Shown one piece after another: positions 1-48,531 of a stretch of 48,531 nucleotides of DNA. Origin of the DNA: an uncultured Fimbriimonas sp. (GTDB lineage Bacteria > Armatimonadota > Fimbriimonadia > Fimbriimonadales > Fimbriimonadaceae); NCBI GenBank assembly GCA_945952345.1, contig CAMFIS010000006.1, positions 1 to 48,531 of the forward strand, read 5' to 3'. Below the pieces are notes generated by a model, which saw only the letters and a program-made list of their open reading frames with translations, ran no database searches and was not told the origin of the DNA. The position numbers and the translations under genes were made by a program. The stretch's first letter is position 1; every line of letters begins with the position of its first letter.

Positions 1-117
1 GAGCAGGTCGTCATGCTTTTCGCCGCGAGCGATCGCGTCGTTCAGCAATTGACGCCCCACTGAGAAGCGGTGGGAATGGATCGCCTGGCGTGCTTGCTCG
101 GCGATAGGATGGATCAT
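1..117 (-). CDS. Partial unidentified gene, 5' end only
   Basis: On the minus strand an open frame starts at ATG 117-115 and runs off the left edge (39 codons visible, beginning MIHPIAEQARQ). Its ATG overlaps the TGA of the MerR-type gene as ATGA, so the two genes are probably co-transcribed and translationally coupled. The visible part is soluble-looking and helix-prone, rich in Ala, Gln, Arg and His. It is too short to assign a family, and the role is unknown. Confidence 0.6.
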   Translation of the reverse strand, partial: MIHPIAEQARQAIHSHRFSVGRQLLNDAIARGEKHDDLL

Positions 118-383
118 GCCGCTTCGGTCTGGCGCTGCTTGGCGAGATATCGCCGAGCGCCGGCAATGCTAAACATTTCGTCACGAACGAGGCGCTTGAT
201 TGTGAAAACCGTCTGGATGTCTTCTGGCCGGTAGCGTCGCTGCCCGCCATCGGTTCGCACTGGCTCGAGGAATACCTCGAATTCGCGCTCCCAATATCGC
301 AAGGTGTGGATCTCCACCCCTGTGATCTTGCTGGCAACGCTGATGCTTACCAACCCATCCGACTTTCGCCTTTCGTTCGTCAT
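114..383 (-). CDS. MerR-family transcriptional regulator (short form)
   Basis: This 89-residue protein is essentially one winged-helix MerR DNA-binding domain. Seen in the sequence: the MerR signature VSISVASKITGVEIHTLRYW (about residues 9-28), WERE, the wing RRYRPEDIQTV, and the helix RDEMFSIAGARRYLAKQ. There is no C-terminal effector domain or metal-binding Cys cluster, so it belongs with the short HspR/MlrA-like group and its signal is not predictable. Start chosen at ATG 383 (MTNERRKSDG). An in-frame TTG at 422 would add 13 residues. A dyad lies just upstream (394-422) and may be its own operator. It overlaps the next gene (ATGA at 114-117) and is divergent from the M14 peptidase gene. 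Confidence 0.85.
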   Translation of the reverse strand: MTNERRKSDGLVSISVASKITGVEIHTLRYWEREFEVFLEPVRTDGGQRRYRPEDIQTVFTIKRLVRDEMFSIAGARRYLAKQRQTEAA

Positions 384-393
384 GATCTCTTGT

Positions 394-422
394 TTGTGGT
401 GAGTCAAAAAGTACTCACACAA
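394..422. promoter_or_regulatory. Candidate MerR operator dyad
   Basis: GTGAGT (399-404) and ACTCAC (413-418) are perfect inverted arms with 8 bases between them. The similarity extends outward (TTGTGGTGAGT against ACTCACACAA) with one bulged base. It lies between the divergent MerR and M14 peptidase genes, where a MerR protein would be expected to bind. Binding is inferred only. Confidence 0.4.
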
Positions 423-461
423 CAGGTATCGGCACGGCCCCCGTATTTTTACAGAGGTCTA

Positions 462-476
462 CAGGATAGAATCCTG
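462..476 (+). promoter_or_regulatory. -10 element TAGAAT (467-472) inside a perfect palindrome
   Basis: CAGGAT-AGA-ATCCTG is a perfect 6-bp dyad with a 3-bp centre. The -10-like TAGAAT sits in its middle, 7 bases before the ATG at 480. No Shine-Dalgarno sequence is visible. A leaderless transcript with a repressor site over the -10 box is the simplest reading. Confidence 0.45.
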
Positions 477-479
477 AAA

Positions 480-2978
480 ATGTTCTCGCTTATTGCTTGC
501 TCGTTGATGCTGGGGAGAGTCCAAGTCGATGCCAATATGGAGCTGAATGGCCCGTTCGATCGCGCCGTTCCCCAACCTGAAAACACCCTCGGATACAAGA
601 TCGGAGCGCGAATCACCGTGTATCGCGATCAGGACCGCGTCATGGAATCTTTGGCGGCTTCCTCGGGTGGAAAAGCTAAGCGAATCGACTACGGAATGAC
701 CAACGATCGGCTGCCGTTGCGGGTGTATGCCATCTCCACGCCGAAGAACATTGCTCGCCTGGACGCCATCCATGCCGCTATCGAGAAGGCGGCTCAGACG
801 GGTGTCGCTCCCGCCGCCGATATTCCCGCCATTGTGTGGGTCAACGAGACCATCCACGGCAACGAGCCAGCTTCCTTCGAAGCGGGAATGATGCTCGCCT
901 ATAACCTTATTGCGGGTCGGGGCTCGTTTAGCAAAGCTCTGGATAACGTCGTCGTCATCCTCAATCCCTGCTACAACCCCGACGGTCACGAGCGGTACGC
1001 GGTGACCTACAACTCTTACGCGCACGGAGACTACGCACCGGGCAACTACGAGACTTTCGAGGCGCCGCTGTTCTGGGGTCGGACCAACCACTACCGGTTC
1101 GACATGAACCGCGATCGCGTCTCGTTTAGCCAGAAGGAGACCCAGGCTGAGGTCGCGCTCATGCAGTCGTGGCGTCCGCAGGTGTACCTCGACCAGCACG
1201 GTCAGGTGAACAACTACTTCTTCCCGCCCAACCCGATGTCGATCAACACCAACGTCGACCGGAACCGGCTGAATAAGTGGACGGATATCTTCGGCCGAGC
1301 ATCAGCCAAGGCCTTCGACAAGACTGGTTGGAGCTACTTCGTTCGCGACGAGTTCGACTTCTACTACCCCGGCTACCTCGACTCGCACTCGACTCTTTCG
1401 GGGGCGATCGGTATGACCCACGAGACCGACGGCGGCAAAGAGCTCTTCAAAACCCGCGAGGATGGCTCGATCGTTTCTCTGCGAGAAGGAGCGGCTAAGC
1501 ACATGACCTCAGCTTTGGCTTGTATTCAGGCGGCGGCGGAAAGGAAGTCGGAGCTGCTGGCCGACTGGGCGGCTTACAAGAAGAGTGCGGTAACCGGCGC
1601 ATTCGCGGGTGACTTCAAGCGTGCGATCTTCAAGTCGCGTTCCATCGGCGATCTCAACCGATTGGCGGAGCAGTTGAAGCGCACGGGCGTGAAGAGCCTC
1701 CTCGTCGATACCGGACCTTCGATCAAGGGCACCTCGTTCTGGTCGGGCAAGGAAGAAGACGTCTCCCTTAGCGGACCGACCTTGATTGTCGACATGGCTC
1801 AGGAATATGGCCCGATCGCCAAGGCGCTGATCGAGAAGACTTCGGACTTTGAGAAGGAATTCGTAACGGCGCAGATGAACAAGAAGAACACGGCTCCGGA
1901 AGGCGAGAACTACCCAGGTCAGGAAGGCACGGAGTTCTACGATATGACGGGCTGGGCGCTGCCGTATGCGCACAACCTGCGGGCCTGGTGGACTTCGGAC
2001 ACGCGCGAAATTCCTGCGGTACGAATCGGATCTCCCGCCATGGCTTCGGCCGATTCGGTTGGCTATGTGTCCCCATCTCATGGACAGGATGACCAGCTCG
2101 CCGCGGCCGAAATGGCGTCGGCAGGAATCAAGATTTCCTTCACGCGGTCGGATATCAAGGTCGGCGGAATGACCTTCGAGAAGGGCAGCTTCGTGGTCTT
2201 CAAGATTCGCAATAAAGCGGATGTCGAGTCCAAGCTGAACAAGATCGCCGCTAAGTACGGGGTCGAGTTCATGCCACTTCCCACCAGCTATCCCGACTCG
2301 GGACGCGAGGGACCGGGTAACCGACTCTCGGCGATTCAGAAGCCAAAGGTAGGACTCATCTTCGGCAACGGCGCGAACATGACGGGTGCTAGCGGGGTTT
2401 GGTACACGATGGAGCAGGTGTTCCATCTGCCATTCGTATCGCTTAGCGGCAACGCTCTCAATTCCAACTCGGTGCTGAACTCCTACTCGGTCATCATCGC
2501 TCCGCGCGGCTCGAACGCGGCGGGCAACACGAAGGTGAAGGATTGGGTTCGCGAGGGCGGCGTGCTGGTTGTTTTCCAAGATTCGCTCTCCGCGATCAAC
2601 ACATTCTCGAACGGCCCTTCCAGCCGCGAGCTTCCGGGCACCGTCTTCCGCGCTCAACTCGATCCTCGCTCGGTGCTGTCTTACGGCTATGAGGGAAGCG
2701 AAATTGCGGTTCCGGTGGAAGGCGGTTCCTTCCCGATGGCTCGCAAGGAAGGCGGCGCGGTGGTGAAGTTCTCCAGCGACGATGCTCCGAAGCTGCTGAC
2801 CGGTTGGAGCTGGGGCGACGAGACTGAGAAGGCTCTGAAAGGCGCGGTGTGGCTTCACGACGAGCAGGTTGGACAAGGGCACATCGTCTGGTTCGCGGGT
2901 GACCCTTGCGACCGCGCGATGTGGCCAGGGCTGCATAAGCTGCTGCTGAACGCGATGTTCCTGCTGCCGGGGAATTAG
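480..2978 (+). CDS. Secreted M14-family zinc carboxypeptidase
   Basis: This 832-residue protein is a metallocarboxypeptidase of the M14 clan, predicted to cleave C-terminal residues or peptide cross-links outside the cytoplasm. Zinc site as seen: HGNE (H126, E129) and H240 in YLDQHGQ. Further family landmarks are NPDGHERY (166-173), DMNRDR and a candidate catalytic Glu at 315 in THETDGG. The N-terminus MFSLIACSLMLGRVQVDA is a short signal peptide. The frame is open upstream to 306, but the ATG at 480 places the signal peptide first and has TAGAAT 7 bases before it. About 450 residues follow the catalytic domain, including a ThuA/glutamine-amidotransferase-like segment near the end (VIIAPRGS, WVREGGVLVVF, HIVWFAGDP). 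Substrate unknown. Confidence 0.85.
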   Translation: MFSLIACSLMLGRVQVDANMELNGPFDRAVPQPENTLGYKIGARITVYRDQDRVMESLAASSGGKAKRIDYGMTNDRLPLRVYAISTPKNIARLDAIHAAIEKAAQTGVAPAADIPAIVWVNETIHGNEPASFEAGMMLAYNLIAGRGSFSKALDNVVVILNPCYNPDGHERYAVTYNSYAHGDYAPGNYETFEAPLFWGRTNHYRFDMNRDRVSFSQKETQAEVALMQSWRPQVYLDQHGQVNNYFFPPNPMSINTNVDRNRLNKWTDIFGRASAKAFDKTGWSYFVRDEFDFYYPGYLDSHSTLSGAIGMTHETDGGKELFKTREDGSIVSLREGAAKHMTSALACIQAAAERKSELLADWAAYKKSAVTGAFAGDFKRAIFKSRSIGDLNRLAEQLKRTGVKSLLVDTGPSIKGTSFWSGKEEDVSLSGPTLIVDMAQEYGPIAKALIEKTSDFEKEFVTAQMNKKNTAPEGENYPGQEGTEFYDMTGWALPYAHNLRAWWTSDTREIPAVRIGSPAMASADSVGYVSPSHGQDDQLAAAEMASAGIKISFTRSDIKVGGMTFEKGSFVVFKIRNKADVESKLNKIAAKYGVEFMPLPTSYPDSGREGPGNRLSAIQKPKVGLIFGNGANMTGASGVWYTMEQVFHLPFVSLSGNALNSNSVLNSYSVIIAPRGSNAAGNTKVKDWVREGGVLVVFQDSLSAINTFSNGPSSRELPGTVFRAQLDPRSVLSYGYEGSEIAVPVEGGSFPMARKEGGAVVKFSSDDAPKLLTGWSWGDETEKALKGAVWLHDEQVGQGHIVWFAGDPCDRAMWPGLHKLLLNAMFLLPGN

Positions 2979-2980
2979 GT

Positions 2981-3037
2981 TTGGAGGTGGTGGGCTTCCA
3001 GCCCGCATTGTGATGGGCAAGATGCCCACAACTCCAA
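2981..3037. repeat. Compound inverted repeat with two alternative folds
   Basis: The outer arms TTGGAG (2981-2986) and CTCCAA (3032-3037) enclose two small hairpins: GGGCT-tcc-AGCCC (2992-3004) and GGGCA-aga-TGCCC (3015-3027). Alternatively GTGGGC (2990-2995) can pair with GCCCAC (3024-3029) to make one long rod. It begins just after the stop of the M14 peptidase gene. It may act as a terminator or mRNA 3'-end structure, or be a dispersed repeat. There is no T-run after it. Confidence 0.6.
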
Positions 3038-3480
3038 ATAGGCCCGAGGCATCGAAAAGGAGTTTGGGTCGAGGCACGGACACACGGGAAACGAGTTCGG
3101 ACATCGGGATTGGTCGAGATAAGTTTGTCCGTGTAAGAGTAAACACTGATAAGCTTCGCTCGTTCCTCGCTTCGCGTATCAGTGCCACTCCTCGATCGCT
3201 GCCTCAGGTCCAATCGGGGAGGTTAAACGTTCTGAGGAGTCATGAGCGGCCGTGAGGCTACAAGAGGCTTTTAGCCCCGGGGCGGCGGCATGGGAATTCG
3301 AACTGCTTACCTCGCTCATTCGACCCGAGGCAGCGACACGCCCTAATCGCACTATCAACGGCTGGTTCAAGAACCCTCATCCTCTCGATTCGCTTCGCTC
3401 ATTACCCTTCAGCGGGATCTTCGACAACCCCCGGCAACTTCGCTGCTCTCCCTCCCAAAGGGCAAGCGGAAGGGCACAGT
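3038..3480. other. Noncoding block between convergent genes
   Basis: No convincing gene. It holds one copy of the covarying hairpin family (3142-3188). After that comes a degenerate stretch (about 3240-3480) with GCTTCGCTC-like motifs, and on the minus strand a phrase resembling the decayed 3' end of a gene (purine-rich GGGAGGGAGAG near 3450). Short open frames here have no ribosome-binding site and no recognisable protein signature. Confidence 0.5.
3142..3188 (-). repeat. Covarying hairpin repeat, copy 1 (AT/AT type)
   Basis: On the minus strand this reads GTGGCACTGATA ... TATCAGTGTT. It has the same frame as the copies at 19446, 24288, 24353 and 36913, with a stem CACTGATA/TATCAGTG. The bases that differ from other copies differ on both arms. 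It lies between convergent genes. Confidence 0.7.
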
Positions 3481-3510
3481 AAAAAAATGGCCCCGATGCT
3501 GATCGGGGCC
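3481..3510 (-). terminator. ftsZ: Rho-independent terminator of ftsZ
   Basis: On the minus strand GGCCCCGA-tcagca-TCGGGGCC is a perfect 8-bp stem, followed after one base by seven Ts (A-run 3481-3487 on the plus strand). It starts 29 bases after the ftsZ stop codon. Confidence 0.9.
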
Positions 3511-3538
3511 GATATGTGGCTGGAGAATGATAAAGTCT

Positions 3539-4732
3539 TTACTCGCCGAGTCGTTGCCTTCGCAGGAATGTCGGGATGTCCAGATCGATATCTTCGAGTT
3601 GTGGCGCCGCCAACTGGGCCTGAGTTCCGTCGGCAGTCGTCGAACTTAAAGGTACAGACGGGACAATCGGCGTAATCGGAGCGATTGTTTCCGAAGAAAT
3701 TCTCGATCGCGAATATTCTGCCGGAATCGTCGGCTGAACGAAGATGTTGGTGTCGACCTTTTCGCCCACGGTCTGGTTCTTGAGGTCCATTCCGGCGGCA
3801 AGGAGCGTGATCTGGACTTCCCCTTCGGCGGTTTCCTTCATCACGTGGCCCATGATGATCTCGGCCTCTTCGGCGTCGGTGAACTGGAGGATGTACTCCA
3901 TGGCCTCGTGCGCCTCGCCGATGCTGAAGTCGGGACCGGCGGTCACGTTGACCAACAGTCTCTTCGCACCCTGGATATTGGTTTCCAGGAGCGGAGAGTT
4001 AGCGGCCGCTTGTGCAGCGAGCTTTGCTCGCTGATCGCCTACAGCGCGGCCAAGACCCATGAGGGCGACCCCCGCATTGCTCATCACCGACCGCACGTCG
4101 GCGAAGTCGACGTTAATGATTCCAGGCAGCAGGATGATGTCAGAGATTCCCTGCACGCCCTGTCTCAGAACGTCATCGGCTTCAGCAAAAGCTTGTTGCA
4201 TCGTCGTCTTCTTGTTGACGACGTCGAGGAGTCGGTCATTGGGGACCGTGATGAGGGTGTCGACTTGCTCGCGGAGTCGCTCAGCGCCATCGGCGGCGAG
4301 CTTGCGGCGCTTCGGACCTTCGAAGAGGAAGGGCTTGGTCACCACACCAACCGTGAGAATGCCCATTTCCTTGGCGATTTTTGCGACTACGGGAGCGGCA
4401 CCGGTTCCGGTTCCACCACCCATTCCGGCGGTGATGAAGACCATATCGACATCTTCGAGTTCCTCACGAATGATGTCGATGCTTTCCTTCGCCGACTTTT
4501 CGCCAACCTCAGGATCGCCACCCGCGCCGAGTCCTCGGGTGAGGTCGGTGCCAAGCTGAATCTTCTTCGGGGCCAGACTCGTAGAGAGCGCCTGTGCGTC
4601 GGTGTTCATCGACACAAAGTGAACTCCCATCACGCCTTCGCGGATCATCCGATTGACAGCGTTGCTTCCAGCTCCGCCAACTCCAATCACTTTTATGGTC
4701 GCTTGATTTTCAAACAAATTTTCCGGTCGCAT
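3539..4732 (-). CDS. ftsZ: Cell division GTPase FtsZ
   Basis: FtsZ is the tubulin-like GTPase that polymerises into the cytokinetic ring at midcell. The 397-residue product shows the nucleotide-binding motif [15 protein letters not shown] (15-29), the tubulin signature GGGTGTG (105-111) and the T7-loop NVDFADV (207-213). The conserved C-terminal peptide [13 protein letters not shown], which docks FtsA and other membrane tethers, is present. The start is ATG at 4732 ([10 protein letters not shown]); an upstream in-frame extension to 4834 is not FtsZ-like. No ftsA, ftsQ or mur genes adjoin it, so it is detached from the classical dcw cluster here. A strong terminator follows. No good Shine-Dalgarno sequence precedes the start. 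Confidence 0.98.
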
Positions 4733-4879
4733 TGTTTTCCAGATTTTGCCGTCCAGGCAATTTACACGCGACAATCCCTTGCTGCGTATACGGACGGTAG
4801 GGAGATCACAAAAGGAGCTTCCTGTTTCATTCAACCCGGAGAATGGGGATAAGTTTCCCAGTTGGGGAAAACGTGGGGA

Positions 4880-5752
4880 TTAATAAAGTCTTTCCACAGA
4901 GTACTTTGCCAAACCTTCGAGGATGCTCTGATTGACTAAACCTTGAATGTTCTGGATCGCCTTTTCGGCCAGGTCAAACGCCTTCTTTCGGCTTTCGTCG
5001 ATGCCATAAATCGCGGGATAGGTGGCCTTCTGGCGATCACGATCGCTGCCCGCGGCTTTGCCCAGTTGCTCCGGCGTTCCGGTTTCGTTGAGGAAGTCAT
5101 CGGCGATCTGGAAAGCGAGGCCCATGCATTCGCCGTATTCTTTCAGTTTTGGTCTGGCATCTTGCTTGGAACCCAATAGCGATCCGATTTCGCAGGCAGC
5201 GGCGATGAGAGATGCCGTTTTGCGCCGGTGAATCAGTTCGAGTGTGTCAGCGTCCACCGGCTTACCTTCGCTGAGGACGTCGATCGTTTCTCCGCCGACC
5301 AAGCCATAGGTCCCTACTGCCCGGGTGAGGATCTTCATCGTTTCCACCACGACCGTCGTTTCGGCTTGTTGGTTACCAAGCACCTCGAATGCGAGCGCGA
5401 AGAGAGCATCGCCGGCGAGGATGGCAACGGCCTCACCGAACTTCTTGTGGCAAGTCGGCATACCTCTCCGCAAGTCGTCGTTGTCGATTCCGGGTAGGTC
5501 GTCGTGGATCAACGAGAAGCAGTGGATCATTTCTACCGCACATGCGGCATCGAGAGCCTGCTTCGGATCACCGCCGGTGGCTTGAGTACAGATGAGGGTT
5601 AGTGCGGGCCGGAGCCGCTTGCCCGGAGCGAGACAACTGTAGCGCATGGCCTCGTGGAGGACGCTTGGCGTCTCGGTGGTTGGCGGGAGCAGTTGGTCGA
5701 GTCGGGCGTTCACCTGGTTGATGGTGGGTTGCAGGATCGACTCGAAGTCCAT
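4880..5752 (-). CDS. ispA: Polyprenyl diphosphate synthase (FPP/GGPP type)
   Basis: This enzyme condenses isopentenyl diphosphate with allylic diphosphates to make C15-C20 prenyl diphosphates for quinones, undecaprenol and other isoprenoids. The 290 residues show the GKRLRP motif (44-49), the first Asp-rich motif DDLPGID with D84, D85 and D90 followed by DDLRRG, and the second one as DDFLNETG (218-225). The C-terminal KATYPAIYG matches IspA proteins. In the second motif the third Asp is replaced by Asn (N222); this is odd but may be tolerated. The start MDFESILQPT at 5752 is preceded by TACCCT 7 bases upstream, within one arm of a long inverted repeat shared with the divergent gene. Chain length cannot be told from sequence alone. 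Confidence 0.92.
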   Translation of the reverse strand: MDFESILQPTINQVNARLDQLLPPTTETPSVLHEAMRYSCLAPGKRLRPALTLICTQATGGDPKQALDAACAVEMIHCFSLIHDDLPGIDNDDLRRGMPTCHKKFGEAVAILAGDALFALAFEVLGNQQAETTVVVETMKILTRAVGTYGLVGGETIDVLSEGKPVDADTLELIHRRKTASLIAAACEIGSLLGSKQDARPKLKEYGECMGLAFQIADDFLNETGTPEQLGKAAGSDRDRQKATYPAIYGIDESRKKAFDLAEKAIQNIQGLVNQSILEGLAKYSVERLY

Positions 5753-5759
5753 TGGAGTA

Positions 5760-5765
5760 AGGGTA
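5760..5765 (-). promoter_or_regulatory. Candidate -10 (TACCCT) of the prenyl synthase gene
   Basis: TACCCT on the minus strand ends 7 bases before ATG 5752. This is the spacing seen at other genes of the window that lack a Shine-Dalgarno sequence. Confidence 0.35.
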
Positions 5766-5872
5766 CCGCGTCTCAGTGCAAGTGCCCGCAGCGCTAGTGC
5801 GAGAAAAGTATTGCAAGCTTCAGTTCGGCTCGCACTTGCACTAACGAAGTGAGCACTTGCACTGAGACGCGG

Positions 5873-5878
5873 TACCCT
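5873..5878 (+). promoter_or_regulatory. Candidate -10 (TACCCT) of the DUF1015-like gene
   Basis: TACCCT ends 7 bases before ATG 5886. It is the mirror image of the element facing the prenyl synthase gene. Confidence 0.35.
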
Positions 5879-5885
5879 TCCCCTT

Positions 5886-6776
5886 ATGTCCGAGCTTCTG
5901 CCGTTTCGCCCGTGGCGATTCGCCAACGCCAACCTCGCTTGGGCGGAGGAGCTGAAGAACCCGGAGCGGAAGGCGGATGACCGATCTCCCTTCGTACGTT
6001 ACGCTCGGTCGGCGGCATTGTTTTCCCAGCTCGTGCGCGATCAAGAGGTAACCCTTGCCGTCAATCCCGAGTTACCATCCATCAACTCCGGCGGCATCGA
6101 CTTTCACTACGGAGTGGCAAAGTTGGACGACATTCGAACCACCATGTCGGTTCTGCCGTCTGCGAAAGAGCACATTCAGCGTGTCCTCGAAGGCATCCAA
6201 CTTTACATCGACCCTATCGTGGTGGTTTCAAACCCAGTTGGCGGCTATCTCGCGGTGGGTCAGCATGAACTCTTGGCCGCAGCCAAGGCGTATCAGGACG
6301 AGATGCGTCGACCAGGGAAGGAGCGAAGCAGCGACTTCTGCCTCGTCGCCGTCGCCAGCGAAAAAATTCTGGACCAGGTCCAAGTTCAGCCTCTGGCCTA
6401 CGAGAATATTCGCGGATCGGCGGAAACCGTAAAGGGTTTAGTTGCGGCTGGGTATTCCCTTAGTCCTAGGACGGATGACCCAAGCACGGTATCGATCGAC
6501 GTCGAGGGCCAACAATATAGTAAGTCCGTCGCGAACAACGCGAATTGGAAAGAAGAATTAATGGCGGCGCTTGGAGTGCGTTCACTCGATCTGAATTCGA
6601 TTCGCGAACCAGAATCCGGTGAACCATCTGGTAAAAAGAACGTTCTCACGGCACCAACGCCATCGATAAATGTCCTGAAAAGTGGGTTCGAAGCTCCGTA
6701 CAATGCCTACCGAGCACAAATCCTTCCACCTTCGGGAGTTATGATGTGGAGTCTGAGAGATTTTCGAAACGCATGA
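5886..6776 (+). CDS. Divergent DUF1015-like protein
   Basis: This 296-residue soluble protein has no signal peptide. Two parts resemble DUF1015: the N-terminal PFRPWRF and the block GQHELLAAAKAYQDEMRR followed by DFCLVAVASEKILDQVQVQPL (about residues 123-167). The family usually has a GHHRYETAL-type core there, followed by a hydrophobic strand. The HHR core has become QHE and the protein is about 100 residues shorter than typical DUF1015 members, so it may have lost or changed its activity. The biochemical role of the family is not firmly established. Its stop overlaps the start of the metallo-beta-lactamase-fold gene (ATGA at 6773-6776), so the two are translationally coupled and probably act together. 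Confidence 0.5.
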   Translation: MSELLPFRPWRFANANLAWAEELKNPERKADDRSPFVRYARSAALFSQLVRDQEVTLAVNPELPSINSGGIDFHYGVAKLDDIRTTMSVLPSAKEHIQRVLEGIQLYIDPIVVVSNPVGGYLAVGQHELLAAAKAYQDEMRRPGKERSSDFCLVAVASEKILDQVQVQPLAYENIRGSAETVKGLVAAGYSLSPRTDDPSTVSIDVEGQQYSKSVANNANWKEELMAALGVRSLDLNSIREPESGEPSGKKNVLTAPTPSINVLKSGFEAPYNAYRAQILPPSGVMMWSLRDFRNA

Positions 6777-7579
6777 AAGTGCTTTTGATGGGTACAGGGG
6801 GAGCGGATGGAGTTCCGGCTTTATACGGCGACGATCGCGTAAGTTGCTACGCGCGCGAACACGGCGGCAAAGACATTCGCACGCGTTCGGCTGCCCTTAT
6901 CGACCTTGAGATCAAGCTCGATCTCGGTCCGGATACCCTTGCCCAAGTCCAACGCCAGGGTATCGATGCCCGCGAGTGGTCGGCGGTTTTCTTCACCCAT
7001 AGCGACGAAGACCACCTGTGCCTGAGCGAGATTCAATACGGCATGTTTCCGTTCGTCGAGTGCGAAAAACTGGAGTACACGATCTACGGCAATTCACTCG
7101 TATGCGAACTCATTCGCCACCGATATCCCGAATGGCCCATCGACCTTGTCGAACTTTCCGCCTACCGGTCCGTTCAACACGAGGAATACCTCGTCACCCC
7201 GATCCGAGCAACCCACAAGGGAGACGAAGAGTGCCACAACTTCATAGTCGAAAGAGATGGCCGACGCTTCTTGTACGCGACCGATACCGGCTTTTACCAG
7301 CAAGAAGTTTTCGATTTTCTTGCGGGCAAGCAAATTCATGCGATGGTCGTGGAGTGCAGCGACGGATTCGCGAAGACTCCCTACAATGGCCATATGGATC
7401 TCGCTCAATGCGTTGAGCTTGTTCACCGGCTGCGAAATGATGGCGCACTCGCCAGCAACGCGCAAGTCTTTACGACCCACCATGCGGCCGGGGGCAACGC
7501 CACCTATGCTGAATTGGAAGATGCCCTGAGACCTCACGAGATCGTCGCGGGATACGATGGGCTTTCGTTCGAAGTCTAA
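6773..7579 (+). CDS. Metallo-beta-lactamase-fold hydrolase, PhnP-like
   Basis: This 268-residue protein resembles PhnP-type phosphodiesterases, which cleave cyclic phosphates or other phosphodiesters with two metals. Seen: the N-terminal strand MKVLLMGTGGADG, RTRSAALID, the metal motif FFTHSDEDHL (about 72-81), H144 in RATHKG, LYATDTGFY with its metal-bridging Asp, ECSDG...GHMDL and the C-terminal TTHHAAGG. In the HxHxDH motif the second His is Asp (H-S-D-E-D-H), which changes one metal ligand. The start at 6773 overlaps the stop of the preceding gene; an earlier in-frame start at 6746 would lengthen the N-terminus by 9 residues. A hairpin with a T-rich tail follows. Confidence 0.8.
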   Translation: MKVLLMGTGGADGVPALYGDDRVSCYAREHGGKDIRTRSAALIDLEIKLDLGPDTLAQVQRQGIDAREWSAVFFTHSDEDHLCLSEIQYGMFPFVECEKLEYTIYGNSLVCELIRHRYPEWPIDLVELSAYRSVQHEEYLVTPIRATHKGDEECHNFIVERDGRRFLYATDTGFYQQEVFDFLAGKQIHAMVVECSDGFAKTPYNGHMDLAQCVELVHRLRNDGALASNAQVFTTHHAAGGNATYAELEDALRPHEIVAGYDGLSFEV

Positions 7580-7581
7580 GC

Positions 7582-7605
7582 TCGCGAAGTTATTAGAATT
7601 CGCGA
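7582..7605 (+). terminator. Probable terminator after the PhnP-like gene
   Basis: TCGCGAA (7582-7588) and TTCGCGA (7599-7605) form a perfect 7-bp stem with a 10-base loop, followed by the T-rich CATCTTCTTGCTTTTG. It sits 2 bases after the stop codon. Confidence 0.5.
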
Positions 7606-7790
7606 CATCTTCTTGCTTTTGTGATCCAATCGAATCGTTCGGTGCAAAGTGACCGTCCGTATTAGAGCCAACGGATTGGCGGGCGCAATATTGGCCAGGA
7701 TGGCCACACCTTCTCTCCCTCGGACATTCTCGGTTTCTGCGCCAGCATTGAGATTCGTTGTAGAATAAATATCGGAGGCCCATCGACCCC

Positions 7791-8669
7791 TTGGTATTTC
7801 TCGCCGCAAGTCTAATTGCGATTCAACAACGCCCGACAACCCCTGAAACGCTGACCTCCGCCCCCAAAACTTCTGCGGCCCGCCTCACGAATCGCAAAGC
7901 AAACCTGATGGGAAAGGTTTTCGTTGTGATGTACCACCACATCCGCGAAGGCTCCAATGCGATGTTTCGCTCACCTTCCGCGTTCCGGAAGGATCTCGAG
8001 AATCTTTACAAGATGGGCTTCCGGCCCGTCACCATCACCGAGTACGTCAACAACAAGATGGACATTCCACCCGGGGCCTCTCCGGTGGTCATGACCTTCG
8101 ACGATGCTCACCCCAACCAGTTCTATTTCCTCAAAGACGGCACCATCGACCCTAAGTGCGCGGTCGGCATTTGGCTGGATTTCGCCAAGACGCATCCTGA
8201 CTTTCCGGTCAAAGGCACTTTTTATACCTTGCCCGTAATGTGGGGGCAGCATAAGCTCATCCCAAAGAAGATCGAGATGCTAAGAAGCTGGGGTTCCGAA
8301 ATTGGCAACCATACCTGGAACCACAAGTTTCTGAGTAAGTTGAGCGACGACCAGGTGAAGATGGAGATCGCCAAGCAAAACGACAATTTGGTTTCATACG
8401 GTATTCCGCCCAACATGCCGTTCTGCCCTCCGTACGGGGAGTACCCGAAGAATAAAGCTTTGGTGAAATCGTTTGTGTACAAAGGCAAGACGTACCGCCA
8501 CTCTTCGGCCTGCATGGCATGGGATTCACCCGCTGCCTCGCCCAACGACACCAAGCATTTCAGCAAATACAAGTTCGAACGTCTGCATGGCAATGGCCGT
8601 CCGATGGGCATCGACTATTGGCTCGACAAAGTGAAAAAGGGCGTCGTACAAGTCTATGTGGCGCCTTAA
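7791..8669 (+). CDS. Secreted polysaccharide deacetylase (CE4 / NodB fold)
   Basis: This predicted metal-dependent deacetylase would act on peptidoglycan, chitin-like or exopolysaccharide N-acetyl groups outside the cytoplasm. Of its 292 residues, the N-terminal MVFLAASLIAIQ is a short signal segment. CE4 motif 1 is TFDDAH (D-D metal/base pair), the motif 2 region is GNHTWNH with both metal His, and motif 3 is PPYGEYP. The block MYHHI near residue 45 is typical of the YadE/PgaB-like branch. Start: TTG at 7791, with GGAGG at 7774-7778 (12 bases away, rather long). The first ATG in frame (MGKVFVVMYHH) would drop the signal peptide. The next gene follows after 9 bases. Confidence 0.85.
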   Translation: MVFLAASLIAIQQRPTTPETLTSAPKTSAARLTNRKANLMGKVFVVMYHHIREGSNAMFRSPSAFRKDLENLYKMGFRPVTITEYVNNKMDIPPGASPVVMTFDDAHPNQFYFLKDGTIDPKCAVGIWLDFAKTHPDFPVKGTFYTLPVMWGQHKLIPKKIEMLRSWGSEIGNHTWNHKFLSKLSDDQVKMEIAKQNDNLVSYGIPPNMPFCPPYGEYPKNKALVKSFVYKGKTYRHSSACMAWDSPAASPNDTKHFSKYKFERLHGNGRPMGIDYWLDKVKKGVVQVYVAP

Positions 8670-8678
8670 CCAACCCCT

Positions 8679-9995
8679 ATGAGCGGAGAGCCTCCTTCGG
8701 CCGGTACCGGCGCCAATATTCTCGTTTCGATTCTCTTGCTCGTCGGCAGCGCGTTTTTTGTCGGCAGTGAGTATTCGCTCGTTTCGCTTCGTCGTGCCCG
8801 GGTCGAAGCCCTCGCGAAGAAGGGCAGCAAGAGCGCGAAAGAAGTCCTGAAAGTCTCGGATAACATCTCGCCGTTCATTGCGGGAACGCAGATCGGAATC
8901 ACGATGATCGGCGTGGCGATGGGGTCATTTACCGAGCCTTTCGTTACCAACATCCTCACCAAGCAGTTTGGAATGTTGGATCGAACGGTAACGCAAGTCA
9001 TCTCGTTCGCCCTCGTTCTGTTCTTCCTGGTCGTGCTGGGCGAGCTGATTCCGAAGTACCTCGCGCTCAAGCATCCCGAGCGGTTCATCTTCATCACCTA
9101 TCGGCCCCTCAAGGTCTTTGTCAAACTCTTCTCCGCCATCATCTGGTGCGCCCAGGGCCTCTCACAAATACTTCTCAAACCTTTTAAGGTCGATATTCAC
9201 GAGACAGGTAAAGAAACCATCGCCAAGGAAGAGCTTGTTATGATGGTCCAGGCGACAGGGTCGGAGGGAGTGCTGGAGAAGGCGCACGCCGACCTGGTTT
9301 CCCGAGCGTTGCGGATGGACGCGTTAGTAGCCCGCGATATCATGGTCCACCGACTCGATATCAAGTGGCTCGATATCGACTTGTCCATGCAGGAAGTCCT
9401 GACTCGAATGGCGCAAATTCGATACTCGCGCGTGCCGGTTTGCCGGGGAGATGTCGACGACGTGGTCGGGATTGTGTACACCGTCGACCTTTTGCGCGCC
9501 TATGCCCAGTCGGAGTTTGACCTCGAAAAGTTAGCCCGACCGTTCGTGGCAATCCCGGAGAACTTGCCGATGGAGCGGATCGTGCAGACGATGCGCGAGA
9601 ACAACACCCAGATTGTGATCGTGCTGGACGAGTACGGCGGAACCAGTGGCTTGATCTCCCTTGAGGATGTGGTCGAGGAAGTCTTCGGCGAGCTTCAAGA
9701 CAGTCCAGAGTTCGAGCGGCAACCGATCGAAGTTCTTCCGAACGGACGAGTTTCCGCCCGGGCCGAAGTCCGGTACGACGAGTTGGTGAATCGTCTCGGA
9801 TTAGGACTGGACATTACCGATAAGACCGATTCCCTTGCGAACATGATCGTGGAAAAACTTGAGCGAATTCCTCGTCCGGGCGACATGGTGGAAACCGATC
9901 TTGGGACGCTGCGAGTGGAGAACATGGCCCGTCGACGCATCACGCGGGTTGGCGTGGTGATCAAGCCTCAGTTGCTGGCCGAACGCGAGTCCTAG
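8679..9995 (+). CDS. CNNM/CorC-type membrane protein (DUF21-CBS-CorC_HlyC)
   Basis: A 438-residue integral membrane protein of the family annotated hemolysin C/CorC, linked to Mg2+/Co2+ efflux in studied members. Order of domains seen: DUF21 membrane part with hydrophobic segments near residues 13-37, 62-88 and 104-127, the latter ending in the family motif LGELIPKYLAL; paired CBS domains (about 200-330, VHRLDIKWLDIDL ... VVLDEYGGTSGLISLEDVVEEVFG); and a C-terminal CorC_HlyC domain (about 345-430, ARAEVRYDELVNRLG). CBS domains normally bind adenine nucleotides. The gene starts 9 bases after the deacetylase stop, so co-transcription is likely. No strong Shine-Dalgarno sequence. Confidence 0.93.
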   Translation: MSGEPPSAGTGANILVSILLLVGSAFFVGSEYSLVSLRRARVEALAKKGSKSAKEVLKVSDNISPFIAGTQIGITMIGVAMGSFTEPFVTNILTKQFGMLDRTVTQVISFALVLFFLVVLGELIPKYLALKHPERFIFITYRPLKVFVKLFSAIIWCAQGLSQILLKPFKVDIHETGKETIAKEELVMMVQATGSEGVLEKAHADLVSRALRMDALVARDIMVHRLDIKWLDIDLSMQEVLTRMAQIRYSRVPVCRGDVDDVVGIVYTVDLLRAYAQSEFDLEKLARPFVAIPENLPMERIVQTMRENNTQIVIVLDEYGGTSGLISLEDVVEEVFGELQDSPEFERQPIEVLPNGRVSARAEVRYDELVNRLGLGLDITDKTDSLANMIVEKLERIPRPGDMVETDLGTLRVENMARRRITRVGVVIKPQLLAERES

Positions 9996-10010
9996 GTACA
10001 CCTGACCCAT

Positions 10011-10048
10011 TTGCAACGAAAGTGCGAAAAATTTCGCACTTATTGCAA
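10011..10048. repeat. Perfect 10-bp palindrome flanked by TTGCAA boxes
   Basis: AAGTGCGAAA (10020-10029), AA, TTTCGCACTT (10032-10041) is a perfect dyad. TTGCAA occurs on both sides (10011-10016 and 10043-10048). It lies 66 bases before the blaI-like start. It could be the 3' hairpin of the CorC gene (no T-run) or part of the promoter region. Confidence 0.6.
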
Positions 10049-10066
10049 CCATTCCATGATCAAGTG

Positions 10067-10082
10067 TGTTAATCTTTTAACA
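10067..10082. promoter_or_regulatory. Candidate BlaI-type operator
   Basis: TGTTAA-TCTT-TTAACA is a perfect 6-bp dyad about 25 bases before the repressor's start codon. BlaI/MecI/CopY dimers bind short dyads (TACA/TGTA-like in studied cases) in their own promoter. The match in architecture is good; the core differs. Confidence 0.4.
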
Positions 10083-10106
10083 TGTCAGTTTCGTCGAGGT
10101 GCATCG

Positions 10107-10499
10107 ATGCCTAAAATGCATGGCCGAGGGCTGAGCCGCAGGGAGCGAGAGATTCTCGATATTCTCCATCGGCTCGGCAAAGCAAGTGTGCAGGACGTGA
10201 GCGATGCGATGGAGAACCCGCCGTCGTACTCCTCGGTGCGCACCATCCTGGGAATCCTCGTCGAGAAAGGCATTGCCAACCACGAGGAGGATGGCAAGCG
10301 ATACCTGTACAGCGCAGCCGAGTCGTCGCAAGACGCCGCAAAAAGCGCCGTGAATAAGCTCGTCGATACATTCTTTGGGGGACGATTGGAAGGCGTTGTG
10401 CGTACTTTCTTGTCAGACAAAGAGTCGCAAATGTCCGATGAGGAATTGGACGAATTGGTTCGGCTGATTAATCAGTCGAAACGGGGTAAGGGGAAATGA
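10107..10499 (+). CDS. BlaI/MecI/CopY-family transcriptional repressor
   Basis: This 130-residue winged-helix repressor carries the family landmarks LSRREREILDILHRLGKASVQDV, SYSSVRTILGILVEKG (recognition helix) and RYLYSA, followed by a helical dimerisation tail. BlaI-type repressors bind as dimers and are inactivated when their partner M56 protease is activated by an envelope signal. Start at ATG 10107, with GAGG spaced 7-8 bases away; an upstream in-frame TTG at 10011 would add a non-family segment. The stop overlaps the next ATG (ATGA at 10496-10499), coupling repressor and protease. The dyad at 10067-10082 suggests autoregulation. Confidence 0.93.
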   Translation: MPKMHGRGLSRREREILDILHRLGKASVQDVSDAMENPPSYSSVRTILGILVEKGIANHEEDGKRYLYSAAESSQDAAKSAVNKLVDTFFGGRLEGVVRTFLSDKESQMSDEELDELVRLINQSKRGKGK

Positions 10500-12112
10500 A
10501 GTCGGTATTGATCGAATTCGGTCTGCGGTCGGTGGTGATCGCGGCAGTCTGCTTGTTAGTTCGCTTCGCGCTCATTAAGGCTTCGGCCCACTCTCGGGCT
10601 CGGGTCCTCTCGATCGGACTGGCTGGGCTTTTTGCGCTACCCATCGTCATGGTTCTCATTCCTCGAGTGCCCGTGGTCGTTGCTCGCTACCAAGAGGTCG
10701 CCATGGCTTCGGCAGGAAATGCCCAGCCGGCTCCCGCATCCACGCCACTTCCCTATGCCTCGCTCGTCCTGGCCGTTGCAGTTCTCCTCTTCGTTCGGCA
10801 AGCCCTAATTCTCATCCGGTTTAATCTGATGCAACGTGCCATGCAGCCGGCTCCCGAAGAGATTTCAAATCGGGTGCGTGGTCTCTCAAGGCTGGTGCGC
10901 TCGATCCTCTTTAGCCCCACCGGCGAGCCTCCGATGACATGGGGAGTGGTGCGACCCAAGATTGCTCTGCCCTCCGACTCGGAAACATGGGCCGACTCGA
11001 AGTTCCGCTCTGTTGTTCTCCATGAGGATGCCCACATCCGCCGCCGAGACTGGGCGATCTCGATTGGTTACCGGTTTGCCACGGCTATCTTCTGGTTCAA
11101 TCCGTTGGTTTGGGCTATGCGCACCCTCTATGAAGTGGACAGCGAGCGAGCTGCGGACGACGCGGTACTCGCCACCGGAATCGATCCTTCGGAGTATGCC
11201 GAGCGTTTGGTCGAAGTTGCCTATCAACTACGGGGATCCAAACACGCAATCCCAGCCGTAACTATGGCGCGAACGGCCCGCTTGAAGGGACGACTGAAGT
11301 CGATCCTCAACTCATCTTCGGCTCGCAACCCACTTCGAGGTTGGACCAACTTGTCAGTGCTCGGCGTCCTCGCCCTGGCGGGCATTGGGGCAAGTGTGGT
11401 CGGACCGGTGGTTGAGCGAATTCCCGCCGAAATCAAGCGGGACTTCATTGCCCGGGGCGCTGATCTCGACTTCAATGTCGATGCCACCCCCGACGTCTCC
11501 CTTACGGTCGATGCTCCGTCGGTTCCCGTGAACAGCTCAACAACGACAATTCCGAAAGGGCACCCCGCTGTGGTCTTGACCAGCAATCCCCCCGTCGACC
11601 GCGAGAGGATGACGGCAGAAGACCAGCGACAACTAGCCAAAATTCACCAGATCGGCGACAAGTTCGGCGAACTTGGAGACAAGATCGGCCAGTTGGGGGC
11701 GGAGTACGGACAACTCCAGGCAAAGCGTGAGCAGGCGAAAGCGGAGTCTAACGCCTCGGGCGAATTCACGATGGACGACACAGATTTCGATAACGACGGC
11801 TCGTTTAAGAAGTCGATGGATGAAGCCCAACGCGAAGTCGACAAGAGCCTCAAAGAGGCTCAGCGCGACATTGAAAAGGCCTTCGGTTCGAATCCGCATT
11901 CCAAAGCGGCCAAAGCCACGATGAGCCTCGCGAAGGATATTTCAAGTGCGGCGCTCAAGTTTGCCGCCCAGTTTGGCAAGATCAAAGTTCCGAACATGAA
12001 GGTGGACGGCAAGAAGATCGAAGTCCAGACCAAAGCCAAGAGTAAGAAGTCGTGTGATCCAGACAAGGTCTCGATCACGGTAGGAGGCGATCCTGACGAC
12101 GATGACAAGTAA
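10496..12112 (+). CDS. BlaR1/MecR1-type M56 membrane protease with coiled-coil tail
   Basis: This 538-residue sensor-protease is the expected partner of the upstream repressor. Seen: membrane segments near 5-28, 36-60, 83-108 and 286-306; the gluzincin motif HEDAH (H176, E177, H180) on the cytoplasmic loop; and a downstream ligand candidate E218 in SERAADDAV. In BlaR1 an external penicillin-binding domain follows the last membrane segment. Here that domain is absent. In its place are three 7-residue repeats (GDKFGEL GDKIGQL GAEYGQL, about 388-408) and an amphipathic helix rich in Glu, Lys and Gln (EAQREVDKSLKEAQ), then an acidic tail. The ligand is therefore probably not a beta-lactam. The helix resembles the C-terminal helix of the next gene's product. 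Confidence 0.9.
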   Translation: MKSVLIEFGLRSVVIAAVCLLVRFALIKASAHSRARVLSIGLAGLFALPIVMVLIPRVPVVVARYQEVAMASAGNAQPAPASTPLPYASLVLAVAVLLFVRQALILIRFNLMQRAMQPAPEEISNRVRGLSRLVRSILFSPTGEPPMTWGVVRPKIALPSDSETWADSKFRSVVLHEDAHIRRRDWAISIGYRFATAIFWFNPLVWAMRTLYEVDSERAADDAVLATGIDPSEYAERLVEVAYQLRGSKHAIPAVTMARTARLKGRLKSILNSSSARNPLRGWTNLSVLGVLALAGIGASVVGPVVERIPAEIKRDFIARGADLDFNVDATPDVSLTVDAPSVPVNSSTTTIPKGHPAVVLTSNPPVDRERMTAEDQRQLAKIHQIGDKFGELGDKIGQLGAEYGQLQAKREQAKAESNASGEFTMDDTDFDNDGSFKKSMDEAQREVDKSLKEAQRDIEKAFGSNPHSKAAKATMSLAKDISSAALKFAAQFGKIKVPNMKVDGKKIEVQTKAKSKKSCDPDKVSITVGGDPDDDDK

Positions 12113-12226
12113 CCGACCGTAGGTTCAAATTCTCGTCCACTTAAGCTCCCGGGAACCACCCGCCAGCTACCGCTTTGCCTGAAATTTGCCCCGACGGCAG
12201 GGGCGCAAACCATAAGGAAAACTCTC

Positions 12227-13432
12227 ATGATAAACAAAACAACGATCGTTCTTGGCCTGGCCCTGCTCAGCATCGCCGGCTTTACCTTGGCACGTCCGGG
12301 CCACGGACCAGAACCAATGGACAAACAGGTCCTCATCCAGAAGAATTCTGCAGATGGTCCTTCGAAATCCTGGTCGGCGACGATGCCAGCGTCCGCCGCA
12401 AAGCATGTTCGAATCGAATTGCAAATCGGCGATGTGCAGGTCTCGACGGGTAACAGTTCCGACGTAAAAGCTGACTTCACCAAGAAGATCGGCAAAGATA
12501 GCGGCGCTGACGACAAGGCGTGGCTAAACGGCGATTGGATCGAAGCCCGCCGCGAAGGAGACACCATTGTCATCTCGGAGAACGAGTCGAAGAAGCCGAA
12601 GTTCGATAAGAACAGTAAGGGACATCACCTCGATCTCACCGCCAAGATTTCCGTTCCTCGCGGGATCGACCTCGAAACCAAGGTGATGGCTGGCTCGCTG
12701 GATGTGAAGGGCGACTATGGCCAGCTGCAAGGAAAGGTCGATGCTGGCGAGGTGCACGCGTCGGAAGTCTCGGTCGATCAGTCGGTCAAGCTGAAGGTTG
12801 GTGCAGGCGAGATTCACGCAAACTTCACTCGGTCGCCGCGTGAAGCATCCGAACTCGAAGTAGGGGTTGGAGAGATCGGTCTGGACCTCAAAGGCGACGC
12901 GACTCTGAACGTCGAGGTTGGCATTGGCAATGTCGAAGGTGGACCGAAGTCCAAAGGTGATGACGACGAGGGGCTCGGCAACAAGCAGAAAGTCACACTT
13001 GGTAACGGCGGCACCACCATCCACGTCAAGGTTGGCGCCGGCAACGTCTCGATCGGTCAGGGCAAGTCAGCCAAGTCGACCAAGAAACATGGCGACCTGA
13101 GCTTCAACTTCGACGGCAACGGGATTGGCGATCATGACATTGATTTCGACTTCGACAAGGACCTTGGGAAGGATATTCAGCGAGAAATCGAGGAGTCGAT
13201 GAAGCAGGTTGACGTCGAGGTCAAGCGCGCTTTGGAGCAAGCTCAGAAGGAAATCGAGCGAGCCAAGAAAGAATCGGGACACGAGATCGACGACAAGGAC
13301 CTCTCGCCGGAGGCACGAGCGATCGCCCAAGATGCGATGAAGGTCGCGCAAAGGGCCATGGAACTTGCCCAGAAAGAACTCCAAAAGGCGCTGAAGAAGG
13401 GCTGGAAAGAGCACAAGAATGAATCGTTCTAA
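12227..13432 (+). CDS. Secreted DUF4097-like (adhesin-type) protein with helical tail
   Basis: A 401-residue exported protein: signal peptide MINKTTIVLGLALLSIAGFTLA (1-22), then a beta-rich region (about 45-285) with the repeating strand pattern of DUF4097/DUF2807 putative adhesins (LETKVMAGSLDVKGDYGQLQ, VDAGEVHASEVS, VGVGEIGLDL). The last 100 residues are highly charged and helical (QREIEESMKQVDVEVKRALE, AQKEIERAKKESG). This tail resembles the coiled-coil tail of the M56 protease just upstream. Start ATG 12227 has a good AAGGA ribosome-binding site. A GC-rich hairpin (TTTGCCCC ... GGGGCGCAAA, about 12185-12212) precedes it. The stop lies inside the next gene. It is probably the periplasmic or surface partner of the BlaI/M56 system. 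Confidence 0.75.
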   Translation: MINKTTIVLGLALLSIAGFTLARPGHGPEPMDKQVLIQKNSADGPSKSWSATMPASAAKHVRIELQIGDVQVSTGNSSDVKADFTKKIGKDSGADDKAWLNGDWIEARREGDTIVISENESKKPKFDKNSKGHHLDLTAKISVPRGIDLETKVMAGSLDVKGDYGQLQGKVDAGEVHASEVSVDQSVKLKVGAGEIHANFTRSPREASELEVGVGEIGLDLKGDATLNVEVGIGNVEGGPKSKGDDDEGLGNKQKVTLGNGGTTIHVKVGAGNVSIGQGKSAKSTKKHGDLSFNFDGNGIGDHDIDFDFDKDLGKDIQREIEESMKQVDVEVKRALEQAQKEIERAKKESGHEIDDKDLSPEARAIAQDAMKVAQRAMELAQKELQKALKKGWKEHKNESF

Positions 13433-15437
13433 GCTCTTTTGTTTCCTTGTCGGGGCGGTTGTGATGGCGACCGCCTTCGGGCAAGCCTCGCTTTCGACTC
13501 GTATCGAGAATCCAGTTCCCCCCACCGGGAACTGGAACCGGGAGAGACACCACATACCGGCTGCCGACGTGGCCCCGAAAATCGACGGCGTGCTCGATGA
13601 GCCCTGTTGGAAATCGGCGTTCCACAGCTCAGGCTTCTATCGCTTTATTGGCAAGGAAGCGGTTCAAGAACAAACGGAGGTTTGGGTCTGCGCCGACAAG
13701 CATCGGCTCTACGTGGCTTTCCACTGTCTGGAGTCGCATCCCGAGTCTATCGTGGCGAAGGAAACCCAGCGCAACGGAACGCTTGAACACGACGACCGAA
13801 TCGGCGTGATCTTGGATACTCAAAATACGCATCGGGGGGCAAGTGTCTTTTGGGTCAGCGCCTGCGGAACCCAGAACCAGGAGTTGGAAGGCGGTTCGGC
13901 CGAGAACCAGGCTTGGCAGGGTGATTGGTCGGCGGCGACCAAACGAGTCGACGACGGATGGATTGTCGAGATGGCGATTCCTTTTCGAATGCTGAGGTAC
14001 CCAAAGAATGTCCACCGATTCGGTCTTCTCTTCGCTCGCAAGAAGGCTTCGGAAACTAATTTCACAACATGGCCCTATGCGCCACCTCAGGCGGACAACG
14101 GCCGGATCGCTGAGTATATGGACGAAATCGAGGGTATCAATCCTCCCAACTTTGCTCCCAGGCCGACGATCCTTCCTTACGCGCTCGGCACGGCTGGCGA
14201 TGGCAACTCGCTCCGCTTCGGGTTGGATATCAAGGCGCCGATCACGACGACGATGACCGGAGTCGCGACGATCAAGCCTGACTTTCAAACCGTTGAAGGG
14301 GCAGTGCAAGACCTTAGCTTCTCGTACACCGAGAAGTTCGTCCAAGATCGACGTCCGTTTTTCGCCGAAGGTGGGCAATTCATCGACGACCCTTACCTGT
14401 TCTATTCACAGAAGATCAGCGATGTGGACTACGGCTTGAAGCTGACGGGCAAACAGGGCCCGACCACCATCGGAGTTCTGGCCACGGCCGCCAATGTTGG
14501 CTCGCGACAGCAAGCGCAAATCGCAAACGTCGACCAGGAGCTTGGCAAGTACTCGAGCATCGGAGGGACTTTGCTTGAGAATCGGCAGGTTGGCTCCTTC
14601 GGGCAGATGACGCAGATGCGAGGCTCATACGGATGGGTGAAAGGGGTTTACAAAACGACATTCTCGGGGAATGCCACTCGAGTGTGGCTGGACAATAATC
14701 GTAGTGGCGACAGCTACTATGCCCAGGTTCGGATGCAGGGCGGAGCGGGCCATGTGAATGGCATGGCGTACCTTAACAAAGTCGATCCTAACTGCACGAA
14801 TCCTCTCGGGATTCAAGGCGACACAGACACCAAGGGCGGAGGACTGTACCTTTGGACTTTTCAAAACTATCCAAAGGGTTTCTTGGAGTCGTACTCGTAC
14901 AACTTCTCAGCCGAAACATTCTCTCACCTGAACGATCATCTCTTCCACCGCGGGGCGTCCCTCGGGGCAGAGTATGATTTTCGCAACGGCTCCTCGCTAA
15001 ATTGGGGATGGCAACAAGGAAGTCGAGACGCTTTCCAGGATCGCACCTACAGTCTGGGGCTGGGCTGGAACGCCAAGTCTCTACTCAGCAAAGGAATGAT
15101 CTCGGTCGACGAGGGTCGACGTGAGAACAAGCACTACCGTTTTACGGCGATTGGGCAGGGCCTTCCGGTCAACAAAGTGTTCTCGCTGAACCTAATCGCG
15201 GGGCAGCAATTGCTGGGGACGGAGATTGAGAACCAGGCCATCTTGAGCGGAACGTACCGCATCGATCCGATGCAGTCATTCGGCGGACGCCTCGTTGCGC
15301 AGGGCGGGAATACGAACCTGTACCTTTCGTACGGAAAACGGACTCGCAAAGGAAACGATCTGTTCATCCTCATCGGCGATCCAAACAGTGAAACCTTCCG
15401 ACACGCGATCTCGCTAAAGATGGTGTGGAGCCTTTAG
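13419..15437 (+). CDS. DUF5916 outer-membrane protein with CBM9-like N-terminal domain
   Basis: A 672-residue exported protein: signal peptide MNRSKLFCFLVGAVVMATAFG, then a carbohydrate-binding-module-9/DOMON-like domain (about 45-235: IDGVLDEPCWKSA, VWVCADKHRLYVAFHC, DRIGVILDTQNT, WIVEMAIPFRMLRY, FGLLFARKK). A long beta-strand-rich part follows (DUF5916, about 250-672) that ends in an amphipathic strand with aromatic residues (HAISLKMVWSL), as in outer-membrane barrels. The start overlaps the preceding gene by 14 bases, so it belongs to the same operon as the BlaI/M56 pair. DUF5916 members are thought to sit in the outer membrane; the ligand is unknown. A block of GCTCTGT tandem repeats follows. 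Confidence 0.85.
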   Translation: MNRSKLFCFLVGAVVMATAFGQASLSTRIENPVPPTGNWNRERHHIPAADVAPKIDGVLDEPCWKSAFHSSGFYRFIGKEAVQEQTEVWVCADKHRLYVAFHCLESHPESIVAKETQRNGTLEHDDRIGVILDTQNTHRGASVFWVSACGTQNQELEGGSAENQAWQGDWSAATKRVDDGWIVEMAIPFRMLRYPKNVHRFGLLFARKKASETNFTTWPYAPPQADNGRIAEYMDEIEGINPPNFAPRPTILPYALGTAGDGNSLRFGLDIKAPITTTMTGVATIKPDFQTVEGAVQDLSFSYTEKFVQDRRPFFAEGGQFIDDPYLFYSQKISDVDYGLKLTGKQGPTTIGVLATAANVGSRQQAQIANVDQELGKYSSIGGTLLENRQVGSFGQMTQMRGSYGWVKGVYKTTFSGNATRVWLDNNRSGDSYYAQVRMQGGAGHVNGMAYLNKVDPNCTNPLGIQGDTDTKGGGLYLWTFQNYPKGFLESYSYNFSAETFSHLNDHLFHRGASLGAEYDFRNGSSLNWGWQQGSRDAFQDRTYSLGLGWNAKSLLSKGMISVDEGRRENKHYRFTAIGQGLPVNKVFSLNLIAGQQLLGTEIENQAILSGTYRIDPMQSFGGRLVAQGGNTNLYLSYGKRTRKGNDLFILIGDPNSETFRHAISLKMVWSL

Positions 15438-15480
15438 AGTAAGCAGAGCTCAGGACTCAGAGCTCAGCCAAGGGTCCTGC

Positions 15481-15522
15481 GCTCTGTGCTCTGTGCTCTG
15501 TGCTCTGTGCTCTGTGCTCTGA
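15481..15522 (+). repeat. 7-bp tandem repeat (GCTCTGT x5 plus GCTCTGA)
   Basis: Five exact GCTCTGT units are followed by GCTCTGA. The 40 bases before them contain the reverse complement (CAGAGCTC at two places), so the transcript of the preceding operon could fold into a long slippery hairpin here. It lies 43 bases after the DUF5916 stop codon. Confidence 0.85.
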
Positions 15523-15648
15523 TATACTATTCTTCGCGCCTAGGTCGCCACCGGATCTGCGGGAAGGGTTAAACCCACCTATCATACGAACCTACATAAA
15601 AGCCTTTGTGCTCCTGTTCGCAGATCGCAGGACATGCATAGAGGACAT

Positions 15649-16659
15649 ATGAACAAACACCTTCCGGCTCGGCCGAATCTCGATCATCTCAAGCGACAAG
15701 CCAAGACCATTTTGGCGAACGCAGCTTCCGATTCCGCTTCTGCCTTTCGCGAACTCAATCTCGATCCGGCCATTGCCAAGCTCGCCGATGCTCAGCTTGT
15801 CGTCGCTCGTCAATATGGATTCGAGAGTTGGCCCAAGCTCGTCCATACCATCGAAACGCTGAACAACCTCGAGGGAACGTGGGCGTTCGAATCACTGGAA
15901 GTTGGCGGCAATTCCATTCCCGGTTCCGCATTAACCACCTCGACCTTGGTGATCAATGGCGATCGGTTTAACATGCTTTCGCCGGAGGGCGATTATCTGG
16001 GAGTCTTCAAGATCCGAATCTCGGAACCGAATGAGATCGACATTGATTTCATCGAAGGCCCCGAAGCGGGGAATTCTTGCTACGGAATCTTTCGTTTGGA
16101 GGGCAACAAGCTGACCTTCTGCCTTGGTTTGGTGGGAGCAGATCGGCCCCTTGAGTTTTCTTCGACGGGCAGTCCGAACCACGCCCTCGAAGTGCTTCGG
16201 CGTGTGACCAGCCAAGCTCCCGTCCGCGAGGCGGTTGCACCGGATAAGGTCGAAGCTCCAGTCGTGGAGACTGGCAATCTCGCCGACTTCCAAGAAATGA
16301 CGCCGGCAATGGCCGAGCTTCAGGGCGAATGGTTGCCGCTCGAAGTTGTCAACAGCGGGCAGCCACTGCCCCAAAACTTCCTGGCTCACGGGGCGCGAAA
16401 GTGCGAAGGAACCCGAACCACGGTGACCTTCGGTGGACAGAAGATGGTAGACGTCTTTGCCCGTGCTCATGCCGACGGAACGATCGACTACCTCGTGGCT
16501 TCGGGTCCGAAGAAAGATGCGCTGCAATTCGGGATTTACCGATTCGAAGATGACGTTCTCGTTGTGTGTATGGCGGAACCCGGAATGTCGCGGCCGAGCG
16601 ACTTCACCTCGGAGCCGGGCAGTGGGCACACGCTGACGAGGTGGCGGAAGAAGCAATAA
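15649..16659 (+). CDS. Protein with two TIGR03067-type domains
   Basis: This 336-residue protein has no clear signal peptide. The N-terminus (LPARPNLDHLKRQAKTILAN ... LADAQLVVARQYGFESWPKL, about 3-63) is the helical 'ankyrin-leader' segment common in proteins of this kind. Two copies of the TIGR03067 beta domain follow: about 70-190 (LEGTWAFESLEVGGNSIPGS ... GNKLTFCLGLVGADRPLEFS) and about 225-334 (LQGEWLPLEV ... DDVLVVCMAEPGMSRPSDFT). That domain was first described as a planctomycete paralogous family. Function unknown. Start ATG 15649 has GAGG 4 bases upstream; an in-frame ATG at 15634 is less well placed. The gene is convergent with the DUF2339 gene across a nested palindrome. Confidence 0.85.
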   Translation: MNKHLPARPNLDHLKRQAKTILANAASDSASAFRELNLDPAIAKLADAQLVVARQYGFESWPKLVHTIETLNNLEGTWAFESLEVGGNSIPGSALTTSTLVINGDRFNMLSPEGDYLGVFKIRISEPNEIDIDFIEGPEAGNSCYGIFRLEGNKLTFCLGLVGADRPLEFSSTGSPNHALEVLRRVTSQAPVREAVAPDKVEAPVVETGNLADFQEMTPAMAELQGEWLPLEVVNSGQPLPQNFLAHGARKCEGTRTTVTFGGQKMVDVFARAHADGTIDYLVASGPKKDALQFGIYRFEDDVLVVCMAEPGMSRPSDFTSEPGSGHTLTRWRKKQ

Positions 16660-16660
16660 G

Positions 16661-16836
16661 AAGTGAAGAAGCGCTAAGAAGCGGCAGGGCCAGCGCAAAG
16701 AAGCGAAGGAAGACAAAGAAGTAGGTGGCTCAAAATAAGGGATTTTGAGCCACCGTCTATAGACTATTGGGGCCGACGGAGTGAGCTTTTATGGCTTCCC
16801 ACGCTGGCTTTGCCGCTTCTTAGCGCTTCGTCACTT
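16661..16836. repeat. 35-bp outer inverted repeat around a terminator
   Basis: The arms 16661-16695 and 16802-16836 are reverse complements at 32 of 35 positions (core GAAGCGCTAAGAAGCGGCA). The left arm starts right after the stop codon of the TIGR03067 gene and the right arm ends 9 bases before the end of the DUF2339 gene. A perfect 12-bp hairpin sits in the centre, so the whole intergenic region is two nested palindromes. Confidence 0.85.
16725..16753. terminator. Bidirectional terminator hairpin
   Basis: GTGGCTCAAAAT (16725-16736), AAGGG, ATTTTGAGCCAC (16742-16753) is a perfect 12-bp stem with a 5-base loop between two convergent genes. The A/T-rich part of the stem lies next to the loop, and no long T-run follows on either strand. 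Confidence 0.6.
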
Positions 16837-16845
16837 CCCACGCTC

Positions 16846-19314
16846 CTAACCCGCCACCGTATTCTTTCGTCGCCACACGATGTACCAGTAGCCGCCGCCA
16901 ACCATTCCCAGGCCAAGCAGCATCAACATCACGACCCGCACCACGGCGTCGGTCTCGGCGAGATCAATGAGGAACACCTTACCAACGGTGATCATGAAGA
17001 TCGCAAGGCTCCAGTAGCGGAGGTAGCGGCGATCGAGAATAAAGCCCATCGCGATAACCGCCACCGCCACCATGACCCAGCTGATCGTGAGCGCCGCGAC
17101 TTCCTTGACTCCAACCGATGGCATGATCAAGATTTGGCGAATGAAGAAGGTGGCTAGCGCCCACAGGCCAATCACGAAGAACGAATCTTCGATCTGATCG
17201 GACTGCGGGTCGCGTGGGGTGATCGCGTACAGGGTGATGAGCGAGAGGATAGGCAGCGCGAGGGTGGCATGCTCAAGCCAGACCAAATGCTCGCTGGAGT
17301 ACTGAAGCAGAATCCCGCTTACAGCCGCGATCAGGAAAGAGCCCCAGCCAAGGACCAAGCTCGCTGTGCCTCGGCGTGCGAGGGCATAGACGGTGAGGGC
17401 CAGGTTGGCGGCCATGATTCCCGCATAGTCGACATTGGAGGCGGTTAAGGTGGTCCACGGCAGGGCCACTGTGACTTCGAATCCACGAACGAATAACGCC
17501 GATAGAATGACACCGGCTGTAACCACCATCGTCTTGCCAAAATTTTCGTCTTGGTCGACGATGAGCGATCTTGTCCCCACAATGACCGAAACCGCGATGA
17601 GCGAAATCATGACCGGACTCAGCCAAAGCGGGAGATTCGAGGGCTCTCTCACGACGGCGAGGACCCCGGCGATGATGAAGACAAAAGCGGAGAGCGCAGT
17701 GGCACCCCATCGGCGAAGTCGATTACCGGCTATCATCGCGACCACGCTCGCAATCGCGAGACCGAGGCTCCAAAGGTCGAGAGTTGAAAGCGGTGATCGC
17801 TGATATCCCAGGGCCAAGGCGAATCCACGGACGAAGAAGGCAGTCAACATGCTGCCTCCGACGAGGAGCGCCACGTCGCCAAGATCCTTGGATTGCTTCC
17901 GGATCGCGTACATGATCAGGAGCACGACGGTCGCCGAGTACGATGCCAAGGCGAGCCCTTCTTGCCAAGGCAAGATTGGCGGACGAGCGCCGAGGGACAT
18001 CGGAGGAGTCCAGAGATAAGCCCCCAACGAGAGCCCCAAAGCTGCCAACGCGTTGACTGCTATGGAATCCCATCGGAACTTCAGGAGCAGGGCCGAGAAA
18101 ACCAGCGCTTCGACCGCATAGACTGCCATCGCCGGATTTGAATGTAGGCTAATGGGGGCGAGAATGGTGGCGATGAGGCTGGCTCCGAACCAGGTCGAGT
18201 TGCGAACCGTTTCATTCTTCTGGAGAGCGAAACCAACGGCAACCGCAGCGGCGGCAAGTCCAAGCTCATGGAGCGAACCCTTGGTGCCACTATCCACCGC
18301 AATCGCCATGACGCCGCCAACGGCGAGGATAACGGACTGCATAGCGGCCCGGCCATCGAATTCAGTCTTGCGGTACACCAGACCGCAGGTCAGGAGCATC
18401 AGAAGCGTGTTGGCGTGAATCGCCCACATTCGGGCATCGTGATTGAAGCTGGATGTCGCTACGGGAAGAAGCGCGAGGGTCGATGCGGTCCAAGTTATCA
18501 CCGACATGTCCATCCACTTTTTGCGGATCACGATAGCCGCGATCGGCACGAGAATCATGAAATGCAGGGCGAGATCGACGGGATAGTTGTGCTTACTCAC
18601 GGGCAGGACCGCGGTGATGAGCCCACCGATCATGCCAATGCTGAGGAACGATTTCGAGGCTCGCCAAGCTGAATAGCCCAGGTTCGCAAAACTGTGAACC
18701 GCAAGCAGCGAAATCAGGGCTTCGCTGGTAATTAGGTGCTTAAAGAGATGGGCTCCGGCAAGGCTGGCATAGATTCCAAACGAGCCGATGCCGACCATCA
18801 ACTTACCGAAGTCTTCGCGCTCTTCGTGCTTCCAGATTCCCACGCCGATGAAGCCGAAGCACAGCAAGAGTTCGCCGACAAACTGCATGGTCGGCGTAAT
18901 CCAATGGCGGTTAAGGGCGATGGCAACCAGCGACAAAACCGCGCAAAGCATGACTACTGCGCCGCCTCGGAGAAGGCCGTTAATACCGAATTTGTATTCG
19001 ATCTCGTCCGCGTCTTTAGCGGGAGCGGAATACGGCTTGCTCTGTCCGACGGTGTTCATCGCGGGCGTCTCCAATCGAGGCGTCATTGGTGCAACTGGTG
19101 TCGACTGCATGTAGCTCGGCACGTGCACCGTTGGCTTCGGTTGGAGGTCTCGCGGTGGCTCGATCACCGGTGGTGGTGTCGGCTTAGGCATAGCCAGCGC
19201 TGGTTGCGGCGGATGCACGGGAATGCCGGTTTCGATCGCCTTGAGTCGCATCAAAACTGCTTGCATGCTGACCTCAAGGTTTTGGAGTCGGCCCTCGAAT
19301 TCGTCGTGTCTCAT
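16846..19314 (-). CDS. DUF2339 polytopic membrane protein
   Basis: This large 822-residue integral membrane protein starts with a short coiled coil (MRHDEFEGRLQNLEVSMQAV), a Pro-rich linker (about 33-85), then more than 20 hydrophobic segments from about residue 113 to the end (GGAVVMLCAVLSLVAIAL, FVGELLLCFGFIGVGIW, MLMLLGLGMVGGGYWYIVW). The pattern, with RWWLSRNWI-like text replaced by LNRHWITPTMQFVGELLL, matches DUF2339, a family of unknown function found in many diderms. No catalytic residues can be named. It is transcribed alone, convergent with the TIGR03067 gene. ATG 19314 lacks both a clear ribosome-binding site and a -10 hexamer at the usual distance. Confidence 0.85.
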   Translation of the reverse strand: MRHDEFEGRLQNLEVSMQAVLMRLKAIETGIPVHPPQPALAMPKPTPPPVIEPPRDLQPKPTVHVPSYMQSTPVAPMTPRLETPAMNTVGQSKPYSAPAKDADEIEYKFGINGLLRGGAVVMLCAVLSLVAIALNRHWITPTMQFVGELLLCFGFIGVGIWKHEEREDFGKLMVGIGSFGIYASLAGAHLFKHLITSEALISLLAVHSFANLGYSAWRASKSFLSIGMIGGLITAVLPVSKHNYPVDLALHFMILVPIAAIVIRKKWMDMSVITWTASTLALLPVATSSFNHDARMWAIHANTLLMLLTCGLVYRKTEFDGRAAMQSVILAVGGVMAIAVDSGTKGSLHELGLAAAAVAVGFALQKNETVRNSTWFGASLIATILAPISLHSNPAMAVYAVEALVFSALLLKFRWDSIAVNALAALGLSLGAYLWTPPMSLGARPPILPWQEGLALASYSATVVLLIMYAIRKQSKDLGDVALLVGGSMLTAFFVRGFALALGYQRSPLSTLDLWSLGLAIASVVAMIAGNRLRRWGATALSAFVFIIAGVLAVVREPSNLPLWLSPVMISLIAVSVIVGTRSLIVDQDENFGKTMVVTAGVILSALFVRGFEVTVALPWTTLTASNVDYAGIMAANLALTVYALARRGTASLVLGWGSFLIAAVSGILLQYSSEHLVWLEHATLALPILSLITLYAITPRDPQSDQIEDSFFVIGLWALATFFIRQILIMPSVGVKEVAALTISWVMVAVAVIAMGFILDRRYLRYWSLAIFMITVGKVFLIDLAETDAVVRVVMLMLLGLGMVGGGYWYIVWRRKNTVAG

Positions 19315-19445
19315 CTTGTTACCCGTACTCTAGATAACTGCATTTCGCGGACGGAAACTAGGCTTTTGGGTTCGATTCAGACCGTGGGTCGTAGAGAAAT
19401 GGGACCCTCTTTGACTCTAATCCACGCCAAGTCTATGGAGTAGAA

Positions 19446-19511
19446 GTGGCACTGGCACGCGAGCCGAACAGGAATCACTTGGACGAGGGAAAGTGGCGAG
19501 TTTGCCAGTGT
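19446..19511 (+). repeat. Covarying hairpin repeat, copy 2 (GC/GC type)
   Basis: GTGGCACTGGCACGCGAGC ... GGCGAGTTTGCCAGTGT: the stem CACTGGCA/TGCCAGTG is perfect, with a loop of about 40 bases. The outer ends (GTGG and T) match the other copies; both arms are very close to the copy at 36913. Confidence 0.8.
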
Positions 19512-19714
19512 AACAGGCTGCCTCACATGACTCGATCAACGAAGCAAGTCTTCATGCCCCCCAATTCCGATAGTGTTGGCACCGGCTGTTTAGGCTTGAA
19601 AGCACATAGCCCCAACAGCGGGGCGCTCGACTCTTAATGTTCGTTGAATCGCCATCAACATTTCAGATCTGCGACACTTGAGGCGGCAAGGCTTCGCCAA
19701 TCACCATTCGTCCC

Positions 19715-19742
19715 GCTCGCACTCGCACTTTGCACTCGCACC
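19715..19742. repeat. GCACTC satellite
   Basis: GCTCGCACTCGCACT followed by TTGCACTCGCACC: four GCAC units spaced 6 to 8 bases apart. The same GCACT word makes up the arms of the inverted repeats at 5759-5879 and 30153-30192. Confidence 0.6.
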
Positions 19743-19774
19743 GTGAGAATCACGCATAATAATGCAGTACCAGG

Positions 19775-21703
19775 ATGGTCATCGCCAGTTTGCTCCTTGG
19801 CTCGCAAATGATGTTGCGACCGGCGCCAATTTTCGCCGATCACATGGTGCTACCCCGCGGGACGTCGGTTCCCGTTTTCGGCCTCGGCGTTCCCGGCACC
19901 ACCGTTGAAGTTCAGTTCGGCGGATTCCGCTCCCAAACCATTGTCCAGCCTGAAGGCACATGGAAGCTTAAACTTCCCCCTCGTGGTGCTGGAGGGCCCT
20001 TCGTCATGACCATCAAAGCCGAAGGTCAAGAGCGGAAGATCAACGACATTTTGGTGGGCGATGTGTGGCTGTGCAGCGGGCAGAGCAACATGGAATGGCC
20101 GGTCAGCCGCGCCAAGGAAGTGGATCAACTCAAGGCAAAAGCTGACCCCGACATTCGACTCTTTCGGGTCGTGAGGCAAAGCACCGATGCCCCTTTGCGA
20201 GAGCTTCGCGGCAACTGGGTGGTGGGTAGCAAAGCTTCCGTTGGCAACTGGTCGGCCATCGGCCTCGCGTTCGGCATCGAACTTCACGAGAAGATCAAGG
20301 TGCCGATTGGCCTTATCCAGGCAACCTGGGGTGGGACCCGCATCGAGGCCTGGATGAGCCAAAAGTCTTTGGAGTCGGACCCCCGATTGAAGCCATTACT
20401 GGACGAGTACCTTTCGGGTCTCAATAACTACCAGCAGCGGCTGGATACCTGGCAAGCCGAAGCCAACCGGTGGGACGAAGTCAACGAGAAGAAGGACCCG
20501 GGAAATCTGGGGTTCGAAAAGGGGTGGAATAAAGCCGAGTTTGCCGACAAGGATTGGGCTGATATTTCGTTGCCCGAACCCTGGGAGCAAGAAGAGCTTC
20601 GCGACGTGGACGGCGCAAGTTGGTACCGCTACCACTTCCAACTGCCGACGGATTGGCACGGCAAGGGCCTGCGCCTTGAGCTCGGCTTAGTCGGCAACGA
20701 CGACATGACCTATGTGAACGGCCTGAAGGTAGGCGGCATGTTCGGCAAGGAGAAACAGCGCAACTATTACATCGGGCCGGCGGTGGTGCACGAAGGCGAT
20801 AACGTGATTGCTGTTCGGGTTTGGAATCGCTCTGGCGAGGGCGGGGTACTGGGCCCCGTGATGAAGCTTGGACCCATCGACGGCGGAGCCTACATGGACC
20901 TCTCGGCGACTTGGAAATGGAAGCCAGAACTTTTAATCGAGCCGCCGAGCGATCCAGGGAAACAACGTCCAACTCGGCCGATGGGCCCGGGTGATCGAAA
21001 CGCGCCTGCCGGCGCATTTTCGGGCATGATCTCGCCGCTCATTCCGTACGGAGTCAAAGGCATTTTGTGGTACCAGGGAGAGGGCAACGTTGGACAGCCG
21101 GACGCCTATCGGGCGGCGTTCCCGGCTCTCATTCAGGATTGGCGAGCGAGGTGGAAAAAGCCAGATCTTCCCTTCTTCTTCGTCCAGCTTCCGGGCTTTT
21201 CTCGAGCGGGGACACCAGAGAAATCCCCCTGGGCCGAGATGCGCGATGCTCAGCTTTCGGGCCTCAACCAGCCATACGTTGGAATGGTCGTAAGCATCGA
21301 CCAGATCGACCCGGACACGATCCATCCGATCAAAAAATATGAGATTGGACGTCGGCTGGCAAACCTCGCTTTGGCCCAAACCTACGGCACCGGGCAGTTT
21401 GCCTTCAGCCCGATCGTGAGTTCGCTCAAGCAGATCGGCAATACGGTTCGCGTGGTTTTCCAAAACGCCTACCGAGGTTTGAAATCGTCGGACGGAAACG
21501 CGATCCGTGGTTTTGAAGTGTTGGATTCCAGCGGCTCGTGGCACACGGCCACAGCCCAGATCGTGACTCCCGCGATCATGGTCTCAGCACCGGGCGTTAC
21601 TGGCATCAAAGCCGTGCGATATTGTTGGAGCGACAATCCACGCGGCAACCTGGCCAACAGCGCGGGATTGCCCGCATCTCCATTTATGCGTCCTGTTAAT
21701 TAG
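19775..21703 (+). CDS. Sialate O-acetylesterase family protein (SGNH hydrolase)
   Basis: A 642-residue exported esterase expected to remove O-acetyl groups from sialic acids or plant-type polysaccharides. Seen: weak signal MVIASLLLGSQMMLRPA; N-terminal beta domain; block I CSGQSNMEWPV with the nucleophile S104; QATWGGTRIEAWMS; an inserted glycoside-hydrolase-2-like sugar-binding beta domain (about 255-370, WYRYHFQLP ... LELGLVGNDDMTYVNG); WYQGEGNVGQPDAYR; and the catalytic Asp/His block DTIHPIKKYEIGRRLANLA. Length fits the family. The stop codon overlaps the stop of the convergent esterase gene at 21700-21703. No strong Shine-Dalgarno sequence precedes the chosen ATG, so the start is moderately certain. 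Confidence 0.92.
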   Translation: MVIASLLLGSQMMLRPAPIFADHMVLPRGTSVPVFGLGVPGTTVEVQFGGFRSQTIVQPEGTWKLKLPPRGAGGPFVMTIKAEGQERKINDILVGDVWLCSGQSNMEWPVSRAKEVDQLKAKADPDIRLFRVVRQSTDAPLRELRGNWVVGSKASVGNWSAIGLAFGIELHEKIKVPIGLIQATWGGTRIEAWMSQKSLESDPRLKPLLDEYLSGLNNYQQRLDTWQAEANRWDEVNEKKDPGNLGFEKGWNKAEFADKDWADISLPEPWEQEELRDVDGASWYRYHFQLPTDWHGKGLRLELGLVGNDDMTYVNGLKVGGMFGKEKQRNYYIGPAVVHEGDNVIAVRVWNRSGEGGVLGPVMKLGPIDGGAYMDLSATWKWKPELLIEPPSDPGKQRPTRPMGPGDRNAPAGAFSGMISPLIPYGVKGILWYQGEGNVGQPDAYRAAFPALIQDWRARWKKPDLPFFFVQLPGFSRAGTPEKSPWAEMRDAQLSGLNQPYVGMVVSIDQIDPDTIHPIKKYEIGRRLANLALAQTYGTGQFAFSPIVSSLKQIGNTVRVVFQNAYRGLKSSDGNAIRGFEVLDSSGSWHTATAQIVTPAIMVSAPGVTGIKAVRYCWSDNPRGNLANSAGLPASPFMRPVN

Positions 21704-22539
21704 CGCTTGGGGAATAGGTACGTCAGGATGGACGGGAGGCGCCTGGCCCACGCCACTTCGTTATGCTCGGCGTTGGCTTCGATCGAAATCCGAATCTCCG
21801 AACCCCGCTTCCAGCCCACCTTCACGTAAGAGTCGTAGAGCGACTTCGCCCCAAGTACCATTTGAGGGCCTTCCTTACCGCCGCAATCAATCCAGATTCG
21901 CGGGCGGCGCGAGTTGACGGGCTTCACCATCTGAAGCAGGCTGTTGTTATCCACCCAAACTGAGGGCGAGCAGATCCCCAGGCGGCCGAAGACTTCTGGA
22001 TGCGTGATGCCGAGGTAGCTCGTGATCACACCGCCGAAAGACGATCCAATGAGGCCGGTATTCTCCGGACCCGATTTGGTTCGGTACTTCTGGTTGATCA
22101 TGGGCATGATCTCGTCCAGCATCATTTGCCCGTATTTATCGGCTTTGCCCCCGACCTCGTTCTGCCCCATCTTGAACTTGGTCGGGAGGTATTCGTTCCC
22201 TCGCTCCATGCCGCCGTTGTCGATGCCAACAATGATGATGGGTTCGATGATCCCAGCTTCGATGAGCATCTGGGCGGTTTCGTCCGCCCGCCATTCCTGG
22301 TTCGGGATGAAGCTCGTCATTCCGTCGAAGACGTTTTGTCCATCGTGCATGTACACCACGGCGTACTTCTTAGCCGTATCCTTCGCATAGTCGGGTGGAA
22401 GGTAGACCGAGACGTTTCGTTTATTGCCCAATACTTTGGACTGGAACCCCTCAATCTTTTCCACCGTGCCGGTGATCGAGGGCACGCGTTGCGGGCCTTG
22501 GCCTTGTATTCCGGCGAGAAACAGAGAGGCGATGATCAT
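21700..22539 (-). CDS. Secreted alpha/beta-hydrolase, enterochelin-esterase-like
   Basis: A 279-residue exported esterase of the esterase D/Fes type, often acting on feruloyl, siderophore or acetyl esters. Seen: signal peptide MIIASLFLAGIQGQG; VYLPPDYAKDTAKKYAVVYMHDGQNVF (a hallmark of this branch); the nucleophile elbow GSSFGGVI (Ser about 168); and a C-terminal EANAEHNEVAWARRLP with the catalytic His. It follows the zinc-ribbon gene by 20 bases on the same strand. TAAATT lies 6 bases before its ATG, so it may also have its own promoter. The 3' ends of this gene and of the sialate esterase overlap by 4 bases. Confidence 0.9.
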   Translation of the reverse strand: MIIASLFLAGIQGQGPQRVPSITGTVEKIEGFQSKVLGNKRNVSVYLPPDYAKDTAKKYAVVYMHDGQNVFDGMTSFIPNQEWRADETAQMLIEAGIIEPIIIVGIDNGGMERGNEYLPTKFKMGQNEVGGKADKYGQMMLDEIMPMINQKYRTKSGPENTGLIGSSFGGVITSYLGITHPEVFGRLGICSPSVWVDNNSLLQMVKPVNSRRPRIWIDCGGKEGPQMVLGAKSLYDSYVKVGWKRGSEIRISIEANAEHNEVAWARRLPSILTYLFPKR

Positions 22540-22545
22540 GGTTGG

Positions 22546-22551
22546 AATTTA
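22546..22551 (-). promoter_or_regulatory. Candidate -10 (TAAATT) of the esterase gene
   Basis: TAAATT ends 6 bases before ATG 22539 on the minus strand. It lies in the 20-base gap after the zinc-ribbon gene. No Shine-Dalgarno sequence is visible. Confidence 0.35.
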
Positions 22552-22559
22552 CCTGTAGG

Positions 22560-22901
22560 TTAGCCACCCAAGGGAGCGAGGTCGCCGCCACACCAAGCGC
22601 ACTTCGTGGGGTTCCGGGTAAGGACTTTGCGTTGACAGTGGGGACAGACCCTCGCAGCTTGACCAATTTTGCCATCGACCACCCCATCGCGAGCGTCGAC
22701 TTCGTGGATCGCGTGAATCAGTTCTTCGTCCGTTACTCCGAGTTTGTCCTTGAGGATGGTCCACATCGCAGCGCACGTGAGCTCAAGTGCCTGGACCTTA
22801 AGTTCGGTTGCGCGGACAGTGTCTTCGGCGATGATGCGCGCCTCGGTCGTCGAGGTTCCACCGGGCGTATACATCGGACCGGATAGTATATACGGAAACA
22901 T
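22560..22901 (-). CDS. Small zinc-ribbon protein of unknown function
   Basis: This 113-residue protein has a helical body (about 20-85, acidic, AEDTVRATELKVQALELTCA) followed by a C-terminal CPHC-x13-CAWC zinc ribbon (about 87-107), the usual double-CxxC rubredoxin-like knuckle. Such small ribbon proteins bind nucleic acid or protein partners; I do not recognise the family. It is the first gene of a likely two-gene unit with the secreted esterase. Its promoter is clear: TATAAT exactly 6 bases before the ATG, with no room for a Shine-Dalgarno sequence. Confidence 0.8.
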   Translation of the reverse strand: MFPYILSGPMYTPGGTSTTEARIIAEDTVRATELKVQALELTCAAMWTILKDKLGVTDEELIHAIHEVDARDGVVDGKIGQAARVCPHCQRKVLTRNPTKCAWCGGDLAPLGG

Positions 22902-22907
22902 AAGTCG

Positions 22908-22913
22908 ATTATA
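22908..22913 (-). promoter_or_regulatory. Consensus -10 (TATAAT) 6 bases before the start codon
   Basis: On the minus strand TATAAT-CGACTT-ATG. A transcript starting at the normal distance from the -10 would begin at or next to the A of the ATG, so it would be leaderless. No convincing -35 is seen. Confidence 0.65.
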
Positions 22914-23081
22914 AAGTACGGAATCGCGCTTCGGAGGTTGCTACTTTAGGCTCAATATCGGTTAGAGTGTTCGGCTCTGCTGCAAGGCTCAACGGGTTCT
23001 TCTCTGTCCGCTGCGCTGTTGCGGCGGATGCAATATTTTCACTCATCGACCACAGGATGGGAAAATAGCCTCGCACCGGAA

Positions 23082-23591
23082 TCAAAACAGATGCAGTTGC
23101 TCGGCGATATCCAACTGACTCTGCCGCACTACCGAATTGTCTCCATCGATATGCATTAGGTCCACTCCACGATCCAGCAGCGCGCGACCCAAAAGTCGTG
23201 AGCGGTGACACGAATGCGGCCGCATGCACCCACACATCAGGCACAGCACTCGGCCCGGAGTTTGATATGCCTTGACCAACGCATCCAGTCCTTTGTGCAG
23301 TTCGGGATCCTCGAAGAGCGGGCGGATATCGATCGCATCTGGCTCCTTGCATACGATCGGCGAATCTCGCACTGCTCCCAACGTATCGCCCATATAGACA
23401 TATTTCAAACCTCGCCGGGGAATCAAGTCCATGAGGTTCTCACGCCGAAACTCCTCCCAATAAGCGCTGCTGGGTACCGAGCGGACATCGACAAGGTGGG
23501 TAACGCGGAACTGCTCGAGGAGCTGAACGAACGATTCAAATCCGCGATTGCCATATCCGGCGGTGTAAAGGTCTGGTATTTCCGCCGACAT
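23082..23591 (-). CDS. DUF488 family protein
   Basis: This 169-residue soluble protein shows the DUF488 pattern: an N-terminal LYTAGYGNRGFESFVQLL, then LVDVRSVPSS, the block GLKYVYMGDTLG, and the C-terminal LCLMCGCMRPHSCHRSRLLG, where the Cys and His-Arg residues are the family's conserved site. DUF488 domains have an unknown, possibly enzymatic or nucleic-acid-related role. The start MSAEIPDLYT at 23591 lies 36 bases from the start of a divergent gene, so their promoters must overlap. No ribosome-binding site is obvious. Confidence 0.92.
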   Translation of the reverse strand: MSAEIPDLYTAGYGNRGFESFVQLLEQFRVTHLVDVRSVPSSAYWEEFRRENLMDLIPRRGLKYVYMGDTLGAVRDSPIVCKEPDAIDIRPLFEDPELHKGLDALVKAYQTPGRVLCLMCGCMRPHSCHRSRLLGRALLDRGVDLMHIDGDNSVVRQSQLDIAEQLHLF

Positions 23592-23627
23592 GATGGCCCA
23601 ATTGATTATGGAAGTTCCAGAAAGGAG

Positions 23628-24263
23628 ATGGGAGCATCCGTCGAACTATATGGGGCCTTGGTTGGCATCGGAACCTGCACTGCGGCATCGGCTGCATGCT
23701 GGCGATGGAAAGCATCCCGCCGACGAGAGGTCGAAGCAAAGCAGCTTGAAGACAGCCTGCCAACTTCTCGCGATGGCCTCCTGCTTGCCGCGCTCGTGGT
23801 GGAGATTTGGACCGACAAGGGTCCGGTTTCGTCGAAAGAACCTTGGCTAGGCGACCTCTGGGTTTTGCTCGACGCGATCGTTAGCCGACACATGCTGAAG
23901 AAGGTCGGCACTTACCAGAACACTTACATGGTTGCCTCCACCGACCAGCGCATTGCCGAAGAAGCATTGATTCTGACTGCGACGACTTCGCTCGGCATCC
24001 GCGATGCGATCCATATGTTCATCGCCTCGCGGGATCTCAATATCCATGCACGATACGGCGTCCATGCCGACATCATTCCAACCGTCGGCCTCGGGTCGAC
24101 GATCGCCCTCAGCCAACTTTGGAATGAGACGATGGAGATTGCGGAAGGCGCTCGACCGAATGCGATTGAGTTGAGTAAGACGGCGGCCGAATGGCTCGGT
24201 CCTCAGTTCAACATCGAACAGCTCGACGAGCGACCCGTTCTGCAGGCCCGCCGCTCGGCGTAG
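23628..24263 (+). CDS. Membrane-anchored degenerate class III nucleotidyl cyclase-like protein
   Basis: A 211-residue protein with one hydrophobic segment (about 5-25, ELYGALVGIGTCTAASAACW) followed by basic RRR, then a domain that aligns by eye with class III cyclase homology domains: LVVEIWTD (56-63) in place of FADIVGFT; ILDAIVSRHMLKKVGTYQNTYMVAS-like text (81-104) in place of KTIGDAYMA; RYGVHADIIPTVGLGS (142-157) in place of RIGIHSGPVVAGVIG; LWNETMEIAEGARP (164-177) in place of LWGDTVNTASRME. Both metal Asp are lost (to Glu and Asn) and the purine-site Asn is Glu, so it should not make cyclic nucleotides. Start ATG 23628 directly follows AAAGGAG. A longer upstream frame overlaps DUF488 and is not credible. 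Confidence 0.6.
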   Translation: MGASVELYGALVGIGTCTAASAACWRWKASRRREVEAKQLEDSLPTSRDGLLLAALVVEIWTDKGPVSSKEPWLGDLWVLLDAIVSRHMLKKVGTYQNTYMVASTDQRIAEEALILTATTSLGIRDAIHMFIASRDLNIHARYGVHADIIPTVGLGSTIALSQLWNETMEIAEGARPNAIELSKTAAEWLGPQFNIEQLDERPVLQARRSA

Positions 24264-24287
24264 GCCATTTCATCCTCTCATCAGTTG

Positions 24288-24338
24288 GTGGCACTGGTAA
24301 AGACGCCTGTGACGAAGGAACTGGGATTTACCAGTGTT
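24288..24338 (+). repeat. Covarying hairpin repeat, copy 3 (GT/AC type)
   Basis: GTGGCACTGGTAAAG ... ATTTACCAGTGTT: the stem CACTGGTAAA/TTTACCAGTG is perfect over 10 bp. It is followed 14 bases later by an inverted second copy, and both lie between convergent genes. Confidence 0.8.
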
Positions 24339-24352
24339 AACTTCAGACCACA

Positions 24353-24440
24353 AACACTGGTAACTCTCAGCCTCAGTTCGCTCTCACTCATTCTTCGTGA
24401 AAATGAACGAACTCAAGGCAGATATCGTTACCAGTGCCAC
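24353..24440 (-). repeat. Covarying hairpin repeat, copy 4 (GT/AC type, inverted)
   Basis: AACACTGGTAAC ... GTTACCAGTGCCAC on the plus strand. It is inverted relative to copy 3, so the pair has a 13-bp perfect outer inverted repeat (24288-24300 with 24428-24440) and an 11-bp inner one (24328-24338 with 24353-24363). On the minus strand it ends the uracil-DNA glycosylase operon and may terminate it. Confidence 0.8.
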
Positions 24441-24458
24441 ACCTGGACCGGGTGGCGT

Positions 24459-25127
24459 CTAAAATAAACTCGCTTGGTCCTCGCCATCTCCGGCGGGAGG
24501 ATTCAAGTCGACCGCCGGTGCTCCAGGGACATCCTTGGCCGCCAATCGTTCCGCCGCCGCCCATGCTTTCTGGATATCGGAAACCAGCAGCGAATATCCG
24601 CCATCGCTCCCTCCGTACTGATTCCGAAGAATGTAGCTTGGATGAAGTGTCGCAATCGCGGTTCGTGAGAACTCGCAAGGAAAGTAAAGCCCACGTTCCT
24701 TGGTGATCACGAAGTTCTTCTTGATCAAATTCTTGGCGCTGGGGGCACCGACGCAGAGGATGACCTTCGGAGCGAGGAGCGTAAGCTGCGGCAAAAGCCA
24801 GCGTCGACACGCGAGTGTTTCTTCTTCGGTCGGAGGGCGGTTCTGCGGTTTGCCCGAGGACCAATCTGCGGCGCGGCACTTCACCGTGTTGCAAATGTAA
24901 ACCGTCTCACGCGAGAGACCCGCATCGACCAAGGCTTTATCGAGCAGCTGCCCCGCCTTGCCCACGAATGGCCGACCGGTCTTGTCCTCATTATCGCCCG
25001 GACCTTCGCCCACCAGCACCAGCGGAGAGCGAGGATTACCTTCGCCGAAAACAACGTTGGTCCGCCGCTCCGATAACCCACAAGCCGTACAGACGAGCGC
25101 CTGCTCGCGAAGTTCATCCAAGGTCAT
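24459..25127 (-). CDS. Family 4 uracil-DNA glycosylase (4Fe-4S)
   Basis: This enzyme removes uracil from DNA, the first step of base-excision repair after cytosine deamination. The 222 residues show the UDG4 iron-sulfur Cys set (C13 and C16 in CTACGL, C84 in NTVKCR, C107), motif A GEGPGDNEDKTGRPFVGKAG (40-59) and motif B TLHPSYILR. The start MTLDELREQA at 25127 is chosen because an in-frame extension to 25193 lacks family similarity. It overlaps the end of the HIT gene by 14 bases and is the last gene of the ANTAR-HIT-UDG unit. The C-terminal tail is Pro/Asp rich and ends DQASLF, possibly a sliding-clamp-binding peptide (QxxLF). Confidence 0.95.
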   Translation of the reverse strand: MTLDELREQALVCTACGLSERRTNVVFGEGNPRSPLVLVGEGPGDNEDKTGRPFVGKAGQLLDKALVDAGLSRETVYICNTVKCRAADWSSGKPQNRPPTEEETLACRRWLLPQLTLLAPKVILCVGAPSAKNLIKKNFVITKERGLYFPCEFSRTAIATLHPSYILRNQYGGSDGGYSLLVSDIQKAWAAAERLAAKDVPGAPAVDLNPPAGDGEDQASLF

Positions 25128-25605
25128 TGTCGATAATCCCCTTGAGCTTCGCATACGCTTCTTCCAAGGTAAGAGGCTGAACCCGGACCTCACCCACCGT
25201 GGTCATGAAGTTCGTATCGCCATTCCACCGAGGAACCACGTGCCAGTGAATATGAATGGGAATCCCCGCCCCGGCGGCGCTGCCCACATTAACTCCAATA
25301 TTGAACCCCTGCGGATTGAACGCCGTCGTTAGCCACTTCACCGAGCGAGCCACTAACTGGTTGATCTCGAGCAGCTCTTCGTCGGTCATCGACGGCAGGT
25401 CGTTCGTCTCGCGATACGGCGCGACCATGAGATGCCCACTGGTGTACGGAAAGGCGTTCAGGATCACGAAAGCGTGCTTGCCTCGATAAAGAATTCCGTT
25501 CTTCTCGTCCTCGTTCTCGGCCACCAAATCGACGAAGATATTCCCCGAGCCGCCTGCCCGGTCGATGTATTTCATTCTCCAGGGGGCGAACAGGTTTTCG
25601 TTCAT
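25114..25605 (-). CDS. HIT-family nucleotide hydrolase/phosphorylase (Ap4A type)
   Basis: HIT proteins of this branch split dinucleoside polyphosphates such as Ap4A. The 163 residues show FAPWRMKYI near the N-terminus, ILNAFPYTSGHLMVAPYR (48-65), and the histidine triad HIHWHVVPRWNGDTNFM (118-134). The RWNGDTNFM ending is typical of the Ap4A-phosphorylase-like (Rv2613c-like) group. It starts 10 bases after the ANTAR regulator and overlaps the uracil-DNA glycosylase, so all three are one transcription unit. The ribosome-binding site is weak, so translation is probably coupled. Confidence 0.95.
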   Translation of the reverse strand: MNENLFAPWRMKYIDRAGGSGNIFVDLVAENEDEKNGILYRGKHAFVILNAFPYTSGHLMVAPYRETNDLPSMTDEELLEINQLVARSVKWLTTAFNPQGFNIGVNVGSAAGAGIPIHIHWHVVPRWNGDTNFMTTVGEVRVQPLTLEEAYAKLKGIIDNDLG

Positions 25606-25615
25606 TGCCGCTTGG

Positions 25616-26191
25616 CTAGATGGACTTGGCGAGAATGATGGCTTCGGCCACCTCGCGCATGGTCTTGCGCAGGTTCATCGATTGAATCTGGATTCGGCGG
25701 TAGGCCTCGGCCTCGTTCAAGCTCTGAGAATCCATGAGAATTCCCTTGGCTCGGTCGATGGCCTTTCGAGCCTCAAGTCGCTCGGTGAGGCTAGAAACTT
25801 CCTTGCCCAGCAAAACATTCTGCTCGAACCGTGCTCGGGCTACCTCGATAGTGGGAGCCAGGTCGCTCGGCTTAAACGGCTTCACCAAGTAGGCGAAAAC
25901 GCCGGCGGCTTTCGCTCGCTCGATCAATTCTTTGTCGGAGTAAGCCGTCAGCAAAATCGTCGGAGCGATGTTCTCCTCGGTAATAATATCGACCGCTTCG
26001 ATGCCATCCATGATGGGCATCTTTACGTCGAGAATGCAGACATCGGGCTTATGTTCGCGGGCTAACTCGACGGCTTCTTTTCCATCTCCAGCCTCGCCCA
26101 CGACATCGTAACCCAAGCTTTCCAGCATCTGCTTGAGATCCAATCGAATGATTGGTTCGTCATCGGCAATAAGGACTTTGATATTGGACAT
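25616..26191 (-). CDS. Response regulator with ANTAR RNA-binding domain
   Basis: This 191-residue AmiR/NasR-type regulator has a receiver domain (1-120) with acidic pocket D10, D11, phospho-acceptor D55 (CILDVKMP), T82 and K104 (LVKPF), then a linking helix, then an ANTAR domain (about 136-188: LTERLEARKAIDRAKGILMD ... MREVAEAI). Phosphorylated ANTAR proteins dimerise and bind twin-hexaloop hairpins in leader RNA to prevent termination. The partner kinase is not in this window. Start ATG 26191 has GAGGG at good distance; a longer frame to 26755 is antisense to the next gene. It heads the unit with HIT and uracil-DNA glycosylase. Confidence 0.95.
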   Translation of the reverse strand: MSNIKVLIADDEPIIRLDLKQMLESLGYDVVGEAGDGKEAVELAREHKPDVCILDVKMPIMDGIEAVDIITEENIAPTILLTAYSDKELIERAKAAGVFAYLVKPFKPSDLAPTIEVARARFEQNVLLGKEVSSLTERLEARKAIDRAKGILMDSQSLNEAEAYRRIQIQSMNLRKTMREVAEAIILAKSI

Positions 26192-26290
26192 TTGATTTCC
26201 CTCGGGCATCCACCCCGTCGTGGAATGTAATGATAAGTTATAAAGATACCCTTTGCGGCCCCCTTTGTTCGGCGTCGGATAAACTGAAGC

Positions 26291-27175
26291 GTGCCTTCCA
26301 CCGAAATCTGGTATCTGGAGAACATCATCGACTACGCGGGGACTTTTCCCCCGGCGGCGTTGCCGTCGGTCGAGTCGTGGAAAAACTATCTCGGCTACCG
26401 GTCCGGTGAGGAATCGTGGATCGTTGGTTCTCTGGCTTGGTCTGTTTCTACATTGGACGACCTCGCCGGCTTGACGCGCGATGGCGACGATGTCGAGCTT
26501 GCGCTCATAGGGCGTCCGAGCAACTCTTGGGATACCTGGCTGGAAGCGCGTGAACAAGATTTGGCCCAGATGAAGAAGGTCTTCGCCGGCGGCAAGGGAC
26601 TGGCCGCCGCCACTTATGAGAGTCGTATCGCGGACCTCGACCAGATTGGCGAAGCGATGCAGCGGCTGAAGCCAATCGCAAAGGAAACCGATATCTACGT
26701 CGAGCTTCCCTGGGACAAGCCGCTCGAGGATGCACTTGCCGAGGTGGCGAGCCACGAGTGGGCGCGAGCGAAGTTCCGTACCGGCGGCCTCATGAAGGAG
26801 TCTTTCCCATCATGCGACCAACTCGCCAGCATCATCAAGCAATGCGTGGACCTCGAGGTTGAATTCAAACTGACGGCAGGATTGCACGAGCCGATTGGCC
26901 ATAACGATGAAGCGACCGGAGCATATGCTCACGGCTTCCTGAACGTCCTGGCTGCAACGGCCATCGCTTTTGCCGACGACGCCTCGACGGAAGAAATCAG
27001 TCAAATATTGTCGATCTCGGATGCGAGTCAATGGAGGATCGGCGAGTCGCTTTCTGTCGCCGGGCGAACCTTCGGTGAGGATGAATTGAACGACGCTCGC
27101 TCGTTCTTCGGCTCCTTCGGGTCGTGTTCCATCGATGAACCGCTGGCCGGTTTGGGTAGATTGTCGAGAGGTTAG
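26291..27175 (+). CDS. Conserved protein of unknown function coupled to fumarylacetoacetase
   Basis: This 294-residue soluble protein has no signal peptide. Recognisable conserved-looking phrases are DYAGTFPPAALPS (14-26), AKFRTGGL (about 160-167), FKLTAGLHEPIGH (about 196-208) and HGFLNVLAAT (about 218-227); the order suggests a TIM-barrel-like fold with Lys and His in the active site, but I cannot name an enzyme. The start is a GTG at 26291, with TAAACT 5 bases before it. The fumarylacetoacetase gene starts 2 bases after its stop, so the two are tightly coupled and probably share a pathway in aromatic or keto-acid catabolism. Confidence 0.75.
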   Translation: MPSTEIWYLENIIDYAGTFPPAALPSVESWKNYLGYRSGEESWIVGSLAWSVSTLDDLAGLTRDGDDVELALIGRPSNSWDTWLEAREQDLAQMKKVFAGGKGLAAATYESRIADLDQIGEAMQRLKPIAKETDIYVELPWDKPLEDALAEVASHEWARAKFRTGGLMKESFPSCDQLASIIKQCVDLEVEFKLTAGLHEPIGHNDEATGAYAHGFLNVLAATAIAFADDASTEEISQILSISDASQWRIGESLSVAGRTFGEDELNDARSFFGSFGSCSIDEPLAGLGRLSRG

Positions 27176-27177
27176 AA

Positions 27178-28422
27178 ATGTTTGTTGTTCCGAGTTCTGC
27201 GCGGTCCTGGGTTCCCGTCGATCCCACTTCACACTTCAGCCTGCAGAATCTGCCGTTCGGATTGCTCGCTCCCGCGGGTCGAAATGTGACGCTGGCGACC
27301 GCCATCGGCGACTACGCCGTCGACCTCACCGCCCTTCGCGACGCAGGGATTCTCACGATCTTCCGATCGACGAACATGGATTCCTTCGCCGAGTTCTCGC
27401 TGGAAGAACTCTCCGAACTCCGGCACAAGCTTTTCGAGATCTTCGAGGAATCCAACGCCACGTTGCGCGACAACGAGATTCTTCGCATGGGAGCAATGAC
27501 GCCCTTGTCGGAGGCACGTCTCCTCCTGCCGATCAAGCCAACCGCCTTTATCGACTTTTACTCGGGCATCCACCACGCCTCGAATGTGGGCAAGATGTTC
27601 CGTCCCGACATGCCGCCTCTGCTGCCGAACTACCGCCACGTGCCGGTGGGTTACAACGGAAGGGCGTCGAGTGTGGTCGTTAGCGGTACTCCGATTCGCC
27701 GACCGAAGGGCCAGACCAAGGCCGCCGATGCCGAAGTGCCTTCGTTCGGCCCGACCAAGGAACTCGACTTTGAGTTGGAGATGGGCTTCTTTGTGGGCCA
27801 GCCGACAGCGATGGGAGAGCCCATGCCGATTGCAGATGCGCCGAAGCACATTCTGGGTTATGTTCTGGTGAACGACTGGTCGGCTCGAGACGTCCAGCGA
27901 TGGGAATATGTACCCCTCGGCCCATTCCTCGCCAAGAGTTTTGCCACGTCGATCTCGCCGTGGGTGGTGTTGCCCGACGCGCTGGAGCCGTTCCGCATCG
28001 CGGGTGCGGAGCAAGACCCCGAGCCGCTCCCGTACCTCAAGACGAAGCTTTCGCTGACCTACGACATCAAGCTGGAAGTCTCGCTTCAACCGGCCGGATC
28101 GGATACTTCTCATGTGATCTCGACTTCCAACACGAAGTATCTCTATTGGTCGTTCGATCAGCAGCTGGCGCACCAGGCGTCGAATGGCACCCCGCTCGGC
28201 TGGGGCGATCTGTATGCCAGCGGCACAATCAGTGGACCACTCGAGGGCTCGTTCGGCTCCATGCTTGAACTGACGTGGAAAGGTTCTAAACCGATCGAGG
28301 TCGGTGGCGCAACTCGCACATTCCTCGAAGATGGCGATACGCTGAGCATGACTGGCTACTGCCAAGGCGACGGCTTCCGAGTCGGCTTTGGCACTGTGAG
28401 TGGCACGGTTGAGCCGGCCTAA
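27178..28422 (+). CDS. fahA: Fumarylacetoacetase
   Basis: This enzyme hydrolyses 4-fumarylacetoacetate to fumarate and acetoacetate, the last step of tyrosine/homogentisate breakdown. The 414 residues follow the known enzyme closely: DFYSGIHHASNVGKMFRPD, LLPNYRHVPVGYNGRASSVV, SGTPIRRPKGQ, ELEMGFFVGQPTAMGEPMPI, NDWSARDVQRWEYVPLGPFL, KSFATSISPWVV, and the C-terminal YWSFDQQLAHQASNG, GDLYASGTISG. The Ca2+ ligands (Asp and Glu in these motifs) and catalytic His are present. ATG 27178 has a GAGAGG ribosome-binding site inside the end of the preceding gene. No homogentisate dioxygenase or hydroxyphenylpyruvate dioxygenase is nearby, so the pathway must be completed elsewhere. Confidence 0.97.
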   Translation: MFVVPSSARSWVPVDPTSHFSLQNLPFGLLAPAGRNVTLATAIGDYAVDLTALRDAGILTIFRSTNMDSFAEFSLEELSELRHKLFEIFEESNATLRDNEILRMGAMTPLSEARLLLPIKPTAFIDFYSGIHHASNVGKMFRPDMPPLLPNYRHVPVGYNGRASSVVVSGTPIRRPKGQTKAADAEVPSFGPTKELDFELEMGFFVGQPTAMGEPMPIADAPKHILGYVLVNDWSARDVQRWEYVPLGPFLAKSFATSISPWVVLPDALEPFRIAGAEQDPEPLPYLKTKLSLTYDIKLEVSLQPAGSDTSHVISTSNTKYLYWSFDQQLAHQASNGTPLGWGDLYASGTISGPLEGSFGSMLELTWKGSKPIEVGGATRTFLEDGDTLSMTGYCQGDGFRVGFGTVSGTVEPA

Positions 28423-28429
28423 GTCTATT

Positions 28430-28488
28430 GATTATAATCTAAACCTAATTTATGAAAACCTCTTAAATATGGTTTAGATGGTTATAAT
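28430..28488 (+). promoter_or_regulatory. Leaderless promoter with AT-rich inverted repeat for the AAA ATPase
   Basis: TATAAT (28483-28488) ends 6 bases before ATG 28495. Upstream, TTATAATCTAAACC (28432-28445) is repeated in inverted form as GGTTTAGAT-gg-TTATAA (28471-28487), and GATTATAATC (28430-28439) is itself a palindrome. The right arm covers the -10 box, as an operator would. The stretch is far more AT-rich than its surroundings. Confidence 0.6.
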
Positions 28489-28494
28489 TAGAAT

Positions 28495-29685
28495 ATGGAT
28501 CCAGTTAGGAATCCTTATGCACCTGGTGCCGGAACAAGACCACCTGCGTTAGCAGGTCGTGATGATCTGATCAGGAGAATAGATATTGCTCTTCAAAGAA
28601 TTCGTGATGGTAAGCCAGCCAAAAGCATGCTCCTGGTCGGACTTCGCGGTGTTGGAAAGACAGTGTTACTCGATCGTACTTGGCAAAATGCTCGAAATGA
28701 CGGAATGACGGCGTTCATGATCGAGGCGCCAGAAGATCGATCACTTCCTGGAATACTCGCACCACAGCTTCGTCAGGCGCTTCTCAGCCTCTCCAAGAAT
28801 GAACGCGCAAAGTCGGCCGCCCAAAAGGCACTAAGCGCGTTAACCGGATTTGCTCAATCACTCAAAGTTAAATATCAGGACATCGAAGTAGGATTCGACT
28901 TTCCGGCAGAAGCGGGCTTAGCAGATAATGGAGATCTGGAACATGACCTTGGTGCGCTTCTTGAAGCTGCCGGGCAGGCTGCAGCCAGCGTGGAATCCTC
29001 AATTGTAATTTTTATTGATGAACTGCAATACGTACAGGAAGACCAGCTTGCTGCATTGGTGACAGCGTTGCACAGAATGGCCCAGCTTGGGCTCCCGGTC
29101 ACTCTAGTAGGAGCAGGATTACCGCAATTGCGAGGACAAATGGGAAATGCGAAATCCTACGCAGAGCGATTGTTCGACTTTCCTGAGGTTGGCCCGCTCC
29201 CACCAGAAGCTGCGAGGTTGGCATTGAGTCAACCTGCAAAGGATGAAGGTGTTGATTTCATGCCTGAAGCGCTTGAAGCAATCGTTAGAGAGACGCAGGG
29301 TTATCCTTATTTCCTTCAGGAGTGGGGAAAGCACACTTGGGAAGTGGCCAAAGATTCACCGATTACGGTCGACGACGTAGAAGAGGCGACTCAACTTACA
29401 GTCGCCGCTCTCGACGAGAGTTTCTTCCGTGTCCGTTTCGACCGGTGCACGCCTTTCGAGCGTAAGTACTTGCGAGCTATGGCTCAACTTGGCGAGGGCC
29501 CCCATCGATCGGGAGATATCGCTCACGAACTTGGCCGAGAAGTGAGCAGTCTTGGCCCCCATCGCACGAGTCTCATCAAGAAAGGAATGGTGTACAGCCC
29601 AAATCACGGTGATACTGCGTTTACCGTTCCGCTCTTCCATGAGTTCATGAAACGGATTATGCCTGGCGATGATTGGCGAAATTGA
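28495..29685 (+). CDS. AAA ATPase of Orc1/Cdc6-like (archaeal ATPase) type
   Basis: This 396-residue P-loop ATPase shows PPALAGRDDLIRRIDIAL (16-33), Walker A GLRGVGKT (49-56), Walker B IVIFIDE (170-176) with ELQY, a sensor-1-like strand LPVTLVGAGLPQL, and sensor 2 in TQGYPYFLQEWGKHTWE. A winged-helix-like tail follows (FERKYLRAMAQLGEGPHRSG, DIAHELGREVSSLGPHRTSL). Stand-alone proteins of this type occur in mobile and defence-related contexts, but none of those partners adjoin here. Base and codon use (more AT, AGG/AGA Arg codons) differ from both neighbours, suggesting acquisition by transfer. Promoter: TATAAT 6 bases before the ATG. It ends 10 bases from the convergent DinB-like gene. Confidence 0.88.
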   Translation: MDPVRNPYAPGAGTRPPALAGRDDLIRRIDIALQRIRDGKPAKSMLLVGLRGVGKTVLLDRTWQNARNDGMTAFMIEAPEDRSLPGILAPQLRQALLSLSKNERAKSAAQKALSALTGFAQSLKVKYQDIEVGFDFPAEAGLADNGDLEHDLGALLEAAGQAAASVESSIVIFIDELQYVQEDQLAALVTALHRMAQLGLPVTLVGAGLPQLRGQMGNAKSYAERLFDFPEVGPLPPEAARLALSQPAKDEGVDFMPEALEAIVRETQGYPYFLQEWGKHTWEVAKDSPITVDDVEEATQLTVAALDESFFRVRFDRCTPFERKYLRAMAQLGEGPHRSGDIAHELGREVSSLGPHRTSLIKKGMVYSPNHGDTAFTVPLFHEFMKRIMPGDDWRN

Positions 29686-29695
29686 TCGGCCAATT

Positions 29696-30127
29696 CTATC
29701 GCGGTTCGAACAAATGATGATGCTCGTGCGAGACCATCCGCCCCGCGACCAGGCTCTCGATCGTGCAGTCGTTCCCATTGAACTTTCCGCCCACCGAGCG
29801 ATCGGCCGAACGTAACACCGTCATGAGCCGTTTCCGGTCCGCGAGGAAGGCGTCCATGTGTTCATCCCAAGGCAACGCGGCATAGCCTTTCTGATCGAAG
29901 AGTCGCCAAGCATGAAGGGCTTTGACACTTTTTCCTGGCTTCGCAATAAGTGCCTCGATAACCGCAAGCCAGGTCTCCTGGCATGCACGGAGATGGGCAA
30001 GCGTTCGGTGTCGAGACTGCACGCACCGCTGAGCAGCAGGATTTGGTTCAGCCGGCTCCCAAACGCGAATGTGCGCCTCGTGCTGATCGAGGCGCTGAAG
30101 AAGCTCACTCCATTCGGAATCGGTCAC
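29696..30127 (-). CDS. DinB-superfamily-like protein
   Basis: This 143-residue four-helix-bundle protein resembles DinB/YfiT-like metal-binding proteins: SRHRTLAHLRACQETWLAVI (an early His pair), WDEHMDAFLADRKRLMTVLR, and the terminal HEHHHLFEPR, where a His cluster is expected to hold the metal. Roles in the superfamily include bacillithiol or mycothiol S-transfer; this one's substrate is unknown. The start is a GTG at 30127, with TATACT exactly 6 bases upstream and no Shine-Dalgarno sequence. It lies downstream of PilZ on the same strand, separated by a 77-base region with a hairpin. Confidence 0.8.
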   Translation of the reverse strand: MTDSEWSELLQRLDQHEAHIRVWEPAEPNPAAQRCVQSRHRTLAHLRACQETWLAVIEALIAKPGKSVKALHAWRLFDQKGYAALPWDEHMDAFLADRKRLMTVLRSADRSVGGKFNGNDCTIESLVAGRMVSHEHHHLFEPR

Positions 30128-30133
30128 GGAATC

Positions 30134-30139
30134 AGTATA
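30134..30139 (-). promoter_or_regulatory. -10 (TATACT) 6 bases before GTG start of the DinB-like gene
   Basis: On the minus strand TATACT-GATTCC-GTG. The spacing matches the other leaderless-type starts of the window. Confidence 0.5.
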
Positions 30140-30152
30140 GAGCTAAGTGCTA

Positions 30153-30192
30153 AGTGCGTAGTGCTAAGAAAGTCGACTCTGCACTTCGCACT
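30153..30192. repeat. AGTGC/GCACT hairpin between PilZ and DinB-like genes
   Basis: AGTGCGTAGTGC (30153-30164) pairs with GCACTTCGCACT (30181-30192) at 11 of 12 positions across a 16-base loop. The left arm is preceded by further units (AAGTGCTAAGTGC). It lies just beyond the PilZ stop codon and may serve as its terminator, though without a T-run. Confidence 0.65.
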
Positions 30193-30204
30193 GAATTCTC
30201 TGCA

Positions 30205-30573
30205 CTACGAAGCCAATTCGTCGGCTTGGCGCTGAAACACCTGGTGCACAAATTCGGCAACCGACATGCGCTCTTGGTGATTCTCCGGAATAAACCGAAC
30301 ACCGGCGCTGTACAAATCTGAATTGGGAACCGAAGTCGCGTGGCGAATTTCGCCGCGAAGCTCTAGCGTCACGCCGTTCATGCAAGCCACGTGTACGATG
30401 CACTTAGTGCCCGAAATGAGTTCGTGTCGCGAGCGAATCTGGATGCCACCAAGCCCAATGTCGGTAATCACGATGTTGACCGAACCGTCGTTGCCGTCTA
30501 CACTCATGGCGGCGTAATCGAGCAGTTCGTATCGGACGTACCGTCGCTTGTCAGAATTGTAAGCTAGATTCAA
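30205..30573 (-). CDS. PilZ-domain protein
   Basis: This 122-residue single PilZ domain is the usual cyclic-di-GMP receptor module. Seen: the N-terminal RRYVR (an RxxxR motif, 9-13), and the second motif as DIGLGGIQIRSR (about 38-49), where the consensus [D/N]xSxxG has Gly instead of Ser. Further beta strands end in YSAGVRFI and a C-terminal helix. Binding of c-di-GMP is plausible, weakened by the Ser change. The start is a TTG at 30573, well placed after AAGGGG. It is downstream of the stalk-protein gene on the same strand but separated from it by a strong terminator. Confidence 0.88.
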   Translation of the reverse strand: MNLAYNSDKRRYVRYELLDYAAMSVDGNDGSVNIVITDIGLGGIQIRSRHELISGTKCIVHVACMNGVTLELRGEIRHATSVPNSDLYSAGVRFIPENHQERMSVAEFVHQVFQRQADELAS

Positions 30574-30660
30574 AAGATTCCCCTTCCAAGGTGATAACTC
30601 TTGGAGTTACCAAAGTTATCGGTGAATCTCTTCCATATTTGCAGGTGAAAACAACCTGTT

Positions 30661-30700
30661 AAAAACAAGAGGCAGGTTCTCCTTTGTAGGGGAACCCGCC
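30661..30700 (-). terminator. Rho-independent terminator of the stalk-protein gene
   Basis: On the minus strand GGCGGGTTC ... GAACCTGCC forms a 9-bp stem with one mismatch, extended by CC/GG, followed by TCTTGTTTTT. A second hairpin (TTCTCGA/TCGAGAA, 30704-30726) lies between it and the stop codon at 30729. Confidence 0.85.
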
Positions 30701-30728
30701 TTATTCTCGAGGGGAATCTTCGAGAAGT

Positions 30729-32099
30729 TTATTTCTTGGTGATCAGCACGTGGCCCGTACCCGGGTCGAACTGAATGTTGACGTTGAGAGCATCCTTCAT
30801 GAAGCTGAGAGGAACGATCGTTCGTCCTCGGTCGATGTAAGGAGCGAGCTCAAGTGTAAACGGAAGATCGTTGATCTTCGCGGTGGCGTCGCCGACCTTG
30901 AACCAGATGTTCTTGCCATCGGTCTTCGCGGTGACAGCCTTGTTCTCATTCTCCCATTGGACCTTTCCGCCGGCCTTCTCAAGAAGGTGTCGGAACGGGG
31001 TCATCGGAATGCCATCGTCGACTCGCGGCTGGACGTCGAACTCGACATAAGAACCGTTGTAGAGCACGTTGAACGAAGTGACGCCATTGAGTCGAACACC
31101 CTTATCGATGCTGACAGCCTTACCAGCGGCTTCGTAAGCGTAATTGCGAACCTTGGAACCAAATCCACCGGCGGCAACTCGCGTTCCGGTCGGAATCATG
31201 TCCTGGTTGCCCATGGCAACGCTGGAACCAACCTTGATCGCGGCTTTGCCCGTCTTGTGGTCCTCAACCTTGGCAATCGTTGGGCTCTTCGTCGTAACCG
31301 GCTCGATCACCTTCGAGTTGTTGACCTTCACGGCGACCGGCTTGTCGATCTTGACCGGATCTTTGGCCGGCTGCTTGGGTTCGCTACTCGTTACTTCCGG
31401 CTTGTTGGTCTTGGTTGCAACCGACGGTTCGGTCGTTCCCAGCGTGTGTCGCTCGGTTCGGCCACCAGGGTTGTTCACGAATACTCGAACCTGCTTGGAC
31501 TTGTACGTGTTGGAATTCGGGTCGACGGCCCAGGCTTCTACCGTGTGCCAGCCATTGGTTTCTCGCTGCGTATCCCACGTGTAGGTGTACGGAGGTGTGT
31601 TGGAAATTTCCTTGTGGTCGTTATCCACGAAGAAGCTGACCCAGATGTTCTTCAGCTCTTTGCCAAAGCCAACCTTGATTTCGGTAATTCCGTGGACTTC
31701 TGCTCCCTGCTTAGGACCCGTGATGTAGACCGGGCCTTTGTTGGCCTGATCCGTTGCCATCGTCTGCTTTTGGCTTCCGACGACCTTACCGGTCTTGTCG
31801 AAGAGTCGAATCTCGACTTCGTTATCTCCGTCCTTCAGGTCCGAAACGGTGAGCGTAAAGCTGATCTCACCCTTGTTGGCGGCCGCACTGACGGTCTTGG
31901 TTGCAAAGCTCTCGCCGTTGATTCGCAGTTCTACCAGCGAAGCGTTCGCGCCGTCGTACTTGACGGTCAGCGTCGGACTATTGAGCGCACGTTCAATAAT
32001 AATATTTGTATCGAGCATGAACGCAAACGATCCTGCACTCAGTGCAGCGGCGCCAGCCAGTGCCATCGTTCGCTTAAAGCTTGTGTAGCGGTTCAGCAT
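30729..32099 (-). CDS. Exported protein with copper-amine-oxidase-like stalk domain
   Basis: This 456-residue exported protein starts MLNRYTSFKRTMALAGAAAL with a signal/anchor helix (12-33). It then has two Ig-like beta domains (about 38-215: SPTLTVKYDG ... VEIRLFD; GAEVHGITEIKVGF ... GWHTVEAWAVDPN), a long Thr/Pro/Lys linker (about 220-300), and a C-terminal copper-amine-oxidase N-domain-like stalk (about 345-456: GIPMTPFRHLLEKAGGKVQW ... DRGRTIVPLSFMKDALN). The last domain is a surface-attachment module in many Firmicutes and Armatimonadota and has no oxidase activity. The start at 32099 follows GAGGATTTAGGGGA; an in-frame TTG at 32129 is less likely. Good TTGACA promoter upstream and a strong terminator downstream. 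Confidence 0.85.
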   Translation of the reverse strand: MLNRYTSFKRTMALAGAAALSAGSFAFMLDTNIIIERALNSPTLTVKYDGANASLVELRINGESFATKTVSAAANKGEISFTLTVSDLKDGDNEVEIRLFDKTGKVVGSQKQTMATDQANKGPVYITGPKQGAEVHGITEIKVGFGKELKNIWVSFFVDNDHKEISNTPPYTYTWDTQRETNGWHTVEAWAVDPNSNTYKSKQVRVFVNNPGGRTERHTLGTTEPSVATKTNKPEVTSSEPKQPAKDPVKIDKPVAVKVNNSKVIEPVTTKSPTIAKVEDHKTGKAAIKVGSSVAMGNQDMIPTGTRVAAGGFGSKVRNYAYEAAGKAVSIDKGVRLNGVTSFNVLYNGSYVEFDVQPRVDDGIPMTPFRHLLEKAGGKVQWENENKAVTAKTDGKNIWFKVGDATAKINDLPFTLELAPYIDRGRTIVPLSFMKDALNVNIQFDPGTGHVLITKK

Positions 32100-32150
32100 T
32101 CCCCTAAATCCTCGTCCTGCCACCTTCAAGGCAGCATAACCGATGCTGTA

Positions 32151-32178
32151 TTTTTACACCGATCCTGTCTATTGTCAA
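32151..32178 (-). promoter_or_regulatory. Sigma-70-type promoter of the stalk-protein gene
   Basis: On the minus strand TTGACA (32173-32178), a 16-base spacer and TAAAAA (32151-32156). This is one of the few starts in the window with a clear -35. It leaves a leader of about 45 bases that contains the ribosome-binding site. Confidence 0.6.
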
Positions 32179-32243
32179 GCAAAAACCGTGAAGATTGACC
32201 GCGATCCGAAAAATAAACGCAACAAATATACGTCTAATAAGAC

Positions 32244-33503
32244 GTGCTGGCTGAACTCGCCTTAATGTCGTCGTTCGCGTGGAGTTCTTCCACGCCGTTG
32301 GATCGCTTTCTCAACGCCCCCGAGCGAGGTCTCCCGGAGACAAAGGTTACCAAGAACGGACTTACCTATGAGATCGAGTTTTCCAGCCAGAAGTGGCACA
32401 ACACGCTGTGGTCCCACAAGATTCTGCTGTTCGTTCCCAAGTCGGCCGAGAAGTTCAAGACCGCCATCCTTTTCGTCACCGGCGATGGACCCTTCAAAGG
32501 AGACTACGTCGACCTCAATCTGCTTTCCGCCGCGACGGGAATGCCCATCGCCATGCTCTTCAACATTCCTAACCAGCCGTTGTGGGATCGGAAGGAAGAT
32601 GATCTCATCGCCCACACCTTTGAGCAATACCTGCGCACGGGCGACGAGACTTGGCCGCTCCTGTTCCCGATGACCAAGAGCGCGATCGTGGCGATGAACG
32701 TGACCCAAAAGGTCGCCAAACAAAACGGCATGCAGTTCGACAAGTTCGTGGTTACCGGCGCCAGCAAGCGAGGTTGGACCACCTGGCTCACGGGTGCCTC
32801 GGGTGATCGTCGTATCGCTGGTATCGCGCCCATGGTGTTCGACAATCTGAACTTTAAACCGCAGATGGAAAAGCAGTTGAAGGACTGGGGCAAGTACAGT
32901 GAGCAAATCGAGGACTACACGCGCCGCGGGTTGCAGGAGCAATTGCAGACCAAAAACGGACAAGACTTGATGCACATGGTCGATCCATACTCCTATCGCG
33001 ACCAAATTCGGGTTCCGACGCTAATCGTGAATGGCACCAACGATCCGTACTGGACGGTGAATTCGAGTTCGGTTTACTGGGATGACCTGCACCAAACCAA
33101 GTACCTGCTCGAGGTTCCCAACTCTGGCCATGGACTTGAGGATAAGGGCCGCGTGGTGAACACCGTCGGAGCATTTGCCCGGTCGCTGGCTGGACAATTT
33201 AAGATGCCAAAGTTGGAGGCTACGATGAAGGTGGATCGCGACCATAACACGGCGACCTTTAAGCTGAACGATAAGAATGCCAAGCCGGTTTCGACCACGA
33301 TTTGGAAAGCCGAGAGCAACACGAAGGACTTCCGAAAGTCGAAGTGGGTCGAGGCGCGCATCGAACCGCATACGACGCTGACAACCGAGTTCGATCCGAA
33401 CAATTGGACGGCAATGTTCGTCGAGGCGAAGTACACGCAGAACGGAAAGAACTTTACGCTTTCCACGCCAGTGCAAGTCGTCGGTCACGAAGGCAAGGGC
33501 TGA
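32244..33503 (+). CDS. PhoPQ-activated pathogenicity-related (PqaA-type) hydrolase
   Basis: A 419-residue exported alpha/beta-hydrolase. The N-terminal MLAELALMSSFAWSSSTPLD is a short signal-like segment. PqaA landmarks follow: TYEIEFSSQKWHNTLWSHKI, FVTGDGPFKGD, MLFNIPNQPLW, EDDLIAHTFEQYLRTGDETW, FVVTGASKRGWTTWL (nucleophile region GASKRG), APMVFDNLN, and a C-terminal PTLIVNGTNDPYW and PNSGHGL with likely acid and His. Biochemical activity of the family is poorly known. The start is a GTG at 32244; an alternative ATG at 32265 would shorten the signal. It is followed with overlap by the double-GNAT gene. Confidence 0.9.
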   Translation: MLAELALMSSFAWSSSTPLDRFLNAPERGLPETKVTKNGLTYEIEFSSQKWHNTLWSHKILLFVPKSAEKFKTAILFVTGDGPFKGDYVDLNLLSAATGMPIAMLFNIPNQPLWDRKEDDLIAHTFEQYLRTGDETWPLLFPMTKSAIVAMNVTQKVAKQNGMQFDKFVVTGASKRGWTTWLTGASGDRRIAGIAPMVFDNLNFKPQMEKQLKDWGKYSEQIEDYTRRGLQEQLQTKNGQDLMHMVDPYSYRDQIRVPTLIVNGTNDPYWTVNSSSVYWDDLHQTKYLLEVPNSGHGLEDKGRVVNTVGAFARSLAGQFKMPKLEATMKVDRDHNTATFKLNDKNAKPVSTTIWKAESNTKDFRKSKWVEARIEPHTTLTTEFDPNNWTAMFVEAKYTQNGKNFTLSTPVQVVGHEGKG

Positions 33504-33505
33504 AC

Positions 33506-34429
33506 CTGAACGTTCGTCCATTTGTGTTGGCCGACCTCGCCGAGGTTGTGCGGATTCAAAACGAGACGACACCCATGCATAAGCTGTCGGCGGGCGAGAT
33601 GTTGCGCGATATGGAGACCCTGGCTCCTGAGCTCCAGCGAATGATATCTGTCGTGGAGGTCAGCGGTGCGGTGGCGGGATTTGCCATCGCCGAGCGGCTG
33701 GCTGGAATGTACCATCCGCAGAAGTTTCACCTGACCTTAGCGGTGGATACTCCCTTCCGTGGCCACGGTTGTGGTCAGGCTCTTTATTCCTCTGTCGAGG
33801 ACCACTTACTCGCTCTGGATGCGTTGTCGATCTCGGCCCAGGTTTCGGAGCGGAACGAGGTTGGACTTCAATTTGCTTCTTCGCGTGGATTTGTCGAGCA
33901 CAAGCGCGACTTTGTTTCCTATCTCGATGTGCAGACGTGCGACCTTTCGCGTTTTGAATCGGAGGCCGATGGGATCGAATTTCGAACCTTTGCCGACCTC
34001 GACTCGCCTTCGTTTCGGCAGGCTTGGTACGACGTCTTCTGCGAAGTCCGCCACGATGTCCCCCGAAGCGCTCCGCCAACTCCGATTGCGTTCGACTTCT
34101 TCGACGAGCAGGTGATCCAGGAACCTGATTTCGCCCAGGATCTCACCTTCTTCGCGCTCGACTCTGGCGAAATCGTCGGCTTTACGGGTGGCTATTTGAA
34201 CTCAGAAACCAAGATCCTCGACCAGTGGCTCACAGCGGTTAGGCGGAATGCTCGCGGACGTGGGATTGCGATGGTCCTGAAGGTCCGCCAAATCTCCGCT
34301 GCGAAGCTGGCGGGTTGCATGCGAATCCAAACCGACAACGACTCGCGAAACGAGGGCATGCTGGCGATCAACGGCAAGCTGGGATTCGAACGCCAACCGG
34401 CGGTGCTAAGTTTGCGTAAGGAGTTTTAA
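33506..34429 (+). CDS. Tandem GNAT acetyltransferase, probable CTG start
   Basis: This 307-residue protein has two GNAT folds. Domain 1 (about 1-150): NVRPFVLADLAEVVRIQNE, acetyl-CoA loop DTPFRGHGCGQALYSSVEDH. Domain 2 (about 155-307): LDSGEIVGFTGGYLN and the loop RRNARGRGIAMVLKVRQI, ending GKLGFERQPAVLSL. Tandem GNATs include mycothiol-synthase-like and antibiotic-resistance enzymes; the substrate is unknown. No ATG, GTG or TTG lies at the expected N-terminus. CTG at 33506 gives MNVRPF, the usual GNAT opening, and follows AGGCAAGGG by 6 bases. A GTG at 33524 would cut the first strand. The gene overlaps or abuts the upstream stop (33501-33503). Confidence 0.85.
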   Translation: MNVRPFVLADLAEVVRIQNETTPMHKLSAGEMLRDMETLAPELQRMISVVEVSGAVAGFAIAERLAGMYHPQKFHLTLAVDTPFRGHGCGQALYSSVEDHLLALDALSISAQVSERNEVGLQFASSRGFVEHKRDFVSYLDVQTCDLSRFESEADGIEFRTFADLDSPSFRQAWYDVFCEVRHDVPRSAPPTPIAFDFFDEQVIQEPDFAQDLTFFALDSGEIVGFTGGYLNSETKILDQWLTAVRRNARGRGIAMVLKVRQISAAKLAGCMRIQTDNDSRNEGMLAINGKLGFERQPAVLSLRKEF

Positions 34430-34514
34430 GCAGGCGAGACGCCCGCCGTCCGACCTTAGCCCGTACTCAGCATCGCCCAACCCACCCCGTCACGCCTCCG
34501 TCACGCCGGGCCCA

Positions 34515-34520
34515 TAGACT
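34515..34520 (+). promoter_or_regulatory. -10 (TAGACT) 7 bases before the lipoprotein gene
   Basis: TAGACT-GGTACGC-ATG, with no Shine-Dalgarno sequence between. No obvious -35. Confidence 0.4.
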
Positions 34521-34527
34521 GGTACGC

Positions 34528-36765
34528 ATGACGCAAACCCTCCTCTCGCGACGCCAAGTCCTGACGACTGGCGTCCAAGTTTCGGCCCTCGCCGCAGTGT
34601 TCCTCACCGGCTGCGGAGGCTTTCTTGGTGGTGGCGGAGGAGGAGGGGTAACGATGTCTGCCACCGGCACGATCTCCGTTCCGCCCGGCATCGCGGAAGC
34701 CGACCTCCTCATCGTCGGAATGGGCAAAGTGGGTCCGGTCGCATCGGGAGCCTTCAACGCAACCATCGACTCGGGTGCGCCCTCCTGGGTACTGGCATTA
34801 CACGGGCCGAGTGAGAAAGTCATCGGCATGGGCATCTTCGACCCCGCCGACCATCTGAGGCGGATCGATGCAACTTCAGCCGCCGTCGCTTTGCTCTTCA
34901 TCGCGCTGGACGGTAATGCGCTCCCGCGTGACGGACGCAAGACGCTCCTCGACCTCATCAAGGGGCACGGCGCAACCGCGACTCTTGCCGGCGTCATCCA
35001 AACTCAACTCGCGACGGATCCATACGCGTTCGAGACGGCCTCGCAAACACTGCAAGACGCCGTCGCCGCCGCCGCTCAAGCGATCGGCACCTCATCCCCC
35101 GGAAACCATTCGGGTGTCACCCAGCCTTTTGGCTTGCCAACCATGATGCTCATCGAGCCGAGTAACGAAGTGGATGGACTCACCGTTGTTCAGGGCACCT
35201 CGGGTCTGGCATATCAGGTCCAGAACTCCCGCCGAAGAAGCGGGCTCATGTACACCTACTTGGTGGCCCACATTGACGACAACGGCAACCGAACGGACAT
35301 TACGCCCAAGCAGGTCGGCAGCGTGCTCGAAATTCCTGCCACCAATTCGCTGCTCAATCTTCACAGCGGTTGGCATCCGAAAACATCGATTCCCGTTTCA
35401 CTAAAACTCGAAGACAATGATCGGAAGTCAATCTATGAGTTGGTCGCCTTCAATACCGTCTTTGGCGCGAATCCTCCAGCGGTTTACGACCTTGAACGCT
35501 ACGCCGGGGCCGTCGACCAGTGGAAAACGGATGTGCAGAATCTGCACGCCACCATGGTGCTCAGCTACGTGGCGGGCATTATGTTCGACGCCATCGGGAT
35601 TGGTGGCGCGACGTGGGGAATCGCAGAGCTCACTGCGACGATTACCAACCTGACAGCCACCACCAGTAATCTGGTTTCGCTACTCGTTGGCGCTCAAGAT
35701 GGCTATGCTCTGATTCCTCTCACCAAGCAGGTGATTCAGCGATTCCTCACCGGCAACTTCCTCAGCCCGGCTGGAGTTGAGGCTTTTCAGCCCCTGCTCG
35801 CCAAGGCTGAAGGTCAAGTGGCGGTCGACCTTGCCGCTGGCCAGGCATCGGCATCGGTGTACGTGGCCATGCGAGCTGCCCTCCGAATCTTCCTCGCCGT
35901 CGGCGTGATCGGACTCGCGGCAGACCTGGTCGCGGTGGCGAAGGACACATCGACCGGCGAGCGAAGCGACCTGTTTACCGTCACCTTGTTCGAGCCCAAA
36001 GTGGGCATCACTCCCGCAAGCGGAACCTATTCGCCCGGAATCGACAAAATGATCGAGGCCCAAGCTCCTGGGGTCGCCGCAAGCCATGCCTCGTACCACT
36101 GGAAACTCACGGGCTCCAACCTCGCGAATCTTTCGGATGGAACGACCGTTAGTCGCGACTTCACCACGAGCTCAAAAACGGTGAACCTTGCCACCACCCC
36201 CTCGACTCAAGGCACGCTAACCGTATCCGTCACCGTAACCGACACGTCGACCTCGACGGTGTTAGGCACGGCTTCGGTCACTTACGCCACCGGAGCTGGT
36301 CAGGAAATTCAGTACATCCTTCAGCCATTCGGACCCGATGGATACTATCCGCAAGGCGGCGGCGTGGCGGTCGGCTATATTCCCGTCAAGCTCACGAGCA
36401 CGGAGCAGGTCGTGAAGGTGGTTGGCTCGACCACTACGGGAATTACCATCGATTACAAGATCAAGCTTCCCGTTGCGAGCACGCCAATCAGTCACACGAC
36501 GAAGCCGGTGCAGAGCCAGGTGTACGGTGGATACAACGGCATCATCCTCGGAACGATCTACGCTTACCACTTCCACAACCCCAATGGCACAGATGGCGAA
36601 ATCATCATTTGGTGGAACTATGGCGACGAGATTTGGCTAGTCCCCTACGACCGCGTTTGGAACAACGCGGGCGCAAGCGGCGCTGACCTCGGAAACTCGG
36701 GCGATGCACTTGCCGCTGTCAAAGCCGGCCTGGCGCCTTGGACGATCTCGGTGACTCCGGCGTAA
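34528..36765 (+). CDS. Predicted Tat-exported lipoprotein, unknown function
   Basis: A 745-residue protein with a twin-arginine signal SRRQVL (7-12), hydrophobic stretch and lipobox LTGC (26-29), so Cys29 is the likely lipidation site. A Gly run follows (GGFLGGGGGGG). Hydrophobic helices lie around 342-372 and 448-470, unusual for a periplasmic lipoprotein. Around residues 490-595 an Ig-like beta domain is suggested (PASGTYSPGIDKMIEAQAPG, TLTVSVTVTDTSTSTVLG). I do not recognise the family. It stands alone: TAGACT 7 bases before its ATG, and downstream a noncoding region with a hairpin repeat before convergent ppc. Confidence 0.8.
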   Translation: MTQTLLSRRQVLTTGVQVSALAAVFLTGCGGFLGGGGGGGVTMSATGTISVPPGIAEADLLIVGMGKVGPVASGAFNATIDSGAPSWVLALHGPSEKVIGMGIFDPADHLRRIDATSAAVALLFIALDGNALPRDGRKTLLDLIKGHGATATLAGVIQTQLATDPYAFETASQTLQDAVAAAAQAIGTSSPGNHSGVTQPFGLPTMMLIEPSNEVDGLTVVQGTSGLAYQVQNSRRRSGLMYTYLVAHIDDNGNRTDITPKQVGSVLEIPATNSLLNLHSGWHPKTSIPVSLKLEDNDRKSIYELVAFNTVFGANPPAVYDLERYAGAVDQWKTDVQNLHATMVLSYVAGIMFDAIGIGGATWGIAELTATITNLTATTSNLVSLLVGAQDGYALIPLTKQVIQRFLTGNFLSPAGVEAFQPLLAKAEGQVAVDLAAGQASASVYVAMRAALRIFLAVGVIGLAADLVAVAKDTSTGERSDLFTVTLFEPKVGITPASGTYSPGIDKMIEAQAPGVAASHASYHWKLTGSNLANLSDGTTVSRDFTTSSKTVNLATTPSTQGTLTVSVTVTDTSTSTVLGTASVTYATGAGQEIQYILQPFGPDGYYPQGGGVAVGYIPVKLTSTEQVVKVVGSTTTGITIDYKIKLPVASTPISHTTKPVQSQVYGGYNGIILGTIYAYHFHNPNGTDGEIIIWWNYGDEIWLVPYDRVWNNAGASGADLGNSGDALAAVKAGLAPWTISVTPA

Positions 36766-36912
36766 CGTGTTGCCGGCGTACACGTACGAGATGAACCGCG
36801 CTCCCTCATCAATGAAGCCGAGCATTGCAGCTGAAGATAACAGGACTTGCGAAATTGGTGAGGGTTTGTCGGTAAACAAGCGGCGCGTACCAGTGAAAGC
36901 GAGCCGAATTAG

Positions 36913-36980
36913 AACACTGGCAAACTCGCGACAATCGACGCAGAAAGCGAATCGAGATTTAGCTCGCGTGCCAGTGCCAC
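36913..36980 (-). repeat. Covarying hairpin repeat, copy 5 (GC/GC type)
   Basis: AACACTGGCAAACTCGC ... GCTCGCGTGCCAGTGCCAC on the plus strand: the stem CACTGGCA/TGCCAGTG is perfect. A decayed second arm TACCAGTGAAAGCGAGCC (from 36888) precedes it, echoing the double arrangement at 24288-24440. It lies between the convergent lipoprotein and ppc genes. Confidence 0.8.
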
Positions 36981-37023
36981 GTAGGATCTCGACAAACGCC
37001 AACGAGAGGCAACTCGCACTGAA

Positions 37024-39768
37024 TCACCCCGTACTCTGCATCGCCGCCGCGATGCCCGCGATCGACTGAAGCATCGCCTCGCGCCAAGTCCCTTCCTTAT
37101 CCTTGTCCGACAAACTCTCCCAACGATCCATCAGGTGAATCTGCAGCTTATTGATCGGCAACGTCAGTGGATTCCTAAATTCCACCGTCTGCCGGATCAC
37201 GCGGGAGTTCTCCAGCAATTCCTTCTCCCCCGTCACCACCAACAAAGACGTTCGAGTGAGTTCAAACTCGTGCAGAATTCGGTCCCACAGCGAGTGGTCG
37301 CTCGCCCGAGATGCGTACAACGTAGCCGTCTCCATGTGCGCCCGGACCAGTTCCAATTGCGCGTTGTCGATGACGGTTCGGAAGAACGGCCAGTCCTTGT
37401 ACATGGTCTGCAACGTCTCCTGCCCACCGCCTTCGATGAATTTCGAAAGCGCGCTTCCAACCCCATACCAACCCACCAGCAAAGCCCGGCTCTGCACCCA
37501 CGCGAAGTTCCATGGAATCGCCCGCAATCCTTCCACGCCTTCCGCCGCCGAACCTGGACGATACACCGGACGCGACGCGATCGGCAAGAGCGATATATGG
37601 TCGATCGGCGTTGCCTGTGTATAGAATTCCCAGAAGCCCGGCGTCTCGTACACCAACGACCGATACGCCGCCCGAGAGTCATCCCCAAGCACATTCATGA
37701 CTGACTCGTACTCGGCATCATAATCCCGCTCGTTGGGTGAAGCCGTTGCCAATAAACACGCCGACACTATCTGCTCCAGGTGCCGATGCGCGATCGCGGG
37801 CAAGGAATAGCGGAACGAGATGACCTCACCCTGCTCGGTAAACCGAATCGAGCCATTGAACGCGCCTTTCGGCTGACTCAAAATCGCCTGCGACGCGCGG
37901 CCGCCACCGCGACCCACCGTGCCGCCTCGGCCATGGAACAGCCGAATGGGAATGCCAACTTCCTCCGACACCGCCGCGATCTCACGCATCGCCGACTGCA
38001 GGGCCCAGTTCGCCGCCAAGTATCCGCCGTCCTTGCTGCTGTCGCTGTAGCCCAGCATCACTTCCTGATAGCCGATCTCATCCACGTACTGCCGATATAC
38101 CGGCAAGGCAAACAACTGCCGCAGCAAAGGTCCGCAATGCTGCAAGTCATCTACCGTCTCAAACAACGGAACGATGTTCGGCTTTGAATCCAATTTGCCC
38201 TCTTCTTTGATGAAGAGCATGACCTCGAGCATGTCGCTCACCGAGGTCGACATCGACGTGATGTAGGTTCCCGAACGCCGATCGTGAACATCCGGCATCG
38301 AGAAAATCGGGCTCAGAACGTTGGTCAACTCGTCCGAGGTCGCGTGGCGTATCAAGGGTCGAGGATTGGCAATCTCGGAAGCCAAGAGCGCAATCCGGTC
38401 CGCCTCCCGCATCGCCGAATAGGCCTCCGGCTTCTCGATCAGGCCTGCCTGAGCGAGCAGCAGCCCCATCGCCTTTTCGTGAACTTTGGAATGCTGGCGA
38501 ATGTCGATGTTCGCCAAGTAATTTCCAAACACCCGCAGTCGACGAATGGTGTCCTGCAAGCTACTGCGCAGGGCCAATCCTGCACCTTCGGTTTCACGGA
38601 TCGCGTATTGAACCGTCTCCAGCGCTGAGATCACGGGATCCAAGCTGAGATACCACTGGCCCTCAGGATCCTTGAGGTAACCGGCCAGAGCCAAGAGCAA
38701 CCGAACGTATGGCTCCTGGGCGTATCGCTCCTTGTCGGCAGTGGACAAATATTTGGCGTAACGAGCGATGTGGTCCTCCACGTTCAAGGCGTTCTCGTCG
38801 CGCCATGCGCCAACTAATTGCCCATCGACGATCACTTCGTGCATCGCGGCAATCGAGTCGATTTCAGGCATGAACTTCAGCGATTCCGTAAACTCCCACC
38901 GCAGCTTCTCGATCTCGCCACAGTGCCGAGGGATCACCATGTCCCGCAAGGTGATCGTCGCGTTCTCGGTCGCCTCCGGCGTCACATTCGGATTCCCGTC
39001 TCGGTCGCCACCGATCCACGAGTGGTACTTGATGATGTCGGGCACCACGACCCGCTCGCCCAGAACCTCCTCCAACGCATCCTCGAGGTCGCGATACAGC
39101 CACGGCACCACTTCATAGATGGTCCGGTCGAAGAAGTACAACGCATTGCGGACTTCCTCTTCCACCGTCAGCCGCTGCGAGCGCATCTCGTCCGTATGCC
39201 ACAGCTCGGTGATGACGTTCTCAAGCTCAAGCGCAACTGTCCGACCCGCATCCAATGGCGCGTTCAGATCGTTCGATCCACTCCGCTCGGCCAACAAATG
39301 CGACACCTCGCGAAGCTTGTCGAGCACGACTTTCCGTTTCGCCTCGGTCGGGTGAGCCGTCAAGGTCGGCGCAATCCACAGCCGATTCACCGCCTCCAAC
39401 AACTTCTCTCGGCCATGGTCGGCAAACACTCGACGAACCGTCTCCCCGATCGACTCTCGGCGGGGATGACGCGACCGATTGACGCGAACAATCTCCTTCT
39501 GCTCCGACGAGTTGATGAGCTGGAACAAGACGGTAAACGCCTTGCCCAAATCGCGCAAACCTTCCGGCGTCTTCAATTCCGGATGGTCCAAACCACCCAG
39601 CGAACACGATGGGTTATGCACCAATTCCTGCGCCGTCGCAAGAATCCATTCCCCTTCCTGCTCACGCAAAACCTTGCCCAGCACCTGGTCAAGAAGTTGG
39701 ATGTCCGAGCTTAGCTCAGCCGAAAGGCCATATTGTGAGGGGTCGAGCCCAAGGAAAGATTCTTTCAC
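37024..39768 (-). CDS. ppc: Phosphoenolpyruvate carboxylase
   Basis: This enzyme carboxylates phosphoenolpyruvate to oxaloacetate, the main anaplerotic reaction feeding the citric acid cycle. The 914 residues include the signatures TAHPTEAKR (137-145, catalytic H139), GGDRDGNPNVT, VMLGYSDSSKDGGYLAANW (Lys of site 2), LFHGRGGTVGRGGG, TEQGEVISFRYS and IPWNFAWVQSRALLVGWYG. Length fits bacterial enzymes; the C-terminus ends AAAMQSTG near the usual active-site tail. The start is GTG 39768, overlapping the M28 peptidase stop (GTGA), so it is read in the same transcript. Confidence 0.98.
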   Translation of the reverse strand: MKESFLGLDPSQYGLSAELSSDIQLLDQVLGKVLREQEGEWILATAQELVHNPSCSLGGLDHPELKTPEGLRDLGKAFTVLFQLINSSEQKEIVRVNRSRHPRRESIGETVRRVFADHGREKLLEAVNRLWIAPTLTAHPTEAKRKVVLDKLREVSHLLAERSGSNDLNAPLDAGRTVALELENVITELWHTDEMRSQRLTVEEEVRNALYFFDRTIYEVVPWLYRDLEDALEEVLGERVVVPDIIKYHSWIGGDRDGNPNVTPEATENATITLRDMVIPRHCGEIEKLRWEFTESLKFMPEIDSIAAMHEVIVDGQLVGAWRDENALNVEDHIARYAKYLSTADKERYAQEPYVRLLLALAGYLKDPEGQWYLSLDPVISALETVQYAIRETEGAGLALRSSLQDTIRRLRVFGNYLANIDIRQHSKVHEKAMGLLLAQAGLIEKPEAYSAMREADRIALLASEIANPRPLIRHATSDELTNVLSPIFSMPDVHDRRSGTYITSMSTSVSDMLEVMLFIKEEGKLDSKPNIVPLFETVDDLQHCGPLLRQLFALPVYRQYVDEIGYQEVMLGYSDSSKDGGYLAANWALQSAMREIAAVSEEVGIPIRLFHGRGGTVGRGGGRASQAILSQPKGAFNGSIRFTEQGEVISFRYSLPAIAHRHLEQIVSACLLATASPNERDYDAEYESVMNVLGDDSRAAYRSLVYETPGFWEFYTQATPIDHISLLPIASRPVYRPGSAAEGVEGLRAIPWNFAWVQSRALLVGWYGVGSALSKFIEGGGQETLQTMYKDWPFFRTVIDNAQLELVRAHMETATLYASRASDHSLWDRILHEFELTRTSLLVVTGEKELLENSRVIRQTVEFRNPLTLPINKLQIHLMDRWESLSDKDKEGTWREAMLQSIAGIAAAMQSTG

Positions 39769-41123
39769 GGTCGCGGCATCATGGTGTCGGCGTTTGCAAT
39801 GTTAAAAGCCACCACCGCCATGCTCGTCGACACCTGCTTCAGATACACCGGAACCGCTTCCTCGTATCGATCGAATTGGGTGTGCCAGATATGGAGGTAC
39901 TGCTGCGTGCCCGCCTTGCCCATAAAGAAAGAGGGGACGCCCTTGGCCCAAAATGACGCTTGGTCGCTGCCGCCGCTGGCATCGTACTTTTCAACAGGAC
40001 TAAAGGCCATCGGCATATCCGGAAAAGCCTTGGTCATCGCCTTGAAGGAATCGGTAAAGTACGGACCCCACTTGGCCAAGCCCGATACGCCGTTCTCATA
40101 GTTCGAACCACCATCGTCGACGATGGCCGCACTTACCTTCGGAATCTCGGCCGCATGCTGCTTCACGTATTCGGTCGATCCCAACAGGCCCTGCTCTTCG
40201 CCCGTGAAGAGAATAAATCGAATCGTGCGCTTGGGCTTGAGTCCGCTTTTCATCAGCAGCCTTGCCGCTTCGAGCGTCGACGAGGAACCGGTCCCGTTGT
40301 CGTTGGCGCCTTGAGATCCGGGTGAATTCCACGAATCCAAGTGTCCGCCGAGGACCACGATCTCGTCCGGATGCTCGGTGCCCGGAATCTCCGCGATCAC
40401 GTTGTGAACCTCGATCGGCCCCTTGATCCAGTGGTTGTCGGCGTTGAATTCGACCGAGGTCAGCTTTCCGCTTCGAGCCGCCGCATCGAGCTCGACATAG
40501 TCTTCGTGGCGAACCTGAATCTCGACCGTGGTTGGATGCTTTTCGAACGTCTTGTCCTTCCACGTTCCGTGCGTCCACACGTTCTCGGCTGGCGTTCCCG
40601 ACACGATTCCCAGAATCCCCGCTTCCGTCACCGCCTTGTGCACATTGGCGTCTTCTTTCGAGAAATCCGGTCCACGCATGCCAACTTTGGCGTCGTCCAA
40701 AACCCACGCACCCTTCAACTTTGCCTTTACTTGGTTGAAGTCATCCATCGTCTTCGGCATCAAGACAACCGGACCACGCTTCGGTCCATCGGTACCTGGC
40801 ATCCAGCAGTTGGTGGAGAACACGATGTCATGGGGTGTTGGTTTCAGAATCTTGCCCCAGTTGTTCGGCCCGCGCTGGAACCCAACCGGAACATCGGCCC
40901 ACTTCTCCAGGTGCGCATTCTTGAAGCCGAAGGATTGAAACTTTTTCAACGCCCACTGCTCGGCTCGCTGCAGTTCTGGCGAACCCGTCGGGCGACCGCC
41001 GATCGTGCCCGTCAATTCTCGAAGGTGGGCCATCACCCGGTTCTCCTCTTTGCTTAGCTCGATAATTTGCTCGGCGGGCGTTTGCGAGGTGGCGAGAAAG
41101 GCTGCCAACGAAAGGGCGATCAT
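39765..41123 (-). CDS. Secreted M28-family metalloaminopeptidase/carboxypeptidase
   Basis: A 452-residue exported peptidase with two zincs. Signal peptide MIALSLAAFLATSQT. An inserted PA-like domain lies at about 110-200. The M28 core has GGHLDSWNSPGSQGANDNGTG (H261, D263 and D275), FTGEEQGLLGS (E309 general base, E310), a later zinc Asp in DASGGSDQASFWAKGVPSFF and the last His in IWHTQFDRYE. It probably degrades peptides for nutrition. ATG 41123 has TATAGT exactly 6 bases upstream. Its stop overlaps the GTG of ppc, an odd pairing of an exported peptidase with a central metabolic gene. Confidence 0.95.
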   Translation of the reverse strand: MIALSLAAFLATSQTPAEQIIELSKEENRVMAHLRELTGTIGGRPTGSPELQRAEQWALKKFQSFGFKNAHLEKWADVPVGFQRGPNNWGKILKPTPHDIVFSTNCWMPGTDGPKRGPVVLMPKTMDDFNQVKAKLKGAWVLDDAKVGMRGPDFSKEDANVHKAVTEAGILGIVSGTPAENVWTHGTWKDKTFEKHPTTVEIQVRHEDYVELDAAARSGKLTSVEFNADNHWIKGPIEVHNVIAEIPGTEHPDEIVVLGGHLDSWNSPGSQGANDNGTGSSSTLEAARLLMKSGLKPKRTIRFILFTGEEQGLLGSTEYVKQHAAEIPKVSAAIVDDGGSNYENGVSGLAKWGPYFTDSFKAMTKAFPDMPMAFSPVEKYDASGGSDQASFWAKGVPSFFMGKAGTQQYLHIWHTQFDRYEEAVPVYLKQVSTSMAVVAFNIANADTMMPRP

Positions 41124-41129
41124 GAGTTA

Positions 41130-41135
41130 ACTATA
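41130..41135 (-). promoter_or_regulatory. -10 (TATAGT) 6 bases before the M28 peptidase start
   Basis: On the minus strand TATAGT-TAACTC-ATG, with no Shine-Dalgarno sequence. A CCAAGG/CCTTGG dyad lies farther upstream (41175-41195) in the region shared with the divergent serine hydrolase. Confidence 0.55.
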
Positions 41136-41277
41136 GCCGAATCCGGGGTCCAAGAACGCACGCGCGTTATCGGGCCAAGGGTGGTGGGACCTTGGGCTAA
41201 GAGGTCAAATAGAGGTGAACTTGATTGGGACTCAATAACCATTCGACGGAAACCGGCGTGTACACATTTATATAGCC

Positions 41278-42372
41278 ATGACATTTCTTGCCCTTGTCAG
41301 CCTCCTCGCGGTCAAGCGACTCAGCCCAACGCTCGCGGTGGATGAGATCGTGCGAAAAGAAATGGCGATCGACAAGATTCCTGGGGTCTCCATCGCGGTG
41401 CTGCAAGACGGCAAGCCGGTTAAGATTCGGGGCTATGGATTCGCGAACCTTGAAAACGGCATTCCCGTCACGAAGCAAACGATCTTCGAATCAGGTTCGA
41501 TCGGCAAGCAGTTTACGGCGACCCTCGCCCTGATGCTCGCGCACGACAAAGTGTTCAACCTCGACGATCCCATTACGAAGTGGTTCCCCGAGGAGGCCAC
41601 GAGATGGGAAGGCGTCACCATCCGGCATCTGCTCTCGCACACTTCTGGGTTGCCGGACGCCCCTTACGAGAAGATGAACATGCGCAAGGATTACACCGAG
41701 CCGGAGCTTGTGCAACTCATCGCAAACGAGACCGTGACTCATGCGCCGGCTTCCGAATATCGCTACAACAACGGCGGCTACGTGCTGCTTGGGATTCTCA
41801 TGCATCGCGCCACAGGCAAGTTCTACGGCGATCTCATGAAGGAGAAGATTTTCGATCCGCTTGGCATGAAGACGGCGAGAATCATCAGCGAAGCCGACAT
41901 CGTTCCGCACCGCGCCTCGGGCTACGAGATGACCGACAAGGGCATCAAGAATCAGGCGTGGGTGGCTCCGTCTTTGAATACCACCGCAGACGGCTCGCTG
42001 TATCTCAGTACAGACGACTTCGTAAAGTGGGACGAGGCGTTGACTTCAAACAAGCTCCTCCCTGCCGACGAGATGGCGCAAGCATGGACGCCTTCGAAGC
42101 TGATGAGTGGCGAACTTGCAGGTCACGACACTTATGGCTACGGACTGGGCTGGCGAATACCGCTGAATGTTGGCTCCCATCGCATGGCCGAGCACATGGG
42201 TGCCTGGCAGGGATTCAGCAACTACATCGGCCGCGTGCTGGATCGCGGTGTGACCGTGGTTGTGCTGACGAATCTCGATTCGGGGCATAGCAAAGCCGAC
42301 GTGATCGGCCGGTCGGTGCTCCAACAGTATGTTTCCGACTTGCCCGCTCTCAACTCGCCGGTCGAGCATTAG
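41278..42372 (+). CDS. Exported serine hydrolase, class C beta-lactamase fold (1)
   Basis: A 364-residue member of the beta-lactamase/PBP4* family. The N-terminal MTFLALVSLLAVKRLSPTLA is a short signal. The active site is SIGK (S74, K77), then YNN (163-165) and the third-box equivalent HMGAWQGFSNY. Family members include esterases, D-amino-acid peptidases and true beta-lactamases; nothing here decides among them. A close paralogue follows 175 bases later on the same strand. TATATA lies 3 bases before the ATG, closer than at other genes, so the promoter is uncertain. Confidence 0.9.
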   Translation: MTFLALVSLLAVKRLSPTLAVDEIVRKEMAIDKIPGVSIAVLQDGKPVKIRGYGFANLENGIPVTKQTIFESGSIGKQFTATLALMLAHDKVFNLDDPITKWFPEEATRWEGVTIRHLLSHTSGLPDAPYEKMNMRKDYTEPELVQLIANETVTHAPASEYRYNNGGYVLLGILMHRATGKFYGDLMKEKIFDPLGMKTARIISEADIVPHRASGYEMTDKGIKNQAWVAPSLNTTADGSLYLSTDDFVKWDEALTSNKLLPADEMAQAWTPSKLMSGELAGHDTYGYGLGWRIPLNVGSHRMAEHMGAWQGFSNYIGRVLDRGVTVVVLTNLDSGHSKADVIGRSVLQQYVSDLPALNSPVEH

Positions 42373-42475
42373 TGCATCCGAATTTGATGCACGATCTCGA
42401 CAATGGCATTCCCTTCTCACAGTCATAACGTGAAAGTCAGTTCGAATACGTAACAGGGAGAGTTAACGACTGACA

Positions 42476-42516
42476 GTCTCGGGAAAGTCGTCGCAGGCTC
42501 CTTTGATTCCCGAGAC
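42476..42516. repeat. 10-bp inverted repeat between the tandem serine hydrolases
   Basis: GTCTCGGGAA (42476-42485) and TTCCCGAGAC (42507-42516) are perfect complements around a 21-base loop. A smaller dyad, GTGCATC/GATGCAC, follows the stop of the first gene (42372-42392). They may act as terminator or operator; no T-run. Confidence 0.6.
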
Positions 42517-42547
42517 ATCCAAATTGCAAAGTCCATAATGAAGGACG

Positions 42548-43546
42548 ATGAGGACGGAGGATTGGCAGAAACTTGTTCGGGCACACCTGGAAGATCGTCC
42601 CATTCCCGGGATCGCCGCGGTCGTCATTCGCCAGGGCAGAATCGGAGGATTTATGACCCATGGGCTATCGAGCCTTGAAGACGGCATACGAATCGAGCCA
42701 ACAACTACCTTCCCTATCGCATCGCTTACCAAACAGTTCGTCGCAACTCTTGTCGTCATGCTCGCACGCGAGGAAACGTTCCGTCTTGAGGACTCGATTG
42801 GCCGATGGTTTCCCGAGGCGCAGGGCCGATGGGATACCGTTACAGTTCGCGATCTGCTGTGCCATCTCTCGGGAATTTCGGATTCTGCTTACAACTCGCT
42901 CGACGAGCAGGTTCCGACAACTGAAGACAAACTCGTCCAGACCATCGCCTCGGCTCCGCTGCTTCGGGCACCCGGAACAAAGTGGGAGTACTGCAACTCA
43001 GGGTATGTCCTTCTCGGCGCGTTGATCCACCGAGTCACAGGCCAGTTTTACGGGGACGCTTTGTTTGAGCGAATCTTCTTCCCACTCGGAATGCGAGATG
43101 CGCAGGTGTATCGAGTAGACGCCGAGAACATGGCGACCGGGTACGAGCTGGATGGAAACTCAATCGATGTCGAGGATTGGGTGGATCCGTCGTTCTGCAC
43201 TCCGGCCGATGGCGGATTGATAATGTGCATCCAGGATATGGGCCGCTGGCTTGCGGCATTAGATCGCGGCTTTCCCTCGCTCGAGGTTCAGGAACAGCTC
43301 TGGACTCCAGCAAGGCTGAGAAATGGTGCTCTTGCGGGGTATTCGGGGTTGCGAATTGGGATGGGTTGGTTCATGCCAACGGTGCCCGGGCTGCCGGGAC
43401 TGCTTCAACACGAAGGGGCGTTTCGCGGATTCTCCAGCTACGTTGGGAGAGTGGGCGAGAAGTCGGTAGCGCTGCTGGCGAATATCGACGACGATGTGAG
43501 TGAATTGAAGGTTTTGGGACAGGCGATTCTTCGGGAGCTGGTTTGA
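42548..43546 (+). CDS. Serine hydrolase, class C beta-lactamase fold (2), no signal peptide
   Basis: A 332-residue paralogue of the previous gene's product. Active-site boxes: SLTK (S59, K62), YCN (148-150) and HEGAFRGFSSY. Shared phrases such as GYVLLG, HRVTGQFYGD and WTPARLRNG show that the two arose by duplication. This copy begins MRTEDWQKLVRAHL with no export signal, so it is probably cytoplasmic. The ATG follows GAAGGACG, a usable ribosome-binding site. The substrate is unknown. Confidence 0.9.
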   Translation: MRTEDWQKLVRAHLEDRPIPGIAAVVIRQGRIGGFMTHGLSSLEDGIRIEPTTTFPIASLTKQFVATLVVMLAREETFRLEDSIGRWFPEAQGRWDTVTVRDLLCHLSGISDSAYNSLDEQVPTTEDKLVQTIASAPLLRAPGTKWEYCNSGYVLLGALIHRVTGQFYGDALFERIFFPLGMRDAQVYRVDAENMATGYELDGNSIDVEDWVDPSFCTPADGGLIMCIQDMGRWLAALDRGFPSLEVQEQLWTPARLRNGALAGYSGLRIGMGWFMPTVPGLPGLLQHEGAFRGFSSYVGRVGEKSVALLANIDDDVSELKVLGQAILRELV

Positions 43547-43709
43547 TCTTCAGCCAACTTCGTTAAAGGAACGCATAATCAGAGAAGTGCGCTATCCCCC
43601 GCTTCGTTCCTCAGCCTCCACTTCGTGGACCCTACCTTCGCCAAGACGTAGTTTTGGTTTCTGAGTTTGTCGAGACAGCGGCCGTTGGAAATGCCGTGGC
43701 ACGTACTGT

Positions 43710-45224
43710 CTACACCACCACTCGCTCGCGATACTGGACCGCCTCGGCGATGTGATTCCGCTTCACTTGCTCGCTGCCATCGAGGTCGGCGATTGTTCGG
43801 CTCACGCGCAAAATACGGTCAAACACGCGGCCCGAGATGTTCATCCGCGCCGCGACTTGGCGCATGAACTGGTCACATTCAGCGTCCAGAACCACCATCT
43901 CGCGAATCTCGCGCGGAGTCATCTTCGCATTGACTCGTGAGCCACCGAGCCGCTTGCCCTGGAGCGCTCGTGCTCGAACCACCCGGTCCCGAATCGCTGA
44001 ACTCTCTTCCCCGCCCTCCTTATCGAGCAGCTCGTCTGGCTTTAGCCGCGGGACTTCGATGTGAATATCGATTCGATCGAGCAGGGGACCGCTGATCTTG
44101 CCTGCGTACTTAATGCAGCTCGCGGGAGTCGAGACGCACTTCTGTTCAGGCAGTCCGCGGAATCCGCAGGGACAGGGATTCATCGCGCCAATGAGGATGC
44201 ATTCGGCGGGAAAAGTGACCGTGTTTTGCACTCGCGCGACGGTGACAACGCCATCCTCGAGCGGCTGCCTCAGGGCCTCCAGGACGGACCGGTCGAATTC
44301 CGGCATCTCGTCCATAAAGAGGCAGCCGAAGTGGCCCATCGAAATCTCGCCGGGCTTTGGATTTTTGCCTCCACCCACGATGGCAGCGTGGGAAGCGGAG
44401 TGGTGAGGTGAACGGAAGGGCCGCTCCCAAATCAGGCCGTCTTTCGCTTTCTGTCCAGCCGAAGAATGGATGCGGGTGACGGCGACGCTCTCTTCTAAGC
44501 TCAAAGGCGGAAGGATGGTGGGGAGTCGACGGGCAAGCATGGTCTTTCCGCTTCCCGGCGGACCAACCATGAGAACGTTATGCCCACCGGCGGCGGCGAT
44601 CTCAAGGGCGCGGACGGCGTGCTTCTGCCCTTTCACATCGTTAAAATCCACACCATATTCCGGAAGGCGCGCCTCCGGCGAATCGTCAAAGATGACGGGT
44701 CCGATGAGGGGTGAGCCATTGAGAAGTTCGATCGCTTCCAGGAGGGTCGACACTCCGTAGACGTCGAGACCGACCGCGACGGCAGCTTCCATCGCATTTG
44801 CTTTCGGCAGAATGAGACGCTTAAAGCCCTTCTCCAACGCCATCAGGGCGACGGAGACAGCGCCGTCGATCGGGCGGAGAATGCCGTCGAGGCCGAGTTC
44901 TCCGAGAATGAGCGTCCCCTCAAGTTCTGAGATCGGACACACCCCATCACAAGCCAGGATTGCACACGCAATTGGTAGGTCAAGCCAGGGTCCTTGCTTC
45001 CGAATATCGCCGGGAGCGAGGTTGCACATGATGGTCTGCTTCGGCATCGAGAGACCAGAATTCTTGATTGCGGCCCGAACGCGTTCCTTACTTTCGGCTA
45101 CCGCTTGGTCGGCCAAGCCGACGATGATCATCGAGATTTCTCGCCAAGGTTGAAGGTCGATTTCGATGACGATCGGCAGCGCCTCGATCCCGTTCAGAGT
45201 AGCGGAATGAGCCTTGGCGATCAC
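43710..45224 (-). CDS. comM: ComM/YifB-type AAA ATPase (magnesium-chelatase-like)
   Basis: ComM is a ring helicase that extends heteroduplex during natural transformation; YifB homologues are widespread. The 504 residues show the N-terminal ChlI-like domain (SATLNGIEA, VGLADQAVAESKERVRAAI, GDIRKQGPWLDLPIA), Walker A GPPGSGKT (221-228), Walker B LFMDEMPEF, FPAECILIGAMNPCPCGF with a Cys cluster, and the C-terminal helical domain (RAIADL-like VSRTIADLDGSEQVKRNHIA). The start is a GTG at 45224, with TAACAT 7 bases upstream and no Shine-Dalgarno sequence. Its presence suggests competence for DNA uptake; no other com gene is in the window. Confidence 0.95.
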   Translation of the reverse strand: MIAKAHSATLNGIEALPIVIEIDLQPWREISMIIVGLADQAVAESKERVRAAIKNSGLSMPKQTIMCNLAPGDIRKQGPWLDLPIACAILACDGVCPISELEGTLILGELGLDGILRPIDGAVSVALMALEKGFKRLILPKANAMEAAVAVGLDVYGVSTLLEAIELLNGSPLIGPVIFDDSPEARLPEYGVDFNDVKGQKHAVRALEIAAAGGHNVLMVGPPGSGKTMLARRLPTILPPLSLEESVAVTRIHSSAGQKAKDGLIWERPFRSPHHSASHAAIVGGGKNPKPGEISMGHFGCLFMDEMPEFDRSVLEALRQPLEDGVVTVARVQNTVTFPAECILIGAMNPCPCGFRGLPEQKCVSTPASCIKYAGKISGPLLDRIDIHIEVPRLKPDELLDKEGGEESSAIRDRVVRARALQGKRLGGSRVNAKMTPREIREMVVLDAECDQFMRQVAARMNISGRVFDRILRVSRTIADLDGSEQVKRNHIAEAVQYRERVVV

Positions 45225-45231
45225 GAGGGAT

Positions 45232-45237
45232 ATGTTA
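45232..45237 (-). promoter_or_regulatory. Candidate -10 (TAACAT) of comM
   Basis: On the minus strand TAACAT-ATCCCTC-GTG, a 7-base gap. The upstream region is AT-rich and carries two TAGCGAGAA direct repeats. Confidence 0.4.
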
Positions 45238-45309
45238 TCACAGAGAAACGACTTCTTGACTTCTCGCTAAAATTTCATCAATTATTGACGAATCGCAAAC
45301 TCCGACTCA

Positions 45310-45951
45310 CTATGCTGGATTTCTCGCTATAAGCATTCGGATTCCATCAATCATTACCTGAATTTGACTCTTGTCAAAGTTTGCTCCCCGACCATGTGCA
45401 GCATCGTTCCTGAGACCTTGCCAAGCCGTTACGAGCTTTTGCATGTTTAAGTCGTAGACCTTTGCTTTGGATAACTCTACGTTAAGTGGGTCACCAGTGA
45501 GTGGCTTGCCCTTGTTGTCTACGATTGCTAAACCCTTCTTTATTGCTAGCTGTCTTAAGTGAGACTCCTGTGCAGTGCCAGCCACAACAGTTGCTGCCAA
45601 GAAGTAGCCATTGTCGACAAGATGTTGGGCCATGTCCAAAAGGTCGGAGAATATCTCGCCATGGGCTAATTCGAAAATGTTTCCCGTGAAATGTTCGTTA
45701 AGCAAGTCATTCAAAAGCGCTCTTACTACAGACTCTACATCCTCTATGAATCCAAGTCTCTTGTGCCTCAGAAATTCTACGTATTGGCTGTGTGGTGCAA
45801 TATCGTTGATCGCCTGAATCATTCTCATTTCTAGTTGAGGTTCATGCCTATACGAGGTCGAACCTGAGCCCCGCCATGGCAATTTCTCATACTCAGCTAT
45901 GAGAGAGGTCAGGCGATCGATAGACCTTTGGTCGTTTGGGCTAATAGGCAC
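45310..45951 (-). CDS. HEPN-like protein of unknown function
   Basis: This 213-residue all-helical, soluble protein has a C-terminal half resembling HEPN/Abi-like domains: LAATVVAGTAQESHLRQLAI (118-137) and LVTAWQGLRNDAAHG (173-187), where R181 and H186 form the Rx4-6H motif that is catalytic in HEPN ribonucleases. No antitoxin-like small gene is adjacent. Base composition is clearly more AT-rich than the neighbours, suggesting horizontal origin. Start set at GTG 45951 with TACGCT 6 bases upstream; no Shine-Dalgarno sequence, so the N-terminus is uncertain. It could be a defence or regulatory RNase, or an inactive relative. Confidence 0.65.
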   Translation of the reverse strand: MPISPNDQRSIDRLTSLIAEYEKLPWRGSGSTSYRHEPQLEMRMIQAINDIAPHSQYVEFLRHKRLGFIEDVESVVRALLNDLLNEHFTGNIFELAHGEIFSDLLDMAQHLVDNGYFLAATVVAGTAQESHLRQLAIKKGLAIVDNKGKPLTGDPLNVELSKAKVYDLNMQKLVTAWQGLRNDAAHGRGANFDKSQIQVMIDGIRMLIARNPA

Positions 45952-45957
45952 AGATAA

Positions 45958-45963
45958 AGCGTA
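45958..45963 (-). promoter_or_regulatory. Candidate -10 (TACGCT) of the HEPN-like gene
   Basis: On the minus strand TACGCT-TTATCT-GTG, a 6-base gap. It depends on the GTG start being right. Confidence 0.3.
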
Positions 45964-46005
45964 CCAACTTAAATGTCGGATAGGGCCCCCGCGTAGTCAA
46001 ACTAC

Positions 46006-46023
46006 AAAAAATGGTGCACCACC
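46006..46023 (-). terminator. Weak terminator after the pyk operon
   Basis: On the minus strand GGTGGTGCACC is followed by ATTTTTTG: a short GGTG/CACC stem and a T-run, 23 bases after the stop of the last gene. Confidence 0.4.
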
Positions 46024-46045
46024 GCTAGTCTTCGAAGAAGGACTT

Positions 46046-46690
46046 CTAACTCTTCATAACAAGCTTCATCGTGAAGTCGCAGTCCACGATGTCCGTCCCA
46101 CCCTGCATTTGGGTACGGGTGAACTTCGCCTCGATCAAGCTGGGAAATGGCGACTTCGCCTTCCGCACGAAGCGACCAAACGCGTCGGTGCCCTTCATCT
46201 CTCGATAGCTAAACTGATACTCGCGGTCGTCTTTGATGGACTTCACGAATCGAGCCGACAGTGCCCCGATGGGCATGCCCTTTCCGTCGTCGGGATAGTC
46301 GACCGTCCAGGATTTCTCACGCGAAGGGTCGCCCTTCGGCTCAGGCAAAATCGCCTTTAGCACCCGAAACAGTCGATTCTCGAGGCCAAATCTGCCCTCG
46401 GGCATGAACGCTACCGCGCCATTCGGGAAAAGAGCCCATTCGTGTCGAGCGGGGACGGCTTTCGTGTCGGTCGGAAAGCGTTGACCATCCACAATGCTTG
46501 CGGTCAAGAGCTGGGAAACTTGAATCGTGGCGGACTCGTTTCGAACCGCCGTCACCTCGACGTTGAAAGACTCTTCTTCGGTGATGTCAATATCTTTGGC
46601 AGTGTAGTGAAAGGTCAGGACGTAGGGCCACTTCTGACCTACCGTCATTTGGTCGGCCACCAAGGCCATGCAGAGCAACGTCGAAATCAC
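46046..46690 (-). CDS. Exported protein of unknown function
   Basis: A 214-residue protein with a short signal peptide (MISTLLCMALVADQM) and a beta-rich body (YVLTFHYTAKDIDITEEESF, VTAVRNESATIQVSQ, EYQFSYREMKG, FTMKLVMKS). I do not recognise a family. The GTG start overlaps the stop of the preceding small membrane-protein gene (GTGA at 46687-46690), so it is translationally coupled to it, and both lie downstream of pyk. Confidence 0.75.
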   Translation of the reverse strand: MISTLLCMALVADQMTVGQKWPYVLTFHYTAKDIDITEEESFNVEVTAVRNESATIQVSQLLTASIVDGQRFPTDTKAVPARHEWALFPNGAVAFMPEGRFGLENRLFRVLKAILPEPKGDPSREKSWTVDYPDDGKGMPIGALSARFVKSIKDDREYQFSYREMKGTDAFGRFVRKAKSPFPSLIEAKFTRTQMQGGTDIVDCDFTMKLVMKS

Positions 46691-46965
46691 TTCAAAGGCG
46701 CCTCGTTAGGCTTAGCGAACCCCATGCGCCTCGCTTCTTCTTCCTTTTGGACCGGGTTCAGCATCTGATCGTTCTCTTTCTGCTTCAATTGACTGGAATG
46801 GTAACCGGCCAGTTCCTTTCGCATCTGGTTTGCCTTATCGCGCTCCATAAAATACACGCGCCACGTGGGCCGAGCCGTGTAGATTACAACGCCAATTCCG
46901 CCCAAGATGGCGATGGGAATGAAGTAGTTGAATCGTCGCTTTCGAACCTTTGGAGGGTTATTCAT
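46687..46965 (-). CDS. Small single-pass membrane protein
   Basis: This 92-residue protein has a basic N-terminus (MNNPPKVRKRRFNYF), one membrane helix (about 16-30, IPIAILGGIGVVIYT) and a charged helical tail rich in Lys, Gln and Glu. The topology is probably N-in with the tail outside. The ATG lies inside the 3' end of pyk (8-base overlap), and its stop overlaps the next gene, so pyk and the two small genes form a coupled unit. Function unknown. Confidence 0.75.
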   Translation of the reverse strand: MNNPPKVRKRRFNYFIPIAILGGIGVVIYTARPTWRVYFMERDKANQMRKELAGYHSSQLKQKENDQMLNPVQKEEEARRMGFAKPNEAPLK

Positions 46966-48358
46966 GTTTAATCACCTGAGTCATGATAAGGTTCGTGCTG
47001 CCAACCTTGCCCGCTGGCACACCAGCGGTAAAGATCACCAGGTCCCCTTCTTTCAGACGTCCTTCGGCAACAAACGCTTCCGTTGCGTTCTTCAGGATGT
47101 CGTCCGTTGTGGTTAGAAAATCGATCATCAGGGCCTCGACGCCCCACACCACGGCCATATAGGCCGCCGTCTCTTTGCTCCAACTGGCGCAGAGAATGTT
47201 GGACTTTGGCCGGAATTTACTCACGAGCCTGGGAGTCTGTCCGCTTGCCGAAGTTGCGACCACTGCGGCCGGGGCAAGCTGCCGTTCGAGCGTTGCGATC
47301 GCATGGGCGATCGCCTGATTATGGTTTTCGGGCTCTGTCTGCGAGTGCTTAAGGTAGATCGTCTCCCCGAGTTCGTATTCGGCCTCGATGGCAATGCGCG
47401 ACATGACTTTGACGCACTCGATGGGATATTGCCCGGCGGCGGTTTCTCCACTGAGCATGATCGCGTCGGTACCGTCGGTGATGGCGTTGAAGACATCGGA
47501 GACTTCTGCACGGGTGGGACGCGGGTTGGTCATCATGCTCTCCAACATTTGGGTCGCGGTGATGACCGGGATGCCGTGCTGACCGCACTTCTCGATGATC
47601 CGCTTCTGGAGGCGCGGCACATCTTCGATGTCCATCTGCAAACCCATGTCGCCGCGAGCCACCATGATGATGTCCACTTCAGGCATGATCTCGTTCAGAT
47701 CGCTGATGGCTTCGGGAGTTTCGATCTTGGCGCAGATCTTGACCTTGGCCTGGAGTTTGTCCAATTCCCACTTTAGAAGCTTGATGTCGCTGGCGTGCTT
47801 AACGTAGCTGAGGGCGATGAAGTCGACACCGGCGGCGATGGCCTCCTGGATGTCCTCGACGTCCTTGGTGGTAAGTGCGGGGACTTTGAACGCTTGACCA
47901 ACCAGAGTGATTCCCTTCTTGCTCTTGAGGGTGCCGCCGGTGACGACGGTACCGGTGAACCACTCGTGTTCTTTGCTGTCGATGACAATTTCAATTTCAC
48001 CGTCGCCAAGGAGGAGCCGTTCGCCCGGGTCCATCTCATCGAGGATTTCTTTTTGGTCGATGGGGATTTGTCCGCTCGGGCCAAGGGTAACGTGCTGGCC
48101 GGCGACGAGGTCGAGACCCGAAGACGGCAGCATTCCGACTCGAAACTTCGGACCTTGGAGGTCGGCGAGGATCGCGACCGGACCTGTCTTGGGACTCAGC
48201 TCTCGAATCCATTCGATCCATTGGCGCTTGTCTTCCCATGCGCCGTGGCTGCAATTGAGGCGAGCGACATTCATGCCCGCGTCGATGAGCTGATGAATCT
48301 TCTCTTTTGAGTCCACTGCGGGACCCATGGTAACGACGATCTTAGTCCGTCTTTTCAT
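46958..48358 (-). CDS. pyk: Pyruvate kinase
   Basis: This enzyme transfers phosphate from phosphoenolpyruvate to ADP, the last step of glycolysis. The 466 residues show TKIVVTMGPA (5-14), MNVARLNCSHG (29-39), ADLQGPKFR, the substrate block KICAKIETPEAI with the active Lys, and the metal motif VARGDMGLQMDIEDVP, then TQMLESMMTNPRPTRAEVSD. The C-terminal domain is ordinary and lacks the extra PEP-utiliser domain of some enzymes. ATG 48358 follows GGAAG. It heads a three-gene unit with two membrane/exported proteins. Together with ppc about 7 kb away, two enzymes competing for PEP are encoded in this window. Confidence 0.98.
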   Translation of the reverse strand: MKRRTKIVVTMGPAVDSKEKIHQLIDAGMNVARLNCSHGAWEDKRQWIEWIRELSPKTGPVAILADLQGPKFRVGMLPSSGLDLVAGQHVTLGPSGQIPIDQKEILDEMDPGERLLLGDGEIEIVIDSKEHEWFTGTVVTGGTLKSKKGITLVGQAFKVPALTTKDVEDIQEAIAAGVDFIALSYVKHASDIKLLKWELDKLQAKVKICAKIETPEAISDLNEIMPEVDIIMVARGDMGLQMDIEDVPRLQKRIIEKCGQHGIPVITATQMLESMMTNPRPTRAEVSDVFNAITDGTDAIMLSGETAAGQYPIECVKVMSRIAIEAEYELGETIYLKHSQTEPENHNQAIAHAIATLERQLAPAAVVATSASGQTPRLVSKFRPKSNILCASWSKETAAYMAVVWGVEALMIDFLTTTDDILKNATEAFVAEGRLKEGDLVIFTAGVPAGKVGSTNLIMTQVIKHE

Positions 48359-48421
48359 GGTTGGCTTCCGTGCCTACGCTCCTTAGTTTAGCCAACCCGC
48401 AACCGAATTGTTCGGATATCG

Positions 48422-48427
48422 TATTAT
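48422..48427 (+). promoter_or_regulatory. -10 (TATTAT) 7 bases before the right-edge gene
   Basis: TATTAT-TTAGGCG-ATG in the region shared with the divergent pyk gene. No Shine-Dalgarno sequence. Confidence 0.45.
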
Positions 48428-48434
48428 TTAGGCG

Positions 48435-48531
48435 ATGCCGGACCACACTTTGAGGACAGGTGATGACGGCTATGCGATGCTTAAGAGTGCATTGAACCAG
48501 GAAGTTACGCCGTGTGACGAGCGTCGGAACC
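48435..48531 (+). CDS. Partial gene at the right edge
   Basis: An open frame from ATG 48435 runs off the window (32 codons, starting MPDHTLRTGDDGYAML), without a stop. TATTAT at the usual leaderless distance supports the start. The visible part (LKSALNQEVTPCDERRN) looks soluble and is too short to identify. Confidence 0.45.
   Translation, partial: MPDHTLRTGDDGYAMLKSALNQEVTPCDERRN

Follow-up and report, generated by a model that had tools for sequence, protein, structure and literature searches.

A BlaI/BlaR1-type repressor–protease pair in an uncultured Armatimonadota bacterium has likely been co-opted to regulate the small envelope operon in which it is encoded. The window that we analysed, a stretch of 48,531 nucleotides, is part of contig 6 of a 4.0-Mb draft genome and contains four open reading frames (ORFs) on one strand (+, 10107–15437), which encode a BlaI-type repressor, an M56 protease, an exported protein and a DUF5916 protein. 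Comparison between genomes supports the gene content and its conservation, a pair of operator-like dyads, a narrow regulon and a similarity between the tails of the protease and the exported protein. We consider it probable that this is a BlaI-repressed, M56-controlled envelope operon, and plausible that the protease tail senses the exported partner.

The four genes and their products

A sequence-only reading of this DNA had described four co-directional genes with overlaps between the first and second and between the third and fourth, and the ORF coordinates agree: blaI and the M56 gene share 4 nt (ATGA), the exported-protein and DUF5916 genes share 14 nt, and 114 nt separate the M56 gene from the exported-protein gene. 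The end of an upstream CNNM/CorC gene lies 111 bp from blaI. Pfam matches were obtained for three of the four families that had been named (BlaI, M56 and DUF5916; Table 1), and the ORFs and Pfam revealed no PspA, PspC or LiaI–LiaF partners and no two-component system within the four-gene operon.

The repressor also matched MecI and BlaI structures. Its P1′ residue is a phenylalanine, equivalent to the Phe that follows the BlaR1 cut point in BlaI, and this residue is invariant in the six orthologues, all of which have an identical RTFLS around T100–F101. Phe is important at the BlaI cleavage point (PMC9834060), and T100–F101 is the putative scissile site of the repressor.

For the M56 protein, the Staphylococcus aureus BlaR1 structure 8exs aligned across the zinc motifs, and H176, E177, H180, E217 and D221 are kept in 6/6 orthologues. 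Hydropathy placed the final membrane helix at about residues 288–306, and the roughly 230 residues beyond it are without a known domain. Consistent with the earlier proposal of a protease that lacks the penicillin sensor of BlaR1, Pfam and NCBIfam found no penicillin-binding or transpeptidase domain in this protein; its score with NCBIfam blaR1_generic was 52 bits, where the cut-off is 400. The tail would face the periplasm by BlaR1 topology (PMC9834060), and because of this placement we regard it as the candidate sensor element. Its low-confidence model contains helices, within residues 374–493, and disordered stretches; 11-residue repeats lie at 445–466. We rejected the M56 structure model as a locator of the sensor fold because it is too weak (mean pLDDT 50 for the whole model).

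AlphaFold2 (AF2) modelled the Toastrack domain of the exported partner as a block with pLDDT mostly 80–96 at residues 51–220, falling toward its C-terminal part, and the C-terminal end of the protein as two long helices. The domain matched 4QRK (Foldseek E 4e-11, Z 14.1) and 4OPW, PDB entries that are cited in the definition of Toastrack from DUF4097, DUF2154 and DUF2807 (PMC11237479). The earlier label 'DUF4097-like' thus stands in part: the protein fell below the cut-off for DUF4097 in Pfam, whereas NCBIfam LiaG matched it with E 5e-4 and its predicted Toastrack fold is the one that unites DUF4097. Toastrack proteins have been argued to be usually cytosolic (PMC11237479). The protein's location, together with the known associations of Toastrack, suggests a role for the operon in envelope stress.

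The barrel of the window matched DUF5916 in Pfam with E 9.9e-7 (28.3 bits against a cut-off of 22.6) and, at its N terminus, CBM9_1 with E 1.5e-5 (25.4 bits against 23.4). Barrels of this operon form a separate subfamily, scoring above 1200 bits compared with about 350 or less for other barrels of the order. No blaI or M56 gene was found near other DUF5916 barrels at the 20 loci examined, and no solved structural relative of the barrel was found by sequence.

Table 1. Features of the operon in window coordinates.
Feature	Position	Strand	Basis
Distal operator-like dyad AAGTGCGAAAAATTTCGCACTT, core TGCGAAAAATTTCGCA at 10023–10038	10020–10041		Perfect palindrome
Proximal operator-like dyad TGTTAATCTTTTAACA (spacing to distal dyad, 44 bp)	10067–10082		Congeneric counterparts
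blaI, BlaI/MecI-type repressor, 130 aa	10107–10499	+	Pfam Penicillinase_R (PF03965) E 1.1e-26, full length
Putative BlaI cleavage site T100–F101	codons 10404–10409	+	RTFLS invariant
M56 protease, 538 aa	10496–12112	+	Pfam Peptidase_M56 E 3.5e-27, N-terminal half
M56 zinc motifs H176-E177-x-x-H180 and E217xxxD221	within 10496–12112	+	Alignment with BlaR1, conservation
M56 C-terminal tail, predicted extracytoplasmic, helical repeats	11414–12109	+	Hydropathy, model, repeat tests
M56 residues 443–456, EAQREVDKSLKEAQ	~11822–11863	+	Helix cited in the sequence-only reading
Exported partner, 401 aa, N-terminal signal-peptide-like hydrophobic segment	12227–13432	+	ORF, hydropathy, AF2 model
Toastrack domain, residues 34–285	12326–13081	+	AF2 model and structure matches
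Helical tail of exported partner, residues 313–400, 11-residue repeats	13163–13426	+	AF2 model, repeat test
Exported-protein residues 333–348, KRALEQAQKEIERAKK	within 12227–13432	+	Tail segment cited in the sequence-only reading
DUF5916/CBM9 protein, 672 aa, apparent outer-membrane barrel	13419–15437	+	Pfam; operon-specific subfamily

Operator-like dyads and the distribution of the operon

The distal dyad is a unique match in the window and the sole exact match in its genome (G000), with counterparts in all six congeneric promoters; the proximal dyad has counterparts such as TGCTAATCTTTCAGCA in congeners, at equal spacing. A pair of TGY-N10-RCA dyads, 42–44 bp apart, precedes blaI in 6/6 congeneric operons, and this arrangement is new here. 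The density of TGY-N10-RCA is 5.45 per kb upstream of orthologous blaI genes, compared with 0.21 per kb in surrounding DNA and 0.18 per kb in shuffles. In four congeners (G004, G005, G008 and G017) the proximal dyad overlaps a sigma70-like −10 element; promoter hexamers were not obvious for the window's own operon. Genome-wide searches of the five genomes besides G000 found matches to the proximal dyad with zero to two mismatches at this operon only, and the site in G000 itself has three mismatches to the consensus and falls among chance-level matches. Within the window's genus, the leftover operator matches were at chance level, and we therefore rejected additional targets elsewhere on the chromosome. 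From this conserved double dyad we infer that BlaI probably occupies its own promoter.

The sequence-only reading had proposed looking for co-occurrence of the four families across genomes. The complete operon was found in the window's genome and in four congeners (G002, G004, G008 and G017), and the same layout appeared again in a second family of the phylum. One further congener, G005, has blaI, the M56 gene and the exported gene, and the barrel gene is absent from its operon. The full-length exported family was present in six genomes, out of 113 in the order and 291 in the phylum, with every copy inside this operon, and among the other blaI–M56 pairs listed none of 14 had these two partner genes as neighbours.

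In the second family, G151 (L138) and G152 (L158) carry blaI, the M56 gene, an exported protein and a DUF5916 barrel in identical order, although in G151 a short masked stretch (N) breaks the M56 gene and the contig end cuts the barrel; in G153 (L157) the operon stops after the first three genes. The dyads of this family take forms such as TATACGAA-N4-TTCGTATA and TTACGAAACCnTTCGTATA; the second of these occupies the entire spacer between the hexamers of a TTGnAA-17-TATAAT promoter. The G153 barrel lies on another contig, where a full copy of this double-operator promoter (TTGnAA-17-TATAAT) precedes its start codon by about 160 bp. Its proximal dyad is an exact match, and the chance expectation of an 18-base exact match in 5.4 Mb is about 2e-4, as estimated with equal base frequencies. 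No dyad of this kind was found before second-family barrels located inside the operon. No other evidence speaks as strongly as the promoter of the relocated barrel for a barrel within the regulon and for the dyads as its operator, and because it carries the complete double-operator arrangement we regard operator and regulon as well supported by comparison. Together with the operator pair at blaI, it supports the self-contained BlaI/M56 circuit that had been suggested from the window.

The exported protein of the second family (225–233 aa) begins with a signal-like segment and also contains helices and an acidic DFDFDF stretch, and no Toastrack was found in these partners; what persists across both families is the helical tail. 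Since G005 lacks the barrel in its operon and the second-family partners lack Toastrack, the circuit does not depend on either of these elements. In the tree, second-family barrels group with non-operon barrels, in a different subfamily from the window's operon barrels, and one common clade for the operon barrels of both families was rejected (AU p 1.2e-5, for a group picked with the tree in view). The tree and the AU test thus reject, for the barrel, vertical descent from a single ancestral operon of four genes, and so either the four-gene layout was independently assembled a second time or the barrel was swapped.

Tail resemblance and a candidate sensing mechanism

The helix of the M56 protease that had been likened to the tail of the exported protein does resemble it by several measures. 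Local alignment of the M56 and partner tails scored about 4 to 7 s.d. above the means of residue shuffles in 9/9 operons of both families, and permutation of 7-residue blocks attained the observed score in 0–9 of 300 trials. Partner tails showed an 11-residue period, with a lag-11 z of about 10 in G005 and G017 and of 1.8 to 3.2 in the others, and their helical moments were greater at the hendecad angle. Heptad-like repeats, which had also been claimed, are present in that M56 tails show both heptad and hendecad lags, but hendecad is the better term for the shared repeat, which is clearest in the exported tails. Having selected this 11-residue pattern after inspecting the tails, we trained a repeat matrix for each genome on the exported tails of the other genomes and scored it with 300 shuffles. 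In five of six genomes the M56 tail exceeded 300/300 shuffles and every other tested ORF except exported proteins and sibling M56 proteins; in G008 it failed this test and did not stand out. A heptad coiled coil was rejected as the common feature because the exported tails favour the 11-residue period, and charge complementarity was rejected because it did not hold consistently for the tails' net charges. Helices rich in Ala, Glu and Lys easily resemble one another.

In the mechanism that we infer, from operator occupancy and BlaI cleavage to tail–tail contact, the sign of the feedback and the stimulus, BlaI dimers on both dyads, which are separated by about four helical turns, would silence a single promoter. 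The M56 protein would present a BlaR1 membrane-protease core toward the cytoplasm and a flexible helical-repeat tail as an extracytoplasmic sensor. A periplasmic change felt by this tail would activate the zinc site, BlaI would be cut before the invariant Phe (T100–F101), and the operon would be turned on, giving more repressor, sensor, exported Toastrack/helical protein and DUF5916 barrel. Judged by conserved sequence and by what is known of BlaR1, the circuit itself (BlaI on two operators, M56 relieving repression, four products) is very likely to be as described. Because both tails carry the 11-residue repeat, the exported partner is the best candidate ligand of the M56 tail. In a homeostatic version, free partner would keep the sensor quiet until a need of the envelope or the barrel drew it away, and we lean slightly toward such silencing over activation by the partner. 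Sensing between the two tails, as their sequences suggest, is offered tentatively. We hold with still less confidence that the protease takes its ligand from its own operon, in an arrangement assembled twice: the two periplasmic tails would join in a mixed helical assembly by way of their common 11-residue repeat, and the cell would thereby read how much of an envelope protein tied to an outer-membrane barrel is free and adjust the operon through destruction of BlaI.

There is close to an even chance that regulation works as proposed but that the tails are generic exported Ala/Glu/Lys-rich helices, the M56 tail senses peptidoglycan, the membrane or a different protein, with the exported protein and barrel acting simply as induced effectors. 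Tail scores did not favour cognate pairs over pairs from other species, the G008 score is weak, comparable helical segments occur in other exported proteins (for example, in G048), and tails that are unrelated or form long coiled coils occur in several M56 paralogues that have no such partner, all of which is consistent with generic helices. By contrast, the tails of 13 paralogous M56 proteins reached best repeat-matrix scores of only 9.5–18, compared with 23–31 for the operon M56 in five genomes, and the tail resemblance is also seen in the second family, whose partner is little beyond a tail; both observations count against generic helices.

The version first suggested, in which the exported protein or its free tail acts on the M56 tail to provoke BlaI cleavage and so creates a positive-feedback switch, appears unlikely. 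The co-encoding of sensor and partner, and the repeat common to both, fit it, but nothing sets it apart from the inhibitory version, and self-induction by a product of the operon requires an extra brake. A cell-wall antibiotic response, with M56 reporting peptidoglycan damage by non-PBP means and the operon serving as a resistance module, accords with the BlaI/M56 ancestry but is improbable: nine genomes have the same envelope gene set, to which no PBP or beta-lactamase gene has been added, and the M56 protein has no PBP domain.

Comparison with known systems

Nearly all work on BlaI/BlaR1 has treated it as a beta-lactam switch, whereas in this operon the chassis appears to drive envelope genes through a different sensor. 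Our analysis supplies concrete sequences with which to find out what is detected by M56 proteases that lack a penicillin sensor, and it connects the exported Toastrack and DUF5916, both uncharacterised families, with a defined regulator. The operator code is readable across paralogues, the relocated barrel is a ready natural experiment, and recurrence of the combination in the phylum suggests unexplored bacterial envelope monitoring. A literature search, conducted mostly outside subscription journals, found no paper on DUF5916 and none that combined BlaI/M56 with Toastrack or DUF5916.

As in the BlaI–BlaR1 and MecI–MecR1 systems of Staphylococcus and Bacillus, the repressor gene overlaps that of a four-helix M56 zinc protease with HExxH and ExxxD motifs, Phe is kept at the repressor cleavage position, and candidate operators lie at the system's own promoter. 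Unlike those systems, the operon encodes a helical periplasmic tail in place of a PBP-like sensor, its targets are exported and apparent outer-membrane proteins, and its candidate operator is TGY-N10-RCA, or TACGAA-N4-TTCGTA in the second family. M. tuberculosis BlaR is also said to be without a classical sensor.

The regulons of Clostridium thermocellum BlaI_0696 and BlaI_1845 comprise one or a few autoregulated operons, with ordered operator sites for four protomers and with BlaR1 and hypothetical proteins as targets (PMC8457756). The operon described here has a similarly narrow regulon and is probably autoregulated, with an ordered pair of candidate operators; it differs from these Gram-positive examples in its helical partner and barrel, neither of which is described in that study. 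LiaG/Toastrack proteins of the PSP and Lia systems are linked to two-component, PadR or sigma regulators, and the main text of that account makes no mention of BlaI or MecI (PMC11237479). The exported partner shares their Toastrack fold and proposed envelope-stress role, whereas they are regarded as mostly cytosolic and it is exported, with a helical tail. The barrel likewise resembles other DUF5916/CBM9 proteins in domain order and length, but the operon barrels form their own subfamily, and the related barrels that we checked are without a BlaI/M56 neighbour.

Putative operators of BlaI paralogues

Upstream of most of the paralogous blaI genes (L045–L058) we observed separate dyads, which share the geometry of those preceding the operon under study but differ in their bases, for example TGCCAG.., TGCCAA.. 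or TGTTAT... Pairing at a spacing of 42–44 bp is frequent among them. Together, these putative paralogue-specific operators form a readable code.

The dyad upstream of the paralogous blaI at L054, GGTGCTAATTTATTAGCATG, is similar to that of the operon under study, and cross-talk between the two corresponding BlaI proteins is therefore possible in this congeneric genome, G004.

In G153, of the second family, we found a copy of that family's operator with two mismatches (L209). The downstream gene encodes a 330-aa exported protein and is a possible third target of the second-family BlaI.

Tails and helical segments outside the operon

By eye, the extracytoplasmic tails of six M56 paralogues (L044, L046, L048, L050, L051 and L057) resemble the C-terminal part of DUF1559/H-X9-DG pseudopilins, with the pattern 'YAQDYDD...YVDGHAK'; Pfam results for the two scanned, L044 and L048, did not contain this domain. 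A helical segment, MTTEERAQFEKEMVKAKAEIQKAMKE, also occurs in the exported protein at L162, which both the M56 and partner models match.

Downstream of the operon

The 'G-x-W' protein encoded downstream had no significant Pfam match. A short tandem repeat lies a little beyond the end of the operon.

Locations of the features
Feature	Locus or genome	Position	Remark
Exported protein, 364 aa	L162, G048	5019–6113	no blaI nearby
M56 paralogue	L044	G000:C123	window's own genome
Dyad upstream of blaI	L054	G004:C7:39607	
Operator copy	L209	G153:C348:2199–2217	
Short tandem repeat	window	15480–15523	TGCTCTG, a unit roughly seven bases long
Protein containing a pair of similar 'G-x-W' domains	window	15634–16656	LEGTWAFES.., LQGEWLPLE..
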